The notes beneath the pieces were generated by a model. The model was not told where the DNA came from. It saw only the letters and a list, made by a program, of their open reading frames with translations, and did no database searches. Source: Nostoc sp. TH1S01 (GTDB lineage Bacteria > Cyanobacteriota > Cyanobacteriia > Cyanobacteriales > Nostocaceae). Taken from it: a DNA stretch of 64,000 nucleotides. Position 1 is the first letter of the stretch; every line of letters starts with the position of its first letter. A program made the position numbers and the translations under genes. The stretch lies in NCBI GenBank assembly GCA_018993265.1, contig JAGKSW010000052.1, positions 62,001-126,000 on the forward strand. The letters are read 5' to 3'. Positions 1-64,000 of this stretch are shown piece by piece.

Positions 1-82
1 GTGGCATAGCTTATAGATTATTGCAAGGCTAAAGATTTATCTCAGCGGATATTTTTCATTTTAAAATTAGGAAGATAAACTC

Positions 83-1078
83 ATGCAAACCACTTCAATA
101 TTTACTAACTTCAATCAAAAATTAAAGACACCTTTAACTAAAAAGAAAATTACTGTTTTGCAAATTAACTTGGGTAAACGTTGCAACCTCGCTTGTACGC
201 ATTGCCATGTTGAAGCCAGCCCAAAACGCACAGAAGAACTGTCTCCAGAGATTTGTACACAGTTGATTGAATTAATTCATAAATTTCCTGAAATTGAGAT
301 TGTTGATTTGACTGGTGGCGCACCAGAAATGAATTATGGATTTAAACCATTAGTAGAAGCAGCTAGAGCAACTAATAAACAGGTAATTGTGCGGTCTAAT
401 TTGACTATTTATTTTGTAGAGGGCTTTGGTGATTTACCAGAATATTTTGCCCAAAATCAAATTAGAGTTGTTGCTTCTCTGCCTTGTTACTTAGCCGATA
501 ATGTTGATAAAATGCGAGGTGCTGGTGTTTTTGATGATTCTATCAAAGCTTTGCAGTGGCTTAACCGCGTCGGCTATGGTCATGAACCTAATTTAATTTT
601 AGATTTAGTTTATAATCCCCAGTTGCCTAGAGGTGAAAAATTTGCTTTAGCACCTGAACAGAATATGTTAGAGCAAGATTATAAGAAATTTTTAAAAGAC
701 AATTTTGATATTCAATTTAATAATTTATTTACCATCACCAATCTACCAGTTGGTAGGACTAAGCTGTATTTAGAGCGCAAAAAACTCTATCTACCCTACT
801 TACAATTTTTAGAATCCCATTTCAACGCCAGCACTGTTGAGCATTTAATGTGTCGAAATGAAATTTCGATTGACTATTTGGGTAATGTTTATGATTGCGA
901 TTTTAACCAAATGATGAATCTACCCGCGAAAAATGCTCATGGGGAAAACTTAACAGTTACTCAATTGTTAGCAGCTAGTAATTTAGACTTAATTTCTGAG
1001 GTACAAACAGCCGCCTATTGTTATGGTTGTACAGCAGGTAGTGGTTCTAGCTGTGGTGGAGCTTTAGTTGAAAATTAA
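83..1078 (+). CDS. arsS: ArsS-like radical SAM protein (arsenosugar biosynthesis)
   Basis: The 331-residue protein has the radical SAM iron-sulfur motif CNLACTHC (Cys34, Cys38, Cys41) in a CxxxCxxC arrangement. Its Cys-rich C-terminal half contains MCRNE, YDCDF and CYGCTAGSGSSCGG, the pattern of the radical SAM/Cys-rich (DUF3641) family. In that family ArsS is proposed to transfer a 5'-deoxyadenosyl group to dimethylarsenite during arsenosugar synthesis. The ATG at 83 follows an AGGAAG ribosome site. The usual partner, the methyltransferase ArsM, would lie upstream outside the window, so the arsenic role is family-based. The gene ends just before a strong hairpin at 1093. The length matches the family. 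Confidence 0.85.
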   Translation: MQTTSIFTNFNQKLKTPLTKKKITVLQINLGKRCNLACTHCHVEASPKRTEELSPEICTQLIELIHKFPEIEIVDLTGGAPEMNYGFKPLVEAARATNKQVIVRSNLTIYFVEGFGDLPEYFAQNQIRVVASLPCYLADNVDKMRGAGVFDDSIKALQWLNRVGYGHEPNLILDLVYNPQLPRGEKFALAPEQNMLEQDYKKFLKDNFDIQFNNLFTITNLPVGRTKLYLERKKLYLPYLQFLESHFNASTVEHLMCRNEISIDYLGNVYDCDFNQMMNLPAKNAHGENLTVTQLLAASNLDLISEVQTAAYCYGCTAGSGSSCGGALVEN

Positions 1079-1092
1079 CTCCAAAAAGCATG

Positions 1093-1116
1093 AAAAACCT
1101 AAGAATTTAGGTTTTT
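1093..1116 (+). terminator. Intrinsic terminator after arsS
   Basis: A perfect 10-bp stem (AAAAACCTAA paired with TTAGGTTTTT) with a 4-base loop lies 15 bases after the arsS stop. The right arm supplies the T-tract. Confidence 0.7.
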
Positions 1117-1182
1117 GTCATCAAACGATAATCTGGCTGCAAATTTTATTAAATATGGGTAAATAATCTTCCAATGGGTTAT

Positions 1183-1256
1183 ATGATGAGATTAGTTAAG
1201 TCTCCTCACACCACACTATAAAACCGTAGAGATTATATTCTTCTACGGTTTTTATT
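1183..1256 (+). ncRNA. yfr1: Yfr1-like small RNA, copy A
   Basis: The segment carries the single-stranded motif CTCCTCACAC at 1202-1211, the core of the cyanobacterial sRNA Yfr1 (family consensus ACUCCUCACAC). A short GAGA/TCTC helix possibly precedes it. A perfect 10-bp terminator hairpin follows (1221-1230 with 1242-1251) and ends in TTTTATTTT. Yfr1 is known to repress outer-membrane and porin mRNAs through this motif. The layout of helix, open CU-rich motif and terminator matches the family. The 5' end is estimated, not mapped. A diverged second copy lies 270 bp downstream. Confidence 0.72.
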
Positions 1257-1469
1257 TTGTCTAAAAAGAGTATATAAGAATTCGGTTTGATTTGGGAATT
1301 TACTTGTGTAGCCAGGGAGTAGGGAGCAGGAAAGAAGCTTTGTCTAAGTCTACTGATTTTTCTCCAATTCAAATATGAGTCCTATATTTGTGAATTAAGT
1401 CTGTACTTGCCGAAAATTTCTGTTACCAAAATTGTTACGAGCGTGTAGCAAACTAGTTAGTTACCGTAT

Positions 1470-1540
1470 CATGAGATTTAGTTAAGCTCCTCATACCACA
1501 CCGAAAGCCGTGCAATTTAAAATTGCAGCGGCTTTTTTCT
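1470..1540 (+). ncRNA. Yfr1-like small RNA, copy B
   Basis: This repeats copy A closely in its 5' half: ATGAGATT(T)AGTTAAG, then CTCCTCATACCACAC at 1487-1501, against CTCCTCACACCACAC in copy A. It has its own, unrelated terminator stem (AAGCCG 1505-1510 with CGGCTT 1529-1534, and GCAATT with AATTGC inside), followed by T6. One base of the core motif differs (CAC to CAT), so target choice may differ. It is either a duplicated Yfr1 or a pseudo-copy; transcription is not shown by sequence. Confidence 0.55.
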
Positions 1541-1611
1541 TTTCGGTCTCTAAACCCTTACACCCTCACACCCTGACACCCATTTTTATTTGATTACTCT
1601 CATGTTGATTA

Positions 1612-1742
1612 ATATCATGTCCGGCTAATTAGTTATGTTACCGAATCTATGCAAAAAACCCAAAAACTCTTCCTCTCTCTGCCCCTCTGCTCCCCTGCTC
1701 CCTCTGCTGTCTTCATGATAAGTCTTTAACCGGACACGATAT
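1612..1742. repeat. MITE family 1, complete copy (131 bp)
   Basis: The ends are inverted repeats: ATATCATGTCCGGCTAA at the left and the complement of ATATCGTGTCCGGTTAA at the right. The interior contains the pyrimidine-rich heptad-like stretch CCCCTCTGCTCCCCTGCTCC. The same ends recur at 42579-42755 (complete), 20910-20989 and 14195-14278 (right part) and 50399-50425 (left part). No coding capacity is seen. The element sits directly upstream of purH and may contribute to its leader. Confidence 0.75.
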
Positions 1743-1823
1743 AACGCTATCATTCCTCATAGTCTTGAAGTGAACCAAGGGTTATGCAAAAATTGGGGTC
1801 TTTCGCATCTGAGGAATTGAGAC

Positions 1824-3344
1824 ATGGCGCGTCTAGCACTGCTGAGTGTATCTAATAAAACTGGTTTAATTGACCTAGCCCGTAGCTTGGTAGAAGAATT
1901 TGCATTTGATATCATCAGCAGTGGGGGAACAGCCAAAGCCCTCAAGGATGCGGGAATACCAGTAACTAAGGTTTCGGATTACACAGGTTCGCCGGAAATT
2001 TTAGGTGGACGGGTGAAAACGCTACATCCGCGCATTCATGGGGGGATTTTGGCACGACGGGATGTACCTCAAGATATTACAGATTTAGAAAATAACCAAA
2101 TTCGTCCAATTGATTTGGTAGTAGTCAATCTTTATCCGTTTGAGGAGACTATTGCCAAACCAGGGGTGACATTAGCGGAAGCTGTGGAACAAATTGATAT
2201 TGGTGGCCCGGCAATGTTGCGGGCATCATCCAAGAATTTTGCCCATCTCACGGTATTATGTGATCCGGCGCAGTATGATGAGTATCTGCAAGAGTTACGG
2301 CAAAATCAGGGTGAAGCTTCCTTAGAATTTCGGCAAAAGGCAGCCTTGAAAGGATTTTTACATACTGCAAGTTATGATCAGGCGATCGCATCTTACCTCG
2401 CAGGCACACAACAGCACACCCTCAACGGTACGGAATTACAATCTCTGCGTTATGGCGAGAACCCCCATCAACCCGCCGCTTGGTATCAAACTGGTGCTAC
2501 ACCTACAGGATGGGCAGCAGCCAAGAAACTCCAAGGCAAGGAACTCAGCTACAATAACCTAGTTGACTTAGAAGCGGCGCGGCGGATTATTGCCGAGTTT
2601 ACTGACACACCAGCCGCAACCATCATTAAACACACCAATCCCTGTGGTACAGCGTTGGGAGATACGATTGTTGAAGCTTATCAAAAAGCTTTTAATGCTG
2701 ATTCTACTTCGGCGTTTGGTGGGATTGTGGCTTTGAACCGTCCCATTGATGCAGCTACAGCCAGCGAGTTAACCAAAACATTTTTAGAATGTGTGGTAGC
2801 ACCTGACTGTGATGCAGAAGCACAAAAAATTCTCTCGAAGAAAACGAATGTCAGGGTTTTGACATTAGCAGATTTGAGTAGTGGCCCGAAAACTTTAGTT
2901 AAACAAATTGCTGGCGGTTTCTTAGTGCAAGCTGCGGATGATATTGTGGCTGACACAAGTAAATGGCAAGTAGTGACTGAACTGCAACCCACCCCTGACC
3001 AGTTAGGCGAATTGCTGTTTGCATGGAAAGTCTGCAAACATGTTAAATCTAATGCCATTGTAGTCACAAGCGATCGCACGACTCTTGGTGTTGGCGCTGG
3101 TCAAATGAACCGCGTTGGTTCTGCTAAAATCGCTCTCGAACAAGCTGGTGACAAAGCTAAAGGCGCAATTCTCGCCAGTGACGGATTTTTCCCTTTTGAT
3201 GATACTATCAGAGCCGCCGCCGCCGCTGGTATTACTGCCATTGTCCAACCAGGAGGTAGTTTGCGCGACCAAGATTCCATCAAAGCTGCTAATGAACTAG
3301 GTTTGGTGATGGTTTTGACAGGAGTACGTCACTTTTTACATTAA
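1824..3344 (+). CDS. purH: Bifunctional AICAR transformylase / IMP cyclohydrolase
   Basis: This enzyme catalyses the last two steps of de novo purine synthesis, AICAR to FAICAR with 10-formyl-tetrahydrofolate and then ring closure to IMP. The 506 residues match the usual length. The N-terminal MGS-fold cyclohydrolase domain (about 1-150) shows SVSNKTGL, SSGGTAKAL and GRVKTLHPRIHGG. The C-terminal transformylase has the catalytic Lys-His in IKHTNPCG near residue 267 and the motifs STSAFGG and SDGFFPFDD. The ATG at 1824 follows GAGGAATTGAGAC. The gene stands alone, flanked by Yfr1-like and Yfr2-like sRNA genes. Confidence 0.97.
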   Translation: MARLALLSVSNKTGLIDLARSLVEEFAFDIISSGGTAKALKDAGIPVTKVSDYTGSPEILGGRVKTLHPRIHGGILARRDVPQDITDLENNQIRPIDLVVVNLYPFEETIAKPGVTLAEAVEQIDIGGPAMLRASSKNFAHLTVLCDPAQYDEYLQELRQNQGEASLEFRQKAALKGFLHTASYDQAIASYLAGTQQHTLNGTELQSLRYGENPHQPAAWYQTGATPTGWAAAKKLQGKELSYNNLVDLEAARRIIAEFTDTPAATIIKHTNPCGTALGDTIVEAYQKAFNADSTSAFGGIVALNRPIDAATASELTKTFLECVVAPDCDAEAQKILSKKTNVRVLTLADLSSGPKTLVKQIAGGFLVQAADDIVADTSKWQVVTELQPTPDQLGELLFAWKVCKHVKSNAIVVTSDRTTLGVGAGQMNRVGSAKIALEQAGDKAKGAILASDGFFPFDDTIRAAAAAGITAIVQPGGSLRDQDSIKAANELGLVMVLTGVRHFLH

Positions 3345-3504
3345 TAGGACTTACGCACAAATTTTGACTTTTAACTTTTGACTTTTGATTTTCCTCCACA
3401 CCCAGCCCCAACCAAAAATTTTGGGTGCTAACTCAATCCAGATAGTGCAGTTATAAAAGTGTCACTAATAACACTTGCCTTTATTTAACAGTAGTGTTAT
3501 TCTC

Positions 3505-3580
3505 TAGTTGTGTGAGGAGCAAGTTGAAATTAAGAAGCGTCTGGGGTGGAAACACGGCAACACTCCCGGACGCTTTTTAG
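3505..3580 (+). ncRNA. Yfr2-family small RNA candidate
   Basis: A GC-rich hairpin (AAGCGTC 3535-3541 with GACGCTT 3569-3575, plus GGG 3543-3545 with CCC 3565-3567) carries the loop GTGGAAACACGGCAACACT and ends in a T-tract. A GGAAACA-type loop is the signature of the cyanobacterial Yfr2 RNA family. Upstream, 3510-3519 reads GTGTGAGGAG, the exact complement of the CTCCTCACAC core of Yfr1-like copy A. The 5' end is estimated. Function in this organism is unknown. Confidence 0.68.
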
Positions 3581-3612
3581 TATTTATCCTGGTTTTATGC
3601 CAGTATAAATAA

Positions 3613-3801
3613 TGCTCCTGTTGTGGTCATGGTCAAGCTGATAAGCAAGTATTTCAAATTGATGAAAATTTTCCTGATTACCGTCGGGCTAAACTTTCAG
3701 CCCGTGCAGAAAGGTTGAGTAAATATTACCAGACTCACAATTATTCTAAGGCTGTGGCTGGTGCGATCGCTCTCACTTGTGGTTTATCCTGGCTATTGTG
3801 A
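3613..3801 (+). pseudogene. Start-less small Cys-rich reading frame
   Basis: Directly after a TAA (3610-3612), an open frame of about 62 codons reads CSCCGHGDKQVFQIDENF, then a basic helix, and ends CGLSWLL before TGA. It has coding-like composition and two Cys clusters but no plausible start codon. It is probably the 3' remnant of a gene cut by the sRNA locus upstream. I do not recognise the family. A non-canonical start cannot be excluded. Confidence 0.25.
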
Positions 3802-3802
3802 G

Positions 3803-3942
3803 CTAGAACACCAATTCAGTAATCTTGAAAGAACCTCTCCCCCTACCCCTCTCCTACGAGGAGAGGGGAGTTTGGCTCCCCCTTCCCTCGCAGGGAAGGG
3901 GGCTGGGGGGTTAGGTTTTTGATTACTGAATCGATGCTCTAG
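3803..3942. repeat. MITE-like palindromic element (140 bp)
   Basis: The outer arms are 22-bp inverted repeats with three mismatches (CTAGAACACCAATTCAGTAATC against CTAGAGCATCGATTCAGTAATC). The innermost 11 bp, ATTCAGTAATC, are perfect. The interior holds two further hairpins of CCTCTCC/GGAGAGG and CCCTTCCCT/AGGGAAGGG type. There is no reading frame. It has the structure of a non-autonomous element. Confidence 0.75.
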
Positions 3943-4073
3943 AAAAACATCAAACATAGATGCTGTGGGCAGAAACTACATCCAGATTGCCGTAAATTCC
4001 CGTAAAAGCAACATAATTTAGACTTGTCACGCTACTACAATTCTCTTGTAGAGACTTTAACCAGCAAGTAACT

Positions 4074-4778
4074 ATGAGCGATTCAACTCAATACAACATC
4101 GGGTTGTTAATCTACCCAGACTTAACCCAATTGGATGTGACTGGCCCTTATCAAGTGTTCTCCTCATTGCCTACTGCGCGTGTGCATTTAATCTGGAAAA
4201 ATCTAGAACCTGTAAAAGATATAGGAGGATTAGTTCTTCATCCCACAACTACGTTTGCTGAATGTCCACAACTAGATGTGATTTGTGTTCCGGGTGGTGG
4301 AATGGGTACGATTGAAGTTATGCGTGATGTGGAAGTGTTGACGTTTCTCCAACAACAGGCAAAAAACGCTCAATACGTCACCTCAGTTTGTACGGGTTCG
4401 CTGATTTTGGCGGCGGCGGGATTACTGAGTGGTTACAAAGCAAGCTGTCATTGGATGTTCCGAGAATGTCTTGCTGCTATGGGAATCACGGTCAGTAATG
4501 AACGTGTTGTTGTGGATAGAAACCGAATTACAGGCGGCGGTGTTACCGCAGGTATTGATTTTGGACTCGTAGTGGTAGCGAAACTCTGTGGTGAAAGTAC
4601 AGCAAAATTCATCCAATTAATTTTAGAGTATAATCCGGCTCCACCATTTAATGCAGGTTCTCCTGAAACAGCAGGTATAGTCACAGAACTTGTCACAAAA
4701 GCGGGGGCAGAAATTTTAGCAGCAACATTGGCTGAGTCTGAACAGGTAGCAATTCGCTTAGGTGTCAAGCCAGAATAG
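4074..4778 (+). CDS. DJ-1/PfpI family protein, isonitrile hydratase-like
   Basis: The 234 residues match the DJ-1/PfpI superfamily. The nucleophile elbow is SVCTGS with Cys106. Other signatures are the acidic-loop segment LDVTGPYQVF near residue 20 and VPGGGMGTIE near 72. The closest named relatives by pattern are isonitrile hydratases (InhA type, about 228 residues), which convert isonitriles to N-formamides, but transcriptional-regulator-like DJ-1 proteins share these motifs. It is convergent with a cupin/cysteine-hydrolase operon, and a GGTGCGTT hairpin lies between them. The substrate is not deducible here. Confidence 0.7.
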   Translation: MSDSTQYNIGLLIYPDLTQLDVTGPYQVFSSLPTARVHLIWKNLEPVKDIGGLVLHPTTTFAECPQLDVICVPGGGMGTIEVMRDVEVLTFLQQQAKNAQYVTSVCTGSLILAAAGLLSGYKASCHWMFRECLAAMGITVSNERVVVDRNRITGGGVTAGIDFGLVVVAKLCGESTAKFIQLILEYNPAPPFNAGSPETAGIVTELVTKAGAEILAATLAESEQVAIRLGVKPE

Positions 4779-4803
4779 TGACTCACGTAAGTATTATTTT
4801 TAA

Positions 4804-4831
4804 GGTGCGTTACGCTTTGCTTCAACGCACC
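4804..4831. repeat. Dispersed palindrome GGTGCGTT...AACGCACC
   Basis: An 8-bp perfect inverted repeat with a 12-base loop lies between the ends of two convergent genes. It may serve as a bidirectional terminator. This type of small palindrome is common in Nostoc-like intergenic DNA. Confidence 0.5.
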
Positions 4832-4850
4832 CTACAATTTTCTGAATTAT

Positions 4851-5306
4851 TCAATAAGGCATTAAAGTATCTAATCTGCCAAATACTGCCATATCTTCTG
4901 CATCTAATTCTACTGGTGTGCCACTGCGAATTAATTCAGCAAAGTCCTCATTGGGAACCATAATTGTTAAGGTATACAAGCGACTAGAACCTGTATTTTT
5001 AATTAAGTGTGTGCCTGTGGGCGGTACTAACAAACTATCTCCGGCTTTAATGGCAACTTTTTTACCATCACAAATAGCAATACCTTCGCCTTTGAGAATA
5101 AAAAACATTTCCACTGCCCATTGATGGCGATTGGGAGGTGTGTGTCCACCAACATCAAAAATTTCTACACAACAAGTTAAAGAAGTATTAGCGTTGTTTG
5201 AATCAAAAATAATTGCTAATCGATTAGTATCATGAGGACTGATGCGGTAGGCTTGATAATCTTTGGGAGATTTAATAACAGGAATTACGCAACGAGTAGA
5301 GTGCAT
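4851..5306 (-). CDS. Cupin domain protein
   Basis: This small single-domain cupin of about 151 residues has metal-site motifs PPNRHQWAVEMFFILKGEG (His and Glu ligands) and a second motif DSLLVPPTGTHLIKN. The first possible ATG (5315) sits only 3 bases from the AGGAG. The second (5306) has better spacing from GGAGAGG, so I chose it. The gene overlaps the end of the upstream cysteine hydrolase gene, which implies translational coupling. Cupins of this type bind a divalent metal and may be dioxygenases, isomerases or binding proteins. Sharing an operon with a hydrolase suggests one small-molecule pathway, which I cannot identify. Confidence 0.75.
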   Translation of the reverse strand: MHSTRCVIPVIKSPKDYQAYRISPHDTNRLAIIFDSNNANTSLTCCVEIFDVGGHTPPNRHQWAVEMFFILKGEGIAICDGKKVAIKAGDSLLVPPTGTHLIKNTGSSRLYTLTIMVPNEDFAELIRSGTPVELDAEDMAVFGRLDTLMPY

Positions 5307-5307
5307 T

Positions 5308-6102
5308 TTAATCATCCTCTCCTGTTAATTTTGGGTGATTTAAAGCTGTGAAAATTGCTTGGGAATCGGTGACAAAACCAAAGCATTGTTTAACGTTATA
5401 TAAAGTTGCTAACCAACAATAATCGGGTGAAGTTGTCGCGGTACAATCTGTAACTAAAATGCAGTCATATCCTAAGAAATTAGCATCACACAGTGTAGTT
5501 AATACACATTGATCAGCATTCACACCAGCAAAAAATATTGTAGTAATTCCCAAATTCCGCAGAATACTATCTAAGGGTGTATCCCAAAAGCCACTCATGC
5601 GGTATTTGTCAATGCGAATATCTTCGGGTAACTGTGGTAGTTCATCAACTACAGCTGCTGCCCAACTACCTGCCATTAATACCCTAGCACCGTTTTTAGG
5701 TAAGCAGTCGCCTAAGCCCACACCATCACCGGTAGGGTTGTAGACGTGACGTGAAGCTGCACTGATATTGAGTAAGTCGGGACGATTACCCCAATTTACC
5801 CAAATTACTGGCACGTTAACATGACGCAGTTTGGGCAGTAAATTATTTAACGGTTCAATGGGTTGACGTGCAGGGGTGACATCTACGCCAATATGCGCCA
5901 ACCAGCCATCGGGATGGCAAAAGTCGTTTTGCATATCAATTACGAGGATGGCGGCTTTTGCCAAGTCAAGACGCAGGGTTTTAGTTTCGGTTGTTAAGAT
6001 AACGGGTTGTGGGGTTTTAGGAGAACGGGTAATATCTGCGATCGCATGATTTACCATCCAAGCATTTGGCGCAACTCCCAAAGTCCGAAGAGGCTGATTC
6101 AT
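5308..6102 (-). CDS. Isochorismatase-family cysteine hydrolase
   Basis: The 264-residue protein shows the full catalytic triad of the family: Asp56 in VIDMQNDF, Lys166 in DKYRMSGFWDT and the nucleophile Cys199 in VNADQCV. Members hydrolyse C-N bonds (nicotinamidase, N-carbamoylsarcosine amidase, ureidoacrylate hydrolase, biuret hydrolase). The active-site Cys points to amide hydrolysis rather than isochorismate. It is the first gene of a two-gene unit with the cupin. An N-terminal extension of about 45 residues precedes the core. The substrate is unknown. Confidence 0.85.
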   Translation of the reverse strand: MNQPLRTLGVAPNAWMVNHAIADITRSPKTPQPVILTTETKTLRLDLAKAAILVIDMQNDFCHPDGWLAHIGVDVTPARQPIEPLNNLLPKLRHVNVPVIWVNWGNRPDLLNISAASRHVYNPTGDGVGLGDCLPKNGARVLMAGSWAAAVVDELPQLPEDIRIDKYRMSGFWDTPLDSILRNLGITTIFFAGVNADQCVLTTLCDANFLGYDCILVTDCTATTSPDYCWLATLYNVKQCFGFVTDSQAIFTALNHPKLTGEDD

Positions 6103-6354
6103 AAACTTGTAACACCCAACACCTATTTCTATTTTGTAACTTGAAAACAGGTAGAGCGTTCAATTACTTAATCAAGGTTTAAATCCTGAACTTTACTATT
6201 AAACGTTCGTTAAAAAATCTGACTTTGATCCAGAGTTTTAGCCTTAAGTGAACCGTATTGGATCGTGCTGGGCGATCGCAAAAAGCAACATCCTCAACAA
6301 TGACCGAACCGGCTGGGCTGATCCCAATTCACAATTCGCAATTAAAAAACTTAC

Positions 6355-6482
6355 AGGACTTACGCAAAAATAACGTAACTCCGTCATTACGAGCGATAGG
6401 GAAGCAATCTCCCCTGACCCTGGGATTGCTTCCCTACACGTCGTTCCGGTCGCAATGACAATATCGGCGTTGCGTAAGTCCT
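6355..6482. repeat. MITE family 2 (128 bp, AGGACTTACGCAA ends)
   Basis: The terminal inverted repeats AGGACTTACGCAA and TTGCGTAAGTCCT are perfect over 13 bp. Inside are long imperfect arms (GTCATTACGAGCGATAGGGAAGCAATC against GATTGCTTCCCTACACGTCG...CAATGAC). Solo ends of the same family occur at 3347 (AGGACTTACGCA) and 50315. The element abuts a decayed coding fragment and may have interrupted it. The 250 bp before it (6103-6354) hold the 5' region of the cysteine hydrolase and no gene I can support. Confidence 0.75.
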
Positions 6483-6637
6483 AAATAAACAATTTGTGGC
6501 AAATTTTTGCCGCGTGCTTCTGTAATGCGATCGAGTGTGTCTAAAAATTGTTGGATGGGACGAGTTGAATTTGAAGAAGCAATATCAGGTTGGATAATTC
6601 TGAGATTAAAGATTGAGTGGGGTGGGTTAATTCCCAC
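6483..6637 (-). pseudogene. Decayed coding fragment
   Basis: On the minus strand a coding-like stretch of about 50 codons (INPPHSIFNLRIIQPDIA..., ending KNLPQIVYLG) runs directly into MITE family 2. Its last residues would be read from the element. It has no convincing ribosome site and I do not recognise it. The likely explanation is a gene fragment truncated by the MITE. Confidence 0.3.
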
Positions 6638-6650
6638 CCTGGTTAAATAA

Positions 6651-6884
6651 CTAATCGTGCTTATCTCGGTAGATGGTTCGAGAGAGCCGATTTTGACGGC
6701 GGTTGAGTTGTCTTCTTTCTTGAGGAGTTAGGTGTTCACCACTACGAATATCCTGTCTTGTTGAAACTTCCAGAGATGCTTCTCGCCGTTCTAATTTACG
6801 TAATTCTGCTCTATTAATTGAGCCGTCTTCAACACCGTGATAGATGCGTTGCTGCTGATGGACTTCAATGCTGAGTTGACAGAA
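6651..6884 (-). pseudogene. Relic of a periplasmic RxxxG-repeat protein, in frame after the Spy-like gene
   Basis: Immediately after the TAA of the Spy-like gene, the same frame stays open for 77 more codons. It encodes QQQRIYHGVEDGSINRAEL, then LERREASLEV, then SGEHLTPQERRQLNRRQ, and ends SRTIYRDKHD before TAG. This matches the two-repeat C-terminal pattern (RIxxGVxxGxLTxxE ... IYRxKHD) of a widespread small secreted-protein family. Its normal signal peptide and start are missing. It is either a relic fused to the end of the Spy-like gene by deletion or a segment reached by stop-codon readthrough. No start codon is visible. Confidence 0.5.
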
Positions 6885-7397
6885 TTAGCTATCGGGTTGT
6901 TGGCGTTGTTCACGGCGCTGTTGGCGATTTTGATGTAATTGCTGAAGTTTGGTTTTTTGTTCGGGAGTCAAAACAGCTTCAATTTGTTGTTTAGAAGATT
7001 CACGTATTTGCCGTATTTGTGCTTTCTGCGCTTCGGTTAAATTCAAATCAGCAAAATCCTTACCACCTCGACGGCCTAAACGTTGACCTGGATTTGCTTG
7101 TCTTTCGGCGCGGCGTGCTTCAATGGCTGCTTTGATTTTTGCTTTTTGTTCTGGGGTGAAAACATTTTCAATTTGAGTGCGGGTGTTACGTTGAATTTGC
7201 TCAATTTGGCTCTTTTGAGCCTCACTCAGACCTAATTCTGCCCAAGGGCCTTTTTTACCTTGCCTGGGGCCTTGTTCTCCGGCTTGGGCAACTAATAAAG
7301 GTGAATGAGATAATGCTTGAGCTTTCATAGCCAAGGATGTTGTAGTCAGAGTCAGAGCGATCGCACCAGCAATTAATGATAATGATTTGAGCTTCAT
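6885..7397 (-). CDS. Spy/CpxP-like periplasmic LTxxQ protein
   Basis: The 170-residue protein has an N-terminal signal peptide (KLKSLSLIAGAIALTLTTTS, cleavage near AQA). The rest is a helical, highly charged mature part with four LTxxQ-like motifs: LSEAQK, FTPEQK, LTEAQK, LTPEQK. This is the signature of Spy/CpxP periplasmic chaperones and stress sensors, which hold unfolded proteins or modulate envelope sensor kinases. It is divergent from a sensor kinase/response regulator pair 230 bp away, with a palindromic site between them, so co-regulation is plausible. The frame continues past its stop into a relic. Confidence 0.8.
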   Translation of the reverse strand: MKLKSLSLIAGAIALTLTTTSLAMKAQALSHSPLLVAQAGEQGPRQGKKGPWAELGLSEAQKSQIEQIQRNTRTQIENVFTPEQKAKIKAAIEARRAERQANPGQRLGRRGGKDFADLNLTEAQKAQIRQIRESSKQQIEAVLTPEQKTKLQQLHQNRQQRREQRQQPDS

Positions 7398-7471
7398 TTT
7401 GTACCTTGTTTTCTAGTCCTTTTAAAGATGTCATCATCATAGGAATTTACTCTTAGGAATCACATGAGGCG

Positions 7472-7503
7472 AAAGTCATGGTTATACCCATGACTTTAGT
7501 CAT
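7472..7503. promoter_or_regulatory. Palindromic operator candidate between spy-like gene and sensor kinase
   Basis: AAAGTCATGG and CCATGACTTT form a perfect 10-bp inverted repeat with a 6-base spacer. The right arm is also part of a second palindrome, ATGACT-TT-AGTCAT (7490-7503). It lies between divergent promoters. The neighbouring NarL-type regulator is the obvious candidate ligand, by inference. Its CATGACTWTAG core recurs twice at 15339-15378. A second small dyad, GGCGGGATT...AATCTCGCC, lies at about 7560-7583. Confidence 0.45.
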
Positions 7504-7630
7504 GCTTTATTTTTGGGTTATTTGAGTAACAATACTAGTACATTCAAGTGACAACAAAAGGCGGGATTAGGTATAATCTCGCCATTTTCTAGTAACGCTC
7601 TTAATCTAGAATCCTAAATCTAAAATTGCG

Positions 7631-8845
7631 ATGAATCAATCTATCCAAATTAATAATCATCCCTTTCGATTTTTGCTGTATTTAGAATGGATATTGCTAA
7701 CTCTGGCTATTTCGACATCTACCTTTCCTGACCCTTCACCGCGCTTTGCTAATCATACCAATCAATTTCCTGAACTTACTATTGGCTGTTTAATTATCTT
7801 TGGTGTCATGGGTTTAAGAATACCCACAGGTAAACCCATAACTAAAATAATTTACACAGCTATTGAAATTTTATTACTATTTATTACTGGGATGTTTGGT
7901 GGTAGAGTTGCGCGGTTATTTCCATTTATCTATTTAATTTTAGTAACTCGCAGTTGTTTAATTTTTCAATTACCTGGACGTTTAGTGGTGACAGGTTTAT
8001 CTTTTTCCTTATTTTTAATTACGTTGAATTCTCGTTTACCTAGAGCTTTACCACCACAAGCCCAAGAACGTTTTCGCTTTATTACTTTCAACACAGCACT
8101 ATTATTTGGATTAAGTTTGGTTTTCGTTTTATTATTGATGAATACAGTATTAGCTGAACGGCAAAGTCGAGAAAAATTAGCGATCGCTAACGAAAAGCTG
8201 CGACAATATGCTTTACGAATTGAAAATCAAGCTACTCTAGAGGAACGCACCCGCATCGCACGGGAAATTCATGATTCTTTAGGACATTCTTTAACTGCAT
8301 TAAATTTACAATTAGAAACAGCTTTAAAATTATGGCAATCCAACCCAGAAAAAGCCCAAACATTTTTAGCTAGAGCTAAAGAACTTGGTTCTAAAGCTTT
8401 AAAAGATGTGCGCCAGTCAGTTTCAACTATGCGGGCTAATCCCTTGCAAGAAAAAACTTTAGAACAGGCAATATCTGCGCTTTTAGAAGATTTTTATCGA
8501 GCTAATGGTATTCTTCCACGTTGTTTTATTAATTTAGATTATCCACCACCCACAGATATTAATATTGCTTTGTACCGGATTATTCAAGAATCATTGACAA
8601 ATATTTCTAAATATGCACAAGCTACAGAGGTAATTATTGCACTAACTAGTAATAAGCAAAGTTTACGTTTGATGGTTCAAGATAATGGTAGAGGTTTTGA
8701 TCTTCAGCAAAATACCACTGGTTTTGGCTTACAAAGTATGCGCGATCGCACTTTAGCCTTGGGTGGTGAATTTAATATTCATACAAGTCCAAATTTTGGC
8801 TGTCAAATTACAGTTGATATTCCTTTATTGAGTGTTGGGCAATGA
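7631..8845 (+). CDS. Membrane sensor histidine kinase (NarL/DesK type, HisKA_3)
   Basis: The 404-residue kinase has about six membrane helices in its first 180 residues and almost no periplasmic domain. A DHp helix follows with the phospho-acceptor His near residue 213 in [17 protein letters not shown], then a C-terminal HATPase domain (N-box [11 protein letters not shown]-boxes DNGRGFD and [10 protein letters not shown]). HisKA_3 kinases of this short-loop type usually sense membrane state or envelope stress. The gene overlaps its response regulator by 4 bases (ATGA). The divergent Spy-like gene suggests an envelope-stress output, which is inference. Confidence 0.9.
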
Positions 8846-9504
8846 TTAAAGTATTGTTAGTAGATGACCAAAATTTAATTCGTCAAGGGCTAAAAGAATT
8901 ATTAAAATTAGAACCAGATTTAGAAATTATTGGCGAGGCAGAAAATGGTAAAGTTGCTGTAGAATTAGCGGCAAAATTACAACCAGATGTTGTGCTAATG
9001 GATATTAGAATGCCGATTATGGATGGAGTTGCAGCTACAAAAGAAATTCATCAAAATTATGAGGACATCAAAATTTTAGTTCTGACAACTTTTGATAATG
9101 ATGAATATGTTTCCGCCGCATTACAACATGGTGCAATGGGTTATTTACTCAAAGATACACCCTCAGAAGAATTAGCTGTAGCAATTCGTGCTGTTCACAA
9201 AGGTTATACCCAACTAGGGCCAGGAATTGTACAAAAACTATTAAATCAGTTTCCGCATGGTATCCCAACACAGTCAGAACCTGTTCCGCCGAGTTTAACT
9301 GAACTGACACCTAGAGAAAAAGAAGTTTTAAAGTTAATTGCTACAGGTGCTAGTAACCGCGAAATTGCCCAAGAATTATATATTTCTGAAGGTACGGTTA
9401 AAAATCACGTCACCAATATTTTGAATCGCTTGAGTTTGCGCGATCGCACTCAGGCTGCTATCATCGCTAATACATTTTTATCTTATTTAAATGAGCCTGA
9501 TTAA
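8842..9504 (+). CDS. NarL/FixJ-family response regulator
   Basis: The 220-residue regulator has a receiver domain with the phospho-acceptor Asp54 in VVLMDIRMP, the acidic pair VDD near residue 8 and Lys in LLKDTPS. A LuxR-type HTH follows at about 150-210 ([22 protein letters not shown] ... [11 protein letters not shown]). Its start overlaps the kinase stop, so the two form a coupled pair. It probably binds the ATGACT palindrome upstream of its own operon. Confidence 0.93.
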
Positions 9505-9530
9505 CATCTCAATTCATCCTATAACGATAG

Positions 9531-9962
9531 TTATTTTTCCATAAACAAAGCCAAACATTCATCTTTTAAAACACCTTTTGTAACCTTGATATTTCTAAAA
9601 GACTTGGCTATTATCTCTTCGCAAAAAATACTAATCTGCGACTGATTTATCGAAATTAAATCTTGGATGGACGCACCGCAGATAATTTCTGATATACCCG
9701 TCCATACACAAGCTGTCGCACACATAGGACAAGGCTCACAAGTCGTATATATGCTGTAACCTTCTAAAGAATGGTTTTTGAGTTTAATTGTTAACTTGCG
9801 AATAACATTTATTTCTGCATGAGCAGATGGGTCACTATCTGTTTGCACAGTATTATATGCTACCTCAAAAACTTCGTCATCCTTGACAATTACAGCACCA
9901 TAAGGCCAATCACCTTTTTTTGCGGCTTCCAGAGCTAAACGCATAAAATATTCTTGGTTCAT
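9531..9962 (-). CDS. CMP/dCMP-type zinc nucleoside deaminase
   Basis: The 143-residue protein has the zinc deaminase motifs SAHAE (His48, catalytic Glu50) and TCEPCPMC (Cys78, Cys81). The PCPMC form and WPYGAVIVKD near the N-terminus resemble guanine deaminase and TadA-like enzymes more than cytidine deaminase. The C-terminal part is diverged, and the substrate (guanine, a pterin or another purine) is not clear. It stands alone, convergent with the response regulator gene. Confidence 0.8.
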   Translation of the reverse strand: MNQEYFMRLALEAAKKGDWPYGAVIVKDDEVFEVAYNTVQTDSDPSAHAEINVIRKLTIKLKNHSLEGYSIYTTCEPCPMCATACVWTGISEIICGASIQDLISINQSQISIFCEEIIAKSFRNIKVTKGVLKDECLALFMEK

Positions 9963-10046
9963 TGTGGTTATTACTAGTTAAAAATCAGGCTCAATCATAT
10001 TCCATATAGATTAAATTTCAGTAAAAGTTTTAAAGGTCGAAAAAAT

Positions 10047-10838
10047 ATGTTAATAAGTAGAGAAAAAACTGAATTTTACTTAACAGACTTGGAAACGCCT
10101 ACTGGTAAAGTTATTAATCTGACAATTGCAGCTTTAGTGCTAATTTCGTCAGGAATTTTTGTTGCCCAAACTTATAATATTCCTTATAATATTAGATTGC
10201 AGCTTGATTTTATTGATACTGCTATTCTGGTAATTTTTGCAGTAGAGTATATTATTCGCCTCTGGAGTGCCGAAAACAAGCTGAAGTATGTTTTGAGTTT
10301 TTATGCAATCTTAGATTTAATGGCGATATTGCCATTTTTCTTAGGCGCAGTAGATATCAGCTTTATTCGCCTTCTCAGATGGTTTCGGATTTTAAGATTA
10401 ATTAGGTTTATTGATCAGAAGTTTTTGTTTGCCAGTGTCAGCAGTGAAGATAGTTTAATCTTCGTGCGGATATTATTTACATTATTTGCAATTATTTTTA
10501 TTTATTCGGGGTTAATTTATCAAGTTGAACATCCCGTAAACCCGCAAGTTTACACTACATTTTTGGATGCGTTTTATTTTTCTGTTGTCACGATGACGAC
10601 TGTCGGGTTTGGGGATGTCACACCAATTTCCGAAGCAGGAAGATTGTTGACAGTATTTATGATTTTAACAGGTGTAACCTTAATTCCTTGGCAAGTGGGA
10701 GATTTAATTAAGCGTTTGGTAAAAAATGCTAATCAGGTAGAAACGGTGTGTTCCGGTTGCGGTTTAGCTTTTCATGATTTAGATGCGGCTTTTTGCAAAA
10801 GGTGTGGGACGAAATTAAGAATTAGCAGTGGCGAGTGA
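10047..10838 (+). CDS. Voltage-gated-like potassium channel with C-terminal zinc ribbon
   Basis: The 263-residue protein has six membrane segments. The S4-like helix carries regularly spaced arginines (RLLRWFRILRLIRF), and the potassium selectivity filter TTVGFGD lies near residues 183-189 before the last helix. An unusual cytoplasmic tail ends in a four-cysteine zinc ribbon, CSGCG ... CKRCG, at about 235-257. The family forms tetrameric potassium channels in the plasma or thylakoid membrane. It lies upstream of the Cys-rich TIGR04222 locus on the same strand with an 87-bp gap, and may not be functionally tied to it. Confidence 0.87.
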   Translation: MLISREKTEFYLTDLETPTGKVINLTIAALVLISSGIFVAQTYNIPYNIRLQLDFIDTAILVIFAVEYIIRLWSAENKLKYVLSFYAILDLMAILPFFLGAVDISFIRLLRWFRILRLIRFIDQKFLFASVSSEDSLIFVRILFTLFAIIFIYSGLIYQVEHPVNPQVYTTFLDAFYFSVVTMTTVGFGDVTPISEAGRLLTVFMILTGVTLIPWQVGDLIKRLVKNANQVETVCSGCGLAFHDLDAAFCKRCGTKLRISSGE

Positions 10839-10925
10839 AAATTAAATTTTTCTAATTTTCCGTAAAAATATTGTTCGCAATTGTAGCATTTGCTCAAGAA
10901 AATCAATTCTGACAGCAGGAGTTGA

Positions 10926-12032
10926 ATGTTACCAATGGATAAGTTATTACTGGCAATTGTAGCGATGTTGCTGATAGTGACCATTCCTAGCCCATTTAGT
11001 AACCCCATCGCTAATATGTATGGGCCACACTTTTTGGTGTTTTATGGTTGTATCATTACTGTAACTATATTTGCCGCCTATTGGAATTTCAAACAAGACG
11101 CAACGACGAAATTACCTTTACCATTAATTCCGGCTAATCCAGATCCTTATAAGATTGCATATTTACGTGGTGGAGAAAATGAAGTTATCCGCTTGGTAAT
11201 ATTTAACTTGACTCAGGATGGTTACTTGCAAATTGAGCGAGATACAATAGAGCGATCGCCTACTCATCCTAACACTAAAAATTTATCTACCATCGAGCTT
11301 CAAGTATTTAACTATTTTTTAGTTCCCCAATCAGCTAGTCAAATATTCCGTTCATCTCTTCCTGATACAATTAGCCACTACTGCACAGTCTATGAACAAT
11401 CACTACTTGATGAGCAACTTTTGTTGCCAGAATCAGCAAGAGAACTAGGAGAAGTAATCAATACGTTAGGAAATTTAATCATTGTAGGTTTAGGTGGTTA
11501 CAAGTATTTCATAGCGTTGTTCAATGAACATACCAATGTTGAGTTTCTCATCTTCATGGGATTTATCTCGTTTTGCGTTTTTCAAAATATCTCTCGTCCA
11601 TCGCGACTAACTCAATTAGGAAAAGCTTACTTAAAGCAACTTCAGCAAAGTTTTGAACAACTTAAAAATCGTGTTTCTCAACCTGTATCTGATTATCCAG
11701 ATGGTACAGAATTTAATATATTGTTGCCTGTTGCTATTTTTGGCACAGGAATTTTATATGGAACTTCATACGCTGATTTTGCTCAGTGTTTCACGCAATC
11801 ATCTGCACAATATGCAAGTACAAGTATAGGTAGTGGTAAAGACGGAAGCTCTTGTGGTGGTGGAAGTTTCTGGGGTGGCGGAAGTTCTTGCAGTAGTGGA
11901 AGTTCTTGTAGTAGTGGAAGTTCTTGCAGTAGTGGAAGTTCTTGCAGTAGCGGAAGTTCCTGTAGTAGTGGAAGTTCCTGTAGTAGCGGAAGTTCTTGTG
12001 GTGGCGGTGGTGGCTGTGGTGGTGGTGGCTAA
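10926..12032 (+). CDS. TIGR04222-type membrane protein with Cys-Ser-Gly repeat tail (1)
   Basis: The 368-residue protein has an N-terminal membrane helix around [17 protein letters not shown] and the conserved segment [22 protein letters not shown], typical of the TIGR04222 family. A central pair of helices and a hydrophobic segment near 265 follow. The last 60 residues are a low-complexity tail built from six-residue units GSSCSS (18-bp DNA repeats at about 11880-12000), ending CGGGGGCGGGG. The function is unknown. The regular cysteines suggest metal binding or enzymatic modification. A paralogue, a small CGGGCGGGD peptide and a DUF692 enzyme follow on the same strand. AGGAG precedes the start. 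Confidence 0.75.
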
Positions 12033-12154
12033 GGCTGAATATGATACAATACTGTGCAGAGTTGAAAAAGCGAGATGTACTAAAAAACCGCTGCCAAGAT
12101 TTTGACAATTGATTGTTCCTAACTTTAGGCATTTCCTAACAAGGAGTAAAAGTA

Positions 12155-13162
12155 ATGGATGCATTACTGCACAATTTCGTTGCAGATATGTATGGGCCGA
12201 ACTTTCTGCTATTGTATGGTATTGTTATCATCGCAACTTTGTTATTGTGTGGGCGGTTAGTCCAAGATCCGACAAAAAATCGGCCTTTACCGCTAATTCC
12301 GGCTGAACCAGATCCTTACAAAATTGCTTACTTGCGTTCTCAAGCAACAGGAATTGCTCATTTAGTATTATTCAATTTGATTCAGCAGGGTTATTTGCAA
12401 GTCAGCAAACAGATTATTAGCAAAGCACCCAACCATCCTGAGATATCAAATTTACAACCAGTCGAACGGCAAGTTTTTGAGAAAATTTCTGAACCTGCTA
12501 CGGCTAAAACATCTTTGTGGTTAGCGACTCAGTGTGTACAGTTATTCTGCAAGGCTTATCAAGAAAAGTTGTATGATGAACAACTGCTGTATGGTGCGAA
12601 GTGGCAAGAAAAGAATATTAACGTCGGCTTAATTGGCGCAATGCTAATTTTTAGCTTGGGTGGTTATAAGCTACTGATAGCTTTAGGTAAGGGACACCAT
12701 AACGTTGGTTTTTTGATAATTATGGGCGTGTCGTCCATTATTTATCTGCTGTGGTATGTGAGTCAGCACAAGTTTCTCAGCCATCTCGGAAAAAGGTATC
12801 TGCAACAACTTCAAACCACTTTCAACAAACTGCGCGAAACTTCTATCGTCAACAACAACTTACTGGTATTAGCACTGTTTGGTGTTGAGTCTTTGGCGGG
12901 AACTACTTACGATGCTTACTATAAAGCATTCTTGCCGCCGGCTTATTCTACGACAAGTAGCCGCAGTAGTTCGTCTAGTAGTTCATGTAGTAGTGGGAGT
13001 TCTTGCGGTGGTGGTAGCAGTTCATGTAGTAGTGGGAGTTCTTGCAGTAGTGGTAGTTCCTGCGGTGGCGGTAGCAGTTCATGTAGTAGTGGGAGTTCTT
13101 GCAGTAGTGGTAGTTCCTGCGGTAGTGGTTGTGGCGGTTGCGGTGGTGGTTGTGGTGGTTAG
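12155..13162 (+). CDS. TIGR04222-type membrane protein with Cys-Ser-Gly repeat tail (2)
   Basis: A 335-residue paralogue of the preceding gene. It has the same N-terminal helix after MYGPNFLLLYGIVII, the [18 protein letters not shown] motif, the DEQLLY segment and paired central helices. Its tail, from about residue 268, alternates SSCSSGSSC and GGGSSSC units and ends CGSGCGGCGGGCGG. The start follows AAGGAG with good spacing. The 122-bp gap to paralogue 1 and the 4-bp gap to the small peptide gene indicate one operon with the DUF692 gene. Likely a membrane-anchored substrate or partner of that enzyme, by inference. Confidence 0.75.
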   Translation: MDALLHNFVADMYGPNFLLLYGIVIIATLLLCGRLVQDPTKNRPLPLIPAEPDPYKIAYLRSQATGIAHLVLFNLIQQGYLQVSKQIISKAPNHPEISNLQPVERQVFEKISEPATAKTSLWLATQCVQLFCKAYQEKLYDEQLLYGAKWQEKNINVGLIGAMLIFSLGGYKLLIALGKGHHNVGFLIIMGVSSIIYLLWYVSQHKFLSHLGKRYLQQLQTTFNKLRETSIVNNNLLVLALFGVESLAGTTYDAYYKAFLPPAYSTTSSRSSSSSSSCSSGSSCGGGSSSCSSGSSCSSGSSCGGGSSSCSSGSSCSSGSSCGSGCGGCGGGCGG

Positions 13163-13166
13163 AGAA

Positions 13167-13334
13167 ATGTTAACTAAACCTGTACCAAGCACAGTTATAA
13201 AATCGCTAATACTCAAGTTACTCATTATCTCACAGGTAATGTGTGTAGTGTTGGCGATCGCTAAAATCATCACAGACATGAATAACGTTGATTTTCTGCG
13301 TTTCTGCGGCGGTGGCTGCGGTGGTGGAGACTAA
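13167..13334 (+). CDS. 55-residue membrane peptide with CGGGCGGGD C-terminus
   Basis: This short gene starts at ATG 13167, four bases after the stop of the second TIGR04222 gene, and ends three bases before the DUF692 start. It encodes a basic N-terminus (MLTKPVPSTVIKS), one hydrophobic helix (about residues 13-35) and the tail DFLRFCGGGCGGGD. The two-Cys Gly tail echoes the end of the upstream paralogue (CGGCGGGCGG). The GGTGGAGA coding the tail also acts as the ribosome site for DUF692. It may be a precursor peptide for the oxygenase. No database family is recognised. Confidence 0.6.
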   Translation: MLTKPVPSTVIKSLILKLLIISQVMCVVLAIAKIITDMNNVDFLRFCGGGCGGGD

Positions 13335-13337
13335 AAA

Positions 13338-14174
13338 ATGATGTTTCAACTTCCTACTTTGGGTGTCGGGTTGGGTTTTCGTGAACCATTCAAAAGTGAT
13401 TTGTTTCTCAACCGTCAACAAGTGGACTTTCTCGAAATTGTGGCGGAACATTATCTTGATGCACCCGTACAAAAACAACAGGAATTAGAAATACTGGCTG
13501 CACATTTCCCGATAATTCCCCACGCCATTAATTTGTCGCTGGGTAGTGCGGAAGGTTTAGATACAGATTATTTACGCAAACTTGCTGCACTCATTCAACA
13601 AGTTAACCCGCCTTGGTGGAGTGAACATATTTGTTTTACCAAAGCTGGCGGTGTGGATATTGGGCATTTGTCACCCTTACCTTACACCAAAGAGGCGGTA
13701 GATATACTCTGTCGCAATATTGCCGAGGTGCGGCGCTTTGTTGATGTGCCGTTAATTCTGGAAAATATTACCTATATGGTCAAACTTCCTGGTGCAGAGA
13801 TGACAGAAGCGCAGTTTTTGGCAGAAGTGGTAGAACGTGCTGACTGTGGGTTGCTGTTGGATGTGACGAATTTACATACCAATGCGGTGAATTATGGTTA
13901 TGATGTCCAAGATTTTCTCAATGATTTACCTTGGGAACGTGTTGTGCAGTTGCATTTTGTCGGTGGACATTGGCACGATGGCGTATTAATTGATAGTCAT
14001 TCTCAGTCCACACCAACCGAAGTCTGGCAAATAATGGCGGAAGTTGTAGCCCGCATTCCCGTGAAAGGGATAGTGTTAGAACGGGATGAAAACTTACCCC
14101 CGTTTACAGAAATAGCCCAAGAATTGCAAACAGCACGAAAAATTATGAACGCATATTTTACACCAGGCGGTTGA
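13338..14174 (+). CDS. DUF692 multinuclear iron oxygenase (MNIO, MbnB/TglH/BufB-like)
   Basis: The 278-residue TIM-barrel protein has the metal-ligand pattern of DUF692: HAINLSLGS, WWSEHICF, LENIT, LLDVTNLHTNA, LHFVGGHWHDG, DSHSQ and LERDEN. Characterised MNIO enzymes oxidise cysteine in ribosomal peptides, giving oxazolone/thioamide in methanobactin, thiooxazoles, or Cys beta-carbon excision. Here it lies 3 bases after a Cys-containing peptide gene and downstream of two Cys-rich membrane proteins, the likely substrates. It starts with two adjacent ATGs. The partner protein usually needed may be the 195-residue product downstream. Confidence 0.9.
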   Translation: MMFQLPTLGVGLGFREPFKSDLFLNRQQVDFLEIVAEHYLDAPVQKQQELEILAAHFPIIPHAINLSLGSAEGLDTDYLRKLAALIQQVNPPWWSEHICFTKAGGVDIGHLSPLPYTKEAVDILCRNIAEVRRFVDVPLILENITYMVKLPGAEMTEAQFLAEVVERADCGLLLDVTNLHTNAVNYGYDVQDFLNDLPWERVVQLHFVGGHWHDGVLIDSHSQSTPTEVWQIMAEVVARIPVKGIVLERDENLPPFTEIAQELQTARKIMNAYFTPGG

Positions 14175-14194
14175 AGTCACAGTTCATCTTGCAC

Positions 14195-14278
14195 ACAGAC
14201 AAAACTTTCTCCTCTGCCCCCCTGCTTCCTCTGCCCCCTCTGCGTTCTTAATAATAAGTCTTTCAGCAAATACGATAT
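14195..14278. repeat. MITE family 1, degenerate right part
   Basis: The pyrimidine-rich core (CCTCTGCCCCCCTGCTTCC) followed by AATAATAAGTCTTTCAGCAAATACGATAT matches the right half of MITE family 1 with a degraded end. It separates the DUF692 gene from its probable partner gene. Confidence 0.5.
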
Positions 14279-14293
14279 TAGGAGTTATCAAAG

Positions 14294-14881
14294 ATGGGGT
14301 TAGCACAAACCCAGCAAGTTTTAGCCCAGCTTTACACCAATACTGAATTTAGACAGCGTTTTTTCGCCAACCCGCAAGCGGTGGGTGTGGAGTTGGGTTT
14401 GAGTGATGATGAAGTACAAAAGTTAGCCGAAGTTTCATCACAGGAAGTCAATATATTTGCCAATTCTCTCAAGTGGAAGCGGTTAGGGGAAATACGGGAA
14501 CTTTTACCCAGAACGGCTAAGGTGTTGGGGAAAAATTTTAATACCTTGTTTTGGCGATATGCAGAGACTTATTTACCCACGGGAATTAAAAAACATCGGG
14601 ATGATGCGATCGCTTTTGCTAACTTTATGATTAAGGTGGCGCAAAATGAAAACTTAGAACCTGCTTGGATAGGTGATTTAGTCAGGTATGAACAAACTTG
14701 GCTGTTAGCTTATCAACCTGGAGTTTGTTTAAAATTTTGTTGGTTGCGTTACGCCATCCATCGTGATTTTACGGCAAAACCAACTTTGGCAATCTGGTGG
14801 CGTTTATCGGGGCGATCGCAGTTACGTCATATAATATTACCTCACGCAGAGGCGCGGAGAGTATCAGGAGTTTTAGATTAG
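14294..14881 (+). CDS. Probable MNIO partner protein
   Basis: The 195-residue mostly helical soluble protein starts MGLAQTQQVLAQLYTNTEFR, with a short helical domain (RFFANPQAVGVELGLSDDEV). A second helical part contains WIGDLVRYEQTWLLAY. The position just after DUF692 and the second motif resemble the helical partner proteins (BufC/DUF2063-like) that bring substrates to MNIO enzymes, though I cannot confirm family membership. The last residues (LPHAEARRVSGVLD) are encoded by a dispersed repeat (CTCACGCAGAGGCGCGGAG), so the natural C-terminus may have been replaced. An 8-base gap leads to the DUF202 gene. Confidence 0.55.
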   Translation: MGLAQTQQVLAQLYTNTEFRQRFFANPQAVGVELGLSDDEVQKLAEVSSQEVNIFANSLKWKRLGEIRELLPRTAKVLGKNFNTLFWRYAETYLPTGIKKHRDDAIAFANFMIKVAQNENLEPAWIGDLVRYEQTWLLAYQPGVCLKFCWLRYAIHRDFTAKPTLAIWWRLSGRSQLRHIILPHAEARRVSGVLD

Positions 14882-14888
14882 TTTACTC

Positions 14889-15326
14889 ATGAATAAAATA
14901 GACCGCCAGAGAGAACATCAAGCCAATGAACGAACTTTTTTAGCTTGGTTGAGAACTTCTATTGCCTTGATTGGGTTTGGTTTTGCCATTGCCAGGTTTG
15001 GTCTATTTTTACGCCAATTAAATACAGCAATTACGCAACAAGAACCTGTAGTTCATCCTTTATTTAACTCTGAGAATTTAGGAGTTGCTTTAGTAATTGT
15101 GGGAGTAGGTGCGATCGCCTTAGCCGCGTGGCGATATAATCAGGTTTTCTGGCAAATTGAACGGGGAGATTATCAACCCAATCGTTTAGCAGTTTGGATT
15201 CTCACCGCAATCGTGATGATTTTAGGCTTATTGAGTATTCCTCTACTATTTTTACGTAATCATATTACGCCGCGTCCGTCTTCAATATCACCTCAGCCAC
15301 AATCTAAAAATATTAACCCAAAATAA
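14889..15326 (+). CDS. DUF202 (YidH-type) membrane protein
   Basis: The 145-residue protein has the DUF202 signature REHQANERTFLAWLRTSIALIGFGFAIARFG at its start, then membrane helices near 60-80 and 105-125 and a Pro/Ser-rich tail. The family function is unknown. It lies 7 bases after the MNIO partner gene on the same strand, so it may be the last gene of that operon. Confidence 0.85.
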   Translation: MNKIDRQREHQANERTFLAWLRTSIALIGFGFAIARFGLFLRQLNTAITQQEPVVHPLFNSENLGVALVIVGVGAIALAAWRYNQVFWQIERGDYQPNRLAVWILTAIVMILGLLSIPLLFLRNHITPRPSSISPQPQSKNINPK

Positions 15327-15338
15327 TTCCCGATTTAT

Positions 15339-15378
15339 TCATGACTATAGGTATATTTAAATCATGACTATAGGCATA
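15339..15378 (+). promoter_or_regulatory. Two direct copies of TCATGACTATAGGYATA
   Basis: TCATGACTATAGGTATA (15339-15355) and TCATGACTATAGGCATA (15362-15378) are spaced 23 bp start to start, about two DNA turns. The core CATGACTWTAG matches the palindromic site at 7488-7498 upstream of the two-component system. Could be a regulator binding pair; the downstream gene is nifJ. Confidence 0.35.
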
Positions 15379-15805
15379 ATTTTTTAATTAATTTTGTGCT
15401 TTTAAATATCAGACGCTAAAATTTTAGAATAGATTAATCAGGCAGACAAAACTGTTTTGAAAACTCAAATCAGTTCCCGCACCTCTACCCCCACAAATCA
15501 AAAGCATCTATTTAAAAGTCTTAACTAGAGATTGTTTTTGCGCTTGAGTACATCGTTAATAGATATTATTAAATAAAGTATTTCGGATGAGATACTAAGA
15601 GCATACAATCACTATTTAGAGTCAACTCCAAAGCCCGCAAGTGGTCAATCAAATATTATCCTAACCAGGGATAATCCTACCTACACATATTGGATTTTCC
15701 AGTTGGATGCAGCTAAAATGAACCACCAACTTTCAGGCTTTAACTATTTCTAATTAGTATCACAACGCTGTCTGATAGTGCCGTTTAAAGGCTAGGACTA
15801 CAATT
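15379..15805. other. nifJ upstream region
   Basis: 427 bp of AT-rich non-coding sequence with no reading frame I can support. It presumably holds the nifJ promoter and leader. No clear NtcA (GTA-N8-TAC) site was recognised. Confidence 0.5.
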
Positions 15806-18800
15806 ATGAGTCAAACCTTTGCAACCATCGACGGGAATGAAGCTGTTGCCCGTGTTGCTTACAAATTAAATGAAGTAATTGCTATTTATCCTATTACTCC
15901 CTCTTCCGCGATGGGTGAATGGGCGGATGCTTGGTCAGCAGAAGGTCGTCCCAATCTTTGGGGTACGGTTCCCAGCGTTGTGCAGATGCAAAGTGAAGGT
16001 GGTGCGGCTGGTGCAGTTCATGGGGCATTACAAACAGGTTCTTTGAGTACCACATTTACAGCTTCTCAGGGACTATTGTTAATGATTCCTAACCTCTACA
16101 AAATTGCGGGGGAACTCACTAGCACAGTTGTTCATGTGGCTGCACGCTCATTGGCTACTCATGCTTTATCCATTTTCGGCGATCATAGTGATGTGATGGC
16201 GGCGCGGGCGACTGGCTTTGCCTTGTTGTGTTCCGCTTCAGTGCAAGAAAGTCACGACTTAGCCCTCATCGCCCATGCAGCGACTCTCAAATCAAGAGTT
16301 TCGTTTATGCACTTTTTTGACGGGTTCCGCACCTCTCATGAAGTGCAGAAGGTGAAATTGCTGGCGGATGACGATATTAAATCGCTCATTCCCGACGAAT
16401 TAATTTTAGAACACCGCGCCCGTGCTTTAACTCCAGACCGCCCTGTGTTGCGGGGTACTGCCCAAAACCCTGATGTTTACTTCCAATCGAGGGAAGGCGC
16501 AAACCCTTACTACAACGCCTGTCCAGAGATTGTCCAGAACATCATGGATCAATTTGGCGATCGCACAGGTAGATATTACCGCATTTTTGAATATCACGGT
16601 GCTGAAGATGCGGAACGGGTAATTGTCATCATGGGTTCTGGTTGTGAAACTGTCCATGAAACAGTTGATTATCTCAACGCCCGTGGGGAAAAAGTCGGCG
16701 TGGTGAAAGTACGCCTCTACCGTCCCTTTGATATCCAAAGGTTTGTGCAAATGTTACCAGAAACTGTACAAGCGATCGCGGTTTTAGACCGCACAAAAGA
16801 AGCAGGTAGCGCCGGCGAACCACTATATCTCGATGTGGTTGCAGCTATCCACGAAATCTATGCTGAACGCGGTAGTGGTAGAGACAAAGTTCCCTCGGAA
16901 ATTGTCGCTGCCCGTGGTAGCGGCAGAGACGAGGTTCCCTCAGAAATTGTCGCTGCCCGTGGTAGTGGTCGAGACAAGGTTCCCTCAGAAATTGTCGCTG
17001 CCCGTGGTAGTGGTCGAGATCAAGTCCCACCGATGATTATCTGTGGTCGTTACGGCCTTTCCTCCAAGGAATTTACTCCCGCGATGGTGAAGGCCGTTTT
17101 CGATAACCTCGACCAACCAAAACCAAAAAATCATTTCACTGTGGGTATTCACGACGATGTTACCCACACATCCCTTTCCTTTGACCCCAACTTTTCCATC
17201 GAACCCGATAGCGTCGTCCGGGCAATGTTCTACGGCTTGGGTTCCGATGGTACAGTGGGGGCAAATAAAAACTCCATCAAAATTATCGGTGAGGGAACCG
17301 ATAACTACGCCCAAGGTTACTTTGTCTACGACTCGAAAAAATCCGGTTCCATGACCGTATCTCACCTGCGGTTCGGGCCGCAACCGATACGGTCTACCTA
17401 CCTGATAGACAAAGCTAACTTTATTGGCTGTCACCACTGGGTATTTCTAGAAAAGGTCGATGTACTGCAAGGGGCGGCAACTGGCGCGACAATTTTGTTA
17501 AACAGTCCCTTTGATAAAGAAACGGTTTGGCAAAATCTCCCCCTGAAAGTGCGACAGCAAATTTTAGATAAACATCTGAAATTGTATGTGATTAATGCCA
17601 ACCAAGTCGCCCGTGAAAGTGGTATGGGAGGACGCATCAATACAATTATGCAAGTGTGCTTCTTTGCCTTAGCTGGGGTATTGCCACAGGCAGATGCGAT
17701 CGCCAAAATTAAAAAGGCGATCGAAAAGACTTATGGTAAAAAAGGCGCAGATATTGTCCGTATGAACTTGCAAGCGGTCGATATGACACTGGATAATCTG
17801 CATCAAGTCAATATCCCCACCGCAGAACAAGGTAAATGGCTAGATGAGGAATTATTCTCGACCAATTCCTTACCTGTGAGTGCGCCTGAATTTATCCAAG
17901 AAGTCTTGGGTAAAATCATGGTTTGGCAAGGTGATGATTTACCTGTCAGCGCCTTACCAGCAGATGGAACCTTCCCCACAGGTACAGCCAAATGGGAAAA
18001 ACGCAACGTCGCCCAAGAGATCCCTGTTTGGGAACCGGATGTCTGCGTACAATGCAGTAAGTGTGTAATGGTTTGTCCGCACAGTGCCATCCGTGGCAAA
18101 GTTTATCAAGAAAGTGAATTAGCTAATGCACCGTCCGCTTTCAAGTCGGTGAATGCCAAAGATAAAGATTTTAATCATCAAAAATTTACTATTCAAGTTG
18201 CTCCCGAAGATTGTACAGGTTGCGCTATTTGTGTCAATATTTGTCCTGCTAAAAGTAAAACTGAACCGACGAAAAAAGCCATTAATATGGCGCAGCAACT
18301 ACCTTTAAGAGAACAAGAAAAGCAAAACTGGGATTTCTTTTTAAACTTACCCAACCCCGACCGGAGAAATTTAAAATTAAACCAAATTCGTCAACAACAA
18401 TTACAAGAACCCTTATTTGAATTTTCTGGTGCTTGCGCTGGTTGTGGTGAGACACCCTATTTAAAATTATTAACACAATTGTTTGGCGATCGCTCAGTTA
18501 TTGCCAACGCTACCGGCTGTTCCTCCATCTACGGTGGCAACTTACCCACCACCCCTTGGACAACTAACGCTGACGGCCGCGGCCCGGCTTGGTCGAATAG
18601 TTTATTTGAAGATAACGCCGAGTTTGGTTTTGGTTATCGCCTATCTATAGATAAACAAACAGAATTTGCTGCCGAATTATTACAACAAATCAGCAGTGAA
18701 GTAGGTGATAATCTCGTTAATTCCATCCTCAGTGCCGAACAAAAAAACGAAGCAGATATTTGGAAACAACGAGAACGTGTCGCATTATTAAAAGATAAAT

Positions 18801-19528
18801 TAGAACACATTTTAACTTCTGCGATCGACCCTAATTTAAAATCTAAAATTATCAATTTAAAATCAATTGCAGATTACTTAGTTAAGAAAAGTGTCTGGAT
18901 TATCGGCGGTGACGGTTGGGCCTATGATATTGACTTTGGCGGTATTGACCATGTGTTAGCCAGTGGTCGCAACGTCAATATTTTGGTGATGGATACAGAA
19001 GTATATTCTAATACTGGCGGTCAATCTTCCAAAGCCACCCCCAAAGCAGCCGTAGCGAAATTTGCCGCCAGTGGTAAGCCTGCACCCAAAAAAGACTTAG
19101 GCTTAATGGCGATGAACTACGGTAATGTTTATGTAGCGAGTGTAGCTTTAGGTGCAAAAGATGACCACACCCTCAAAGCCTTTTTAGAAGCCGAAGCTTA
19201 CGACGGCCCATCATTAATTATTGCCTACAGTCATTGCATCGCTCATGGCATCAACATGACCACCGGGATGAATCACCAAAAAGCCTTGATAGAATCAGGG
19301 CGCTGGTTATTATATCGCCACAATCCCCTATTAAAAGAACAAGGTAAGAACCCCTTGCAATTAGATATGCGCCCTCCTACACAATCTGTAGAAGCATCCA
19401 TGTATCAAGAAAATCGCTTCAAAATGCTGACCAAGAGTAAACCAGAAGTTGCCAAGCAATTGTTAGAACAAGCACAAGCCGAAGTTGATGCCCGTTGGCA
19501 AATGTATCAATATTTAGCGAATAAGTAG
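15806..19528 (+). CDS. nifJ: Pyruvate:ferredoxin (flavodoxin) oxidoreductase
   Basis: The enzyme oxidatively decarboxylates pyruvate to acetyl-CoA and reduces ferredoxin or flavodoxin, for fermentation and for electron supply to nitrogenase. Domains in order: N-terminal pyrimidine-binding domain (AIYPITPSSAMGEWADAW), CoA and gamma domains (RFGPQPIRSTYLI), a two-cluster ferredoxin domain (CVQCSKCVMVCP and CTGCAICVNICP near 750-815), a further Cys pair (GACAGCGETPY) and the C-terminal TPP domain (IGGDGWAYDIDFGG, YSNTGGQSS). At 1240 residues it exceeds the usual length of about 1200, because four 15-residue repeats lie at about residues 355-410. The repeat keeps the frame and all cofactor motifs are intact. 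Confidence 0.96.
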   Translation: MSQTFATIDGNEAVARVAYKLNEVIAIYPITPSSAMGEWADAWSAEGRPNLWGTVPSVVQMQSEGGAAGAVHGALQTGSLSTTFTASQGLLLMIPNLYKIAGELTSTVVHVAARSLATHALSIFGDHSDVMAARATGFALLCSASVQESHDLALIAHAATLKSRVSFMHFFDGFRTSHEVQKVKLLADDDIKSLIPDELILEHRARALTPDRPVLRGTAQNPDVYFQSREGANPYYNACPEIVQNIMDQFGDRTGRYYRIFEYHGAEDAERVIVIMGSGCETVHETVDYLNARGEKVGVVKVRLYRPFDIQRFVQMLPETVQAIAVLDRTKEAGSAGEPLYLDVVAAIHEIYAERGSGRDKVPSEIVAARGSGRDEVPSEIVAARGSGRDKVPSEIVAARGSGRDQVPPMIICGRYGLSSKEFTPAMVKAVFDNLDQPKPKNHFTVGIHDDVTHTSLSFDPNFSIEPDSVVRAMFYGLGSDGTVGANKNSIKIIGEGTDNYAQGYFVYDSKKSGSMTVSHLRFGPQPIRSTYLIDKANFIGCHHWVFLEKVDVLQGAATGATILLNSPFDKETVWQNLPLKVRQQILDKHLKLYVINANQVARESGMGGRINTIMQVCFFALAGVLPQADAIAKIKKAIEKTYGKKGADIVRMNLQAVDMTLDNLHQVNIPTAEQGKWLDEELFSTNSLPVSAPEFIQEVLGKIMVWQGDDLPVSALPADGTFPTGTAKWEKRNVAQEIPVWEPDVCVQCSKCVMVCPHSAIRGKVYQESELANAPSAFKSVNAKDKDFNHQKFTIQVAPEDCTGCAICVNICPAKSKTEPTKKAINMAQQLPLREQEKQNWDFFLNLPNPDRRNLKLNQIRQQQLQEPLFEFSGACAGCGETPYLKLLTQLFGDRSVIANATGCSSIYGGNLPTTPWTTNADGRGPAWSNSLFEDNAEFGFGYRLSIDKQTEFAAELLQQISSEVGDNLVNSILSAEQKNEADIWKQRERVALLKDKLEHILTSAIDPNLKSKIINLKSIADYLVKKSVWIIGGDGWAYDIDFGGIDHVLASGRNVNILVMDTEVYSNTGGQSSKATPKAAVAKFAASGKPAPKKDLGLMAMNYGNVYVASVALGAKDDHTLKAFLEAEAYDGPSLIIAYSHCIAHGINMTTGMNHQKALIESGRWLLYRHNPLLKEQGKNPLQLDMRPPTQSVEASMYQENRFKMLTKSKPEVAKQLLEQAQAEVDARWQMYQYLANK
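16868..17030 (+). repeat. 45-bp in-frame tandem repeat inside nifJ
   Basis: Three near-identical 45-bp units and a partial fourth encode RGSGRDKVPSEIVAA, RGSGRDEVPSEIVAA, RGSGRDKVPSEIVAA and RGSGRDQVPPMI. They lie between the helix ending IHEIYAE and the conserved CGRYGLSSKEFTP. Because 45 is a multiple of 3, copy-number change keeps the protein in frame. Confidence 0.9.
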
Positions 19529-19581
19529 TAGTCAGTTATCAGTCTGACTAAGTTGGCGGGAAAAAAGACAAGTTTCTTAAT

Positions 19582-19674
19582 TCAGTAGGTAAGCTGGATT
19601 AAGGAAAACTCACTATCCAAAACGATCGCCCCTAGTTTACCATCTTCAATCACTAGGTTACTGATCTTTTCCAT
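19582..19674 (-). CDS. Possible 30-residue peptide or gene relic
   Basis: A short minus-strand frame encodes MEKISNLVIEDGKLGAIVLD, then SEFSLIQLTY, with protein-like composition. No ribosome site is obvious, and the hairpin at 19675 is immediately upstream. I do not recognise it. It may be the start of a lost gene. Confidence 0.2.
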   Translation of the reverse strand: MEKISNLVIEDGKLGAIVLDSEFSLIQLTY

Positions 19675-19703
19675 AACCCCGCTTTCTTGAAGAAATCGGG
19701 GTT
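19675..19703. terminator. Hairpin AACCCCG...CGGGGTT with T-tract
   Basis: AACCCCG and CGGGGTT arms with an inner TTTCTT/AAGAAA pairing are followed by TCTAATTTTTTT. This is a plausible nifJ terminator, although it lies 147 bp after the stop. It belongs to the same palindrome type as 42365-42395. Confidence 0.5.
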
Positions 19704-19770
19704 CTAATTTTTTTGATTATTCAAAATTGTTATATAATCAAAATATAAAATAAATATAATTAATAAAATT

Positions 19771-20025
19771 ATGCGTACAGTACCAATTCAATTACCAGAA
19801 ACTGTATTTTCAGCACTTCGCAAAAACCCTGAAGAATTTGTTCAAGAAATGCGAATTGCAGCAGCAGTCAAATGGTATGAATTAGGTGAAATATCCCAAG
19901 CTAAAGCAGCAGAAATTTCTGGACTGACTCGTGCTGAATTTATCAATGCTTTAGCACGTTATCAAGTAGATTTTCTGCAATATACTGCTCAAGAGTTAGC
20001 AGAGGAACTGATGAATGCCGATTAG
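19771..20025 (+). CDS. UPF0175 family antitoxin
   Basis: The 84-residue protein matches UPF0175: it starts MRTVPIQLPETVFSAL and has a helical middle (AAAVKWYELGEISQAKAAEISGLTRAEF) resembling a small HTH, with an acidic end. It overlaps by 11 bases a DUF3368 PIN-like gene, the standard type II toxin-antitoxin arrangement in cyanobacteria. The protein probably neutralises the PIN-like toxin and represses the operon. An AT-rich promoter region precedes it. Confidence 0.85.
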   Translation: MRTVPIQLPETVFSALRKNPEEFVQEMRIAAAVKWYELGEISQAKAAEISGLTRAEFINALARYQVDFLQYTAQELAEELMNAD

Positions 20026-20497
20026 TCGCGTCATTATTAACTCTTCACCTTTAATTGTTCTTTTAAAAAGTCAACAATCTCAATTAATTCCACAATTATT
20101 CACAGAAATTTTAGTACCATCCGGTGTTATTGAAGAAGTTACAACAAAAAATGACCCAGCATCAAAACTATTACCAAGTATTTCGTGGATACAGACAGTA
20201 GAAGTTAATATTATTGTACCTGAAGTAGCTGCTTGGGACTTGGGGAAAGGAGAATCACAAGTATTGAGTTTGGCACTACAAAATTCAGAATTTGCTGCTA
20301 TTGTTGACGATAGGGCAGCACGTCGTTGTGGTCAAGCTTTAGGAATTACTATTATTGGGACAGGAGGTTTGCTGATATTAGCAAAAAGACGTGGACTAAT
20401 CTCTAGCATATCTCCTGGAATCGACGCTCTGCGTGATGCTGGTTTGTGGCTATCCGATACTTTGGTCAATTTGCTAAAACAACAAGCAGGGGAATAA
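20015..20497 (+). CDS. DUF3368 PIN-like toxin
   Basis: The 160-residue protein has PIN-like motifs: N-terminal VIINSSPLIVL (acidic site changed to Asn-Ser), central LGKGESQVLSLAL (conserved Glu) and AAIVDDRAARR (double Asp). DUF3368 proteins are putative ribonuclease toxins paired with UPF0175. Translation is coupled by overlap with the antitoxin. Standard length. Confidence 0.85.
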   Translation: MPISRVIINSSPLIVLLKSQQSQLIPQLFTEILVPSGVIEEVTTKNDPASKLLPSISWIQTVEVNIIVPEVAAWDLGKGESQVLSLALQNSEFAAIVDDRAARRCGQALGITIIGTGGLLILAKRRGLISSISPGIDALRDAGLWLSDTLVNLLKQQAGE

Positions 20498-20601
20498 GGA
20501 ATTATGTAAAAAGCGATCACGCCTTTATTTTCCCACTCAAATCATCAAGCGATCGCTCTTCATCCTCTTACTTATACTTGCTAACATGGAATTGTAAGCA
20601 C

Positions 20602-20715
20602 ATGGCAAATGCTCAAATTCACCGAAAGTTATCTGAGATTAGTTCGGGACTTGGGTATTTACTGCCAGTAATTTGTACTCCCTATGAACTTATTGGGTAT
20701 AACTTAGAACTTTAG
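20602..20715 (+). CDS. 37-residue small protein or gene fragment
   Basis: The frame encodes MANAQIHRKLSEISSGLGYL, then LPVICTPYELIGYNLEL. It ends 3 bases before the next small gene. Coding-like composition and tight coupling suggest a real, possibly truncated, first gene of a small toxin-antitoxin-like pair. The family is not recognised. Confidence 0.35.
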   Translation: MANAQIHRKLSEISSGLGYLLPVICTPYELIGYNLEL

Positions 20716-20718
20716 TTT

Positions 20719-20889
20719 ATGTATAACAATGAAATTCTGGAAGAAATTCATAAATATAGAGAAGAATATGCAAAATCAATTCAATATGATTTAAGAGCTA
20801 TTTTCAATGATTTAAAACAAAAACAATTAGCCCACAAAGATAGGCTTGTAAGGCTTCCAATTAAACGTAAGTCTAACAAGTTAGTGTAA
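20719..20889 (+). CDS. 56-residue antitoxin-like small protein
   Basis: The protein starts MYNNEILEEIHKYREEYAKS and continues YDLRAIFNDLKQKQ, a pattern I associate with a widespread family of short bacterial proteins (MY..EI..E....RE..A....YD..AI..DL) that often accompany toxin genes. It ends in a basic tail. It follows the 37-residue frame and the UPF0175/DUF3368 pair on the same strand, making this a small toxin-antitoxin-like island. Confidence 0.6.
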   Translation: MYNNEILEEIHKYREEYAKSIQYDLRAIFNDLKQKQLAHKDRLVRLPIKRKSNKLV

Positions 20890-20909
20890 ACTGCTGCTGG
20901 AATAATAAC

Positions 20910-20989
20910 GTCAAACCCCCCCCTCTGCTCCCCTGCTTCCTCTGCTCCCTCTGCGGCCTTAATGATAAGTATTTGACCGGACACGATAT
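20910..20989. repeat. MITE family 1, right part
   Basis: CCCCTCTGCTCCCCTGCTTCCTC followed by AATGATAAGTATTTGACCGGACACGATAT is a clean copy of the right half of MITE family 1. The left terminal repeat is missing. Confidence 0.65.
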
Positions 20990-21064
20990 GACATCTTTGC
21001 AGTTAAATGTGCGATCGCCACACAACATATTTAGCTTTAGCGATCGCCGATTCCACCCATCTCA

Positions 21065-21325
21065 TTACTTAGACAATTTGCTATTAACTTGATTACTTTG
21101 GGATTTGGGCTTACTCAACAGAAACCACCAAATTTCTAAACCAATTAATCCTAAACCAATTCCTGTAACTGCATCTTTAATTAACAGTGGTTGCTCAATG
21201 CGGCGGAACTGAGTGTTTGGTGATTCTGTTGAGTTGGGGATTTGAGCTTTCGCTACACCACCCGCTAAACTCAACATCAATCCGCAACTAACGAGATTAC
21301 TAATAATTGCCTTGCTATTCCACAT
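21065..21325 (-). CDS. Small exported or membrane protein downstream of the copper ATPase
   Basis: The 86-residue protein has an N-terminal signal-like segment (SNLVSCGLMLSLAGGVAKAQ), a second hydrophobic helix (GIGLGLIGLEIWWFLL) and a basic tail. It begins 12 bases after the ATPase stop on the same strand, so it is probably co-transcribed and copper-responsive. It has no metal-binding Cys/His cluster. I do not recognise the family. Confidence 0.6.
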   Translation of the reverse strand: MWNSKAIISNLVSCGLMLSLAGGVAKAQIPNSTESPNTQFRRIEQPLLIKDAVTGIGLGLIGLEIWWFLLSKPKSQSNQVNSKLSK

Positions 21326-21337
21326 AGTTACTTCTCC

Positions 21338-23698
21338 TTAGCCAATTACTTTGGCTCGAAAGTTACGCAAACGCAGCGCATTAGTGACTACAGAAACTGA
21401 ACTAAAAGCCATTGCTGCACCTGCAATGATTGGGTTGAGCAACCACCCAAATATCGGAAACAGAATTCCAGCCGCGATGGGAATACCAGCGACGTTGTAG
21501 ATAAAGGCAAAGAATAAATTTTGGCGGATATTACGCATTGTGGCGCGGCTGAGTTGAATAGCTGTCACGATGGCTTGCAAATCACCAGAGATTAGGGTGA
21601 TATCACTAGCTGCGATCGCTACATCTGTACCCGTACCAATGGCAATTCCCACATCCGCTTGCGCCAAAGCCGGTGCATCATTAATCCCATCACCAACCAT
21701 CGCTACAATTGAGTGCTGAGTGCTGAGTGCTGAGTGCTGAGTGCCGTACACTGAGCGAAGTCGAAGTGTGAGTGCTGAGTAATTCTCCCTTGTCTCCCTT
21801 GTCTTCCTCCTTCCTTCCCCTTGCAACAATTTAATTGCTTCTACCTTCTGCTCAGGACGGACTTCGGCTAAGATTCTGGTAATCCCAACTTCACGGGCAA
21901 TACTTTCGGCGGTGTGGCGATTATCACCTGTGAGCATCACAACTTCTAAACCGAGTTTTTGTAATGCTCGCACAGCTTGGGGAGAAGTCGGTTTAATTGC
22001 ATCAGCAATTCCCATTAATCCTTGGATTTCACCATCTACAGCTAACCAAACTGCTGTTTTACCTGAGTATTCTAAGTGTTCTTGAGTTGGTTGCAAGTCT
22101 GCGGTGTGAATATCTAACTCTTCCATCCAGCGTTGTGTACCGATTTGCACCCGACGATTCGCCACGATACCCTGCACACCACTACCAGCGATCGCGGCGA
22201 AATCTCGAACATCTATGAGGCTGACATCCTGAGATTGAGCATATCTCACCACTGCTTCTGCTAATGGGTGTTCGGAATTGCGTTCTACAGAGGCGGCTAG
22301 TTGTATTAACTGAATTTCGTTACTATTAGCCGTACCGTTAACTGTGATAAAATCTGTAACTGTGGGTTTACCTTGGGTAATTGTGCCTGTTTTGTCTAAG
22401 ACAATTGTTTGAATTTGGTGGGCTAATTCTAGACTTTCTGCACCTTTAATTAAAATGCCGTTTTCTGCACCTTTACCTGTGCCTACCATAACTGAGGTTG
22501 GTGTGGCTAAACCCAAGGCACAAGGACAAGCAATAATTAATACTCCGACTGTGGTAATCAACGCCAAGGTGATATTACCTGTGATGTTGAACCAGATAAT
22601 AAAAGTGAGGATGGCGATCGCAATTACCGCCGGTACAAACCAGCCTGTAACTTGGTCTGCTAATCTTTGAATGGGCGCTTTTGAGCCTTGCGCCTGCTGT
22701 ACTAATTGCACAATCTGCGCCAATACCGTATCTTTTCCTACTCTTGTCGCCCGAAATTGGAAACTACCAGTTTTGTTGATGGTTGCGCCAATGACTTCAT
22801 CTCCTGGTTGCTTTTTCACTGGAATACTTTCGCCAGTCACCATCGCTTCATCAACTGTGGATGTCCCATCAATTACTTCGCCATCAACCGGAATTTTCTC
22901 CCCAGGACGCACCAGCACCACATCGCCAATTTGCACTTGTGCGATCGGTACATCTATTTCTCGTCCGTTGCGAATCAACCGCGCGGTTTTTGCCTGTAAA
23001 CCTATCAACTTACGGATAGCTTCGGAAGTTTGCCCTTTAGCGCGATTTTCAAATAACCGCCCTAATAAAATTAAGGTGATCACAATCGCCGCAGTTTCGT
23101 AATATACATCTGGCATCAATCCCTGATTCATGAAAAAGCTGGGAAATATTGTGGCGAATAGGGAATAAAAATATGCTGCACTCGTACCCAAAGCTATTAA
23201 AGTATCCATTGTGGCAGTATGACGCTGGAACGCTTTCCAGGCATTGACATAAAAACTTTTACCACACCAAAACTGTACAGGAGTGGTCAGGACTAATTGC
23301 AGCCAAGGGTTATGCAACCATACAGGAATGAAAGGTAGGTGCAATCCTGTCATCATTGGCAATGAACCAATCACCAGTAAACTGCCAATTATCCCCCCTA
23401 GTATGACCTTTCGCTGCAAATCACGGGATGCTTGCTGGCGATGTCTTTTTTCTTCATCGTCTTCACCCGCCATCAAATTTTGTTCTTGCAGGGGATAGGC
23501 AGAATAACCAGCCGCATCCACTGCATTTTGGATGGCTTGCAAATCTGTTTTTCTGGAATCATAATTAACTGTTGCTTGTTCTGCGCCAAAATTCACACTA
23601 CATTCATTCACACCAGGGACAGCACTAATAGCATCTTCAATATTTTTGGCACAGGAGGCACAACTCATCCCGCGCAGCTTCAATGTGGCGTTCTCCAT
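21338..23698 (-). CDS. copA: Copper-translocating P1B-type ATPase
   Basis: This ATP-driven Cu(I) pump has one N-terminal heavy-metal domain with GMSCASC, eight membrane helices and the CPC motif ([12 protein letters not shown], near residue 395). It also has the phosphorylated Asp in VLDKTGTIT near 437, the SEHPLAEA loop and the hinge [10 protein letters not shown]. Cyanobacterial homologues are PacS (thylakoid) and CtaA (plasma membrane), and sequence alone does not decide between them. ATG 23698 is preferred over GTG 23707 because GGGGTGAG is spaced better for it. Just before [10 protein letters not shown] the protein carries about 38 extra residues read from repeat DNA. A MerR-type promoter precedes the gene. 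Confidence 0.93.
21711..21831. repeat. In-frame repeat insertion in copA
   Basis: Heptanucleotide units GAGTGCT (four or more), the dispersed palindromic repeat CACTGAGCGAAGTCGAAGTG and a CTTGTCTCCCTTGTCTTCC stretch encode [18 protein letters not shown], then [12 protein letters not shown]. They sit between the conserved GEG and VAMVGDG segments. The same heptads occur in valS. Confidence 0.85.
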
Positions 23699-23744
23699 TT
23701 GACTCACCCCAATTTTTAAGTAGCATTAGCTAACGACTAACTTC

Positions 23745-23776
23745 ATCTTGAAGTCTCTAGTCAACTGGAGAGTCAA
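23745..23776 (-). promoter_or_regulatory. CueR/MerR-type metal-responsive promoter of copA
   Basis: On the minus strand, TTGACT (-35, 23771-23776) is followed by the dyad CTCCAGTTGACTAGAG (23755-23770) and by TCAAGA/CAAGAT as the -10 region at 19-20 bp spacing. An overlong spacer filled by a dyad with CTC/GAG ends is the hallmark of MerR-family activators (CueR, ZntR, PbrR). The ATPase start is about 45 bases downstream. The regulator gene is not in the window. Confidence 0.7.
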
Positions 23777-23952
23777 GGGGTTGTTGGCAGAATTTTTTGT
23801 AAGTGTGGGGTGATGTTATCCGCAGATGGATGCACCTACCTATAACTTTATCAGGAATAGCAGGAGGTCGGAGTTTCGCTTTGTTGAGTTCGGTTTCCTT
23901 CCACAAACGGAATCTTAGGTAATTATGCCGCGATCGCTATATCGGATTAAGT

Positions 23953-24081
23953 TTATTTCTGTGGAGACTCATTCTCTATTTGCTGCTGAAGTTTCTGCAC
24001 TTCTTCTATTGATTCAAAAAAGGTGCGTGAATGAAACGTCGCACACGCTATAACATCAGGTGAGCGTAATATTATAAATGA
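23953..24081 (-). pseudogene. 3' gene fragment
   Basis: A minus-strand frame of 42 codons without a start follows a TAA. It reads RSPDVIACATFHSRTFFES, then IEEVQKLQQQIENESPQK before its stop. The composition is clearly coding-like. It appears to be the C-terminal relic of a gene whose 5' part has been lost. Family not recognised. Confidence 0.35.
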
Positions 24082-24093
24082 TTATGTTTAAAT

Positions 24094-24636
24094 TTATTTT
24101 GATGTTAACAATACAATTATTTCAAGAATAATACTAGAAATAGCAAGGCCTGTATAAAGATAAAATAATTCTCTATATTTCATGATTCGTGAAACGCTAG
24201 TGTAGACTTCATATTCTTGAGTTCCTCTATATTGCGAGCCTAGCACATCAATAATTTTGAAATTGATAAGTTTTTGCTGTTTAAAAGATTCAGTCAGGTC
24301 TTCACTATTCAAAAATTCTTGAATTTTCTTTATACGTAAATAAGAACCTCTGTGAAAATGCACCCACCATGCGTCTATAAACCAAAATAAAATAGGTAAA
24401 ATAGCCGTAAAAGCGACATATTTCCTTAGCTCACTTTGCCCAAGAAATATGGTGATACTGGCTACCCAGACCACCACTGAGAAATTTTTTACGTTTTGAG
24501 TTATGGTTTCTAAACGTGCTATTGCTCTATCGACTAAATCAAGTTCTAGTTTTAAGCATTCTAATTGATATTTAAAACTTTCCTTTTGAAATTCTGGCAA
24601 GCAATTTTCTTCTTTTATAAGCTTTTGTTGTTCCAT
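24094..24636 (-). CDS. Three-helix membrane protein, SLATT-like (uncertain)
   Basis: The 180-residue protein begins with a charged coiled-coil-like segment (about 15-50). Two close membrane helices follow (VVVWVASITIFL and FTAILPILFWFIDAWWV), then a basic amphipathic stretch and a last helix (LYTGLAISSIILEIIVLL). This layout resembles SLATT-type two-helix effector proteins from bacterial conflict systems, but the resemblance is only architectural. No partner gene (SMODS, reverse transcriptase) is adjacent. AT-rich composition suggests acquired DNA. Confidence 0.4.
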   Translation of the reverse strand: MEQQKLIKEENCLPEFQKESFKYQLECLKLELDLVDRAIARLETITQNVKNFSVVVWVASITIFLGQSELRKYVAFTAILPILFWFIDAWWVHFHRGSYLRIKKIQEFLNSEDLTESFKQQKLINFKIIDVLGSQYRGTQEYEVYTSVSRIMKYRELFYLYTGLAISSIILEIIVLLTSK

Positions 24637-24755
24637 TGAATTAACTCCGTAAAGTAATTTTAAATATTTTTAACCAAAATCTACCTTTAGCTGATTTACA
24701 TGAAACGTAAATGACAAATGACCAAGCATCAATCACACACAACTTCTGTGCTGAA

Positions 24756-25052
24756 CTAATTCCAATCTTGTTCTTCTTTTTTACCGCGACTTTTGTAAAT
24801 CCCTCCTACGTCGTGAATTTGGCGGGTTTTAGCGAAAAGTTCTGCTTCGGTTAACCCCCATTGTTGCAAAACTTTATCTAGGTCTTTTTGGATGTCCCGT
24901 GCGCCAGGAAAGCCTTGATAACGGATGCGTAACCGGGCTAATTCTGCCAAATGATAGTCTGTTGCTGCTTGAGAGAGTAAAATATCAATAAGGGGGCGAT
25001 CGCGGTTGTAAAGTGGATGTTGTTGGTCTTTACTTCCGTGCTGTTCTGCCAT
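24756..25052 (-). CDS. DUF3288 family protein
   Basis: The 98-residue soluble protein has the conserved core ELARLRIRYQGFPGARDIQ, followed by KDLDKVLQQWGLTEAELF, which I recognise as cyanobacterial DUF3288. The function is unknown. It is divergent from clpC with a 230-bp gap. Confidence 0.8.
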   Translation of the reverse strand: MAEQHGSKDQQHPLYNRDRPLIDILLSQAATDYHLAELARLRIRYQGFPGARDIQKDLDKVLQQWGLTEAELFAKTRQIHDVGGIYKSRGKKEEQDWN

Positions 25053-25281
25053 AGTTTATACCTTTAGTCGGATTCTTAATTCATTCTGAGTCTAGAGTTG
25101 AGATTCCACCCAACGCCAGATAATGAAAGATGAGGGCAAACACACCTTTACGCTTACGGCTCTCACCACTGCCAGTCAATCATAAATAAAGATACATTGT
25201 CTTTAAGAAAATACAAAAAGTTTTAACGAGGGTGAACCTCAATCACCCCAAGTCCAAGCAGCAAGGGAGCAAGAACCCGCT

Positions 25282-27723
25282 ATGTTTGAACACTTCACTT
25301 CCGAAGCCATTAAAGTCATCATGTTAGCTCAGGAGGAAGCACGTCGTCTGGGACACAACTTCGTAGGAACTGAACAAATTCTCCTGGGTTTAATTGGAGA
25401 AGGAACGGGAGTTGCTGCCAAAGTGCTGAGTGAGTTGGGCGTTACCCTCAAAGAAGCACGACGCGAAGTTGAAAAAATTATTGGTAGAGGTTCTGGCTTT
25501 GTACCGCCAGAAATTCCTTTTACTCCAAAAGTCAAAAACCTCTTCGAGCAATCGTTTAAAGAAGCTCATAGTCTAGGACATAACTACATCAACACTGAAC
25601 ACTTGCTGTTAGGTTTAACTGAAGCGGGTGAAGGTGTGGCGGCGAAAGTTCTGCAAAATCTAGGGGTTGACCTCAGACTAGTCCGCACTACTGTCTTACG
25701 TCGTTTAGGTGAAGATACCAATGTGGCTGTAGGTAGTAGTAGTCCCCGCCGCAACCAACAAGCACTCACCCTAGAAGAGTTCGGCAGAAATCTCAGCAAA
25801 CTCGCCCAAGAAGGCAAGCTAGACCCTGTAGTTGGTCGAGAAAAAGAAATTGAGCGTGCCATTCAAATTCTCGGTCGCCGCACGAAAAATAATCCTGTGT
25901 TGATTGGCGAACCAGGAGTTGGGAAAACTGCGATCGCAGAAGGTTTAGCACAACGTATTGCTAACCAAGATGTTCCTGATTTGTTGTTGAATAAACAAGT
26001 CATTAGCCTCGACATGGGCTTATTAGTGGCAGGAACTCGCTTCCGTGGTGATTTTGAAGAACGCCTGAAGAAAATCATGGACGAAATCCGCTCCGTCGGT
26101 AACATCGTCCTGGTAATTGATGAAATTCATACCCTTGTGGGTGCTGGTGGCACAGAAGGCGGCTTAGATGCAGCCAATATCCTCAAACCAGCTTTAGCAC
26201 GCGGTGAACTCCAATGTATCGGCGCAACTACCCTGGATGAATACCGCAAGCACATCGAACGCGATGCCGCTTTAGAACGCCGTTTTCAACCAATTTTGGT
26301 CGGTGAACCTTCTGTGGAAGAAACCATCCAAATTCTTTACGGTTTGCGCGGTGCTTACGAACAACATCATAAAGTTGAAATTTCCGATGCGGCGGTGTTA
26401 GCAGCAGCCCAGTTGTCAGATCGTTATATTAGCGATCGCTTCTTGCCCGATAAAGCCATAGACTTAATTGACGAAGCTGGTTCTCGTGTCCGGTTGCGGA
26501 ACTCACAAATTTCCAGCAACAAAGAACTCAAGCGTCAATTAGCCAGTGTCACCAAAGCTAAACAAGAAGCCGTCAGAGTTCAAGATTTTGACAAAGCTGG
26601 GGAACTGCGCGACCAAGAATTAGAACTGGAAGCTCAGTTACACGCAGAACAAAATATTTCTACCCCAATTGTTGACGAAGAAGACATTGCTCAAATCGTC
26701 GCCTCTTGGACTGGTGTCCCAGTCAACAAACTCACCGAATCTGAGTCAGAATTGCTGTTACACCTGGAAGACACCCTGCATCAACGGTTAATCGGTCAAG
26801 AACAAGCAGTTACCTCTGTATCTCGCGCCATCCGCCGGGCTAGAGTTGGGTTAAAAAATCCCAACCGTCCAATCGCCAGCTTTATCTTCTCCGGCCCTAC
26901 AGGCGTTGGTAAAACAGAATTAGCCAAAGCCTTAGCATCTTACTTCTTCGGTGCGGAAGAAGCGATGATTCGCTTAGATATGTCCGAATTCATGGAAAGC
27001 CATACTGTATCTAAGTTGATTGGTTCGCCTCCAGGTTACGTCGGCTACGATGAAGGTGGACAACTGACCGAAGCCGTGCGGCGCAAACCCTACACAGTGC
27101 TGCTGTTCGATGAAATCGAAAAAGCGCACCCCGATGTCTTCAATATGCTGCTGCAAATTTTGGATGATGGTCATCTGACTGATGCTAAAGGTCGGAAAGT
27201 TGACTTCAAGAACACTTTGATCATCCTGACTTCTAACATCGGTTCTAAGGTGATTGAAAAAGGTGGCGGTGGTTTAGGTTTTGAATTTGATAATCAAGCC
27301 GAAGCCAGCTATCACCGCATTCGTAACTTAGTCAATGAGGAACTCAAAACTTACTTCCGTCCAGAATTCCTCAACCGAGTTGATGAAATTATTGTCTTCA
27401 CTCAACTGTCTAAGGATGAAGTCAAGCAAATTGCTGACATTATGCTGCGCGAGGTTGCTAATCGCTTGACAGAAAAAGGTATCACCCTGGAAGTAACTGA
27501 AGCATTTAAAGAGTTAGTAGTCAATGAAGGCTATAACCCTAGCTATGGTGCCAGACCCTTACGTAGGGCAATTATGCGCCTGTTAGAAGATTCTTTAGCT
27601 GAAGCACTACTATCTGGCGAAATTGACAATGGTGACACAGCCATTGTCGATGTAGATGATGACGGCCAAGTGAAAGTCCGCAAGTCAGACACGCGGGAGT
27701 TACTCTTGGCAAATGCTCGCTAA
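25282..27723 (+). CDS. clpC: ATP-dependent Clp protease ATPase subunit ClpC
   Basis: This Hsp100 unfoldase feeds substrates to ClpP and is essential in cyanobacteria. The order is a double ClpN domain (1-140), AAA-1 with Walker [10 protein letters not shown] near 210 and Walker [11 protein letters not shown], a UVR motif with middle domain (about 410-460), AAA-2 with GPTGVGKTE near 541, and a C-terminal D2 small domain. The 813 residues fit the family. The start ATG at 25282 agrees with the conserved [22 protein letters not shown]-type N-terminus. A strong terminator follows. Confidence 0.97.
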
Positions 27724-27750
27724 TCTCAAGAATCTAATAGTTTGAAAATC

Positions 27751-27784
27751 AAAAATCCCTTGGTTGCTCAACCAAGGGATTTTT
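27751..27784 (+). terminator. Intrinsic terminator of clpC
   Basis: A perfect 15-bp stem (AAAAATCCCTTGGTT with AACCAAGGGATTTTT) and GCTC loop begin 28 bases after the clpC stop. Confidence 0.9.
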
Positions 27785-28832
27785 GGCAATTTATATTACC
27801 TGAGCCAAATTAGATGAATATAGCAATCCCATTTAATTGTTGAACTTACTTGTGAAGGTAGGGAAAACCTCGACAAGCCCTTACCTCGACTTCGCTCGGT
27901 ACAAGTCGGCTACGTTCAAGACATCGCAGGTAACGAGGAACATACAACAGAAACTGTACTGAGTTTTTTTTCACAAATCAAATAGGAGTCCCATATATCA
28001 ATACAGTTCAGATAAGAATATTGAACCGCCGATGTACGCCAATGAATAAAGGATTTAATTGATTGATTTAGTTTATTTATCAGGAACCTAGCCTTAACTA
28101 AACCTTATTGTCCTATATCTAGTGATAATATTTAGAGCAGTTGTCTAATACATCATCTCCTGTTCTCTGCTCTCGCTTACCCAAAAAAACCTTGCTAACG
28201 CTTATTACTCTGTGTCTGTTTGGTTCTTTCTTGATTAATTGTGTATAAGTCCTGCTCACAATATAAGTAATTTGGCAAGAAAGCAAATTTACACACCTTC
28301 ACCAAAAATCTATGTCTATCAAAGTTTGATTGCAATGGTAAGAGACAAAAAATTCCCAGATTTCAGAACAGTTTCAGGAAATACCATCAGGCAGAAGTCA
28401 AGCTATTAATACAATCGCTTTCAGCCACATACCTGCCAAAGGTAATGTTTAATATTTTCTTAGTGAGTATTGTCGTGGTATATGCTAATTAATATACAGG
28501 CGAAATTACGTTTAATGTATCTACTACTGTGTAACATCATTTCAAATAAACTATAGCTTTTTAATTATATATTCAGAATAATTTCGGACTATTTTAAGCT
28601 AAGGGGGTTATCTTCAATATTATTAAACTTGCTTAAGCTAAGAATTCTGAACTATAGCAATCCTATTTGATTTACAAACTTATTCGTCAACAGAGGAAAC
28701 ATGGCACAGATTTGTTTGGATCTTATTTAGGATGACTGTATATATTTTGTGAATAAATTAGAATTACGGCATTCTTCTCTTAAAAAGCCACAGAAATTAA
28801 GTATAAGTTATAATTAATACCTTTTTTAATAC
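27785..28832. other. Long intergenic region upstream of the STAND gene
   Basis: About 1.05 kb of AT-rich DNA without a supportable gene. It contains repeat fragments: CTCGACTTCGCTCGGTACAAGTCGGC (about 27888-27912), ATCAATACAGTTCAGATAAGAA (about 28000, shared with 32431), and two related segments starting TAGCAATCC(C/T)ATTTGATT-like at about 27825 and 28657, the type of end seen in the element at 42324. It may hold a long regulated leader of the downstream gene. Confidence 0.5.
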
Positions 28833-31800
28833 ATGGTTTTACAGAATTGGAGACGCAAGCGTGGTGTTGCACTTACTACTAGGGGTTTGCAAAAACTTCA
28901 GGACGCAAAACGTAAATCTGAAGCAGAAGACAATTTTGGTAATAGCTACACACTTGAAGACATTAGCTCACTTTCAGGGTTACATCCAAGTACAATATCA
29001 AAAGTCCTGAATCGGGAAGGAGGAGTTGATAAAAAAACTCTAGAAAAACTATTTTTGGTTTTTCATTTAAAAATAAATGAAAGTGATTATTTAAGCTCAA
29101 ATACTCGCCTAGATTGGGGAGATGCTAGTTTTTTACCAGTTTTTTATGGACGTAAAGAAGAGCTTGCCACATTAGAGCAATGGATTCTGGATGAACATTG
29201 CCAATTTGTAGCCTTGTTAGGTATGGGTGGTATTGGTAAAACTGCGCTGTCTGTAAAACTAGCTCAACAGATTCAGGAAGACTTTGAATATGTAATTTGG
29301 CGATCGCTCCGTGAAGCTCCACCAGTGAAAGCTATCTTAACTCAGTTATTGCAATTTTTATCTGATGAGCAAGAAACAGAAGCTAACTTACCAGAAAGTT
29401 TAAGCGATCGCATCTCAAGACTAATTGATTATCTACGAAATCATCGCTGTCTATTGATTCTTGACAATGCCGAGTCGATTCTACGTTATGGGAATCGAGC
29501 CGGCAAATATCGAGAAGGATATGAGGGTTATGGTGAGTTGTTCCGGCGTTTAGGAGAAGCCACTCACCAAAGTTGTTTAGTATTAACTAGTCGGGAAAAA
29601 CCCCAAGAAGTCGCATTATTAGAAGGTGAAGCACTACCAGTTCGTTCCATACAACTAAGTGGTTTGAAGGTAGTGGAAGGCCTGGAAATTTTAAAAGTCA
29701 AAGGATTATCAGCCGCCGAAGATGAATGGCAAGCCATGATTGAATCTTATGGTGGTAATCCCTTGGCTTTGAAAATAGTGGCGACAACCATTGAAGATGT
29801 ATTTGGCGGCAATGTCAGTGAGTTTTTACAACAAAATACAGTTGTTTTTGGCGATATTCGTGATATTTTAGACCAACAGTTTGAGCGTTTGTCAGACTTA
29901 GAAAAAGAAATAATGTACTGGTTAGCAATTAATCGGGAACCAGTGACACTCTCAGACTTGCGAGAAGATATTTTATCGCCAGTGCCACCACCAAAATCTC
30001 TAGAAGCTCTGGAATCTTTGGTTAGGCGATCGCTAGTAGAAAAAAGCACTGCAACTTTTACCTTACAACCTGTGGTTATGGAATATATGACTCAGGTATT
30101 AATAGAACGAGTTTGTGAAGAAATTGTCACTCATAATATTCAACTTTTAAGATGCCACGCTTTAATCAAAGCCAGTGCTAAAGATTACATTCGAGAAACT
30201 CAAGTCCGCCTGATTCTGAAACCAGTCATTGATGGTTTGTTGACTGTATTAAGAAGCAAAAAAGGTATTGAAAACCAATTAAATCAAATTTTAGCCAGAC
30301 TCAGAGAAGAATCACCGCAAGAACCAGGATATACAGGTGGAAATATTATCAATTTGTTGTGTCAACTACAGACAGATTTAACAGGTTATGATTTCTCGCA
30401 ACTGACTGTTTGGCAAGCAGACTTGCGGAATGTAAAACTACATAATGTCAATTTTCAACACGCTGATTTAGCGAAGTCTATTTTTACTGAAACCTTTGGT
30501 GGTATTGCATCAGTAGCTTTTAGTGCTGATGGTAAACTTTTAGCTACGGGAGATACCAATGGTGAGATTCGCTTGTACCAAGTTTCAGATTGGAAACAAC
30601 TTTTAATTTGTAAGGGACATACTAATTGGGTTCCATCACTAGCTTTTAGTCCTGACAATAGTATCTTGGCAAGCAGTAGTAGCGACCATACTGTAAAGTT
30701 ATGGGATACTAACACGGGTCAATGCCTTCAAACTTTCTACGGACACGAACACGAAGTCTGGACAGTTGCCTTTAGCCCAGATGGTAACAAACTAATAAGT
30801 GGTAGCAATGATCGCGCAATAAAGCTATGGAATGTGAGGACTGGTGAATGCCTCAAAACTTTTCAAGGGCATACAAGTTGGATAGTATCTACAGTTTTCA
30901 CTCTGGATGGACAAAACTTGGTAAGTGGTAGCGATGACGACACGATTCGCTTATGGAATATTAGCACTGGTGAATGTCTCAGGATTTTGCGAGGACATCG
31001 TGATGGCATACGCTCAATCAGTATCACTCCTAATGGTCAGATGATAGTGAGTGGTAGTGATGACCAGAGCGTGAAGTTGTGGGACGTTGCCACTGGTAAA
31101 TGTATGAAAACTCTATATGGGCATAATGCTGCGGTCTGGTCAGTTGCTATTAGTCCTCAAGGCAATCTCATCGCTAGTGGCAGCCTCGATCAAACTGTAA
31201 AATTATGGGATTTTAATACGGGTCAATGTCTGAAAACTCTTCAGGGACACTCTGGTTGGGTACTTTCTGTTGCCTTCAATTTGCAAGGGAATCTTCTGGC
31301 CACTAGCAGTGATGACCAAACAGTGAAACTGTGGGACGTAAATACAGGTCAATGTATTAAGACTTTTAGTGGATATACCAGTCAATCTTGGTCAGTTGCA
31401 TATAGTCCAGATGGTCAAATCTTGGCCAGTGGCGGTCATGATCATACTGTGAGATTATGGGATGTCAATACAGGACAACCTTTGCAAAATTTACTAGGGC
31501 ATAGTGCTGTAGTGCGATCAGTTGCTTACAGCCCAAATGGTCAAAAACTGGCAAGTGGCAGTGATGATCGCATAGTGAAGTTGTGGGATGTGAATACAGG
31601 CCAATCTTTACGAATTTTTCAGGGACATAGTGCAGCAATCCAGTCAGTTAGATTCAGTCCAGATGGGCAAAAACTGGCAAGTGGCAGTGAAGATCAAACA
31701 GTGAGGTTGTGGGATGTAAATACGGGTCAATCCTTGCAAACTTTTCAAGGACATCGCGCCGCGGTTCAGTCAGTTGCTTTCAGTCCTCAAGGGAGGATAC

Positions 31801-32351
31801 TGGCGAGTGGTGCTTGGGATCAAACAGTCAAGTTATGGGATGTGAATACTGGTGAGTGCAAACAAACATTAGAGGGTCATACAAATTGGGTGTGGTCAAT
31901 CGCTTTTAGCCCAAATGGAGACTTACTGGCAAGTGCCAGTTATGACGGAACAATCCGGTTGTGGAATGTTAAAAGTGGTGTCTGTCTCCAAATTTTAGAG
32001 GTTTGTGCAAATAGTATTGTTAAATCAGTCATTTTTAGCGGAGATGGTCAGATTTTAGCTACTAGCAGCCCGGATTATACAGTTAAGTTATGGGATGTGA
32101 AGACAGGTGAATGCAAAAGAACCTTAGATGGGCATTCAGCTTGGGTGTGGTCAATTGCTTTTAGTCCAGATAATCAAACTCTAGCTAGTAGTAGTGCTGA
32201 TGAGACAATTAGAGTTTGGGATGTCAACACAACCGAGTGCTTAAAAACTTTAAAAGCTCAGAAATTTTATGAGGGTATGAATATCAGAGGGGTTACAGGT
32301 TTAACTGCCGCGACTATTGTTACTTTGAAGGGATTAGGAGCTGTTGCTTAG
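28833..32351 (+). CDS. STAND NTPase: HTH, NB-ARC and 14 WD40 repeats
   Basis: The 1172-residue protein begins with an HTH-like segment ([22 protein letters not shown], about 47-70). Next come an NB-ARC NTPase with Walker [10 protein letters not shown] near 130-138 and [10 protein letters not shown], a winged-helix region and a short pentapeptide-like bridge ([18 protein letters not shown]). WD40 repeats follow from about 555. I count 14 blades, enough for two seven-bladed propellers, with highly similar units such as [10 protein letters not shown]. The C-terminus [22 protein letters not shown] is typical of cyanobacterial members. Such STAND proteins act in signalling or anti-phage sensing, with the propellers as the sensor. 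No effector domain is evident. Confidence 0.88.
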
Positions 32352-32481
32352 AAAAAACAGCCTCAGCCGATAACTATTGAATTCTATTTCGATAACTCAC
32401 TCAAAAAGCCCACAGCATAGCTGCTTAAAAATCAATACAGTTCAGATAAGAAGACTAAATAACAACAAATAGTCTATAAAG

Positions 32482-32618
32482 CAATACGGTTCATTTAAGC
32501 AGAAAAGTAGGTTGGGTGGAGCGATAGCGAAACCCAACAAGGTCTTGAGGATGTTGGGTTTCGTTCCTCAACCCAACCTACGCCAGAGTTGGTTTTTAGT
32601 CTTAACTGAACCGTACTG
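32482..32618. repeat. MITE family 3 (137 bp, CAATACGGTTCA ends)
   Basis: The ends CAATACGGTTCA (32482) and TGAACCGTACTG (32607) are inverted with one mismatch. The interior is a long hairpin (GTAGGTTGGGTGGAG ... CTCAACCCAACCTAC and CGAAACCCAACA/TGTTGGGTTTCG). Similar solo ends (AACCGTATTG) lie near 6250. No coding capacity. Confidence 0.75.
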
Positions 32619-32653
32619 ACTTATGCCCTATCAATTAGTCAAAGAGGTGGATA

Positions 32654-32875
32654 CTAAAGATCAGCCATAGGAATGTCGCTAGGCAAACCATGTGCGAATT
32701 CCTCGAACATAATTCTTTCTAACTCTAAGTCTGTGCCATCTAAACTTGCTAAACTATGTTCGCTGAGATGACTATCAGACTCCTGAGTATTTAAAGACTG
32801 ATGTTTAATTACAGAGTAATTATGAGTGGAAGATGGCTGGTTCAGAGTTGTAATGATTGATGCTGCGGTTTTCAT
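32654..32875 (-). CDS. 73-residue peptide gene beside the diiron oxidase
   Basis: The Ser/Thr/His-rich N-terminal part (MKTAASIITTLNQPSSTHNY) is followed by an acidic leader-like helix (LDGTDLELERIMFEEFAHGL) and a short end, PSDIPMADL. It has no Cys. It lies about 100 bp downstream of the haem-oxygenase-like enzyme on the same strand. Size, composition and position fit a modified-peptide precursor or a small regulator, but the order (acidic helix near the C-terminus) is unlike a classic leader. Unknown family. Confidence 0.5.
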   Translation of the reverse strand: MKTAASIITTLNQPSSTHNYSVIKHQSLNTQESDSHLSEHSLASLDGTDLELERIMFEEFAHGLPSDIPMADL

Positions 32876-32978
32876 AGTTTTTTCCTAGAAAATTGCACTG
32901 AATTGTCTGTTGTTAAAACTTGTTGGCAAAATTTCAGCTTGACTTTTGATGAGTAAGTCAGCCGTTGATAACTCAAGA

Positions 32979-33698
32979 TCACTTGTACTGAGTTAGTTCT
33001 AGTGGTCTTAAAACATTTTCCAACTCCTCGTCTGATATGTAAGCTTCTTGAGGTGGGCTAAAACGCAATAATGCGGCTTGGTAACAAGCTTTAGCGACGC
33101 GATCGCGCTCTTGATCAGTTAGCCCGGCAATCATTGCCACCGTTTCTTTAACGTGCTGTACCTCTGTGGTGCTAATGGCACTATGTACACGTAGACAACG
33201 AGTGGCATTGATACCTTCAGGTAACAACGCTTCAACTTTTTGGATGTAAGCTTCTCCTATACATGTGCCCAAACGTTCCGCTGTATAGGAATAGCCCACG
33301 CAATCAATAGGATCTGAATTCTGGGCGCTTTGAGCGAAATAATCCATTAATGCTTTGGCAGCAGGAGGATAAAACGCTTCTACAACAGCTTCGGCATCAT
33401 ACCCCATTGAGCGAATATCCCGCAGAGCCAGTACATCATGACCTGCTTCTTCTATAGCTTTTTGTTCCGCCCACTGTGCCAAACTCTGACGATTTGCTGC
33501 GGCGAAATGCGATCGCGCTTCGTCCATTATTCGGGGAGTAGAATGACACAAATGGTAAAAACCTGCAAGTCTCCATACCCAACGTGTAGGAGTTAAGGCT
33601 GGTGGTCGCCGATCTGACTTAACTGCGTGCCAAGCAGATACTATGGCATGATCTAAAAGTTTTTTAGTTTTAGTTAAGGTATCTGCTTCAATCATCAT
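32979..33698 (-). CDS. Haem-oxygenase-like diiron oxidase (HDO) family protein
   Basis: The 239-residue all-helical protein has Glu/His motifs placed as in the TenA/PqqC/haem-oxygenase-like iron enzymes: EEAGHDVLALRD (Glu83/84, His87), YTAERLG (Glu140) and VHSAISTTEVQHVKETV (His171, Glu178, His181). Members oxidise small molecules or amino-acid-derived substrates with a diiron site, for example UndA, SznF and CADD. It is followed by a 73-residue peptide gene. The function here is unknown. Confidence 0.72.
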   Translation of the reverse strand: MMIEADTLTKTKKLLDHAIVSAWHAVKSDRRPPALTPTRWVWRLAGFYHLCHSTPRIMDEARSHFAAANRQSLAQWAEQKAIEEAGHDVLALRDIRSMGYDAEAVVEAFYPPAAKALMDYFAQSAQNSDPIDCVGYSYTAERLGTCIGEAYIQKVEALLPEGINATRCLRVHSAISTTEVQHVKETVAMIAGLTDQERDRVAKACYQAALLRFSPPQEAYISDEELENVLRPLELTQYK

Positions 33699-33892
33699 TT
33701 GTTTTGTACATTGTTATGTGGAATCACCAATACAAGTGGGTCGTCAAAGCCTGATTTCTTCGTTGCTTAAGTCAATTTATTAAACAGAAGATAAGTCAAA
33801 AGCTTAACTTCAAGCTCAAAATCTTGATTTTCACTGGTAAAGATTTTTCGGTATTGGCAATATCTTAGTAGTCTCCATACAATTTAAAAAAA

Positions 33893-34078
33893 ATGGATAG
33901 AACAGCTGCGCTTGGATTCTCTAGTTTTACGCTCCCCAGTAAAAAACAGGTAGTCAAGCAAATCACTCTAGACTTGACTCCAGATGAAGCTAAAAACCTA
34001 GAAAATTATTGTAAACAGACAGGCCAAGCAGTCACGAATGTGATCGAGGAACTCATTCGAGGCTTACCTGTAGCTTAA
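33893..34078 (+). CDS. Ribbon-helix-helix (CopG-like) regulator 1
   Basis: The 61-residue protein has the RHH pattern: a beta strand KQITLDLTPDEAKNLENYC followed by helix VTNVIEELIRGLP. The first 20 residues are an unrelated Ser/Thr-rich lead-in, and the start is preceded by A-rich sequence rather than a clear Shine-Dalgarno. Divergent from the HDO gene, it could regulate it. A paralogue lies on the opposite strand 80 bp downstream. Confidence 0.65.
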   Translation: MDRTAALGFSSFTLPSKKQVVKQITLDLTPDEAKNLENYCKQTGQAVTNVIEELIRGLPVA

Positions 34079-34158
34079 GTTTTTCAAAGCAACTCTAGAA
34101 GCTGACAGTTGAGAAAATTCTCAATGCAATGGTTTTAAATACAGACCATGCTTGAATC

Positions 34159-34311
34159 CTACTCAGTTCTTGTAGTAGCCAATCCGCGAATCAGTTCTCG
34201 GATTACATCTGTTGCTGGCCTGCCTGTCTGGTCACAATACTTTTCCAAGTTTTTAGCTTCGTTTAATGCCAGGTTGATGGTTATTCGCTTGACCGCCCAT
34301 TTTTTATTCAT
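34159..34311 (-). CDS. Ribbon-helix-helix (CopG-like) regulator 2
   Basis: This 50-residue gene is convergent with regulator 1. It starts at ATG 34311 (MNKKWAVKRITINLALNEAK) and continues NLEKYCDQTGRPATDV, IRELIRGLATTRTE. It aligns with regulator 1 over the whole RHH core (ITxxLxxxEAKNLExYCxQTG...VIxELIRGL). Probably an orphan antitoxin-type or promoter-specific repressor. A duplication with inversion explains the arrangement. Confidence 0.65.
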   Translation of the reverse strand: MNKKWAVKRITINLALNEAKNLEKYCDQTGRPATDVIRELIRGLATTRTE

Positions 34312-35089
34312 GCTATAAATCTGGTGTATTGGATAAAACTACAGAAATTTTCATTAATTCAGACCATTCTCTTGCTTTAAATATCTGCGCTTTAGCGCGA
34401 TGAGCAAGAGAGGGGTTGATTTACTTAAAAATAGCTAACAAAAGCGGGGCTTTGCTTTTATGAGCTATCCTCAAAAACAATAAAGAGGTTAATTTGCATC
34501 GCTATGGGCCGAAGCATATTGCCTCTTCATAACTTTTCAAACACTCCTTTAAAGTTGCCGAGTTTTTTGTTCCTGGTATGTAAGCCAGTTTTGAAATTTC
34601 TTATTGAGAATATTACCACCAAGTCAAACATCAGCCAAATATGATGTCATCATCAGATATTTTTAACCTTAGCATAATAATGTAAAGAATTATTGCTGTG
34701 ATTGTGATTTAGGTTGGCAAAATCATTCATAAGTCAAGATAAAAGCTCAAAATTAGACTTTTAGATATAAAAATTCTCTGTAATTAACTTTTAATGGCGA
34801 AATTTGTCTTTTTTGCCGATTATTGCTGTTGTCATGAGTTATGTATTATGAAGGATAGTTAAGTAGATTTAATATCTTTATATAATAAATATTAAATAAT
34901 TTGATAAAATATCCCTGGTATAAATACCGAGGGATATTTTTTATCATTGATGAATGCAAACAGAACAAGCGTTGCGTAAAGATTAACCTTCCAGATAGAC
35001 GATCAAAGTTAAATTTGCTACATTAAACCCTGAAAAATTCCAGAAATATGCCAAGACAACAAGCACAAAAAACTTGGGAATGTTTTCGA
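34312..35089. other. Gene-poor AT-rich region with an orphan terminator
   Basis: No protein gene is supported in about 780 bp. At 34906-34942 a strong hairpin (AAAATATCCCT with AGGGATATTTT, then TT) looks like an intrinsic terminator on the plus strand with no gene before it. An unannotated small RNA could end there. A fragment at 35048 encodes [20 protein letters not shown], 20 codons with no support. Confidence 0.4.
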
Positions 35090-35845
35090 TTATGTGTGAG
35101 TAATGTTTAAATTTTTGCTTTTTAAAACACCTATTTCTTGTTGCATTGGCAAAACATCCAAAATGTCAGTTTGGGAACAATATTTCAGGTCTTCATGACA
35201 TTCCAGACGTAATAAGCGTTTGCCATGACTAGCATGATGGAATAATCCCAATAAATTATCTTGCCACTGGGTGTAAAGCGAGATAGCACCAATTAATTCA
35301 TCATTACCAGCTAATTTATCTGGAGACACCTGAGTTTTTTCGAGAATGCGATGAGCGATCGCACCCGCACAAACTGTATCTTCTAAGGCAAAACTCCCTT
35401 CCCAGCCAGAACCAACAATCCAGACTGTTTCTGGCTGTTTTTCTAAAAGATAATCTACTATTGCGGCTCGATTGATTAAAGCTGCTGCTAGTACAGATGG
35501 AGAATTTTGTATTCGTTGTAAAGCACGAGTACCGTTAGTAGTACTGATAAACAAGCGACGACCATGCACTAGCTCTGGTGTACAGTCTAGGGGAGAGTTA
35601 CCGAGTTCAAAGCCAGTAACTTTGGCTCCGCCACGTTCTCCGGCTCTTAAACGTTTTTCTGCTGGCCATTGTTCGCTGACTTCTATGAGCTTGTCTAAAT
35701 CGCTGAAGACTTGTACTGCTTCGCCGCCAGCCGCTAAGACTGTGGCAATGGTGCTAGTGGCTCGCAAGACATCGACTGCGATCGCGCAGTCTGGAATTTC
35801 ATCCTTAGGAGTTAATTCCGGAGTGTGGTATAAGAATAACTTCAC
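35090..35845 (-). CDS. comB: 2-phosphosulfolactate phosphatase family protein
   Basis: The 251-residue protein matches Com[50 protein letters not shown] and [20 protein letters not shown]. ComB is a Mg-dependent acid phosphatase that gives sulfolactate in coenzyme M synthesis. Cyanobacteria lack coenzyme M, so the actual substrate here is uncertain. Standard length. Single gene with its own promoter. Confidence 0.9.
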
Positions 35846-35984
35846 GCGCTGGATACACCTGCTCTAAATATTATTATCGAGATACATTCTAATTTGTGTT
35901 AACAACCATAATGACAATTCAAGCAATAGGAATTTCTAGAGGTTATGGCAAGATATTGGCCAATGAGGGCAAATAACCTTGATA

Positions 35985-36620
35985 TTAACTGTTATTTAAC
36001 TCTTGTTTAAGATAGCGAATGGCTGCACTAGTGTTACGTTGATATGCAATCTGCACACACTGAGCAATAACGCTGTGCAGATCAAATCCTGGAAAATAGC
36101 GACTCTGGGTTTGCAGTTGGTAATCGCTTCCCTGCAATTGGTAAATTAATAGCTGCTGTTTTTTGAATAACCAAACTTCTGGCACACGATAAGGCAGATA
36201 ATCTTCCACATCGGAATAACTAGTGACATCAATTTCAATTACCAAATCAGGCGGGGGATCTTGTCTCCAGTCAATTCGCTTTTTACCTGAAACAGCTTGC
36301 CAATTATCAATGTAAAAACAATAGTCAGGCTCAATACCGCTTTCTTCCGGTAGCGTCATAGTCACAGGAGTGAACGCATCATATTCCCTATCATCATGAT
36401 CTAACAGAGCTTTCACAATATCTGCTACTAAATTGGCATCTCGTCCATGTACAGGCAAAGGTGACATCAGTAATACTTCTCCATCACGATATTTAATGCG
36501 GGGAATTGAGCCATCTCCCCGTTGTTCACAGAGGCGCTGATACTCTTGCCAAGTAGCAGGTAGGCGCACTACAGAACCAGCAGGTAACTGAATTTTGTCA
36601 CTTGAGACGAGGGCATACAT
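35985..36620 (-). CDS. Uma2 family (DUF820) endonuclease-like protein
   Basis: The 211-residue protein has the PD-(D/E)xK-like core of Uma2: DGEVLLMSPLPVHG, ESGIEPDYCFYI, PPDLVIEIDVTSYS and VPEVWLFKKQQLLIY. The family is greatly expanded in cyanobacteria. Nuclease activity is predicted from the fold and the biological role is unknown. The upstream HIP1 site and single-gene context give no more information. Confidence 0.88.
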   Translation of the reverse strand: MYALVSSDKIQLPAGSVVRLPATWQEYQRLCEQRGDGSIPRIKYRDGEVLLMSPLPVHGRDANLVADIVKALLDHDDREYDAFTPVTMTLPEESGIEPDYCFYIDNWQAVSGKKRIDWRQDPPPDLVIEIDVTSYSDVEDYLPYRVPEVWLFKKQQLLIYQLQGSDYQLQTQSRYFPGFDLHSVIAQCVQIAYQRNTSAAIRYLKQELNNS

Positions 36621-36821
36621 AATTGCAGATCCTTTGAGTGGCAGTGAAGGACAATGATTATAAAGATTTGCGATGGTATTTTAAGAGGTGCGATCGCTTG
36701 ATTGATTTAATGGAATCAGGTATTTAAAAAACAAGGGATTTAAAATAAGTCTACCTTGGTCAATCAAGAGGGGAATTTTGCATCAAATCTGCCAATGTAA
36801 ACTCTAGGATCTAAAATCGAC

Positions 36822-37241
36822 ATGGCACCTTTACCCGATTACCGCCCAAAACAACTGTCTGTAGGCCCTTTGGAAGCAGAAATTTTAAATATTGTCTGGG
36901 AACTTGGTTCCGCGACAGTTAAAGATGTACACGATCGCATTTTGGCTGATCCTAACCGAGAATTGGCTTATACTTCTGTCACTACAGTGCTACGTCGGCT
37001 CACAGAAAAAGGTTGGCTGGCCTGCGACAAACAAGGACGAGCTTTTTATTGGCGACCTTTGCTGAGTAAACAACAGGCGCAAGTGATTAAAGCTCATGAT
37101 CAGTTACAACGCTTTCTCGCTGTAGGTAATCCAGATGTGATTGCTGCTTTTGCTGATAGTCTGGATGAAACAGCCCAAGCGCAAATAGAAGCAATAGCCA
37201 AGCGGATTCAAGCTGCACGCCAAGCCAGGGAGGAACAATAA
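36822..37241 (+). CDS. BlaI/MecI/CopY family repressor
   Basis: The 139-residue protein has the winged-helix core GPLEAEILNIVWELGSATVK, AYTSVTTVLRRLTEKGWL and FYWRPLLSKQQAQ, with a C-terminal dimerisation helix. BlaI repressors are cleaved after signalling by an M56 membrane protease. Here the M56 gene starts on the base after the stop, so the two are translationally coupled. The target genes are unknown. The site of cleavage (Asn-Phe type) is not obvious. Confidence 0.9.
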   Translation: MAPLPDYRPKQLSVGPLEAEILNIVWELGSATVKDVHDRILADPNRELAYTSVTTVLRRLTEKGWLACDKQGRAFYWRPLLSKQQAQVIKAHDQLQRFLAVGNPDVIAAFADSLDETAQAQIEAIAKRIQAARQAREEQ

Positions 37242-38087
37242 ATGCACCTAATCATGATTTTGACGGCTTTAGCAGTTTCTTGGATATTGAGATGCTCTTG
37301 GGTGAATACTCCAGGTAATTGGAACTTGCGGTGGCGGAAAGCTTTATTTATCTTTCTGTTTCCGCCTTTATTACTATTTATGACTGCGATCGCGCTGCTG
37401 TGTATGGGGCCACAAGGTAAAATGGGTGGAGCCTACACAGGCTGGTTGAGCTACGATTTAGCATTTATTGCTCTTGGCTATTTTACCTTTTTGGGCATTA
37501 AACTCACTTTCCAAGGTTGGCAATCTGTAGAATCTGCTCGTCATTCTCCCTTGGTTAATCTTGATGGTAGATTAGTCCGCCTGATTAACACACCGGTATT
37601 GTTCGCTGGTCAAATTGGTTTTTGGCAACCAGAACTCGTGGTTAGTCAAGGATTGCTCCAAAATCTTTCAACTGCTCATGTTGAAAGTGTCTTAGCCCAT
37701 GAGCAAGGACATCATTATTACCGCGATACATTTTGGTTTTTCTGGCTGGGTTGGGTGCGTTCTTGCACTGCTTGGCTACCTAATACAGATGCGTTGTGGC
37801 AAGAATTATTAGTATTGCGTGAACTGCGTGCGGATAGTTACGCTGCTTCCCAAGTTGATCCACTGCTGTTAGCAGAATCGTTAGTGTTGGTTGTGAGCCA
37901 AACTTCTGTCCTACCAGAATCTGAAGTTTGCTGTGCGGCTTTGGGTACTGGTGTAAGCGATCGCTTGGAACAAAGAATAGATGCTTTACTTGCACCGCCA
38001 GAACCAAAATTAGCGATGAACTGGCAATTTTGGCAAGGATTTCTCTTGGCTTTTATACCATTATTCACTGTCTTATTTCATACATAA
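37242..38087 (+). CDS. M56 family (BlaR1-like) membrane metallopeptidase
   Basis: The 281-residue protein has N-terminal helices (HLIMILTALAVSWIL; ALFIFLFPPLLLFMTAIALL; LAFIALGYFTFLG), the zinc site HEQGHHYYRD near residue 151, the downstream acidic ligand region ELRADSYA and a C-terminal helix. It lacks the large penicillin-binding sensor domain of BlaR1. It probably cleaves or controls the adjacent BlaI-type repressor in response to an envelope or metal signal. Confidence 0.88.
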   Translation: MHLIMILTALAVSWILRCSWVNTPGNWNLRWRKALFIFLFPPLLLFMTAIALLCMGPQGKMGGAYTGWLSYDLAFIALGYFTFLGIKLTFQGWQSVESARHSPLVNLDGRLVRLINTPVLFAGQIGFWQPELVVSQGLLQNLSTAHVESVLAHEQGHHYYRDTFWFFWLGWVRSCTAWLPNTDALWQELLVLRELRADSYAASQVDPLLLAESLVLVVSQTSVLPESEVCCAALGTGVSDRLEQRIDALLAPPEPKLAMNWQFWQGFLLAFIPLFTVLFHT

Positions 38088-38552
38088 AGTATGGAGTTGC
38101 TTGCAGAAATAATATTCCTACTCTCACCCCAAGTAGAGACGTTGTATACAACGTCTCTACAACTTTGACCAGCCCCTTCGGGGCGGGAACAGGGAATAGG
38201 GAAGAGTGAAAGAATTAGCCTCGAATTTTGGAAGCCCCTAAATTTATTTATGAAAATTAGTAAAAACATTTTTTTCGAGGCACGTAGTGCAAGAAAAAAT
38301 ACGTCCGTCATTAACAAATCCCCATAATTAAATAATGGGAATTTCCCTGTTGCCTGTTGCCCGTTCCCTGTACCCCTTTTAATATCAACAGAATTTTTTA
38401 TTGATAATTTTTTTGGAACCTTTGCAATGCCAAGGTTTCCCATGTTCTGTATCTACTGAAAGACCAACTATTTCAAACTTGAGGAGGATGTAAGTGATAC
38501 TCTAGTTTTATAGTGTCTTAAGTAGTGTTGCGTAAAAAAGGAACTTATACTC
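38088..38552. repeat. Repeat-rich intergenic region
   Basis: It contains a perfect 28-bp palindrome at 38133-38160 (GTAGAGACGTTGTA and its complement). It also has GGGAACAGGGAATAGGGAA (38186-38204), answered by inverted TTCCCTGTTGCC...GTTCCCTG (about 38341-38370). No gene is supported. The first palindrome could terminate the BlaI/M56 operon. Confidence 0.6.
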
Positions 38553-38780
38553 ATGCATATATTAATGCAAGCAGCAGATTCAGTAGCAACAGGTGGAGGT
38601 CATTTTCCCTTTGCTTTTACATTGGTGTATGTAGTTGGTTTTATTGCTGCTGTCACCATTGGTTCTATTGCTTGGTACAACTCTAAACGCCCAGTTGGTT
38701 GGGAAAGCAAAGAACGTCCAGACTTTGTACCCAAAGTAGAAAAAGAAGAAACTCCTGGTGTCGGTGAACCGAAAGCATAA
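38553..38780 (+). CDS. Small single-helix membrane protein, Psb35-like
   Basis: The 75-residue protein has one transmembrane helix (TLVYVVGFIAAVTIGSIAWY) followed by the conserved basic-acidic segment NSKRPVGWESKERPDFVPKVE. The pattern matches a small thylakoid protein conserved across cyanobacteria, which I tentatively identify with Psb35 (associated with the CP47 module and high-light-inducible proteins in photosystem II assembly). The assignment is from memory of the pattern. Confidence 0.55.
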   Translation: MHILMQAADSVATGGGHFPFAFTLVYVVGFIAAVTIGSIAWYNSKRPVGWESKERPDFVPKVEKEETPGVGEPKA

Positions 38781-38781
38781 T

Positions 38782-38876
38782 TAGTCAATAGTCAACAGTC
38801 AATGGTCAATGCTCAAAGTTTTAGATTCGGGAATCTAGACTTTTGACTTTTGACTCTGGACTCTTGACTATAGACT
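38782..38876. repeat. Heptad-repeat inverted element
   Basis: Plus-strand heptads AGTCAAT/AGTCAAC/AGTCAAT/GGTCAAT face inverted heptads TTTTGAC/TTTTGAC/TCTGGAC/TCTTGAC around the loop TTTTAGATTCGGGAATCTAGA. This is a typical cyanobacterial short tandem heptanucleotide repeat folded as a long hairpin, here between two convergent genes. Confidence 0.7.
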
Positions 38877-38883
38877 TACCCTA

Positions 38884-39306
38884 TTAGTTTTGCACTTCGA
38901 CCCAACGACGATAAAGCTTTTGAATTTGTTTAAGCAATGCATTATGAACTGGTTGTTGGGCAGAATCGTGTTCAGCTAAATCCTGGAGTTGTGTCAGGAG
39001 TCTGGCTTCTTCGGTGGCGACTTCGCCATCGCTATAAATTAAGCCACTAATGGCTTCAATCAAACTTTCGCACTCTTCTAAACTAGGGCGATCGCCTAAA
39101 TATTCTTTCACCCAAGCGTAACATTCTTTTGGTTGCACGGGTACCAATTCGTACAACCAAGGTTTAATTTCTGGATCGGTAGCCAAACCTTTTGCTTGTG
39201 CAATTTCGCGGAGATACTGTCGTTCCTCTGGTTGAATTATCCCATCAATCCAAGCGGCTCCAATCAAGATTTTAACTAAGTTCTTTACGTTGGAATCAGT
39301 AACCAT
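38884..39306 (-). CDS. TerB-like tellurite-resistance-domain protein
   Basis: The 140-residue helical protein resembles TerB: LVKILIGAAWIDGIIQPEE and ISGLIYSDGEVATEE carry the paired acidic helices. TerB domains are tied to metal and stress signalling, with no proven activity. It lies 57 bp downstream of rsmB on the same strand, with a small palindrome-free gap, and may be co-transcribed with it. Confidence 0.75.
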   Translation of the reverse strand: MVTDSNVKNLVKILIGAAWIDGIIQPEERQYLREIAQAKGLATDPEIKPWLYELVPVQPKECYAWVKEYLGDRPSLEECESLIEAISGLIYSDGEVATEEARLLTQLQDLAEHDSAQQPVHNALLKQIQKLYRRWVEVQN

Positions 39307-39363
39307 TGCTGCCTCCTGTGGGAGATTGGGGCTTCCATCAAATCGTACAATCCCTGGCAGTAA

Positions 39364-40713
39364 TCACCCTGAATCATTAGTTTTTCTTAAGCGCACCATA
39401 AAAAAGCCATCCATATCCCAACGGTGAGGCCAGACTTTGAGCCAGCCTTGGGGTGTGGAATAAACAGAGTAGGGTGAACTCACTTCCAAAGGTTCAATTT
39501 GCCATTGCGGATTCTCAGCTAAAAATCCGGAAATCACCGCTTCATTTTCTGCTGGATGCAGTGTACAGGTGGCATAAACCAGTACCCCACCGTTTTTGAC
39601 AAAATTTGATGTGTGTGAAAGTAATTGTTTTTGCAGCTGTGAAAGTTCTTGGATAGATTCTGGTGTTTGTCGCCAACGTGCATCGGCGTGGCGGTGTAAG
39701 GTTCCTAAACCAGAACATGGGGCATCTAACAACACGCGGTCAGCAATATTATAAAATTGCGGCAAGTTACGACTATCGCCAGTACAAATTTCAATTGATT
39801 GCAAATTTAGCCGCCGTGCATTTTCTTGGAGTTTTCGCAATCGGGAAGGAGTGCGATCGCACGCCCAAACTTTACCTTGATCCTGCATCAATTCCGCGAT
39901 GTGTGTTGTTTTGCCTCCAGGCGCTGCACAAGTATCAATTACCACCTCACCCGGTTGGGGGTCGAGTAAATGACTTACCAGTTGGGCGCTTGCGTCTTGG
40001 ACAACCCACCAACCTTCAGCAAACCCTGGTAAATTTTGCATCGCCCCGGTACTGCTAATTAATCGTAAAGCTTGGGGTAAATGGGGAATTCTTTGAGCTA
40101 AAATTCCCGCAGATTCTAGGGCTGTTTCTACTTGTTCTAGATTGGTGCGTAGTGGGTTGATACGTAAATCAATTGTCGGTGTTTGGTTCATCCATTCGCA
40201 GAGTTTTTCTGTTTCCGTGAAACCAATTTGGTCTAACCAAACTTGAATAATCCAGTCGGGGAAACTATGCAAAATCCCCAAGCGTTCAACGGGGTTATCT
40301 GGTAACTTCAGAGGTTCAGGAGATTTTTCCGTCAGACGGATGTACTGGCGTAACAAACCATTCACAAAACCAGTGAGTCCCGAAAAACCATTGGCTTTAG
40401 CAAGTTCCACAGTCGTATTTACAGCCGCCGAGGGGGGAATGCGTTCTTGGTAGCGCAGTTGGTAAAAACCGAGATGCAGAATGGTACGCAGTTCTGGTGG
40501 CTGTTGGTAAGCTTTTTTCGTGGCGAGTTGGTCAATTAAGGCATCAAGAGTGCGTAATCTGCGGACACTGCCATAAACTAATTCTGTAGCTAGACGGCGA
40601 TCGCTATCTGGCAATTTAAATTTTCGCAACACTCGATCAAGGGCAACATCAGCATAAGCCCCTTTGTGAACATCTCGCAAAGCCATAAAAGCTATTTGGC
40701 GGGGGTTGGTCAT
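39364..40713 (-). CDS. rsmB: 16S rRNA (cytosine-967-C5)-methyltransferase
   Basis: The 449-residue protein has the N-terminal NusB-like domain (1-130; LRDVHKGAYADVALDRVL) and the C-terminal SAM methyltransferase with VIDTCAAPGGKTTHIAELM, DAPCSGLGTLHRHAD and the catalytic Cys in YATCTLHPAENE. It methylates C967 of 16S rRNA. Length and domain order are standard. Confidence 0.95.
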   Translation of the reverse strand: MTNPRQIAFMALRDVHKGAYADVALDRVLRKFKLPDSDRRLATELVYGSVRRLRTLDALIDQLATKKAYQQPPELRTILHLGFYQLRYQERIPPSAAVNTTVELAKANGFSGLTGFVNGLLRQYIRLTEKSPEPLKLPDNPVERLGILHSFPDWIIQVWLDQIGFTETEKLCEWMNQTPTIDLRINPLRTNLEQVETALESAGILAQRIPHLPQALRLISSTGAMQNLPGFAEGWWVVQDASAQLVSHLLDPQPGEVVIDTCAAPGGKTTHIAELMQDQGKVWACDRTPSRLRKLQENARRLNLQSIEICTGDSRNLPQFYNIADRVLLDAPCSGLGTLHRHADARWRQTPESIQELSQLQKQLLSHTSNFVKNGGVLVYATCTLHPAENEAVISGFLAENPQWQIEPLEVSSPYSVYSTPQGWLKVWPHRWDMDGFFMVRLRKTNDSG

Positions 40714-40803
40714 AAGTTTTCATCTACCCCCTGTAGCTGGGGACATAAAAAATCTGATTTTGAAATTTTAAAAGAATTTATTCCATTAAAAAAAGAAAAC
40801 GAC

Positions 40804-40943
40804 TCATACCATTTTGATATTCAATTGGATAATTCTGATACCAATTCACCAAAATATTGATACACATACAAGAACTTGTAGGGGCGAACGGCCGTTCGCC
40901 CTTACACCTATATTTGGATCATCCATAAAGTGAAATGGTATGA
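40804..40943. repeat. MITE family 4 (140 bp, TCATACCATTT ends)
   Basis: Perfect 11-bp terminal inverted repeats TCATACCATTT / AAATGGTATGA enclose a perfect 20-bp palindrome at 40882-40901 (GGGCGAACGG and its complement). No coding capacity. The segment 40714-40803 before it holds nothing supportable. Confidence 0.7.
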
Positions 40944-41054
40944 CTCCTGAATTCTGTTTGAGAAATTCATCCTGATAAATCTACCTTGAGGGGAAAGGTA
41001 GCTTCGGTAAAATTTATTATGCTCATTTATAGGATTTATCAAGATTGGCAGGTT

Positions 41055-41256
41055 CAAAGGGTGTAGGGGGTAGGGTGTGGGGTGTGGGGAACCCACGTTT
41101 TAAAACGTGGGATTGTAACAAGGACGCTGTATTTCTCGCGCTACGCGCCTCAAAATACATCTTTTTTTAAACTGGGCTTTAAACCCAGAACTAAAGTTTT
41201 TATTTTTCACCCTACACCCCACACCCCACACCCCACACCCTGTTTTTTTTGTAATA
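41055..41256. repeat. Inverted heptad arrays with nested hairpins
   Basis: G-rich heptads (GGGTGTG) at 41062-41090 face C-rich heptads (CACCCCA) at about 41210-41240. Between them lie two palindromes, CCCACGTTTTAAAACGTGGG (41092-41111) and CTGGGCTTTAAACCCAG. The arms could pair into a long cruciform or form G-rich structures upstream of cheB. Confidence 0.65.
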
Positions 41257-41286
41257 AACAGTTCTGCTAATCTAGCAAGGATATAA

Positions 41287-42324
41287 ATGGTTGATAGCCA
41301 AAACCAGGCGAATATAAACAGTCTCATCGTTATTGGAGCATCAGCAGGTGGAGTAGAGGCGTTAACTTCTTTAGTTGAGCAGTTACCAACAGACTTAAAT
41401 GCTGCTGTAGCTGTAGTTCTTCACGTACACAGCCAAAGCCCTGGTGTTATGCACTACATTTTGAATAGTGCGGGAAAATTGCCAGCCTTTACCGCCCAGG
41501 ATGGTGCAGCAATCAAAACTGGACAAATTTATGTTGCTCCACCCGACCACCATTTGTTGGTAAAACCGGGATATTTGCAATTGACACGGGGGCCAAAAGA
41601 GAACCACCATCGCCCAGCTATTGACCCATTATTTCGCACGGCGGCACGAGCCTATGGGCGAAGAGTGATAGCTGTAATTCTCACGGGGATGCTAGACGAT
41701 GGTACTGCTGGACTGATGGCAGTGAAAATGCGGGGTGGCGTGGCAATTGTGCAGAATCCCGATGATGCAATGTATCCAGGAATGCCCAGGAGTGCTGTCG
41801 AGAATGTAGAAGACATTGATTATATTTTGCCACTGTCAGAAATTCCTTCTATCTTAGTAGACTTAGCTAATACAGCGATCGCACCAGTAGCCCAAAAGTC
41901 TGTACCCAGCCAAATAAAGTATGAATCGGATATGGTGCAATTAAATTCCCAAGCACAAGATAATGGCTCTTTTCCTCCTAGTAAGCCATCAACCTTCACC
42001 TGTCCTGATTGCGGTGGTACACTTTGGGAGATCGAAGAAGGAAAAATGTTGCGCTTTCGCTGCCACGTAGGTCATACGTTTGGTGTAGAAACTTTGCAAG
42101 CACTTCAATCGGAGGAAATCGAAGAGGCATTGTGGACTGCTGCTAGGGCGCTGAAAGAGAAAGCTATGTTATCAGAGAGTATGGCTTCCAGAATGCGCGA
42201 TCGCAACCTACCATCAGTAGCAGAGCGATTAGAACAAGAGGCGCAAGAAGCTCAAAAGCGTTCTGCTAGTATCAAGGAAGTGCTAAATCTCAGCAGTGCG
42301 ACAACTTCTGAGGTTGAAAAATAA
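41287..42324 (+). CDS. CheB-type chemoreceptor methylesterase with zinc-ribbon C-terminus
   Basis: The 345-residue protein lacks the receiver domain of classical CheB and begins directly with the methylesterase domain: VIGASAGGVEAL (catalytic Ser), VVLHVH (His) and LTGMLDDGTAGL (Asp). The last 110 residues contain a zinc ribbon, CPDCGG ... FRCHVGH (about 238-263), and a helical tail. This stand-alone form is common in cyanobacteria and myxobacteria, where the role (phototaxis signalling or non-chemotactic regulation) is unclear. The CheB-CheR fusion lies 500 bp downstream, convergent. Confidence 0.88.
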   Translation: MVDSQNQANINSLIVIGASAGGVEALTSLVEQLPTDLNAAVAVVLHVHSQSPGVMHYILNSAGKLPAFTAQDGAAIKTGQIYVAPPDHHLLVKPGYLQLTRGPKENHHRPAIDPLFRTAARAYGRRVIAVILTGMLDDGTAGLMAVKMRGGVAIVQNPDDAMYPGMPRSAVENVEDIDYILPLSEIPSILVDLANTAIAPVAQKSVPSQIKYESDMVQLNSQAQDNGSFPPSKPSTFTCPDCGGTLWEIEEGKMLRFRCHVGHTFGVETLQALQSEEIEEALWTAARALKEKAMLSESMASRMRDRNLPSVAERLEQEAQEAQKRSASIKEVLNLSSATTSEVEK

Positions 42325-42428
42325 TATAGCAATCCTACATGAGATGTAAAAATTGAGAGGCTCAGATCCCCGACTTCTTAAAGAAGTCGGGGATCTTGTT
42401 GTTCACAAATGATTTAGGACTGCTATAT
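42324..42428. repeat. MITE family 5 (105 bp, ATATAGCA ends)
   Basis: ATATAGCAATCCTACAT at the left and the complement of ATATAGCAGTCCTAAAT at the right form 17-bp terminal inverted repeats with two mismatches. They enclose the perfect palindrome GATCCCCGACTTCTT-A-AAGAAGTCGGGGATC (42365-42395). The left end overlaps the cheB stop codon. The inner palindrome probably terminates cheB. Confidence 0.75.
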
Positions 42429-42578
42429 GGATGGACAAGCAGCACCTCAAATCCCTTCTCCTCTAACATATACACACAAGTCAAAAATTTTCGTGTTCAA
42501 CCACATCCCGCCTAGAACTAAAGTTCCAGGCTCATAGCCAAAGTCCACAAAGCGTGGACTGTCAGACATTTTTGGTTG

Positions 42579-42755
42579 ATATCATGTCCGGTTAATCAGT
42601 TGTGATTCGGTCAATCTGTGCAGAAACGTTAAAACCCTCTCCCCTGCTCCTCTGCTCCACGGGCAGTTTGCTCAAGTCGGGAAACCCGCCCACGCAACTG
42701 CCCTCCTCTGCTCCTTCTGCGGTCTTAATGATAAGTATTTGGCCGGACACGATAT
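42579..42755. repeat. MITE family 1, complete copy with nested insertion (177 bp)
   Basis: The terminal repeats ATATCATGTCCGGTTAA and its inverted partner (GGCCGGACACGATAT) frame the same pyrimidine-rich core as 1612-1742. It is enlarged by a nested palindromic repeat at 42660-42703. Two small palindromes (GTCATCTTCAGATGAC and CTCGGAATTCATTCCGAG) follow at 42759-42802. Confidence 0.75.
42661..42703. repeat. Nested palindromic repeat inside MITE family 1
   Basis: GGGCAGTT ... AACTGCCC arms with the interior TGCTCAAGTCGGGAAACCCGCCCACGC interrupt the pyrimidine core of the surrounding MITE. The sequence type (GCAGTTGCGTGGGCGGGTTTCC on the other strand) is a well-known dispersed repeat in Nostoc-like genomes. 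Confidence 0.65.
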
Positions 42756-42830
42756 GAGTCATCTTCAGATGACTTGCGCTATGAGACTCGGAATTCATTC
42801 CGAGGCGGGACAGATGCACTCAACGAACGG

Positions 42831-45443
42831 CTATGCACGAGTTTTAATAGTATCAATGTCAACTAACACCACCACAGCACCGTCAATTTTATTATCTGAG
42901 GTTTTATAAGGACGGATTCGCAAATCATACCAGTGACCGTCTTGGTCTTGCACTTCCTGAGCTTTTAAGTTGAGAGTGCTAATTACTTCTAAAATTGCTT
43001 GCTCTAAGTTAGGGATATTTAAATTATGTTTAATATCACTCAGTGGTCGTCCGACATCCGTGGGTATGAGGTTGAAAATTCTGGCTGCTAGGGGAGTAAA
43101 GCGCCGGACTCGCAAATCGCTTTCCAAAATGAGAATAGGAATATTAATACTACTAAGTACATTCTGCAAATCATTACTAGCTTGAATTGATTCAGCATTA
43201 CGCCGTTGCAATTCATCGTTAATTGTGTTTAGTTCTTCGTTAGTTGCCTGAATTTCTTCTTTGGCTGTTTGCAGTTCTTCATTAGTACTTTGCAACTCTT
43301 CATTACTTGATAAAATTTCTTCGTTGGCAGCTTTGAGGCTTTGATTAGTACCTTGGTGTTCCTTAATAATTGCTTGTAGATACTCTTTAGTGTTGGCTAG
43401 CTCCTGTTTGAGGATCATGTTCTCTTGCTTGATACTCAATTGCTTGTTCTGCCTAGATTTGCCAGGGCGATCGCTAAGTACCACCGTTTCAGAATGCTCG
43501 GAAAAGAGTATATCTACAAATAAGATTAAAAAGTAGTGTTTTTCATCTGAGAAAGGTTTGAAGGGAATCACATCAATTCTTACCAGCCGCAGTTGATCTG
43601 CTTGTCTAAGTTGTAAGTCTTCCTTTTTGATTGATGCTAATTGCTCTTTTGCTTGCTCGATAGCGTTACCTAGCTCCAGCCGCAATCCTTCTTTGGTCAT
43701 TTTTAGCAAATTCAGGCTGGCTTTTCCTGGCGCGGGTTCGAGATAGGGACTGACTTGTCCCCGAAATTGCACAATGTCTAAATCGTAGTTAATAATTACA
43801 CCAGCCGGTGCGTATTGATTGAGTACAATTTGGTCAGCTTGCTTTTCCAACTCCATGTCTTTATTTGTATTTTCGCTCACTTCTGAGTGAGGGCTAAGGG
43901 TAGTTGTAGGGTATTGTTTGGCAAGCATATCAAAGCTTGGTCGCTCTGAGACTACATTACTGGTGTAAATCTTGTATTTGTTGTCTACCAGCTCAAATAA
44001 CTTGGTAAAATCGCCTACTGTCTCTGAGACACCCAACATGAGAAAGCCTTTTGGTTTAAGCCCATAGTGGAACAGCCCCAGGAGTTTCTTCTGGACAGTA
44101 GCTCCCAAATAAATTAGGACATTTCTGCAAGTAATTAGATCCAGTGCTGAAAATGGTGGATCTGCCATAAGATTATGTTTGGCAAAGATACACAACTCGC
44201 GCACTGGCTTGCTAATTTGATAACCTTCCTCTACCTGAATAAAGAAGCGTTGTAGACGTGCGGGAGAGATATCTACTATCTGGTTTAGCTTGTAGATACC
44301 GTTGCGGGCTTTCTCAATTACAAAGTCATTGACATCTGTTGCAAAAATTTGAATTGGTGGATTGATTCCTTGAACTGTCAAATACTCTAGTAAGCAAATA
44401 GCGAGAGAGTAAGCTTCCTGACCCGTTGAGCATCCTGCTACCCAAATGCGGATGGGTAAATCTGGCGTTCTTCCATTAACAATTGCTGGAAATACCTTAG
44501 TTTTTAAGGCTTCAAAAGCTTCAGAATCTCGGAAAAAACTGGTGACATTAATTAGCAAATCTTGATACAGTGTAGTTACTTCTGTCGGGTTGTCGTGGAG
44601 ATAGCGAACATAATCCTCCAGCCTTTCTAGATGGTACAAAGCCATTCGTCGCAGGATGCGCCGCTTGAGAGTGGTTGGTTTGTAATAGCTAAAGTCAACT
44701 CCACTAATAACCTGTAGCAAACTAAAAATTGTTGAGAGAGCTTCGCTATTATCTGGCAGTTTTTGGGTTGATTCTCCCGGCGGACTGTTAATATACGGAT
44801 GATGGCTAATTTTTGCCAGTTCAGCTGCAATCTCTTGCGGGGTCATAATGAAGTCTACATAACCCGAAGCAGCTGCGGTATTGGGCATAGCACTGATTTG
44901 TGCAGAGTCTTGACACTGAGCAAAAGTAATCCCGCCTGCTTCCTTCACTTTTTGCAGTCCCCGTGCGCCATCTCCATCACCACCCGATAACACAACCGAG
45001 ATCGCTCTACTGCCATACTCTGCTAACGAGAAAAAGAAAGTATCGACTGTCATATAATGACCACGGGTCTTCACACGCGGTATGAGTTTCAGCACCCCTT
45101 GAGAAATAGTCATGCTTTTGTTAGGCGGAATCACGTAGACATGATTCGGCTCTACGAGCATACCATCCTGTACTTCATTTACAGGCATTTGGGTTGCCTG
45201 AGCAAGAATTTCGCTCAACATACTTTTATAGTCGGGGCTTAAGTGTTGAATCAGCACAAAAGCCATCCCAGTATCATTGGGTAAATTAATCAACAATTCT
45301 GTAAATGCTTCCAATCCTCCCGCAGAAGCTCCTATCCCAACAATAGGAAATAATTCTTTTTGATTATGCTGCTGCGCGTCCGTAGATGTTGTAGCTGCTG
45401 TGATATCAGTTTGAGATTTCTGAGAAGAACGTCTAGATGACAT
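42831..45443 (-). CDS. CheB-CheR fusion with coiled coil and PAS domain
   Basis: The 870-residue protein joins a CheB methylesterase (about 30-210; GIGASAGGLEAFTE, VLSGGDGDGARG) to a CheR methyltransferase (about 235-490; VTSFFRD, VAGCSTGQEAYSLA, CRNVLIYLG). A linker follows, then a long coiled coil rich in ATNEELNTINDEL-type heptads (about 660-745) and a C-terminal PAS domain. Both catalytic sets appear intact. Such proteins often carry a histidine kinase after PAS, but here the protein ends there. They are thought to tune chemoreceptor-like signalling outside classical operons. Confidence 0.9.
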   Translation of the reverse strand: MSSRRSSQKSQTDITAATTSTDAQQHNQKELFPIVGIGASAGGLEAFTELLINLPNDTGMAFVLIQHLSPDYKSMLSEILAQATQMPVNEVQDGMLVEPNHVYVIPPNKSMTISQGVLKLIPRVKTRGHYMTVDTFFFSLAEYGSRAISVVLSGGDGDGARGLQKVKEAGGITFAQCQDSAQISAMPNTAAASGYVDFIMTPQEIAAELAKISHHPYINSPPGESTQKLPDNSEALSTIFSLLQVISGVDFSYYKPTTLKRRILRRMALYHLERLEDYVRYLHDNPTEVTTLYQDLLINVTSFFRDSEAFEALKTKVFPAIVNGRTPDLPIRIWVAGCSTGQEAYSLAICLLEYLTVQGINPPIQIFATDVNDFVIEKARNGIYKLNQIVDISPARLQRFFIQVEEGYQISKPVRELCIFAKHNLMADPPFSALDLITCRNVLIYLGATVQKKLLGLFHYGLKPKGFLMLGVSETVGDFTKLFELVDNKYKIYTSNVVSERPSFDMLAKQYPTTTLSPHSEVSENTNKDMELEKQADQIVLNQYAPAGVIINYDLDIVQFRGQVSPYLEPAPGKASLNLLKMTKEGLRLELGNAIEQAKEQLASIKKEDLQLRQADQLRLVRIDVIPFKPFSDEKHYFLILFVDILFSEHSETVVLSDRPGKSRQNKQLSIKQENMILKQELANTKEYLQAIIKEHQGTNQSLKAANEEILSSNEELQSTNEELQTAKEEIQATNEELNTINDELQRRNAESIQASNDLQNVLSSINIPILILESDLRVRRFTPLAARIFNLIPTDVGRPLSDIKHNLNIPNLEQAILEVISTLNLKAQEVQDQDGHWYDLRIRPYKTSDNKIDGAVVVLVDIDTIKTRA

Positions 45444-45813
45444 AATGTGCAGCAGATAATACTTGGAATTTTTATATTTTTATTTAGTTTATATGATTCG
45501 GCATCGTAGGGTTGCTATTACCAAATGTAAATTTCAGCAAATAAAGTTGATAATCTAATTGTATGGTGAATAAAATTTCTTTGGCTGTCACTAATCTTTA
45601 TAAATACACTTGTTTTAAAACAATAGATATTACTGTAAATTAATATAGACATAAGCGTAGAAGATAATTATTCACCAAAGACAAGCAGCAAAAAGTTTAA
45701 CTCTGGCGATCCCCCTAAATCCCCCTTTTTAAGGGGGGCTAGGGGGGATCAAGCGCAATATTTAGCGCAATATTTAATACTTCTCAGACATCCTCTGAGA
45801 AATGAGAAAATAA
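45444..45813. repeat. Intergenic region with long palindrome
   Basis: It contains a 43-bp inverted repeat at 45708-45750 (GATCCCCCTAAATCCCCC against GGGGGGCTAGGGGGGATC), a direct duplication AGCGCAATATTTAGCGCAATATTTA (about 45752-45776) and TCTCAGA/TCTGAGA. No gene is supported. The AT-rich 45450-45700 part probably carries the promoter of the CheB-CheR gene. Confidence 0.6.
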
Positions 45814-45843
45814 AAAAGCCCTTGCTCACTAATAAGGGCTTTT
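45814..45843 (-). terminator. Intrinsic terminator of the invertase gene
   Basis: On the minus strand AAAAGCCCTT pairs with AAGGGCTTTT (10-bp stem, 10-base loop) and runs into TTTTATTTT, about 75 bases after the invertase stop. Confidence 0.75.
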
Positions 45844-45915
45844 GAGCTAGTTGTTAATTGAGAACAATTCTTTTACTTCATTAGCATGATAGTTGCCTGC
45901 TACACATCAAAACTA

Positions 45916-47361
45916 TCAAGAACTATAAGGGTCTACACTGCCAATTTCAAACTCACAAGCTCTTGATACTAATTCTGGTGGTAATTTATCGAAACTGACT
46001 AGAGGTAAATGAGCAGAATCTCTGATTAATTCTTTAGCTAATAAGAAACCAGCGATCGTCCAGGTTTGGTATTTCCTAGCTTGTTTACCAATTAATCTAC
46101 CTTTCTTACCATCGTAATATTCAGGCCATTCGTCTTCACCAATCCGGTCTTCCGCAATTTCAATTGCTTTTCTGGCCAAATTAGTTCTATTAGTTTTAAT
46201 AGCTGCTGCTGTTAACATCCACATCAAAACAGGCCAGCTACCAGCATTATGATAAGACCAAGGTATATTTTTGGGGTCACATCCAGTAACAATTCTGTAC
46301 TCTTCATCTTCTAAAGCTGGGAAACAGATTTTCATCGGCATATCTCCTACTAAATCGTCCCATCTTTCATCAATCAGAGTCATGATTGCTTGTGATTGTT
46401 CTTCTGTAGCTAAATCAGAAATTATCGCCATCAAATTACCCAAGGCAAAAAAGCGAGTATCTAACTGTGAAGGCCCAACGTTACCTGCGAGATAACCGCC
46501 TTTTCGGGGTAGCCATTTATCTAATTCATAGTAGGGAATCGAGTCTACATAAATGTTAAATAGATTAACTGCCGCTTTGCCATATTCTTCACTTTTGAAG
46601 CGATAAATGGCATTTAAGCGATTAATATCTATCCAATAATGCTGTCGAATATGAGCGCACAAAAGCGGTAAACGATTATCAATCGCCATCACAATATCTT
46701 GATTGCCTTTGCAAATTAGTAATTCCCGTGCCGCCCGTAGTGCTGTGTAGAATAAAACTTGTATTTCTAGAGGATGTCCATATATACCCATACGACGGTC
46801 AATCATACAAGCACCGTCTGGAACTAACAGCGTCGGGTACATATCAAACCGATTGGCCAAACAAATTTCCATAATCAACCGAATTCCATTTTGAAATTCT
46901 GGTTGATAGGCTACGGAAAAATCTTTTGTAGCTACAACATAAGCACGTAACAAAATAATCCACCAGAGACAAGAATCAACAGGTGTAACTCTGGCGATCG
47001 CGTGTTCCCCAAAATCCGCTTCTAAATATTCTTCGCCATTCTCTGCAACAACTTTGAAGCTAGCAGGAATTAAACCTCTCCCCGGCTTATAAGCATCTAA
47101 TTGCCGTTCTTTTGGCTGTAACTTTAAAGTTTCTTCCAAAAAGTTGCGAACAATATCTGTTCTACCTTTAGCTAGAAAAATTAATGCTGAAGAGAAAAAA
47201 TCTCGAATAAAACACTGGTCATAATTGAGTGCTTCTACAGAATTATCATAAGCTGCGACTGTACCAATCGGTCGCCCTCGATAGTAAATAATAGATTTTT
47301 CTAGTGCTTCCCACGCTGCTTTTTCTGTAATTTCATCTGTTAATAAATTCTCTATTTGCAT
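45916..47361 (-). CDS. invB: GH100 alkaline/neutral invertase
   Basis: The 481-residue cytosolic enzyme hydrolyses sucrose to glucose and fructose. Family motifs include [99 protein letters not shown] and [24 protein letters not shown]. Filamentous cyanobacteria have two paralogues: InvA in vegetative cells and InvB, needed for heterocyst diazotrophy. I cannot decide between them, so the symbol is tentative. Length is standard and it has its own terminator. Confidence 0.93.
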
Positions 47362-48091
47362 TGCCTAAAAAACTCCATACAGGTTGTAGATTGGTGGTAA
47401 ATGCTCCTGATATCCTGAATTTCTGCCATCCTCATCATAACAAAGAGAATTTAATAAATAGCAGAAATATTATATTTTTAAAGTTAATTTTTCGGATTGC
47501 AATTAACAGCTTGAAAGCAATTTCAACGTTTATTAATTTACTAAAATTCAATGATGCTTTTGGTGAATTGCATTTATAAGTTTTTCACCTCAGCAAAAAT
47601 GTAATACTGAAAATAGTTAGAAAAGATATATTTTGAGATTAATCAATGTTCTGTTTTTAGTTTAAAAGCAGTTATATCAATCAAAATATATCTTGTAACC
47701 TATTTACAAGCTATGTAAAGCTTAAATATGTTTCAGTAAAATTACGTATGGTAATTTTGTTTTGGAAACTAGAATTTTGATTTTCCCCTATAAATTAATA
47801 ATTTATAACCTTTTTTAAGAATGTGCAAGATAAATTGCTATAGAAATTGAGATGTCAATACATCAAAAGATGTATAAACACATAACTATAGTTAGATTTA
47901 TTAACTAAATAAGCAGAATAAATTGAGCTATAGTGAGTATTTTTCCTCAAAATTTCTATTATTAGTTAACGATGCTGCTGAAATATTACTGTCATTTCAA
48001 GATGATAGATTTTGAGTAACTTTTGATTCGAGGCGAGGAACAGTTGCTACTCAAAATCAATATTGAAAACTAGGTTTTGGCAAATTTGAGT
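47362..48091. other. AT-rich intergenic region
   Basis: 730 bp separating the divergent invertase leader from the end of the M20 gene. I see no supportable gene, tRNA or repeat element. The first 150 bp probably contain the invertase promoter. Confidence 0.45.
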
Positions 48092-49270
48092 TTACAACCA
48101 ATATTTATAAGCAGCATAGGCCATCGTTACCACACCTGTTAAAATCGCCGACTCATCGACTTCAAATTCGGGATGGTGTAATGGGTAATTGATGATTCTA
48201 TCTTTGAAACCGACACCCAAGCGAAACATCGAACCAGGAGTGTGTTCTAAATAAACTGAAAAATCTTCCGCACCGAGGGAAGGTTCGGGTAAAACTTGGA
48301 CGCGATCGCTACTCCAGGCTTCTTCTGCGGCTGATTGCAACAACTGTGTTAAAGAATAATCATTTTGAACGCTGGGGACACCTTGACGGTAATCAACTTG
48401 ATATTTTGCGCCATAAGCATGACAGACATTCGCCACAATATTTTCAATCCAATTGGGGAGATGGGCACGGGTTTCAGGATGAAGCGATCGCACGGTTCCC
48501 CACAATTGCACTTTATCAGCAATTACATTTGGCGCTCTACCACCCTGAATTTTCCCAATACTCAACACTACTGGACGTAAAGGATTCTGAGTCCGGCTGA
48601 TGGCTTGCTGTAAAGCAGTAATTACTTGTGAAGCAATCCAAATTGCATCAGTCGCTTCATGGGGACGTGCGCCGTGTCCAGACTCACCAATAATTGTAAT
48701 TTCTAAATCATCAGCTGCGGCTGTCAACGCCCCGTAACGTATACCAATCGAACCAGCGGGTATAGAAGGAAAAACATGAACTCCTAAAATAGCAGAAACA
48801 TTCTTCATTGCCTGATCTTGCACCATCCAGTGCGCCCCTTGGGCAATTTCCTCTGCTGCTTGAAATAAAAATCGTACTTTACCGCCCAGTTCATCAGCGA
48901 TTTGGGACAATACCATTGCCGTACCTAACCCGACAGTAGTATGGACATCGTGACCACAAGCGTGCATAACCCCATCTGTACGGGAAGCATATTCTAAACC
49001 TGTACGTTCTTGAATGGGTAAAGCATCCATGTCCGTCCGAATCGCTAATAAACGATGATCGGTACCTGTACCCTGAACTTCCCCAATCACACCAGTTTTA
49101 CCAACACCTTCTTGCACATACAGGCCACTAGAAGACAGAACGCCAGCTACAAAAGCAGCTGTTTGGTACTCTTGACCACTGAGTTCTGGATGAGAGTGGA
49201 GATGACGGCGAATTTCAACTAAACGGGGCGCTAGTTTTGTGGCTATGTCTTTAATACGGGTTAGCATCAA
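48092..49270 (-). CDS. M20 family amidohydrolase
   Basis: The 392-residue zinc amidohydrolase has HACGHDVHTTVGLG (metal ligands), the catalytic Glu pair FLFQAAEEIAQGA, the dimerisation-domain motif GESGHGARPHEATDA and SLGAEDFSVYLE. It belongs to the HipO/IAA-amino-acid hydrolase subgroup, which removes acyl groups from amino acids. N-acetyl-L-amino-acid or conjugate hydrolysis is likely, with the exact substrate unknown. Length and motifs are standard. It may use the second Met (MLTRIKD) as start. Confidence 0.9.
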   Translation of the reverse strand: MMLTRIKDIATKLAPRLVEIRRHLHSHPELSGQEYQTAAFVAGVLSSSGLYVQEGVGKTGVIGEVQGTGTDHRLLAIRTDMDALPIQERTGLEYASRTDGVMHACGHDVHTTVGLGTAMVLSQIADELGGKVRFLFQAAEEIAQGAHWMVQDQAMKNVSAILGVHVFPSIPAGSIGIRYGALTAAADDLEITIIGESGHGARPHEATDAIWIASQVITALQQAISRTQNPLRPVVLSIGKIQGGRAPNVIADKVQLWGTVRSLHPETRAHLPNWIENIVANVCHAYGAKYQVDYRQGVPSVQNDYSLTQLLQSAAEEAWSSDRVQVLPEPSLGAEDFSVYLEHTPGSMFRLGVGFKDRIINYPLHHPEFEVDESAILTGVVTMAYAAYKYWL

Positions 49271-49403
49271 TCAATTTTACTTACGAGCTTTGTTCCCATG
49301 ATAAAGAAGTGCTAATGAACAAAATGTTCTTGATTAAAGGGAACAGGGAACAGTGGACGAGAATTTCAACCATCCCCACTCCCCACTCCCTACTCACAAC
49401 TCC

Positions 49404-49991
49404 CTATTTCTGAGTCCCCACTTCCTCTGACTGGGTATAACAAGTTGTACCTCGCGTAGTCCCTGCTCTAAATTTGTTACATTGTTTGGGAATTACACGT
49501 TCTGTTGACCACCAGTAAGGCTTATCAGAACTCACATTTCCCAAAGGCAAGGTAGTTAGCCGGAAGTTTGCACCGCGAAAATTGGTAAAGTATAACTTAG
49601 CACCTAACATATTTGCTGCTGTCAAATTAGCACCAAGAAAACCTGTATAAGACAAATCGGCATTATCTAAGGATGCTGAGGTTAAATTTGTACCTGTAAA
49701 AGAAGCACCTACGAGATTGGCAGATTTCAGCACTGCACCTTCAAGATTTGCACCAGTCAAATCTGCATTTGAGAGATTGGCTTGAGATAAATTTGCTCCC
49801 TTTAAATTTGCCCCTCGTAAGTTGACACCAGCTAAATTAGCTTGAGTGAGGTCAGCACCACTCAAGTCGCATCTAGGACAAGTACCAGATGTTTTTAACT
49901 GATCTAGGTCTTGCTGATTTAGCCCCAAGGCTTTTTCTGTTAACCCCGTACAAACTATTAGAGCAACAAGGGCGGTAATCTGGAGTTTCAT
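49404..49991 (-). CDS. Exported pentapeptide-repeat protein
   Basis: The 195-residue protein has a signal peptide (KLQITALVALIVCTGLTEKA). A short Cys pair follows (CPRCDLS), then about 20 pentapeptide repeats of A(D/N)Lxx type (GADLTQANLAGVNLRGANL and onward), forming a right-handed beta-helix. A C-terminal domain contains two more Cys (QCNKF, TTCYTQ). Periplasmic or lumenal location is predicted. Such proteins are common in cyanobacteria with no known activity. Confidence 0.88.
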   Translation of the reverse strand: MKLQITALVALIVCTGLTEKALGLNQQDLDQLKTSGTCPRCDLSGADLTQANLAGVNLRGANLKGANLSQANLSNADLTGANLEGAVLKSANLVGASFTGTNLTSASLDNADLSYTGFLGANLTAANMLGAKLYFTNFRGANFRLTTLPLGNVSSDKPYWWSTERVIPKQCNKFRAGTTRGTTCYTQSEEVGTQK

Positions 49992-50447
49992 AAGTTTTAC
50001 GGATATTTTTCTGGGTGATAAGTTAAGTGTTAAGCTACTGCCATACTTAACATATACACATATACCGCTGGCTCAGCAAATCCTAGCAATGAAGTGGCGA
50101 TGAAGAAGCTATAAAAATAGTATAAATTCTGATTTTCAGACTACACAAAACAGAATTTAAGTCTTAAGATTGATTCGTAAGGAACTATACAGAACTAACT
50201 ATAGACTATCACATATCTGATCCCCCTAGCTCTACGAATAAAGTAGCTAGGGGGATCTTAATTTGGGCATTTATACTGTGTCTGGTTAGTTAGTGATGAC
50301 TCGGTATCTCTGTCAGGACTTACGCATCAAGATTGTCTGTTGAGACTGGGTGTATGGGTGAAATCAAGTCAAAAGTTAAAAGTTAAAAGTCAAAATTAAT
50401 ATCATGTTCGGCTAATTAGTTATGATTTTTTTGTAATTGGAAGTCCC
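49992..50447. repeat. Intergenic region with MITE family 1 and 2 fragments
   Basis: It contains a palindrome CCCCCTAGCT...AGCTAGGGGG (about 50222-50253). It also holds a degenerate left part of MITE family 1 at about 50278-50312, a solo MITE family 2 end (AGGACTTACGCA, 50315), heptads AAAAGTT/AAAAGTC (50370-50395) and a second family 1 left end ATATCATGTTCGGCTAATTA at 50399. No gene. Confidence 0.6.
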
Positions 50448-52190
50448 TTAGCGCCATCCCAAAAAGCGCAGTCCTGGAACAATTAAGTAGTGACTGACTC
50501 CCAACCAAAAACTCATAAAGATGGCGACTAAAGCAAACAAAGCCAAAGGTAGACCTAATTCTGACCACAGTGGCTGAGGAGAAAAGTGAAAGACTGTGGC
50601 GGGGAAGCCTAAAACGAATAAGCCGGCAAAAATGAGTGCTGTACCCAAAGCTGCGACTAAGGCATAAACTATGTGATGGCTGCGAAACCCAAAGCTAAGG
50701 GATAACAAAAATATCGATACAGCCATCATGACGACTAAACCATCACTGCTTTGTTTGGGGGAAATGAGTTCCCAAAATAACCAACCAAATCCATAGCTAA
50801 TCATACCCATGAGCGACGCTACTAAAAACCGCCGCCGTTGACTAAAACATCCTGATATGGTGAGTCCCCAGGCGGTTCCCAAACCAGCACTGACAAATAC
50901 TAAAATGTCTGCACCAAAGTTAGTTTGAGAATTGGGTATTAATTCTGGTAGCTGACCCAAGATTAATTGCACAACGCGATCGCCTAAAATTGTGCGGTAA
51001 GCTATAAAAAAACCGATAATTGTCCCGATACAAGCTCCTAAGCTAGATAGCAGCATCGCCCAAACAATCGCCACACAAGCTTGAATAATTTTGAGCAAGG
51101 CTTTGGCGATAAACAAGATTGTCTTGCCAATTGCTTGCAGGAAATCACTTAAAGCTCGCTCAATGATTTGAATGAGCAGTGTGAAGTAATTAGTAGCTGG
51201 AGCTGAGTTTGGTGGTTGTGAGGATAACCCTGGTTTGGCCGATTTATTAATTTTTGCTAATCTTTTGAGGATGATGGCTGCATTTGTGGGACGCGATCGC
51301 ACATCCTCCTTTACCATCTCATCAAGTAAATCAGCAAACTGTGAGTTAATATTGACTCGATTCCGCCAACGCAATTCCCCAGTTTGCACATCTTCCATCT
51401 CTGGCGGATACTTACCTGTGAGTAATTCAATCATTGTCCGGCCGAGAGCGTAAAAATCAACCGCAGGCCCCACATTTCCCCCAGTTACTTGTTCTGGCGG
51501 ACTGTAACCAGAAGAAAATAACCGCGTTGAACTCGACTCTCGACGCTGCATAGCTGCGTTGATTTGCTTAACACCGCCAAAATCAATTAATACTAATTGT
51601 TCCCACCCTGTTCCCGCTTGAGTTGGTGGTGCGGTTGAGGCTGGTATCCGCAACATTAAGTTAGAAGGTTTAATATCGCGGTGAATAATTTGACATTTGT
51701 GCAATTCTTGTAAAATTTTCACAGCTTGGGTGAACCAGTTCAGTACCAAATTCTCTGGACATCCTTGAGGATAGTTATTCATGATTTCATCCAGAGTCGG
51801 CCCGTTAATTTTTTCCATCACCAAACAAGCTAACTGGCGCGGTTTTGGACTAGTGATATTTACCTGAAAAAAACCGTCAGCTTCAACCTTCGGAACACCA
51901 GGATGCTGCAAACTAATTAAAACTGCGGCTTCTTGTGTAAATAATTCCTGAGCTTTTGGTGAATCTTCCACCAAAACTTTTAGCACCTTTTCGGTTTGAG
52001 TTTTTTCATCCCAAACGGTATAAATTTGGGCAAAACCACCAGAACCCAGTGGTTGAATAGGGACATAGCGGTCTAGCAGCTGTAGCAATGCGCCACAGCT
52101 GTTACAAAATTTGTTTCCCCAAGGTTGGGGGTAAGGACGTTGACAATCAGGATTTATGCAGTGAACCGCCCTTTGAGGGATATGGGACAC
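50448..52190 (-). CDS. Ser/Thr protein kinase with zinc-finger start and multi-helix C-terminus
   Basis: The 580-residue protein starts with a zinc ribbon (CINPDCQRPY ... KFCNSCGALL). The kinase domain (about 40-315) has GSGGFAQIYTV, the VAIK-type Lys in EKVLKVLVE, HRDIKPSNLML, IDFGGVKQ and the activation loop SSGYSPPEQV. About seven membrane helices follow from 350 to the end. This is the SpkB/PknA-like arrangement common in filamentous cyanobacteria. The signal is unknown. All catalytic motifs are intact. Confidence 0.9.
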   Translation of the reverse strand: MSHIPQRAVHCINPDCQRPYPQPWGNKFCNSCGALLQLLDRYVPIQPLGSGGFAQIYTVWDEKTQTEKVLKVLVEDSPKAQELFTQEAAVLISLQHPGVPKVEADGFFQVNITSPKPRQLACLVMEKINGPTLDEIMNNYPQGCPENLVLNWFTQAVKILQELHKCQIIHRDIKPSNLMLRIPASTAPPTQAGTGWEQLVLIDFGGVKQINAAMQRRESSSTRLFSSGYSPPEQVTGGNVGPAVDFYALGRTMIELLTGKYPPEMEDVQTGELRWRNRVNINSQFADLLDEMVKEDVRSRPTNAAIILKRLAKINKSAKPGLSSQPPNSAPATNYFTLLIQIIERALSDFLQAIGKTILFIAKALLKIIQACVAIVWAMLLSSLGACIGTIIGFFIAYRTILGDRVVQLILGQLPELIPNSQTNFGADILVFVSAGLGTAWGLTISGCFSQRRRFLVASLMGMISYGFGWLFWELISPKQSSDGLVVMMAVSIFLLSLSFGFRSHHIVYALVAALGTALIFAGLFVLGFPATVFHFSPQPLWSELGLPLALFALVAIFMSFWLGVSHYLIVPGLRFLGWR

Positions 52191-52309
52191 AACCGCTACA
52201 ATACAAACGCTGAGTTGATTTTAACCTATGTTAAGGAGGCAGGAGTTGAAAGGCAGGAGGCAGGAGAGAGTTCCCTTAAATTTATTTAAGGGATTTAACA
52301 AGGGCAAAA

Positions 52310-52352
52310 TTTCACACTTCATACTTCATACTTCATACTTCACACTTCATAC
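52310..52352. repeat. CTTCATA heptanucleotide array
   Basis: Six or so 7-bp units ACTTCATA/ACTTCACA run up to the stop codon of the ATP-grasp gene. GGCAGGA heptads lie at about 52234-52266. Confidence 0.75.
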
Positions 52353-52355
52353 TTC

Positions 52356-53957
52356 CTAACTGTACCCATCCCAAGCAATGGGGAATGTGTAATCAGAAAA
52401 TAGGGAAAAATTTTGATTGTCGCTGCGGGTTTCTTCGTCCAAAACATTGACAACTTTGTTATAGATATCTTCTGCTTGTTGGGGAGAATCGCCAATGCTG
52501 GTTAATCCCAATTTGCCAAATTGAGACAGACATCCCATCAAATGAAAGACTGTACCTGTTTCTGTACCACTATCAAAATGTAATCTGTGATGGGCAATAA
52601 TATCCATTAAATCGTTGGGTAATAATCCTCGATAGCGGTCTTTTTGCAGGTTATCGGTGGCAACATAGTATTTAGGACGACCTTGCTGACTGTAAAACAA
52701 TCCTGTGGACAAATCATAACGGCCATTTGTTAACAGTTTTAAGGTCATGAAAGGATGGGTTGTGCCACCTTTACGTAAGTTAATTTCGATCGCCTGAATA
52801 TCCCAGTTGTTATTACCCTGGTCAACGGTGATAAAATCAACACCAAATCTTTCTAATGCGCCTTTTTCTGCGAGTTTTCTGCCAACTTTTAAGCCCAATT
52901 GTTGCAATGCTAAACGATAGCTTTCATCGGCGGGAAAGCGACATCCGAGATAAATTTGACCGTCTGGGCCACCCAGGATTTGGTCGTGGGTGGAGAGGAT
53001 TTCGACTTCGCCTGTGGGTGTGATGCGTCCTTGCACACTGGGAGAACGCTTGATTTCTCCTTCGACAAATGCTTCGACAATTGCACCTAACTCAGTGATT
53101 CGTCCGGAAAAATTTGCCCAAGTTTCTTGTTTAGCTTGAAAGCGCATGGTAGAAAAGCGATCGCTAATTGCTGCTATTCTTTGTTCACTCGAAGCTTGTC
53201 CTGGCGCTAAATTCATAATTGGTCTTAAATCTAGCAGGGCATTGCCTTCTCCAGAAATTCCTTCGTTGAGTTTTACCACCATCCTGGTTAATTTTGGTTG
53301 GCGTTCCCATAAATCGCTGGCTGCTTCTGCCAAATTTTGAGCAGTCCAGACTCTTTCACTACCATCTGGATGGGGAACTCCACTTTCAGCAAAAATCTGC
53401 CGACTGCCACTTTTTGTACCCCAAATTTGTAAATCTGGTGCGGCTGCATATAAAGGCACATTCAATTTTAAAGACAATTCTGCTTCTAATTGTGTGGCGT
53501 TATAGCAAATCATGAATGATTTTTCTAACCTTAACGCTTGCTGAATTCGATCTAACAACCGAGGACGTTCTAAAATTTTTTGGCTAAGAGGTTGCAGGGA
53601 CGAATCATAAGTAGAAAGTAAAAGTAAGCGATTACGTGCATGAGAAAATGGAATGCCAGGTAACAGTTGCAAATAGTAGTCAATAATACTAGGATGCAAG
53701 GGCATTGAGGTGATATAAATTAGCCGAGTGCGAGGATTCCGCAACCGCATTAAAGAAAATAACAATCTTTCTTCATAATGTTCACAACCTGCAATTTTTC
53801 GGAGTTCGCATTGATCAATGCTGAGTGAAGGAATAACTACTATATCTGCTTCACTATTATCGAATAGCTCAATGGTTTTCCAGCGATCGCGCAAAGTTGA
53901 CTGCAAGCGGCAAAATTGATCAACCTGCTCCAATTCCGAAACATTTAAAGTTACCAT
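52356..53957 (-). CDS. ATP-grasp peptide ligase (PGM1-related)
   Basis: The 533-residue protein has an N-terminal Rossmann-like part and an ATP-grasp core: SRQIFAESGVPHPDGSERVW, RMVVKLNEGISGEGNALLDL, FVEGEIKRSPSVQG and IQAIEINLRKGGTTHPFMTLKL. It matches the PGM1-related peptide ligases, named for the pheganomycin enzyme that joins a peptide to a non-ribosomal amino acid. Cyanobacterial members are conserved with unknown product. No precursor peptide is obvious next to it. Confidence 0.75.
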   Translation of the reverse strand: MVTLNVSELEQVDQFCRLQSTLRDRWKTIELFDNSEADIVVIPSLSIDQCELRKIAGCEHYEERLLFSLMRLRNPRTRLIYITSMPLHPSIIDYYLQLLPGIPFSHARNRLLLLSTYDSSLQPLSQKILERPRLLDRIQQALRLEKSFMICYNATQLEAELSLKLNVPLYAAAPDLQIWGTKSGSRQIFAESGVPHPDGSERVWTAQNLAEAASDLWERQPKLTRMVVKLNEGISGEGNALLDLRPIMNLAPGQASSEQRIAAISDRFSTMRFQAKQETWANFSGRITELGAIVEAFVEGEIKRSPSVQGRITPTGEVEILSTHDQILGGPDGQIYLGCRFPADESYRLALQQLGLKVGRKLAEKGALERFGVDFITVDQGNNNWDIQAIEINLRKGGTTHPFMTLKLLTNGRYDLSTGLFYSQQGRPKYYVATDNLQKDRYRGLLPNDLMDIIAHHRLHFDSGTETGTVFHLMGCLSQFGKLGLTSIGDSPQQAEDIYNKVVNVLDEETRSDNQNFSLFSDYTFPIAWDGYS

Positions 53958-54515
53958 AATCCTTGCCCTATCATGATCCCCAACACTACCGTCTTTATTC
54001 GGTATACCGCACAGCCAGCTAGATGCAACCGAGCCTTAATACTTCTTGATTGCAAATATTAATTCTTTACTCTGTCATCGTAGAGATTTTTGTAATTGCT
54101 TGCCTATGCATCTAAAGTAGGAAAATTAAGTATTCGGGCAAGCAGGTAACAAGGATAAGATAAAAATTAATGCTGTGAGATTGCTGATATTTATTTGAGC
54201 GATCGCTGACAAACAAAAAATTTGTCACATCTCTGCAAAATAAGTATGTCAATAGAGATAAACATAAATAAGTTAAGAAACGTAAATCTATACCTAAACC
54301 CTACCAATGACCAAGGGCAAATAACAAATGACAACTTTATTTGTATCAACTTATTTACATAATTATCTGGGCAATAAACTATGACACAGATATCTTTATG
54401 TATAGAGATGTTGCAGACAAGATACGGAAACAAGTTACTTGCTAATTGCCTTCTAAAATAAAAAAACGGTGTCTGCAAAATTGATTACTAAATTTGTTTG
54501 TGTCGGGGGTGGGTA
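53958..54515. other. Intergenic region before the phosphoribulokinase paralogue
   Basis: AT-rich. A minus-strand 95-codon frame at 54191-54478 is full of repeat-like sequence and rare residues and is not supported. No structured RNA was recognised. Contains spacer repeats of the AATGACCAAGGGCAAATAACAAATGAC type. Confidence 0.45.
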
Positions 54516-55454
54516 ATGAGCCGTCCAATAATTCTTGGGATTGTAGGTGATAGTGCTGCTGGAAAAACAACATTAACTAGAGGTATTGCTCAGGTACTAG
54601 GGCCAGAAAATGTCACGCTGATTTGTACAGATGATTATCATCGTTACGATCGCCAGCAACGTGCTGAAATTGGCATTACAGCCTTACACCCAGACTGCAA
54701 CCATTTAGATATTATGCAGCAGCACCTGTCGCTACTCCGCACAGGGCAGCCAATTCTCAAACCTGTGTATAGTCACAAAACAGGAACTTTTGAGCCACCG
54801 CTTTACATTAAGCCAAATAAATTTGTAATTATTGAAGGCTTGCTTGGCTATTCGACCCGTGCTGCCCGTGATTGTTACGATGTGAAAGTTTATCTTGCGC
54901 CACCCGAACCATTACGCGCTAAATGGAAAGTTAAACGAGACACGCAAAAACGCGGTTACACGCCCGAACAGGTATTAGCAGAATTAGACAAACGCGAACC
55001 AGACTCAGAACAATTTATTCGTCCCCAACGCCAATGGTCTGATATAGTGGTGAGTTTTTATCCACCTAATGGTGAAGAGGATGAAAGCAATGGTCATCTG
55101 AATGTGCGGTTAGTGCTGCGTCCCACTATTCCCCATCCAGATTTCACACCTATTATCAACTTGACCAGTGGTGATGCTGGATCGGCCATTCGTTTGGGAC
55201 TAGACCGCGATATGAATAAACCGGTGGATGTGTTGGAAGTTGATGGTCACGCCACTTTAGAGCAGGTGAATAAACTAGAACATATCATCTGTTCTGATAT
55301 GCCGCATTTACGCAGTGTATGCGATCGCGAAAGTAATCCCGAAATCGGCAAAATTGCCGGTACAACTGGCGAAACCTTACAAAGTTATCCTTTGGCTCTC
55401 ACCCAGTTAATTATTACCTACCACATGCTCAAGGCAACGCAAATGTATCAGTAG
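54516..55454 (+). CDS. Phosphoribulokinase/uridine kinase family paralogue
   Basis: The start is ATG 54516 behind GGGGGTGGG. An upstream TTG at 54498 would only add six residues. The protein (312 residues) has the P-loop GDSAAGKTT, the PRK-like segment ICTDDYHRYDRQQRAEIGIT, the catalytic-base region NHLDIM, PVYSHKTGTFEPP and IIEGLLGYST. The Calvin-cycle PRK of cyanobacteria reads GDSGCGKST and VVEGLHP and has a redox Cys pair, which is missing here. This is therefore a divergent paralogue, probably not the main PRK and of unknown substrate. Confidence 0.82.
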   Translation: MSRPIILGIVGDSAAGKTTLTRGIAQVLGPENVTLICTDDYHRYDRQQRAEIGITALHPDCNHLDIMQQHLSLLRTGQPILKPVYSHKTGTFEPPLYIKPNKFVIIEGLLGYSTRAARDCYDVKVYLAPPEPLRAKWKVKRDTQKRGYTPEQVLAELDKREPDSEQFIRPQRQWSDIVVSFYPPNGEEDESNGHLNVRLVLRPTIPHPDFTPIINLTSGDAGSAIRLGLDRDMNKPVDVLEVDGHATLEQVNKLEHIICSDMPHLRSVCDRESNPEIGKIAGTTGETLQSYPLALTQLIITYHMLKATQMYQ

Positions 55455-55872
55455 GTTTAGCAGAGGATGTAGGGGCAAAATCAAGTCAAAAGTTAAAAGT
55501 CCAAAATTCTCTGGCTTTTGAATTTTGACTTCCCCGTAGGGGTGTAGATGTTCAAAACCCTTACACCCAGTTTCAGTTTACCCAATTAACCGTCCTCAAA
55601 TATTTACGTTTTACCCACTTCTAATCCCCGTCAAGATTGATATTTATTTTTTTCTGGAATTCTACTTGCGAGTGAAGTATCTATTACTTAGTTAGTGCAT
55701 GAATTGTAGGTGTAAGACCAAGTTGTTCATTGGTGTAGTACCTACTATTTAGGCTGAGATACTTATTTACAAGTAATCGAAAGCACATTATAAATAACAG
55801 TGGGGCAGAACTACCACCATAGATAAAACTCTAAATTAATTTCTAAGTGCGGGTATCTGAGGCGGGTCAACT
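55455..55872. repeat. Heptad inverted repeat and spacer
   Basis: AAGTCAAAAGTTAAAAGTCC (55484-55503) faces TTTTGAATTTTGACTT (about 55518-55533), and GGGGTGTAG faces inverted TTACACCC. The remaining 270 bp are AT-rich with no gene supported. Confidence 0.5.
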
Positions 55873-56586
55873 ATGAATAGTCACTCATTTTTAACTTCTG
55901 GCGATCAGCAAAATAACTGCTGTAAATATGTTTTAAATAATACATCTGATTTGCCAAGGTATGAGGCTAATGGTAGTGGGAAATCTGCTGTCAAAGAAAG
56001 TCATTTACGAGCTTGTGCTTTGAAATCAGCGAAACAAGGAGATTATAATCAAGCGATCGCTCTTTTGAACGAATTAATTCGTCGTCATCCCCACAATGCT
56101 GTTGATTACAACAATCGCGGGTTAATTTATTTTCAAAGCGGTGAAAAGCAAAAAGCTTTTTGTGACTACAACACAGCACTAGACTTAAATCCTAACTTGG
56201 CTAGTGCTTATAATAATCGCGCCAATTACTATGCAGCTTGCGGAGAATTAGCCGCAGCCTTGGCTGATTACGACCAAGCAATTGATTTGAATCCCAGTTA
56301 TGTGCGAGCCTGGATTAACCGAGGGATTACCTTCCGCGACCTGGGACAATATGAAGAAGCAATTGATAATTTTGAGGTTGCATTGCTGTTTGGTCAATTA
56401 GAAGCGCATATTTGGGCAGAACGCGGTCGGACTTATCATCTCTGGGGTGATTGGAATTGTGCGATCGCCGATTATCGTCGTGCTATGGAGCAACTACCCA
56501 CACTCAATCATAGCGTTGATGTTTCCGGTTATCGTTTGCGCTTACAAATCGAAAATTGGTTAAATGATCTGCTGTCTGAACAGTAG
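55873..56586 (+). CDS. TPR repeat protein
   Basis: After about 50 polar residues the 237-residue protein has five TPR units from residue 48: ALKSAKQGDYNQAIALLNELI, VDYNNRGLIYFQSGEKQKA, ASAYNNRANYYAACGELAAA, VRAWINRGITFRDLGQYEEA and AHIWAERGRTYHLWGDWNCA. It is a soluble protein-protein scaffold with no catalytic domain. The partner is unknown. The end is directly followed by GGGAGTA heptads. Confidence 0.88.
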   Translation: MNSHSFLTSGDQQNNCCKYVLNNTSDLPRYEANGSGKSAVKESHLRACALKSAKQGDYNQAIALLNELIRRHPHNAVDYNNRGLIYFQSGEKQKAFCDYNTALDLNPNLASAYNNRANYYAACGELAAALADYDQAIDLNPSYVRAWINRGITFRDLGQYEEAIDNFEVALLFGQLEAHIWAERGRTYHLWGDWNCAIADYRRAMEQLPTLNHSVDVSGYRLRLQIENWLNDLLSEQ

Positions 56587-56966
56587 GGAGTAGGGAGTAG
56601 GAAAAAGTATTTTTTGGCTGTAATGTTTTTTTCAGCCATCAAATACGACACCTATATACTTACTACAGTTTTGCATAAAACCGGGGCGAATTGAGGGTAA
56701 AAATTTAAACGCAGAGTAGCGCGGAGGTTAACGCGGAGGTACGCAGAGAATTCGCTACGAATTAATGAAATATTGTACTTACTTACAAATTATGAATTAG
56801 TATGACGACCCTGTATTGCTAATGACTAATAGATGATCACTCAATTAATTTTCAAACATTAGCTATTAGCACTTTATATATTTTCAATGTGTATACATCT
56901 ATATAGGCAAATATGTATAAAAAGAATCGCAATCATCCCAATTCTTCAAATCAAGCAAAATTTTGC
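56587..56966. other. Spacer with dispersed repeats
   Basis: It contains GGGAGTAGGGAGTAGG and AACGCAGAGTAGCGCGGAGGTTAACGCGGAGG-type dispersed repeats, then AT-rich DNA. No gene. Confidence 0.5.
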
Positions 56967-57377
56967 TTAGGGTAAAGAATTGATGACATCAATTTCTTTG
57001 CCATCTTGATTCATCAACACAATTGGACGCTGATTAGGTGCAAATCTATATCCTTGCTGTTCTGCAATTGTTTTAGTTTGGCGGGGATCAAAGTTGCGGA
57101 CAAATTCTGCCTGTAAAGTACTCACACGTCCTTCCATAATTTTGACTTCAGTGCGAACTTCTCGCAACCTTGCTTGCTGTGACCAATGATAAGGCAGAAG
57201 TTGTGTCACGGCAGATGCAGCTGCTCCCAAAACTGCCAAATTAACTCCTATCTTGACTGTAGTTTCAATCGCCATTATTTGATGAGAACGTTGGCGGAGA
57301 TGTCGCTTTGTCCGAAGTGTTGTTCGAGGCGGCTGTATAGGTTGTAACGGCTGTCTAGATGGTTGGAAGGCGTTCAT
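56967..57377 (-). CDS. Slr1601-like putative cell-division protein
   Basis: The 136-residue protein has a Pro/Arg-rich cytoplasmic N-terminus, one membrane helix (IGVNLAVLGAAASAVTQLLP) and a short coiled coil (QARLREVRTEVKIMEGRVSTLQAEF). The C-terminus includes NFDPRQTKTIAEQQGYRFAPNQRPIV. The architecture is FtsB/FtsL-like and matches the conserved cyanobacterial family named after Synechocystis Slr1601. The division role is a family-level inference. Confidence 0.65.
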   Translation of the reverse strand: MNAFQPSRQPLQPIQPPRTTLRTKRHLRQRSHQIMAIETTVKIGVNLAVLGAAASAVTQLLPYHWSQQARLREVRTEVKIMEGRVSTLQAEFVRNFDPRQTKTIAEQQGYRFAPNQRPIVLMNQDGKEIDVINSLP

Positions 57378-57688
57378 AATCCAAAAAATAACCTTACTTT
57401 GAACAACGTAATCAACAGTCTACTGTGGCTAATTAAAGCTGAAGTTAGCTGTCATATTACTTCATTTTTTTGAGATTGCTACACGTATATTTTTTGTTAA
57501 AAAATAACCTAATATACGTAAGTAATTGATGGTAAACAGTTTGCTGTACCCAGCTATCACTCTGAAAAACTGCACCTTGTATCCCAGTGATTATTAATCC
57601 TTTGTGATTTTATGTCAATTCCCAACCAATAGGTTAATGGCTATTACCCCATACAGTTCTTACAGTATGTGTTTTTTGAAAGCATTCT
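57378..57688. other. Spacer
   Basis: 310 bp of AT-rich sequence with one loose inverted repeat (ACGTATATT ... AATATACGT, 57483-57519). No gene. Confidence 0.4.
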
Positions 57689-58132
57689 TCAGCTACCAGC
57701 AGCTTCATCTTTGTGATATCCGTTTCTCTCGCGTTTGAGACTTTCTTCTAAAGCTTGAATTTGTTCGCGGCGGGCTTCCAATTCTAGAGAACGACGCGCC
57801 AAATCTTGATTTTGCAAAGTCAGAGATTGTCGCCACTGTTCAGCGCGTTCTGCTTCTTGTTGTAATAATTCTGGGGTAATCCCAGTCGTGAGGTAAGACT
57901 CGACTAAATTCATTACCCAATTACTAGCTTCTTCTAATTTTTCGATTTCACCTGTGGCAGAAAGTTCAACTAAAACCAGTAATCCTTCACTCATGGTTTT
58001 ACCTTTCCCTAACAGGATAAACGCTTCTTCTGGAATAACTGCCCAGAGTTGATCAGTGTCTTGACGTGCTAACAAGCGCAACTGGTACTGGTCTAAAAAT
58101 GCGTTTTTATGTACCTGAGCTAGATATAGCAT
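57689..58132 (-). CDS. Conserved cyanobacterial coiled-coil protein
   Basis: The 147-residue soluble protein has a globular N-terminal part (LAQVHKNAFLDQYQLRLLARQ, WAVIPEEAFILLGKGKTMSEG) and a charged coiled-coil C-terminus (about 95-140). I know no functional name. It lies about 190 bp downstream of valS on the same strand. Confidence 0.65.
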   Translation of the reverse strand: MLYLAQVHKNAFLDQYQLRLLARQDTDQLWAVIPEEAFILLGKGKTMSEGLLVLVELSATGEIEKLEEASNWVMNLVESYLTTGITPELLQQEAERAEQWRQSLTLQNQDLARRSLELEARREQIQALEESLKRERNGYHKDEAAGS

Positions 58133-58318
58133 GATCGTCTTTTTGCTCCAGCTTACAATTAAAAATTAAAAAATAAGTACAAAAATTTATATTAAACAAC
58201 AAAATTAAAATACTGATTTTGTCTTGAAAATCATCATTGGGCAATGGGTAATTGCTGAGATTTTGATGATGACTCTGCCATTACCCATTGTCGTGATGCT
58301 AGACAATCCGGGCTATGT

Positions 58319-61300
58319 TTACTGTAATGCCTGGAGGCGATCGCGCAAAATTTCGGCTTGTTTCTCAGCTTCAGCCAAGGCATCTTTCGCCCCTTGTACC
58401 ACGTCGGCTGGAGCTTTATCGACAAACTTAGGATTGCTTAATCTACCTCTGAGAGACTGGGCTTCAGCTTCGATTTTGCTGAGGTTTTTCTCTAATTTGG
58501 CACGTACAGTTTCGATGTCAACAACACCAGTCAGGGGAATGACCACTTGAACTGTACCAACTACCCCAGCAATGGTTTGTTCTGAGGCTGGTACTGGTTG
58601 TGCAACTGCTGTTGGCTGTTGTGAGACAGTATTCACTGGTTTAGGTTCGGCAAATAATATACTGCGGACAATAAACCACATACTATAACCTAAACCAACA
58701 AGTTCAAAGAAAGTACCAGCTAGGGGAATGTGATTAACTGTGTTGGCTACAGCCAAACCGACTCGTAGAAAAATCAGCCCCACAATTACTAAGCCAATTG
58801 TCTTCCAACTCGACTGTGATTTTGAGGGTGCTACAGTTTCGCTTTGTTTTTCTCCTCCAGCAATGGCTAAAGTTTCCACCTTCGCCAAATCTTGAATATA
58901 AGATTGTCCAGCGGTGAGAATTTGCTGTTCTTGAGGACTATCGGTTTGCAAATTCACCTTGACTTTTGCCCCTGGCTTGACATCCGCCTCAGCCCGTAAA
59001 TTGCGAATTGTGCGGATAGTACCAATTAGCAATTCAAACTGTTCTTCTAAAGCAGTATCAATGAGGTTTGCATCTGCTTGGGGATAAGCTTGTAAAGCCA
59101 AAGTTTGTTGAGAATCTGGGTTTTGTTGGGTGAGGGTTTGCCAAATTTCCTCGGTGATGTGGGGCATAAAGGGATGCAGCAGCTTTAAAATCCCTTCCAG
59201 CACGTAGGCGAGAATTTGTTGGGCGGTGCGGCGGGATGCGGGGTCTGCACCTGGTTGTAGCCTGGATTTTACTAATTCAATATACCAGTCGCAAAAATCG
59301 CCCCAAATAAATTCGTAAATTCCTTTGGCGGCTTCCCCTAAACCGTAGTTGTTGATGTAACTGGTAGTTTGATTAATAACTTGATGATAGCGAGAAAGAA
59401 TCCAGCGATCGCTTAATTCAGTGCTGAGTGCTGAGTGCTGAGTGCTTAGGGGTTGTCCCAATTGTGCCGGGGTTTGTCCATCCAAATTCATCATCACAAA
59501 CCGCGCCGCATTCCACAGCTTATTCGCAAAGTTACGCGCAGCCTCCACCGAGGCTGACTCATCAGTTTTGCGGTTGTACTCTAAGCGAATATCTTGACCA
59601 GCACCCGCCACTTCCTTAACTAAGGTATAGCGCAGCGCATCTGTGCCGTATTTATCAATCAAAATCAACGGGTCAATGCCATTATTCGCCGTTTTCGACA
59701 TTTTCTTATTGTTTTCATCCCTGACCAAACCGTGGATATAAACTGTCTGGAACGGCATTTTCCCGGTAAAATGACCAGCCATCATCGTCATTCTGGCGAC
59801 CCAGAAAAAGATAATGTCAAAACCTGTAACTAAGGTAGTCGTGGGGTAGTACTTAGCTAAATCGGCGGTTTGTTCCGGCCAGCCTAAAGTCGAAAACGGC
59901 CACAGTCCCGAAGAAAACCAAGTATCTAATACATCTGGGTCTTGTTGTAGCTGGACATTTTCACCAAATTGGGCTTTGGCTTTCTCCCAAGCTTCATCAG
60001 CAGATTTCGCCACAACAAACGGCGTAGTATCGGTAATTTGTCCATCTGTTTCACTCACAGCATACCAAGCGGGAATTTGGTGTCCCCACCACAATTGTCG
60101 GGAAATACACCAATCTCTGAGACTTACCAACCAATCACGATAAACCTTTGTCCAGCGTTGGGGAACAAACTCAGGAGAATCTTTTTGGTCGAGAAATTCT
60201 AAAGTGTTGTCTGCTAGTGGGCGAATTTTGACAAACCATTGAGTCGAGAGAAGAGGTTCGATTGGGACTTTACCGCGATCGCTATAAGGAACGGTATGCT
60301 TATAATCTTCTACCTTCACCAAAAACCCATCCGCTTCTAAACGAGACACGACATTTTTTCTCGCCACAAAACGGTCTTGTCCTTGAAACTCCCCAGCATT
60401 GGCGTTGAGAGTGCCATCTTTATTCAAGATATTAATAAACGGCAGATTGTGACGCTTACCCATTTCAAAATCATTGGGATCATGGGCTGGTGTCACCTTC
60501 ACGCAACCAGTACCGAAAGTGGGATCAACCAACTCATCACCAATAATCGGAATTTCCCTCTGCATAATTGGCAAAGTTAAAGTTTTACCAATCAGATGCT
60601 TATATCTGTCATCATTGGGATTCACCGCCACCCCAGTATCACCCAACATTGTTTCTGGTCGAGTCGTCGCTACCTCCACATAACCAGAACCATCTGTTAG
60701 CGGATAGCGGAAATGCCAGAGATTACCATCAACCTCCTTTGATTCCACCTCAACATCCGACACCGCCGACTGAGTAGCCGGACACCAATTCACCAAATAT
60801 TCGCCACGATAAATTAATCCTTCATTGTAAAGACTTACAAAAGCTTCCACCACAGCTTTCGATAAGCCCTCATCCATCGTGAACCGTTCCCGCGACCAGT
60901 CCACCGACACACCCAAGCGGCGTAACTGATTCACAATTGTTCCCCCAGACTCCGCCTTCCACTGCCAAGCGCGGTTCAGAAATTCCTCACGCCCCAACTC
61001 AGCGCGAGTTTTACCCTCTTTTTTGAGTTGTCTTTCTAGTATCGTATGCACAGCAATACTGGCGTGGTCAGTACCAGGTAGCCACAAAGTATTGCGTCCT
61101 TGCATTCGATGATAGCGTACCAGAACATCAATTAGCGCACTTTCAAAAGCGTGACCCATGTGCAAACTGCCAGTGACATTTGGCGGCGGAATCACAACAC
61201 AATAAGGTTCACCGCCATGATTTGGGTCAGCTTTGTAAACTTGGTTGTCTTCCCAGAATTTTTGCCACTTAGCTTCAGTGGTAAAGGGATCGTAGAGACT

Positions 61301-61327
61301 GGGGAGATTCGAGATAGTTGCGGTCAT
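58319..61327 (-). CDS. valS: Valyl-tRNA synthetase with CAAD membrane domain
   Basis: Class I synthetase with HIGH-like [10 protein letters not shown] near residue 55, the editing domain, KMSKT in [14 protein letters not shown] and the anticodon-binding domain. At about 830-900 an extra segment with two membrane helices ([37 protein letters not shown]) is inserted before the C-terminal coiled coil. This is the CAAD domain, known to anchor some cyanobacterial synthetases to thylakoid membranes. At about residues 627-637 a heptad-derived peptide, [12 protein letters not shown], is inserted after GQTPAQLGQ. The total of 1002 residues exceeds the usual 880-950 of bacterial ValRS. Start ATG 61327 fits the family. 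Confidence 0.95.
59421..59450. repeat. In-frame heptad repeat in valS
   Basis: About four 7-bp units GTGCTGA encode [10 protein letters not shown] in ValRS. Identical units lie in copA at 21711-21780. Confidence 0.85.
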
Positions 61328-61389
61328 GCTGGGAAAATTAACTGTGGAAGAACTTTAATAAATTTTGCCACAGGGTTGGAGAGGGTTTG

Positions 61390-61815
61390 ATGGAAACGAA
61401 CCGCCAAGATGCCAAGAACGCCAAGAGAAGAGAACCAAGTCAAGAGTTAGATAAACTAGCCTATGCTGTGATTGGAGCAGCGATAGAGGTACATCAGATT
61501 TTGGGGCCAGGGTTTTTAGAGGAGGTGTATCAGGAGGCATTAATTATAGAATTTTTAAGGCGAGGAATAGCTCATGAGTTTGAAAAGAGCGTAACAGTTT
61601 ATTACAAAGGCCATGAAGTGGGTAAAGGTAGATTAGATTTTTTGGTTGCCAATTCTCTAATTGTGGAATTAAAAGCAGTCCAAAACCTAGCCCCCATTCA
61701 CGAAGCACAAGTCCTTTCCTATCTAAAAATGACCAAATATCCTCTAGGTCTCCTCATAAATTTTAATGTCCCTCTTCTCAAAGACGGCATAAAACGCATT
61801 ATCCTTTCTTCTTAA
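61390..61815 (+). CDS. GxxExxY family protein framed by inverted repeats
   Basis: The 141-residue protein has the family name motif GPGFLEEVYQEAL, then RLDFLVANSLIVELKAV (PD-(D/E)xK-like core) and LLINFNVPLLKDGI. The likely start is ATG 61390; TTG 61387 adds one residue. The first residues, ETNRQDAKNAKRRE, are read from the left inverted repeat. GxxExxY proteins are abundant in cyanobacteria and are predicted nuclease-fold proteins of unknown role. The gene sits precisely between 32-bp inverted repeats, which suggests it travels as a cassette. Confidence 0.85.
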   Translation: METNRQDAKNAKRREPSQELDKLAYAVIGAAIEVHQILGPGFLEEVYQEALIIEFLRRGIAHEFEKSVTVYYKGHEVGKGRLDFLVANSLIVELKAVQNLAPIHEAQVLSYLKMTKYPLGLLINFNVPLLKDGIKRIILSS

Positions 61816-61852
61816 TCTCTTCTTGGCGTTCTTTGCGTCTTGGCGGTTCGTT
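61395..61852. mobile_element. Inverted-repeat cassette around the GxxExxY gene
   Basis: The left arm 61395-61426 (AACGAACCGCCAAGAT...) and right arm 61821-61852 (complement AACGAACCGCCAAGAC...) match at 30 of 32 positions. They enclose one gene and no transposase. The left arm contributes the N-terminal residues. This could be a non-autonomous mobile cassette. Confidence 0.65.
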
Positions 61853-61866
61853 TAAAAAATCATCCT

Positions 61867-63135
61867 ATGTCACGTTCACCTTCCCCCTGGCTTTACATCC
61901 CCACCCTATATTTCGCCTCCGGTGTACCTTACATCATCATCAACACCGTCTCCGTCATCTTTTACAAAAAACTCGGCGTAGACAACACCCAAATTGCCGT
62001 ATGGACAAGTCTTCTCTATCTCCCTTGGGTCATTAAAATGTTCTGGGGGCCAATTGTTGATACTTACTCCAGCAAACGCAACTGGATACTCTACACGCAA
62101 CTCGCAATGTTCTGTTGCTTGGGTTTAGTTGCCTTTTGCTTACAATTACCGAATTTCTTTTTTATCTCCCTCGCAGCCTTAACAGTGGGAGCATTTATTT
62201 CTGCAACTTATGATATTGCTACAGATGGCTTTTATCTATTAGCTTTAAGCCCCGAACAGCAAGCTTTTTTTGTAGGCATTCGCTCATTATTTTATCGAAT
62301 GGCGGTGATTTTTGGTTCAGGACTATTAGTTGTTTTAGCGGGACAGCTTGAAGGCTATCTCAAGAATATTCCCTTAAGTTGGACTGTAGCCATTGGTTTT
62401 TCGGCGGTAGTTTTAGCCATACTTTCTCTGTTTCACCGTTTCAGTTTACCCTTACCCGATTCTGATCAACCACGGCAGTTACAAGCCACAGATAAAATCC
62501 CATTCTGGACAATTATTAGTTCCTATTTTGCCCAAGAAAAAATTCTGTTCATTCTAGCATTTATCTTGCTTTACAGATTTGGCGAGGCGATGCTTGTCAA
62601 GTTTGCTTCTTTATTTTTGTTAGATAAACCAGAGGCGGGAGGATTAGGTTTATCGACCTCTGAGGTTGGTTTAGTATACGGCACATTCGGCGTAATCTCA
62701 CTCATTGCTGGCGGGATTTTGGGGGGATTGGTTATTGCCAAATATGGCTTAAAAAAATGTTTATTCCCGATGGCTTTAGCCTTGAATTTGCCAGATATAT
62801 TTTATGTCTATATGGCTTATACTAAACCTGCTATCAACTTAGTTTATCCGTTGGTTTCATTAGAACAGTTTGGTTATGGTTTTGGGTTTACAGCTTTTAG
62901 TGTGTACTTAATGTATGTTTCCCAAGGGGAATATAAAACATCCCATTTTGCTATATCTACTGGCATCATGGCTTTAGGGATGATGCTACCTGGAATAGTT
63001 AGCGGTTATTTACAACCGTTATTAGGATATCCATTGTTTTTTAGTTTGGTTTGTTTGCTGACGATTCCGGGAATGATTGTTTTATTTTTCATCCCCTTAA
63101 AAGCAGAAGCACAAAAAAGAGCGATCGCACATTAA
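61867..63135 (+). CDS. MFS permease, AmpG/SLC33-like
   Basis: About 12 membrane helices over 422 residues. The start is ATG 61867; an earlier TTG lies inside the inverted repeat and is unlikely. Features include YFASGVPYIIINTVS, KMFWGPIVDTYSSKRNW after helix 2 and ISATYDIATDGFYLL in helix 4, the pattern of AmpG/SLC33 transporters (anhydromuropeptide or acetyl-CoA). The next gene, 4 bases on, encodes an N-acetylglucosamine-kinase-like ATPase, which supports import or recycling of wall amino sugars. Confidence 0.82.
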   Translation: MSRSPSPWLYIPTLYFASGVPYIIINTVSVIFYKKLGVDNTQIAVWTSLLYLPWVIKMFWGPIVDTYSSKRNWILYTQLAMFCCLGLVAFCLQLPNFFFISLAALTVGAFISATYDIATDGFYLLALSPEQQAFFVGIRSLFYRMAVIFGSGLLVVLAGQLEGYLKNIPLSWTVAIGFSAVVLAILSLFHRFSLPLPDSDQPRQLQATDKIPFWTIISSYFAQEKILFILAFILLYRFGEAMLVKFASLFLLDKPEAGGLGLSTSEVGLVYGTFGVISLIAGGILGGLVIAKYGLKKCLFPMALALNLPDIFYVYMAYTKPAINLVYPLVSLEQFGYGFGFTAFSVYLMYVSQGEYKTSHFAISTGIMALGMMLPGIVSGYLQPLLGYPLFFSLVCLLTIPGMIVLFFIPLKAEAQKRAIAH

Positions 63136-63139
63136 CGCC

Positions 63140-64000
63140 ATGACTTATGTTATAGGAATAGATGGTGGTGGTAGCAAAACCTTATGTATTTTGATGGATG
63201 ATAAACATCAAGTACTAGGTCGCGGTGCAGCAGGCGCATCTAATTATCAAAGCATAGGTGTTACAGCAGCAATACAATCAATTCATTCTGCTATTGAAAC
63301 AGCAGCAAATGAAGCATTAAAGTTCACAAATACAATCCAAATATCAGCCATCTGCTTAGGTTTAGCTGGTGTTGGACGTTCTGGAGATATTGCAGTAGTT
63401 AAAAGTATGGTGCAGGAATTACAATACAGTCAATTCCTACCTGTTACTTGGAATTTACAGCCAGATAATATTGTAATTTGTCATGATGCGTTGATTGCTT
63501 TAGTTGGCGGAGTTGGTCATGATGTGGGAATTGTGGTAGCTGCGGGTACTGGTTCCATAGTTTTTGGTCGAAATCACCAAGGAAAAACGAAAAGAGTAGG
63601 TGGTTGGGGATATATTTTGGGTGATGAAGGCAGCGCCTATAAAATTGCTGTTGCTGGTATGCAAGCAGCATTAAAATCTTATGATGGGCGGGAAATATCA
63701 ACAAGTTTAATCCCAGATTTTCAACAGCATCTAGGGTTGCAGAATATAGCAGAATTAATCGAAGTCATATATCGGCGCGGATGGGGAGTTAAAGAAATAG
63801 CATCTTTAGCACCAATTGTAGATTTAGCAGCAGCTTCAGGGGATGAATTAGCTAATAGTATAATTGATGATGCTGTTCACGAGTTAGTAGCATCTACTTC
63901 TACCGTTATTAATGCAATTTTTAGTCCTAACTTAGCTTTAGAAATTGTGACTACAGGTAGTGTATGGCGGGGTAAATCTCAAATACATGAGAGATTTACA
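63140..64000 (+). CDS. BadF/BadG-family N-acetylglucosamine kinase (partial)
   Basis: The gene starts at ATG 63140, 4 bases after the permease stop, and runs off the window with at least 287 codons. ASKHA motifs: phosphate-1 VIGIDGGGSKT, LGLAGVG, a conserved Asp in NIVICHDALIAL, phosphate-2 GIVVAAGTGSIVFG, GGWGYILGDEGSAY and the adenosine motif start VTTGSVWRGK. The GGWGYILGDEGSA segment is typical of GlcNAc kinases. With the AmpG-like permease it suggests peptidoglycan amino-sugar salvage. A murQ-type etherase might follow outside the window. Confidence 0.85.
   Translation, partial: MTYVIGIDGGGSKTLCILMDDKHQVLGRGAAGASNYQSIGVTAAIQSIHSAIETAANEALKFTNTIQISAICLGLAGVGRSGDIAVVKSMVQELQYSQFLPVTWNLQPDNIVICHDALIALVGGVGHDVGIVVAAGTGSIVFGRNHQGKTKRVGGWGYILGDEGSAYKIAVAGMQAALKSYDGREISTSLIPDFQQHLGLQNIAELIEVIYRRGWGVKEIASLAPIVDLAAASGDELANSIIDDAVHELVASTSTVINAIFSPNLALEIVTTGSVWRGKSQIHERFT

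Follow-up and report, generated by a model that had tools for sequence, protein, structure and literature searches.

The locus described here, from the cyanobacterium Nostoc sp. TH1S01, is a well-conserved further example of the proposed pairing of TIGR04222 membrane proteins with an MNIO (DUF692) enzyme, and its Cys-rich C-terminal tails are likely to be the substrates of that enzyme. MNIO enzymes oxidise a residue of a peptide, usually a Cys. An earlier note on this DNA had put the locus forward as a possible new modification system, but it is not new in kind, because Antoine et al. 2025 (PMC12452194), in the parts consulted, have already proposed TIGR04222 proteins as MNIO substrates acting with partners of PME-type 2. 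The clusters described there are mostly from Actinomycetota, and the term ‘cyanobacter-’ does not occur in the main text. A search of open-licence PMC literature, where TIGR04222 is mentioned in two papers, brought up no publication on TIGR04222-MNIO loci of cyanobacteria.

Organization of the locus

The window – the whole 64,000-nucleotide stretch of Nostoc sp. TH1S01 DNA that was analysed – contains the TIGR04222-MNIO-partner locus at 10926-15326 (Table 1). The genes reported previously (two for TIGR04222 proteins, a 55-codon frame, and those for a DUF692 enzyme, a partner and a DUF202 protein) are all present in their places on the + strand, and the DUF692 gene does start 3 bases past the stop codon of the 55-residue peptide.

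Table 1. Features of the TIGR04222-MNIO-partner locus in the window.
Feature	Coordinates	Strand	Evidence
T1, TIGR04222 membrane protein, 368 aa, extra N-terminal hydrophobic helix, Cys/Ser/Gly tail	10926-12032	+	TIGR04222 74.2 bits; relatives upstream of MNIO gene
T1 tail, 18-base repeat coding (CSSGSS)n, then CGGGGGCGGGG	11843-12029	+	Tandem repeat array 11843-11999; sequence
T2, TIGR04222 membrane protein, 335 aa, Cys/Ser/Gly tail	12155-13162	+	TIGR04222 80.9 bits; structure model
T2 tail, Cys/Ser/Gly repeats, terminal Cys-Gly module	12965-13159	+	Tandem repeat array 12980-13129; 20-protein alignment
55-aa frame, in-frame internal deletion of third TIGR04222 paralogue (T3)	13167-13334	+	Full T3 in relatives; junction in FACHB-110
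MNIO (DUF692) enzyme, 278 aa	13338-14174	+	PF05114 307.7 bits; nine iron-ligand positions invariant
Partner of MNIO enzyme (PME-type 2), predicted TglI-like fold, 195 aa	14294-14881	+	Model; Foldseek and structural Z matches
DUF202 protein	14889-15326	+	DUF202 73.9 bits

T1 and T2 both score above the curated cut-off of 43 for the TIGR04222 profile, and a tandem repeat search finds 8.6 copies of the 18-base unit in the T1 tail and 7.9 in that of T2. The N-terminal helices of the TIGR04222 proteins resemble membrane anchors. A structure model of T2, of middling confidence (mean pLDDT 78, pTM 0.64), has three long hydrophobic helices and gives no Foldseek match at E 0.001 or better, so that no known fold was found for TIGR04222.

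Conservation of the gene neighbourhood

The grouping of these genes exceeds chance. In each of the 26 intact orthologous loci retrieved for other Nostocaceae, a TIGR04222 gene lies upstream of the enzyme gene and the partner gene downstream of it, as in the window, and the neighbourhood is thus conserved in relatives. Among 145 Nostocaceae genomes, an intact enzyme and a strong partner match occur together in 27, the enzyme alone in none, the partner alone in one, and neither in 117; the single partner-only genome carries a broken enzyme. A TIGR04222 protein is present in every one of the 27 genomes with an intact enzyme, and in three damaged loci (L063, L065 and L066) enzyme and TIGR04222 protein are both damaged.

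A search reaching close relatives only yielded 30 named loci, which overlap with the set of 26 and of which 29 have a full-length enzyme; a TIGR04222 gene adjoins it in 28 of the 29, and a partner gene in 27. For the one locus with no adjacent TIGR04222 gene (L086), a Cys-tailed copy lies at another place in the genome. The named loci include two acidobacterial records (a contig end cuts off the partner side in one), Candidatus Uabimicrobium and a deltaproteobacterial MAG.

The DUF202 gene had been counted as a part of the system, but is found downstream in only the seven loci of the window's genus among the 26 (and in only L069-L073 among the 30), and because of this restriction we reject it as a part. 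A K+ channel gene, often upstream of the cassette, is likewise a neighbour rather than a member, because strong matches to it (best E at or below 4e-55) turn up in 131 of the 145 Nostocaceae genomes, compared with 27 that have the enzyme; a further 12 genomes match it only weakly and two not at all. A two-component pair, at 7631-9504 in the window, is another frequent neighbour of the orthologous loci.

The MNIO enzyme and its partner

The assignment of the enzyme to DUF692 is confirmed by its match to PF05114, which covers profile positions 1-262 of 263 (cut-off 25 bits). Its predicted iron ligands (H62, H97, E142, D175, N178, H206, D219, H221 and E248), located by motif and by alignment with TglH, are invariant in 14 aligned sequences, and every one of the nine TglH ligands, as given in the consulted part of PMC10880893, has a counterpart. 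The nearest MNIO models come from the bufferin and captophorin group (which includes BufB, HvfB and FonB): the closest NCBIfam model is the bufferin maturase BufB (249.5 bits, cut-off 310), the score to HvfB (216.8 bits) is also below its curated cut-off, and no equivalog cut-off of NCBIfam is attained. The locus further differs from those of bufferins in that TIGR04222 membrane proteins replace small precursors with signal peptides, and in that its partner does not carry the DUF2063 signature that marks PME-type 1.

The helical partner proposed earlier is supported, since its structure model (pLDDT 85.6) matches TglI, a solved MNIO partner, as the top hit (8hi7, Foldseek E 1.0e-5; 8hci, Z 13.0), followed by NGO1945 (3dee, Z 10.3) and then MbnC. 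A Pfam scan of the protein gave no DUF2063 match, and on the evidence of the model it is a partner of PME-type 2, with the TglI/NGO1945 fold and no DUF2063 signature. The clusters of Antoine et al. (PMC12452194, in the parts consulted) likewise have a DUF2063-like partner without this signature, next to a TIGR04222 membrane protein that has a C-proximal Cys-rich Ser/Gly region and an adjacent MNIO gene; up to three tandem paralogues and long repeat tails set the Nostoc loci apart. Iron ligands and partner fold are also shared with the TglHI pair of 3-thiaglutamate synthesis, but there, according to the portion of the literature consulted, TglA is a 50-residue scaffold whose C-terminal Cys comes from tRNA, whereas the Nostoc Cys residues are genetically coded, several to a tail, in membrane proteins.

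A deleted third paralogue

The 55-codon frame ends CGGGCGGGD and had been taken for a small precursor peptide. It has no match to the TIGR04222 profile, and a FeoB-associated match was set aside as weak (15.1 bits, cut-off 27). However, a full T3 gene (346-351 aa) occupies its position in six of seven other genomes of the genus (L033-L038), and Nostoc sp. FACHB-110 (L068, from 9826) shows a T3 deletion with the identical junction. As judged from these sequences, the frame derives from a third TIGR04222 paralogue by an internal deletion that spared the first helix and a short end with Cys-Gly, and it is at most a minor extra substrate. That it is instead a genuine small precursor peptide, and the chief substrate, we consider very improbable: its reading frame and an end with Cys (2 and 3 residues) are indeed preserved in two Nostoc genomes whose upstream DNA is about 17% different, but it is absent from other loci that retain the enzyme and TIGR04222, six genomes of the same genus have a full TIGR04222 gene at that place, and the version in L079 has decayed to 43 aa and has no Cys.

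The Cys tails as substrates

An alignment of 20 proteins, in which the repeat register is loose, shows C322, G323, C329 and G330 of the T2 tail to be invariant and C326 nearly so, and the terminal module keeps its Cys and Gly from Nostoc to acidobacteria. For the chemistry there is a precedent in FonBC, which prefers Cys-Gly, and such target sites are known in FonA (PMC13097082, in part). For substrates of this size, the consulted part of PMC12636315 describes a cyanobacterial MNIO of another subfamily that modifies a 34 kDa precursor. Those ChrH-family clusters (MelA1) resemble the Nostoc locus in having, within the same phylum, a protein-sized MNIO precursor that ends in a Cys motif, but the CPACGMG motif and secretion of the precursors are features of the ChrH family, and the Nostoc enzyme, with 68.3 bits to the ChrH model (cut-off 600), falls in another MNIO subfamily.

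The proposal that the tails are MNIO substrates stands insofar as the Cys-tailed proteins are encoded beside an intact enzyme and partner, but a Cys tail does not of itself indicate an MNIO substrate, because similar cyanobacterial TIGR04222 tails occur where no MNIO gene is detected. In a sample of 386 cyanobacterial genomes, 12 have TIGR04222 and no PF05114 match, and in seven of these the last 60 residues contain four or more Cys, with one genome (G246) counted through a protein below the TIGR04222 cut-off. Most of these MNIO-free Cys-tailed proteins have a longer architecture. The CGGGCGGCGG ending is no signature of the enzyme either, because it or close variants are found in MNIO-free TIGR04222 proteins. 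A Ser before the Cys, considered by eye as a possible mark of enzyme-linked tails relative to enzyme-free ones, was dropped because the Uabimicrobium tail has Gly at that position.

These tails raise the alternative that the Cys residues work unmodified – as thiols, metal-thiolate clusters or a structural end – with the enzyme acting elsewhere or on a few terminal Cys-Gly sites. Similar tails are also present in nine of 16 Nostocaceae genomes that were read with TIGR04222 and without a match to an intact enzyme of the window's type, and by eye no neighbour is common to all ten loci without a nearby enzyme. Against this alternative, which we regard as improbable, are the adjacency of TIGR04222 and enzyme genes throughout the named loci save one, the finding by eye of no other Cys-rich gene common to the loci among the frames listed, and the greater number of Cys in the last 60 residues of MNIO-linked tails (6-11 in nine genomes, compared with 2-9 in 12; Mann-Whitney p 0.003, uncorrected for kinship and with G468, which has 8 Cys, left out).

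Topology of the tails

The earlier note envisaged a surface or membrane array; a surface location is disfavoured by charge distribution and the T2 model, which point, on balance, to the cytoplasmic side, with a weak fourth hydrophobic segment counting to the contrary. By a positive-inside count, the side that carries the domain and the stretch following helix 3 has more Lys and Arg per residue in all 20 proteins, the margin being small in several (0.156 versus 0.133 at its narrowest). In the T2 model, the last hydrophobic segment appears as two short helices (8 and 4 residues) and no continuous fourth membrane helix is formed. The Kyte-Doolittle mean of this segment reaches at least 1.6 in five of the 20 proteins and 2.24 in one MNIO-free protein, but the measure gives no clean separation, since the second helix, taken to be membrane-spanning, falls below 1.6 in three of 20; our confidence in the cytoplasmic side is lowered for this reason.

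The same substrates could instead be modified in the cytoplasm, with the last segment then crossing the membrane and the tail becoming periplasmic, like a tethered bufferin. Periplasmic exposure is suggested by Antoine et al. (PMC12452194, in part), and would fit both the proteins with a sufficiently hydrophobic last segment and the 55-residue remnant kept in two genomes, the Cys end of which would lie outside by the positive-inside rule. Export nevertheless seems unlikely in view of the charge count, narrow as it is in places, the form of the last segment in the model, and the pairing of precursors without signal peptides with PME-type 2 partners (PMC12452194, in part).

Proposed function

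We lean towards a reading of the TIGR04222-MNIO-PME2 cassette in which oxidation of the tethered TIGR04222 tails is guided by the partner and metal may be bound at the cytoplasmic face. The TglI-like partner would present the C-terminal tails of these membrane proteins to the multi-iron enzyme. The enzyme would then oxidise Cys residues in the tails, most likely, within the terminal Cys-Gly module, those that precede Gly. This would yield a membrane-tethered array of modified Cys that stays on its protein and may bind copper or another soft metal on the cytoplasmic side of the membrane. As separate propositions, a thiooxazole-type chemistry on the tails is plausible but somewhat doubtful, and binding of copper or another metal is suggested tentatively.

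The family of MNIO enzymes is growing fast, and the putative TIGR04222 branch is among its large proposals. With enzyme, partner and two tails in less than 4 kb, the Nostoc locus is a compact test case, which also offers a naturally shrunken third candidate substrate and, as controls, MNIO-free Cys-tailed relatives. If the tails face the cytoplasm they are not periplasmic metallophores, in concrete conflict with the published topology, in which a periplasmic location is predicted (PMC12452194, in part). Protein-scale tethered tails might conceivably never be exported or released, and form a cytoplasm-facing, multi-paralogue array of oxidised Cys that would act in situ, as a copper buffer at the cyanobacterial membrane for instance; we think this rather unlikely, but if true it would be a mode of action unlike that of secreted bufferins or methanobactins.

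Gene content of the locus and the MNIO enzyme

The window, a piece of one contig from a genome of 7.65 Mb, carries two TIGR04222 membrane proteins (T1 and T2) and a DUF692 (MNIO) enzyme, and the earlier note's account of the genes, their strand and the repeat tails is correct. The T1 and T2 tails each contain an 18-base repeat mainly coding Cys-Ser-Ser-Gly-Ser-Ser. The note's suggestion that the MNIO system may be new is not supported, because the locus is of the TIGR04222-MNIO kind already proposed by Antoine et al. 2025. From a collection of over 3,500 TIGR04222 proteins, those authors reported Cys-bearing, Ser/Gly-rich C-terminal regions as well as links to MNIO genes and PME-type 2 partners, and put forward a subset of the proteins as MNIO substrates (PMC12452194).

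Features of the cassette and adjoining genes in the window
Feature	Position	Strand	Profile match
T1, TIGR04222 membrane protein	10926-12032	+	74.2 bits (cut-off 43)
T2, TIGR04222 membrane protein	12155-13162	+	80.9 bits (cut-off 43)
55-codon frame	13167-13334	+	
DUF692/MNIO gene	13338-14174	+	PF05114, 307.7 bits
Helical protein (MNIO partner), 195 residues	14294-14881	+	
DUF202 protein	14889-15326	+	

When checked for metal ligands, the enzyme retains counterparts of all nine iron ligands named in the TglH structure paper (PMC10880893); placed by motif and by alignment to TglH, these are H62, H97, E142, D175, N178, H206, D219, H221 and E248, and they are invariant among 14 aligned sequences ranging from cyanobacteria to acidobacteria. 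Among NCBIfam models, the enzyme scores highest against the bufferin maturase BufB and HvfB but reaches neither cut-off, so its chemistry does not follow from a model name. In a search reaching close relatives only, the closest named relatives of the enzyme are from Nostoc.

Upstream lie a NarL-type two-component pair (7631-9504), found ahead of the channel gene in many Nostocaceae cassette loci, and a voltage-gated K+ channel with a Cys4 zinc-ribbon-like C-terminus (10047-10838); 131 of 145 Nostocaceae genomes contain a strong match to the channel. Downstream, the translation of a large pyruvate-ferredoxin-oxidoreductase-like frame (15806-19528) has an in-frame repeat, SEIVAARGSGRD, at about 16870-17050. 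The gap between enzyme and partner (14175-14293) is 119 bases long and C- and T-rich; in most other loci viewed, unlike the window, the partner's start codon and the 3' end of the enzyme gene overlap.

Conservation of the cassette

The enzyme has a match in 35 of the 145 Nostocaceae genomes, 27 of them, the window's included, with an intact orthologue (full-length, at least 80% identity to the window enzyme), and 35 stretches around enzyme matches were taken from other genomes of the family. The neighbourhood is conserved: all 26 intact fetched loci have a TIGR04222 gene upstream and the partner downstream. Three are damaged (L063 without the T2 end and enzyme start, L065 and L066 with pieces of each), five carry MNIO genes of other subfamilies (34-42% identity) and no cassette, and one gave no match in a local comparison. 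The partner matches in 34 of the 145 genomes, and the 28 strong matches (E below 1e-70, a line drawn post hoc with the list already seen) comprise the 27 enzyme genomes and G052, where the enzyme is broken. The six weak matches lie beside another MNIO subfamily (G061, G092, G111) or are fragments (G002, G070, G122). TIGR04222 exceeds its cut-off in 44 of the 145, including all 27 enzyme genomes. All these tallies ignore kinship among genomes.

Thirty named loci, from a search reaching close relatives only and overlapping the Nostocaceae set, include 29 with a full-length enzyme, adjoined by TIGR04222 in 28 and by the partner in 27. The L086 genome has a Cys-tailed TIGR04222 gene at another site, no partner was found near the enzyme in L091, and L094 lies at a contig end. 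Four of the 29 (L092-L095) are non-cyanobacterial by record title, with enzyme identities of 59-63%.

The partner protein

A Pfam scan of the partner gave no DUF2063 match. A model based on an alignment of 16 sequences reached a mean pLDDT of 85.6 and resembles TglI, the solved TglH partner, with a Foldseek E of 1.0e-5, and VIA-align gave Z scores of 13.0 and 11.7 for TglI, 10.3 for NGO1945 and 6.2 for MbnC. Middle Z values alone would be weak, because all these proteins are helical; the stronger point is that the four top-ranked matches are three different MNIO partner proteins. The N-terminal 45-60 residues, coded in the window by 14294-14475, resemble an Os1348/NHLP RiPP domain, with NF038399 (Os1348 family NHLP RiPP) at E 0.01 or better in 15 of the 16 aligned proteins; the window partner scores 33.7 bits, under the cut-off of 40. 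Some annotated Os1348 family NHLP RiPP precursors may instead be MNIO partners.

The 55-residue frame as a remnant of a third paralogue

The earlier note counted the 55-residue peptide among the substrates; alignments show it to be a TIGR04222 protein reduced in size. Six further genomes of the genus (L033-L038) have a full paralogue, T3, between T2 and the enzyme; its 346-351 residues are counted from a start codon homologous with that of the peptide. In three T3 proteins compared residue by residue, positions 1-46 differ little from the peptide and the end is a Cys-Gly stretch. Aligned to L036 DNA with a single internal gap, window 13160-13303 corresponds to the T3 start and 13312-13400 to its end and beyond. 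A seventh genome of the genus (L039) is without T3. Nostoc sp. FACHB-110 (L068 from 9826) has the identical deletion junction and a 55-residue peptide ending CGCGGCGGD. Either common descent or exchange could explain this, since identity to the window is 93% from peptide through enzyme, against about 17% DNA difference across window 7084-13051. A separate 43-residue remnant in L079 has no Cys, and in L043 the tail of T3 is lost; decay of this paralogue has thus occurred more than once.

Cys tails without the enzyme

Among 386 cyanobacterial genomes, 22 have TIGR04222 and 28 have PF05114. Nine of the 22 have the two adjacent, G468 has them on different contigs, and 12 have no PF05114 match; seven of these 12 have at least four Cys in the last 60 residues (including G246, whose protein is below the TIGR04222 cut-off). 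A further view comes from 17 Nostocaceae genomes with TIGR04222 and no intact enzyme, as judged by searching with the window's own enzyme rather than PF05114: at least four Cys occur in nine of 16 tails read (G052, with a truncated gene, left out). CGGGCGGCGG is the C-terminal end in G152, G468 and several Nostocaceae proteins, and others end in close variants. Enzyme-linked tails contain more Cys, 6-11 in the last 60 residues (nine genomes) versus 2-9 in tails without the enzyme (12 genomes; p 0.003, uncorrected for kinship and leaving out G468 with 8 Cys).

Most Cys-tailed MNIO-free proteins belong to a longer form that is extended at the N-terminus, with about 145-215 residues ahead of the first hydrophobic helix in the six viewed. 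Four proteins with neither extension nor enzyme have no Cys tail (in G017, G083, G093 and one of two G065 copies), but G190 has a short tailed form without enzyme, in an assembly with 9% contamination. No common neighbour was seen by eye in ten loci with no enzyme close by (L124-L133, one from G468); a methyltransferase-like gene lies near the TIGR04222 gene in both L129 and L130, which are related.

The Cys-Gly tail is thus a trait of the wider TIGR04222 family, with the enzyme accompanying one branch, and this argues against the simple claim that the tails are substrates. Antoine et al. similarly report, across all bacteria, that a third of TIGR04222 genomes are without MNIO genes (PMC12452194).

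In the long proteins of L124-L129 (e.g. L127:5658-7028) a mid-protein hydrophobic helix ends in a lipobox-like Cys (ITSC, ITGC, LTSC, LTAC, VAGC, TVGC), possibly an internal lipoprotein signal. The L128 extension is weakly GRDP-like (PF07173, 14.5 bits).

Membrane side of the tails

The best of five T2 models (pLDDT 78, pTM 0.64) shows three long helices of hydrophobic residues, at 14-35, 148-179 and 185-203, and a domain that separates the first from the second. Its last hydrophobic segment is interrupted, forming helices of 8 and 4 residues, and the tail is disordered. Lys plus Arg per residue is higher on the domain side and after helix 3 than on the other side in all 20 enzyme-linked proteins, with a small margin in several, and by the positive-inside rule the domain, the segment after helix 3 and the tail are predicted to be cytoplasmic. 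The last segment reaches a mean hydropathy of at least 1.6 in five of the 20, and helix 2 itself falls below 1.6 in three, so hydropathy does not discriminate cleanly and a fourth crossing is possible. The prediction disagrees with the periplasmic tails of Antoine et al.; it would fit a soluble enzyme and their correlation of signal-peptide-less precursors with PME-type 2 partners (PMC12452194).

Proposed mechanism and implications

Most likely, the partner would recruit the terminal part of the TIGR04222 protein, the MNIO enzyme would oxidise tail cysteines, and the modified tail would stay tethered to the membrane protein. Known 5-thiooxazole enzymes prefer Cys-Gly (PMC13097082), and the terminal Cys-Gly module is among the Cys positions that all or nearly all of the 20 enzyme-linked proteins share. 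Modification would therefore be expected at these terminal sites first, and with less certainty in the Cys-Ser repeats. For MNIO enzymes acting on substrates of protein size there is a precedent in the cyanobacterial phylum, in another subfamily (PMC12636315). From bufferins and captophorins we infer that the tails may bind metal, copper in particular.

Added here to the published proposal are a cyanobacterial branch in which paralogues lie in tandem and have long repeat tails, model-based structural support for the partner, near-perfect co-occurrence of enzyme and partner in Nostocaceae, natural MNIO-free controls, and a predicted topology at odds with the published periplasmic one.
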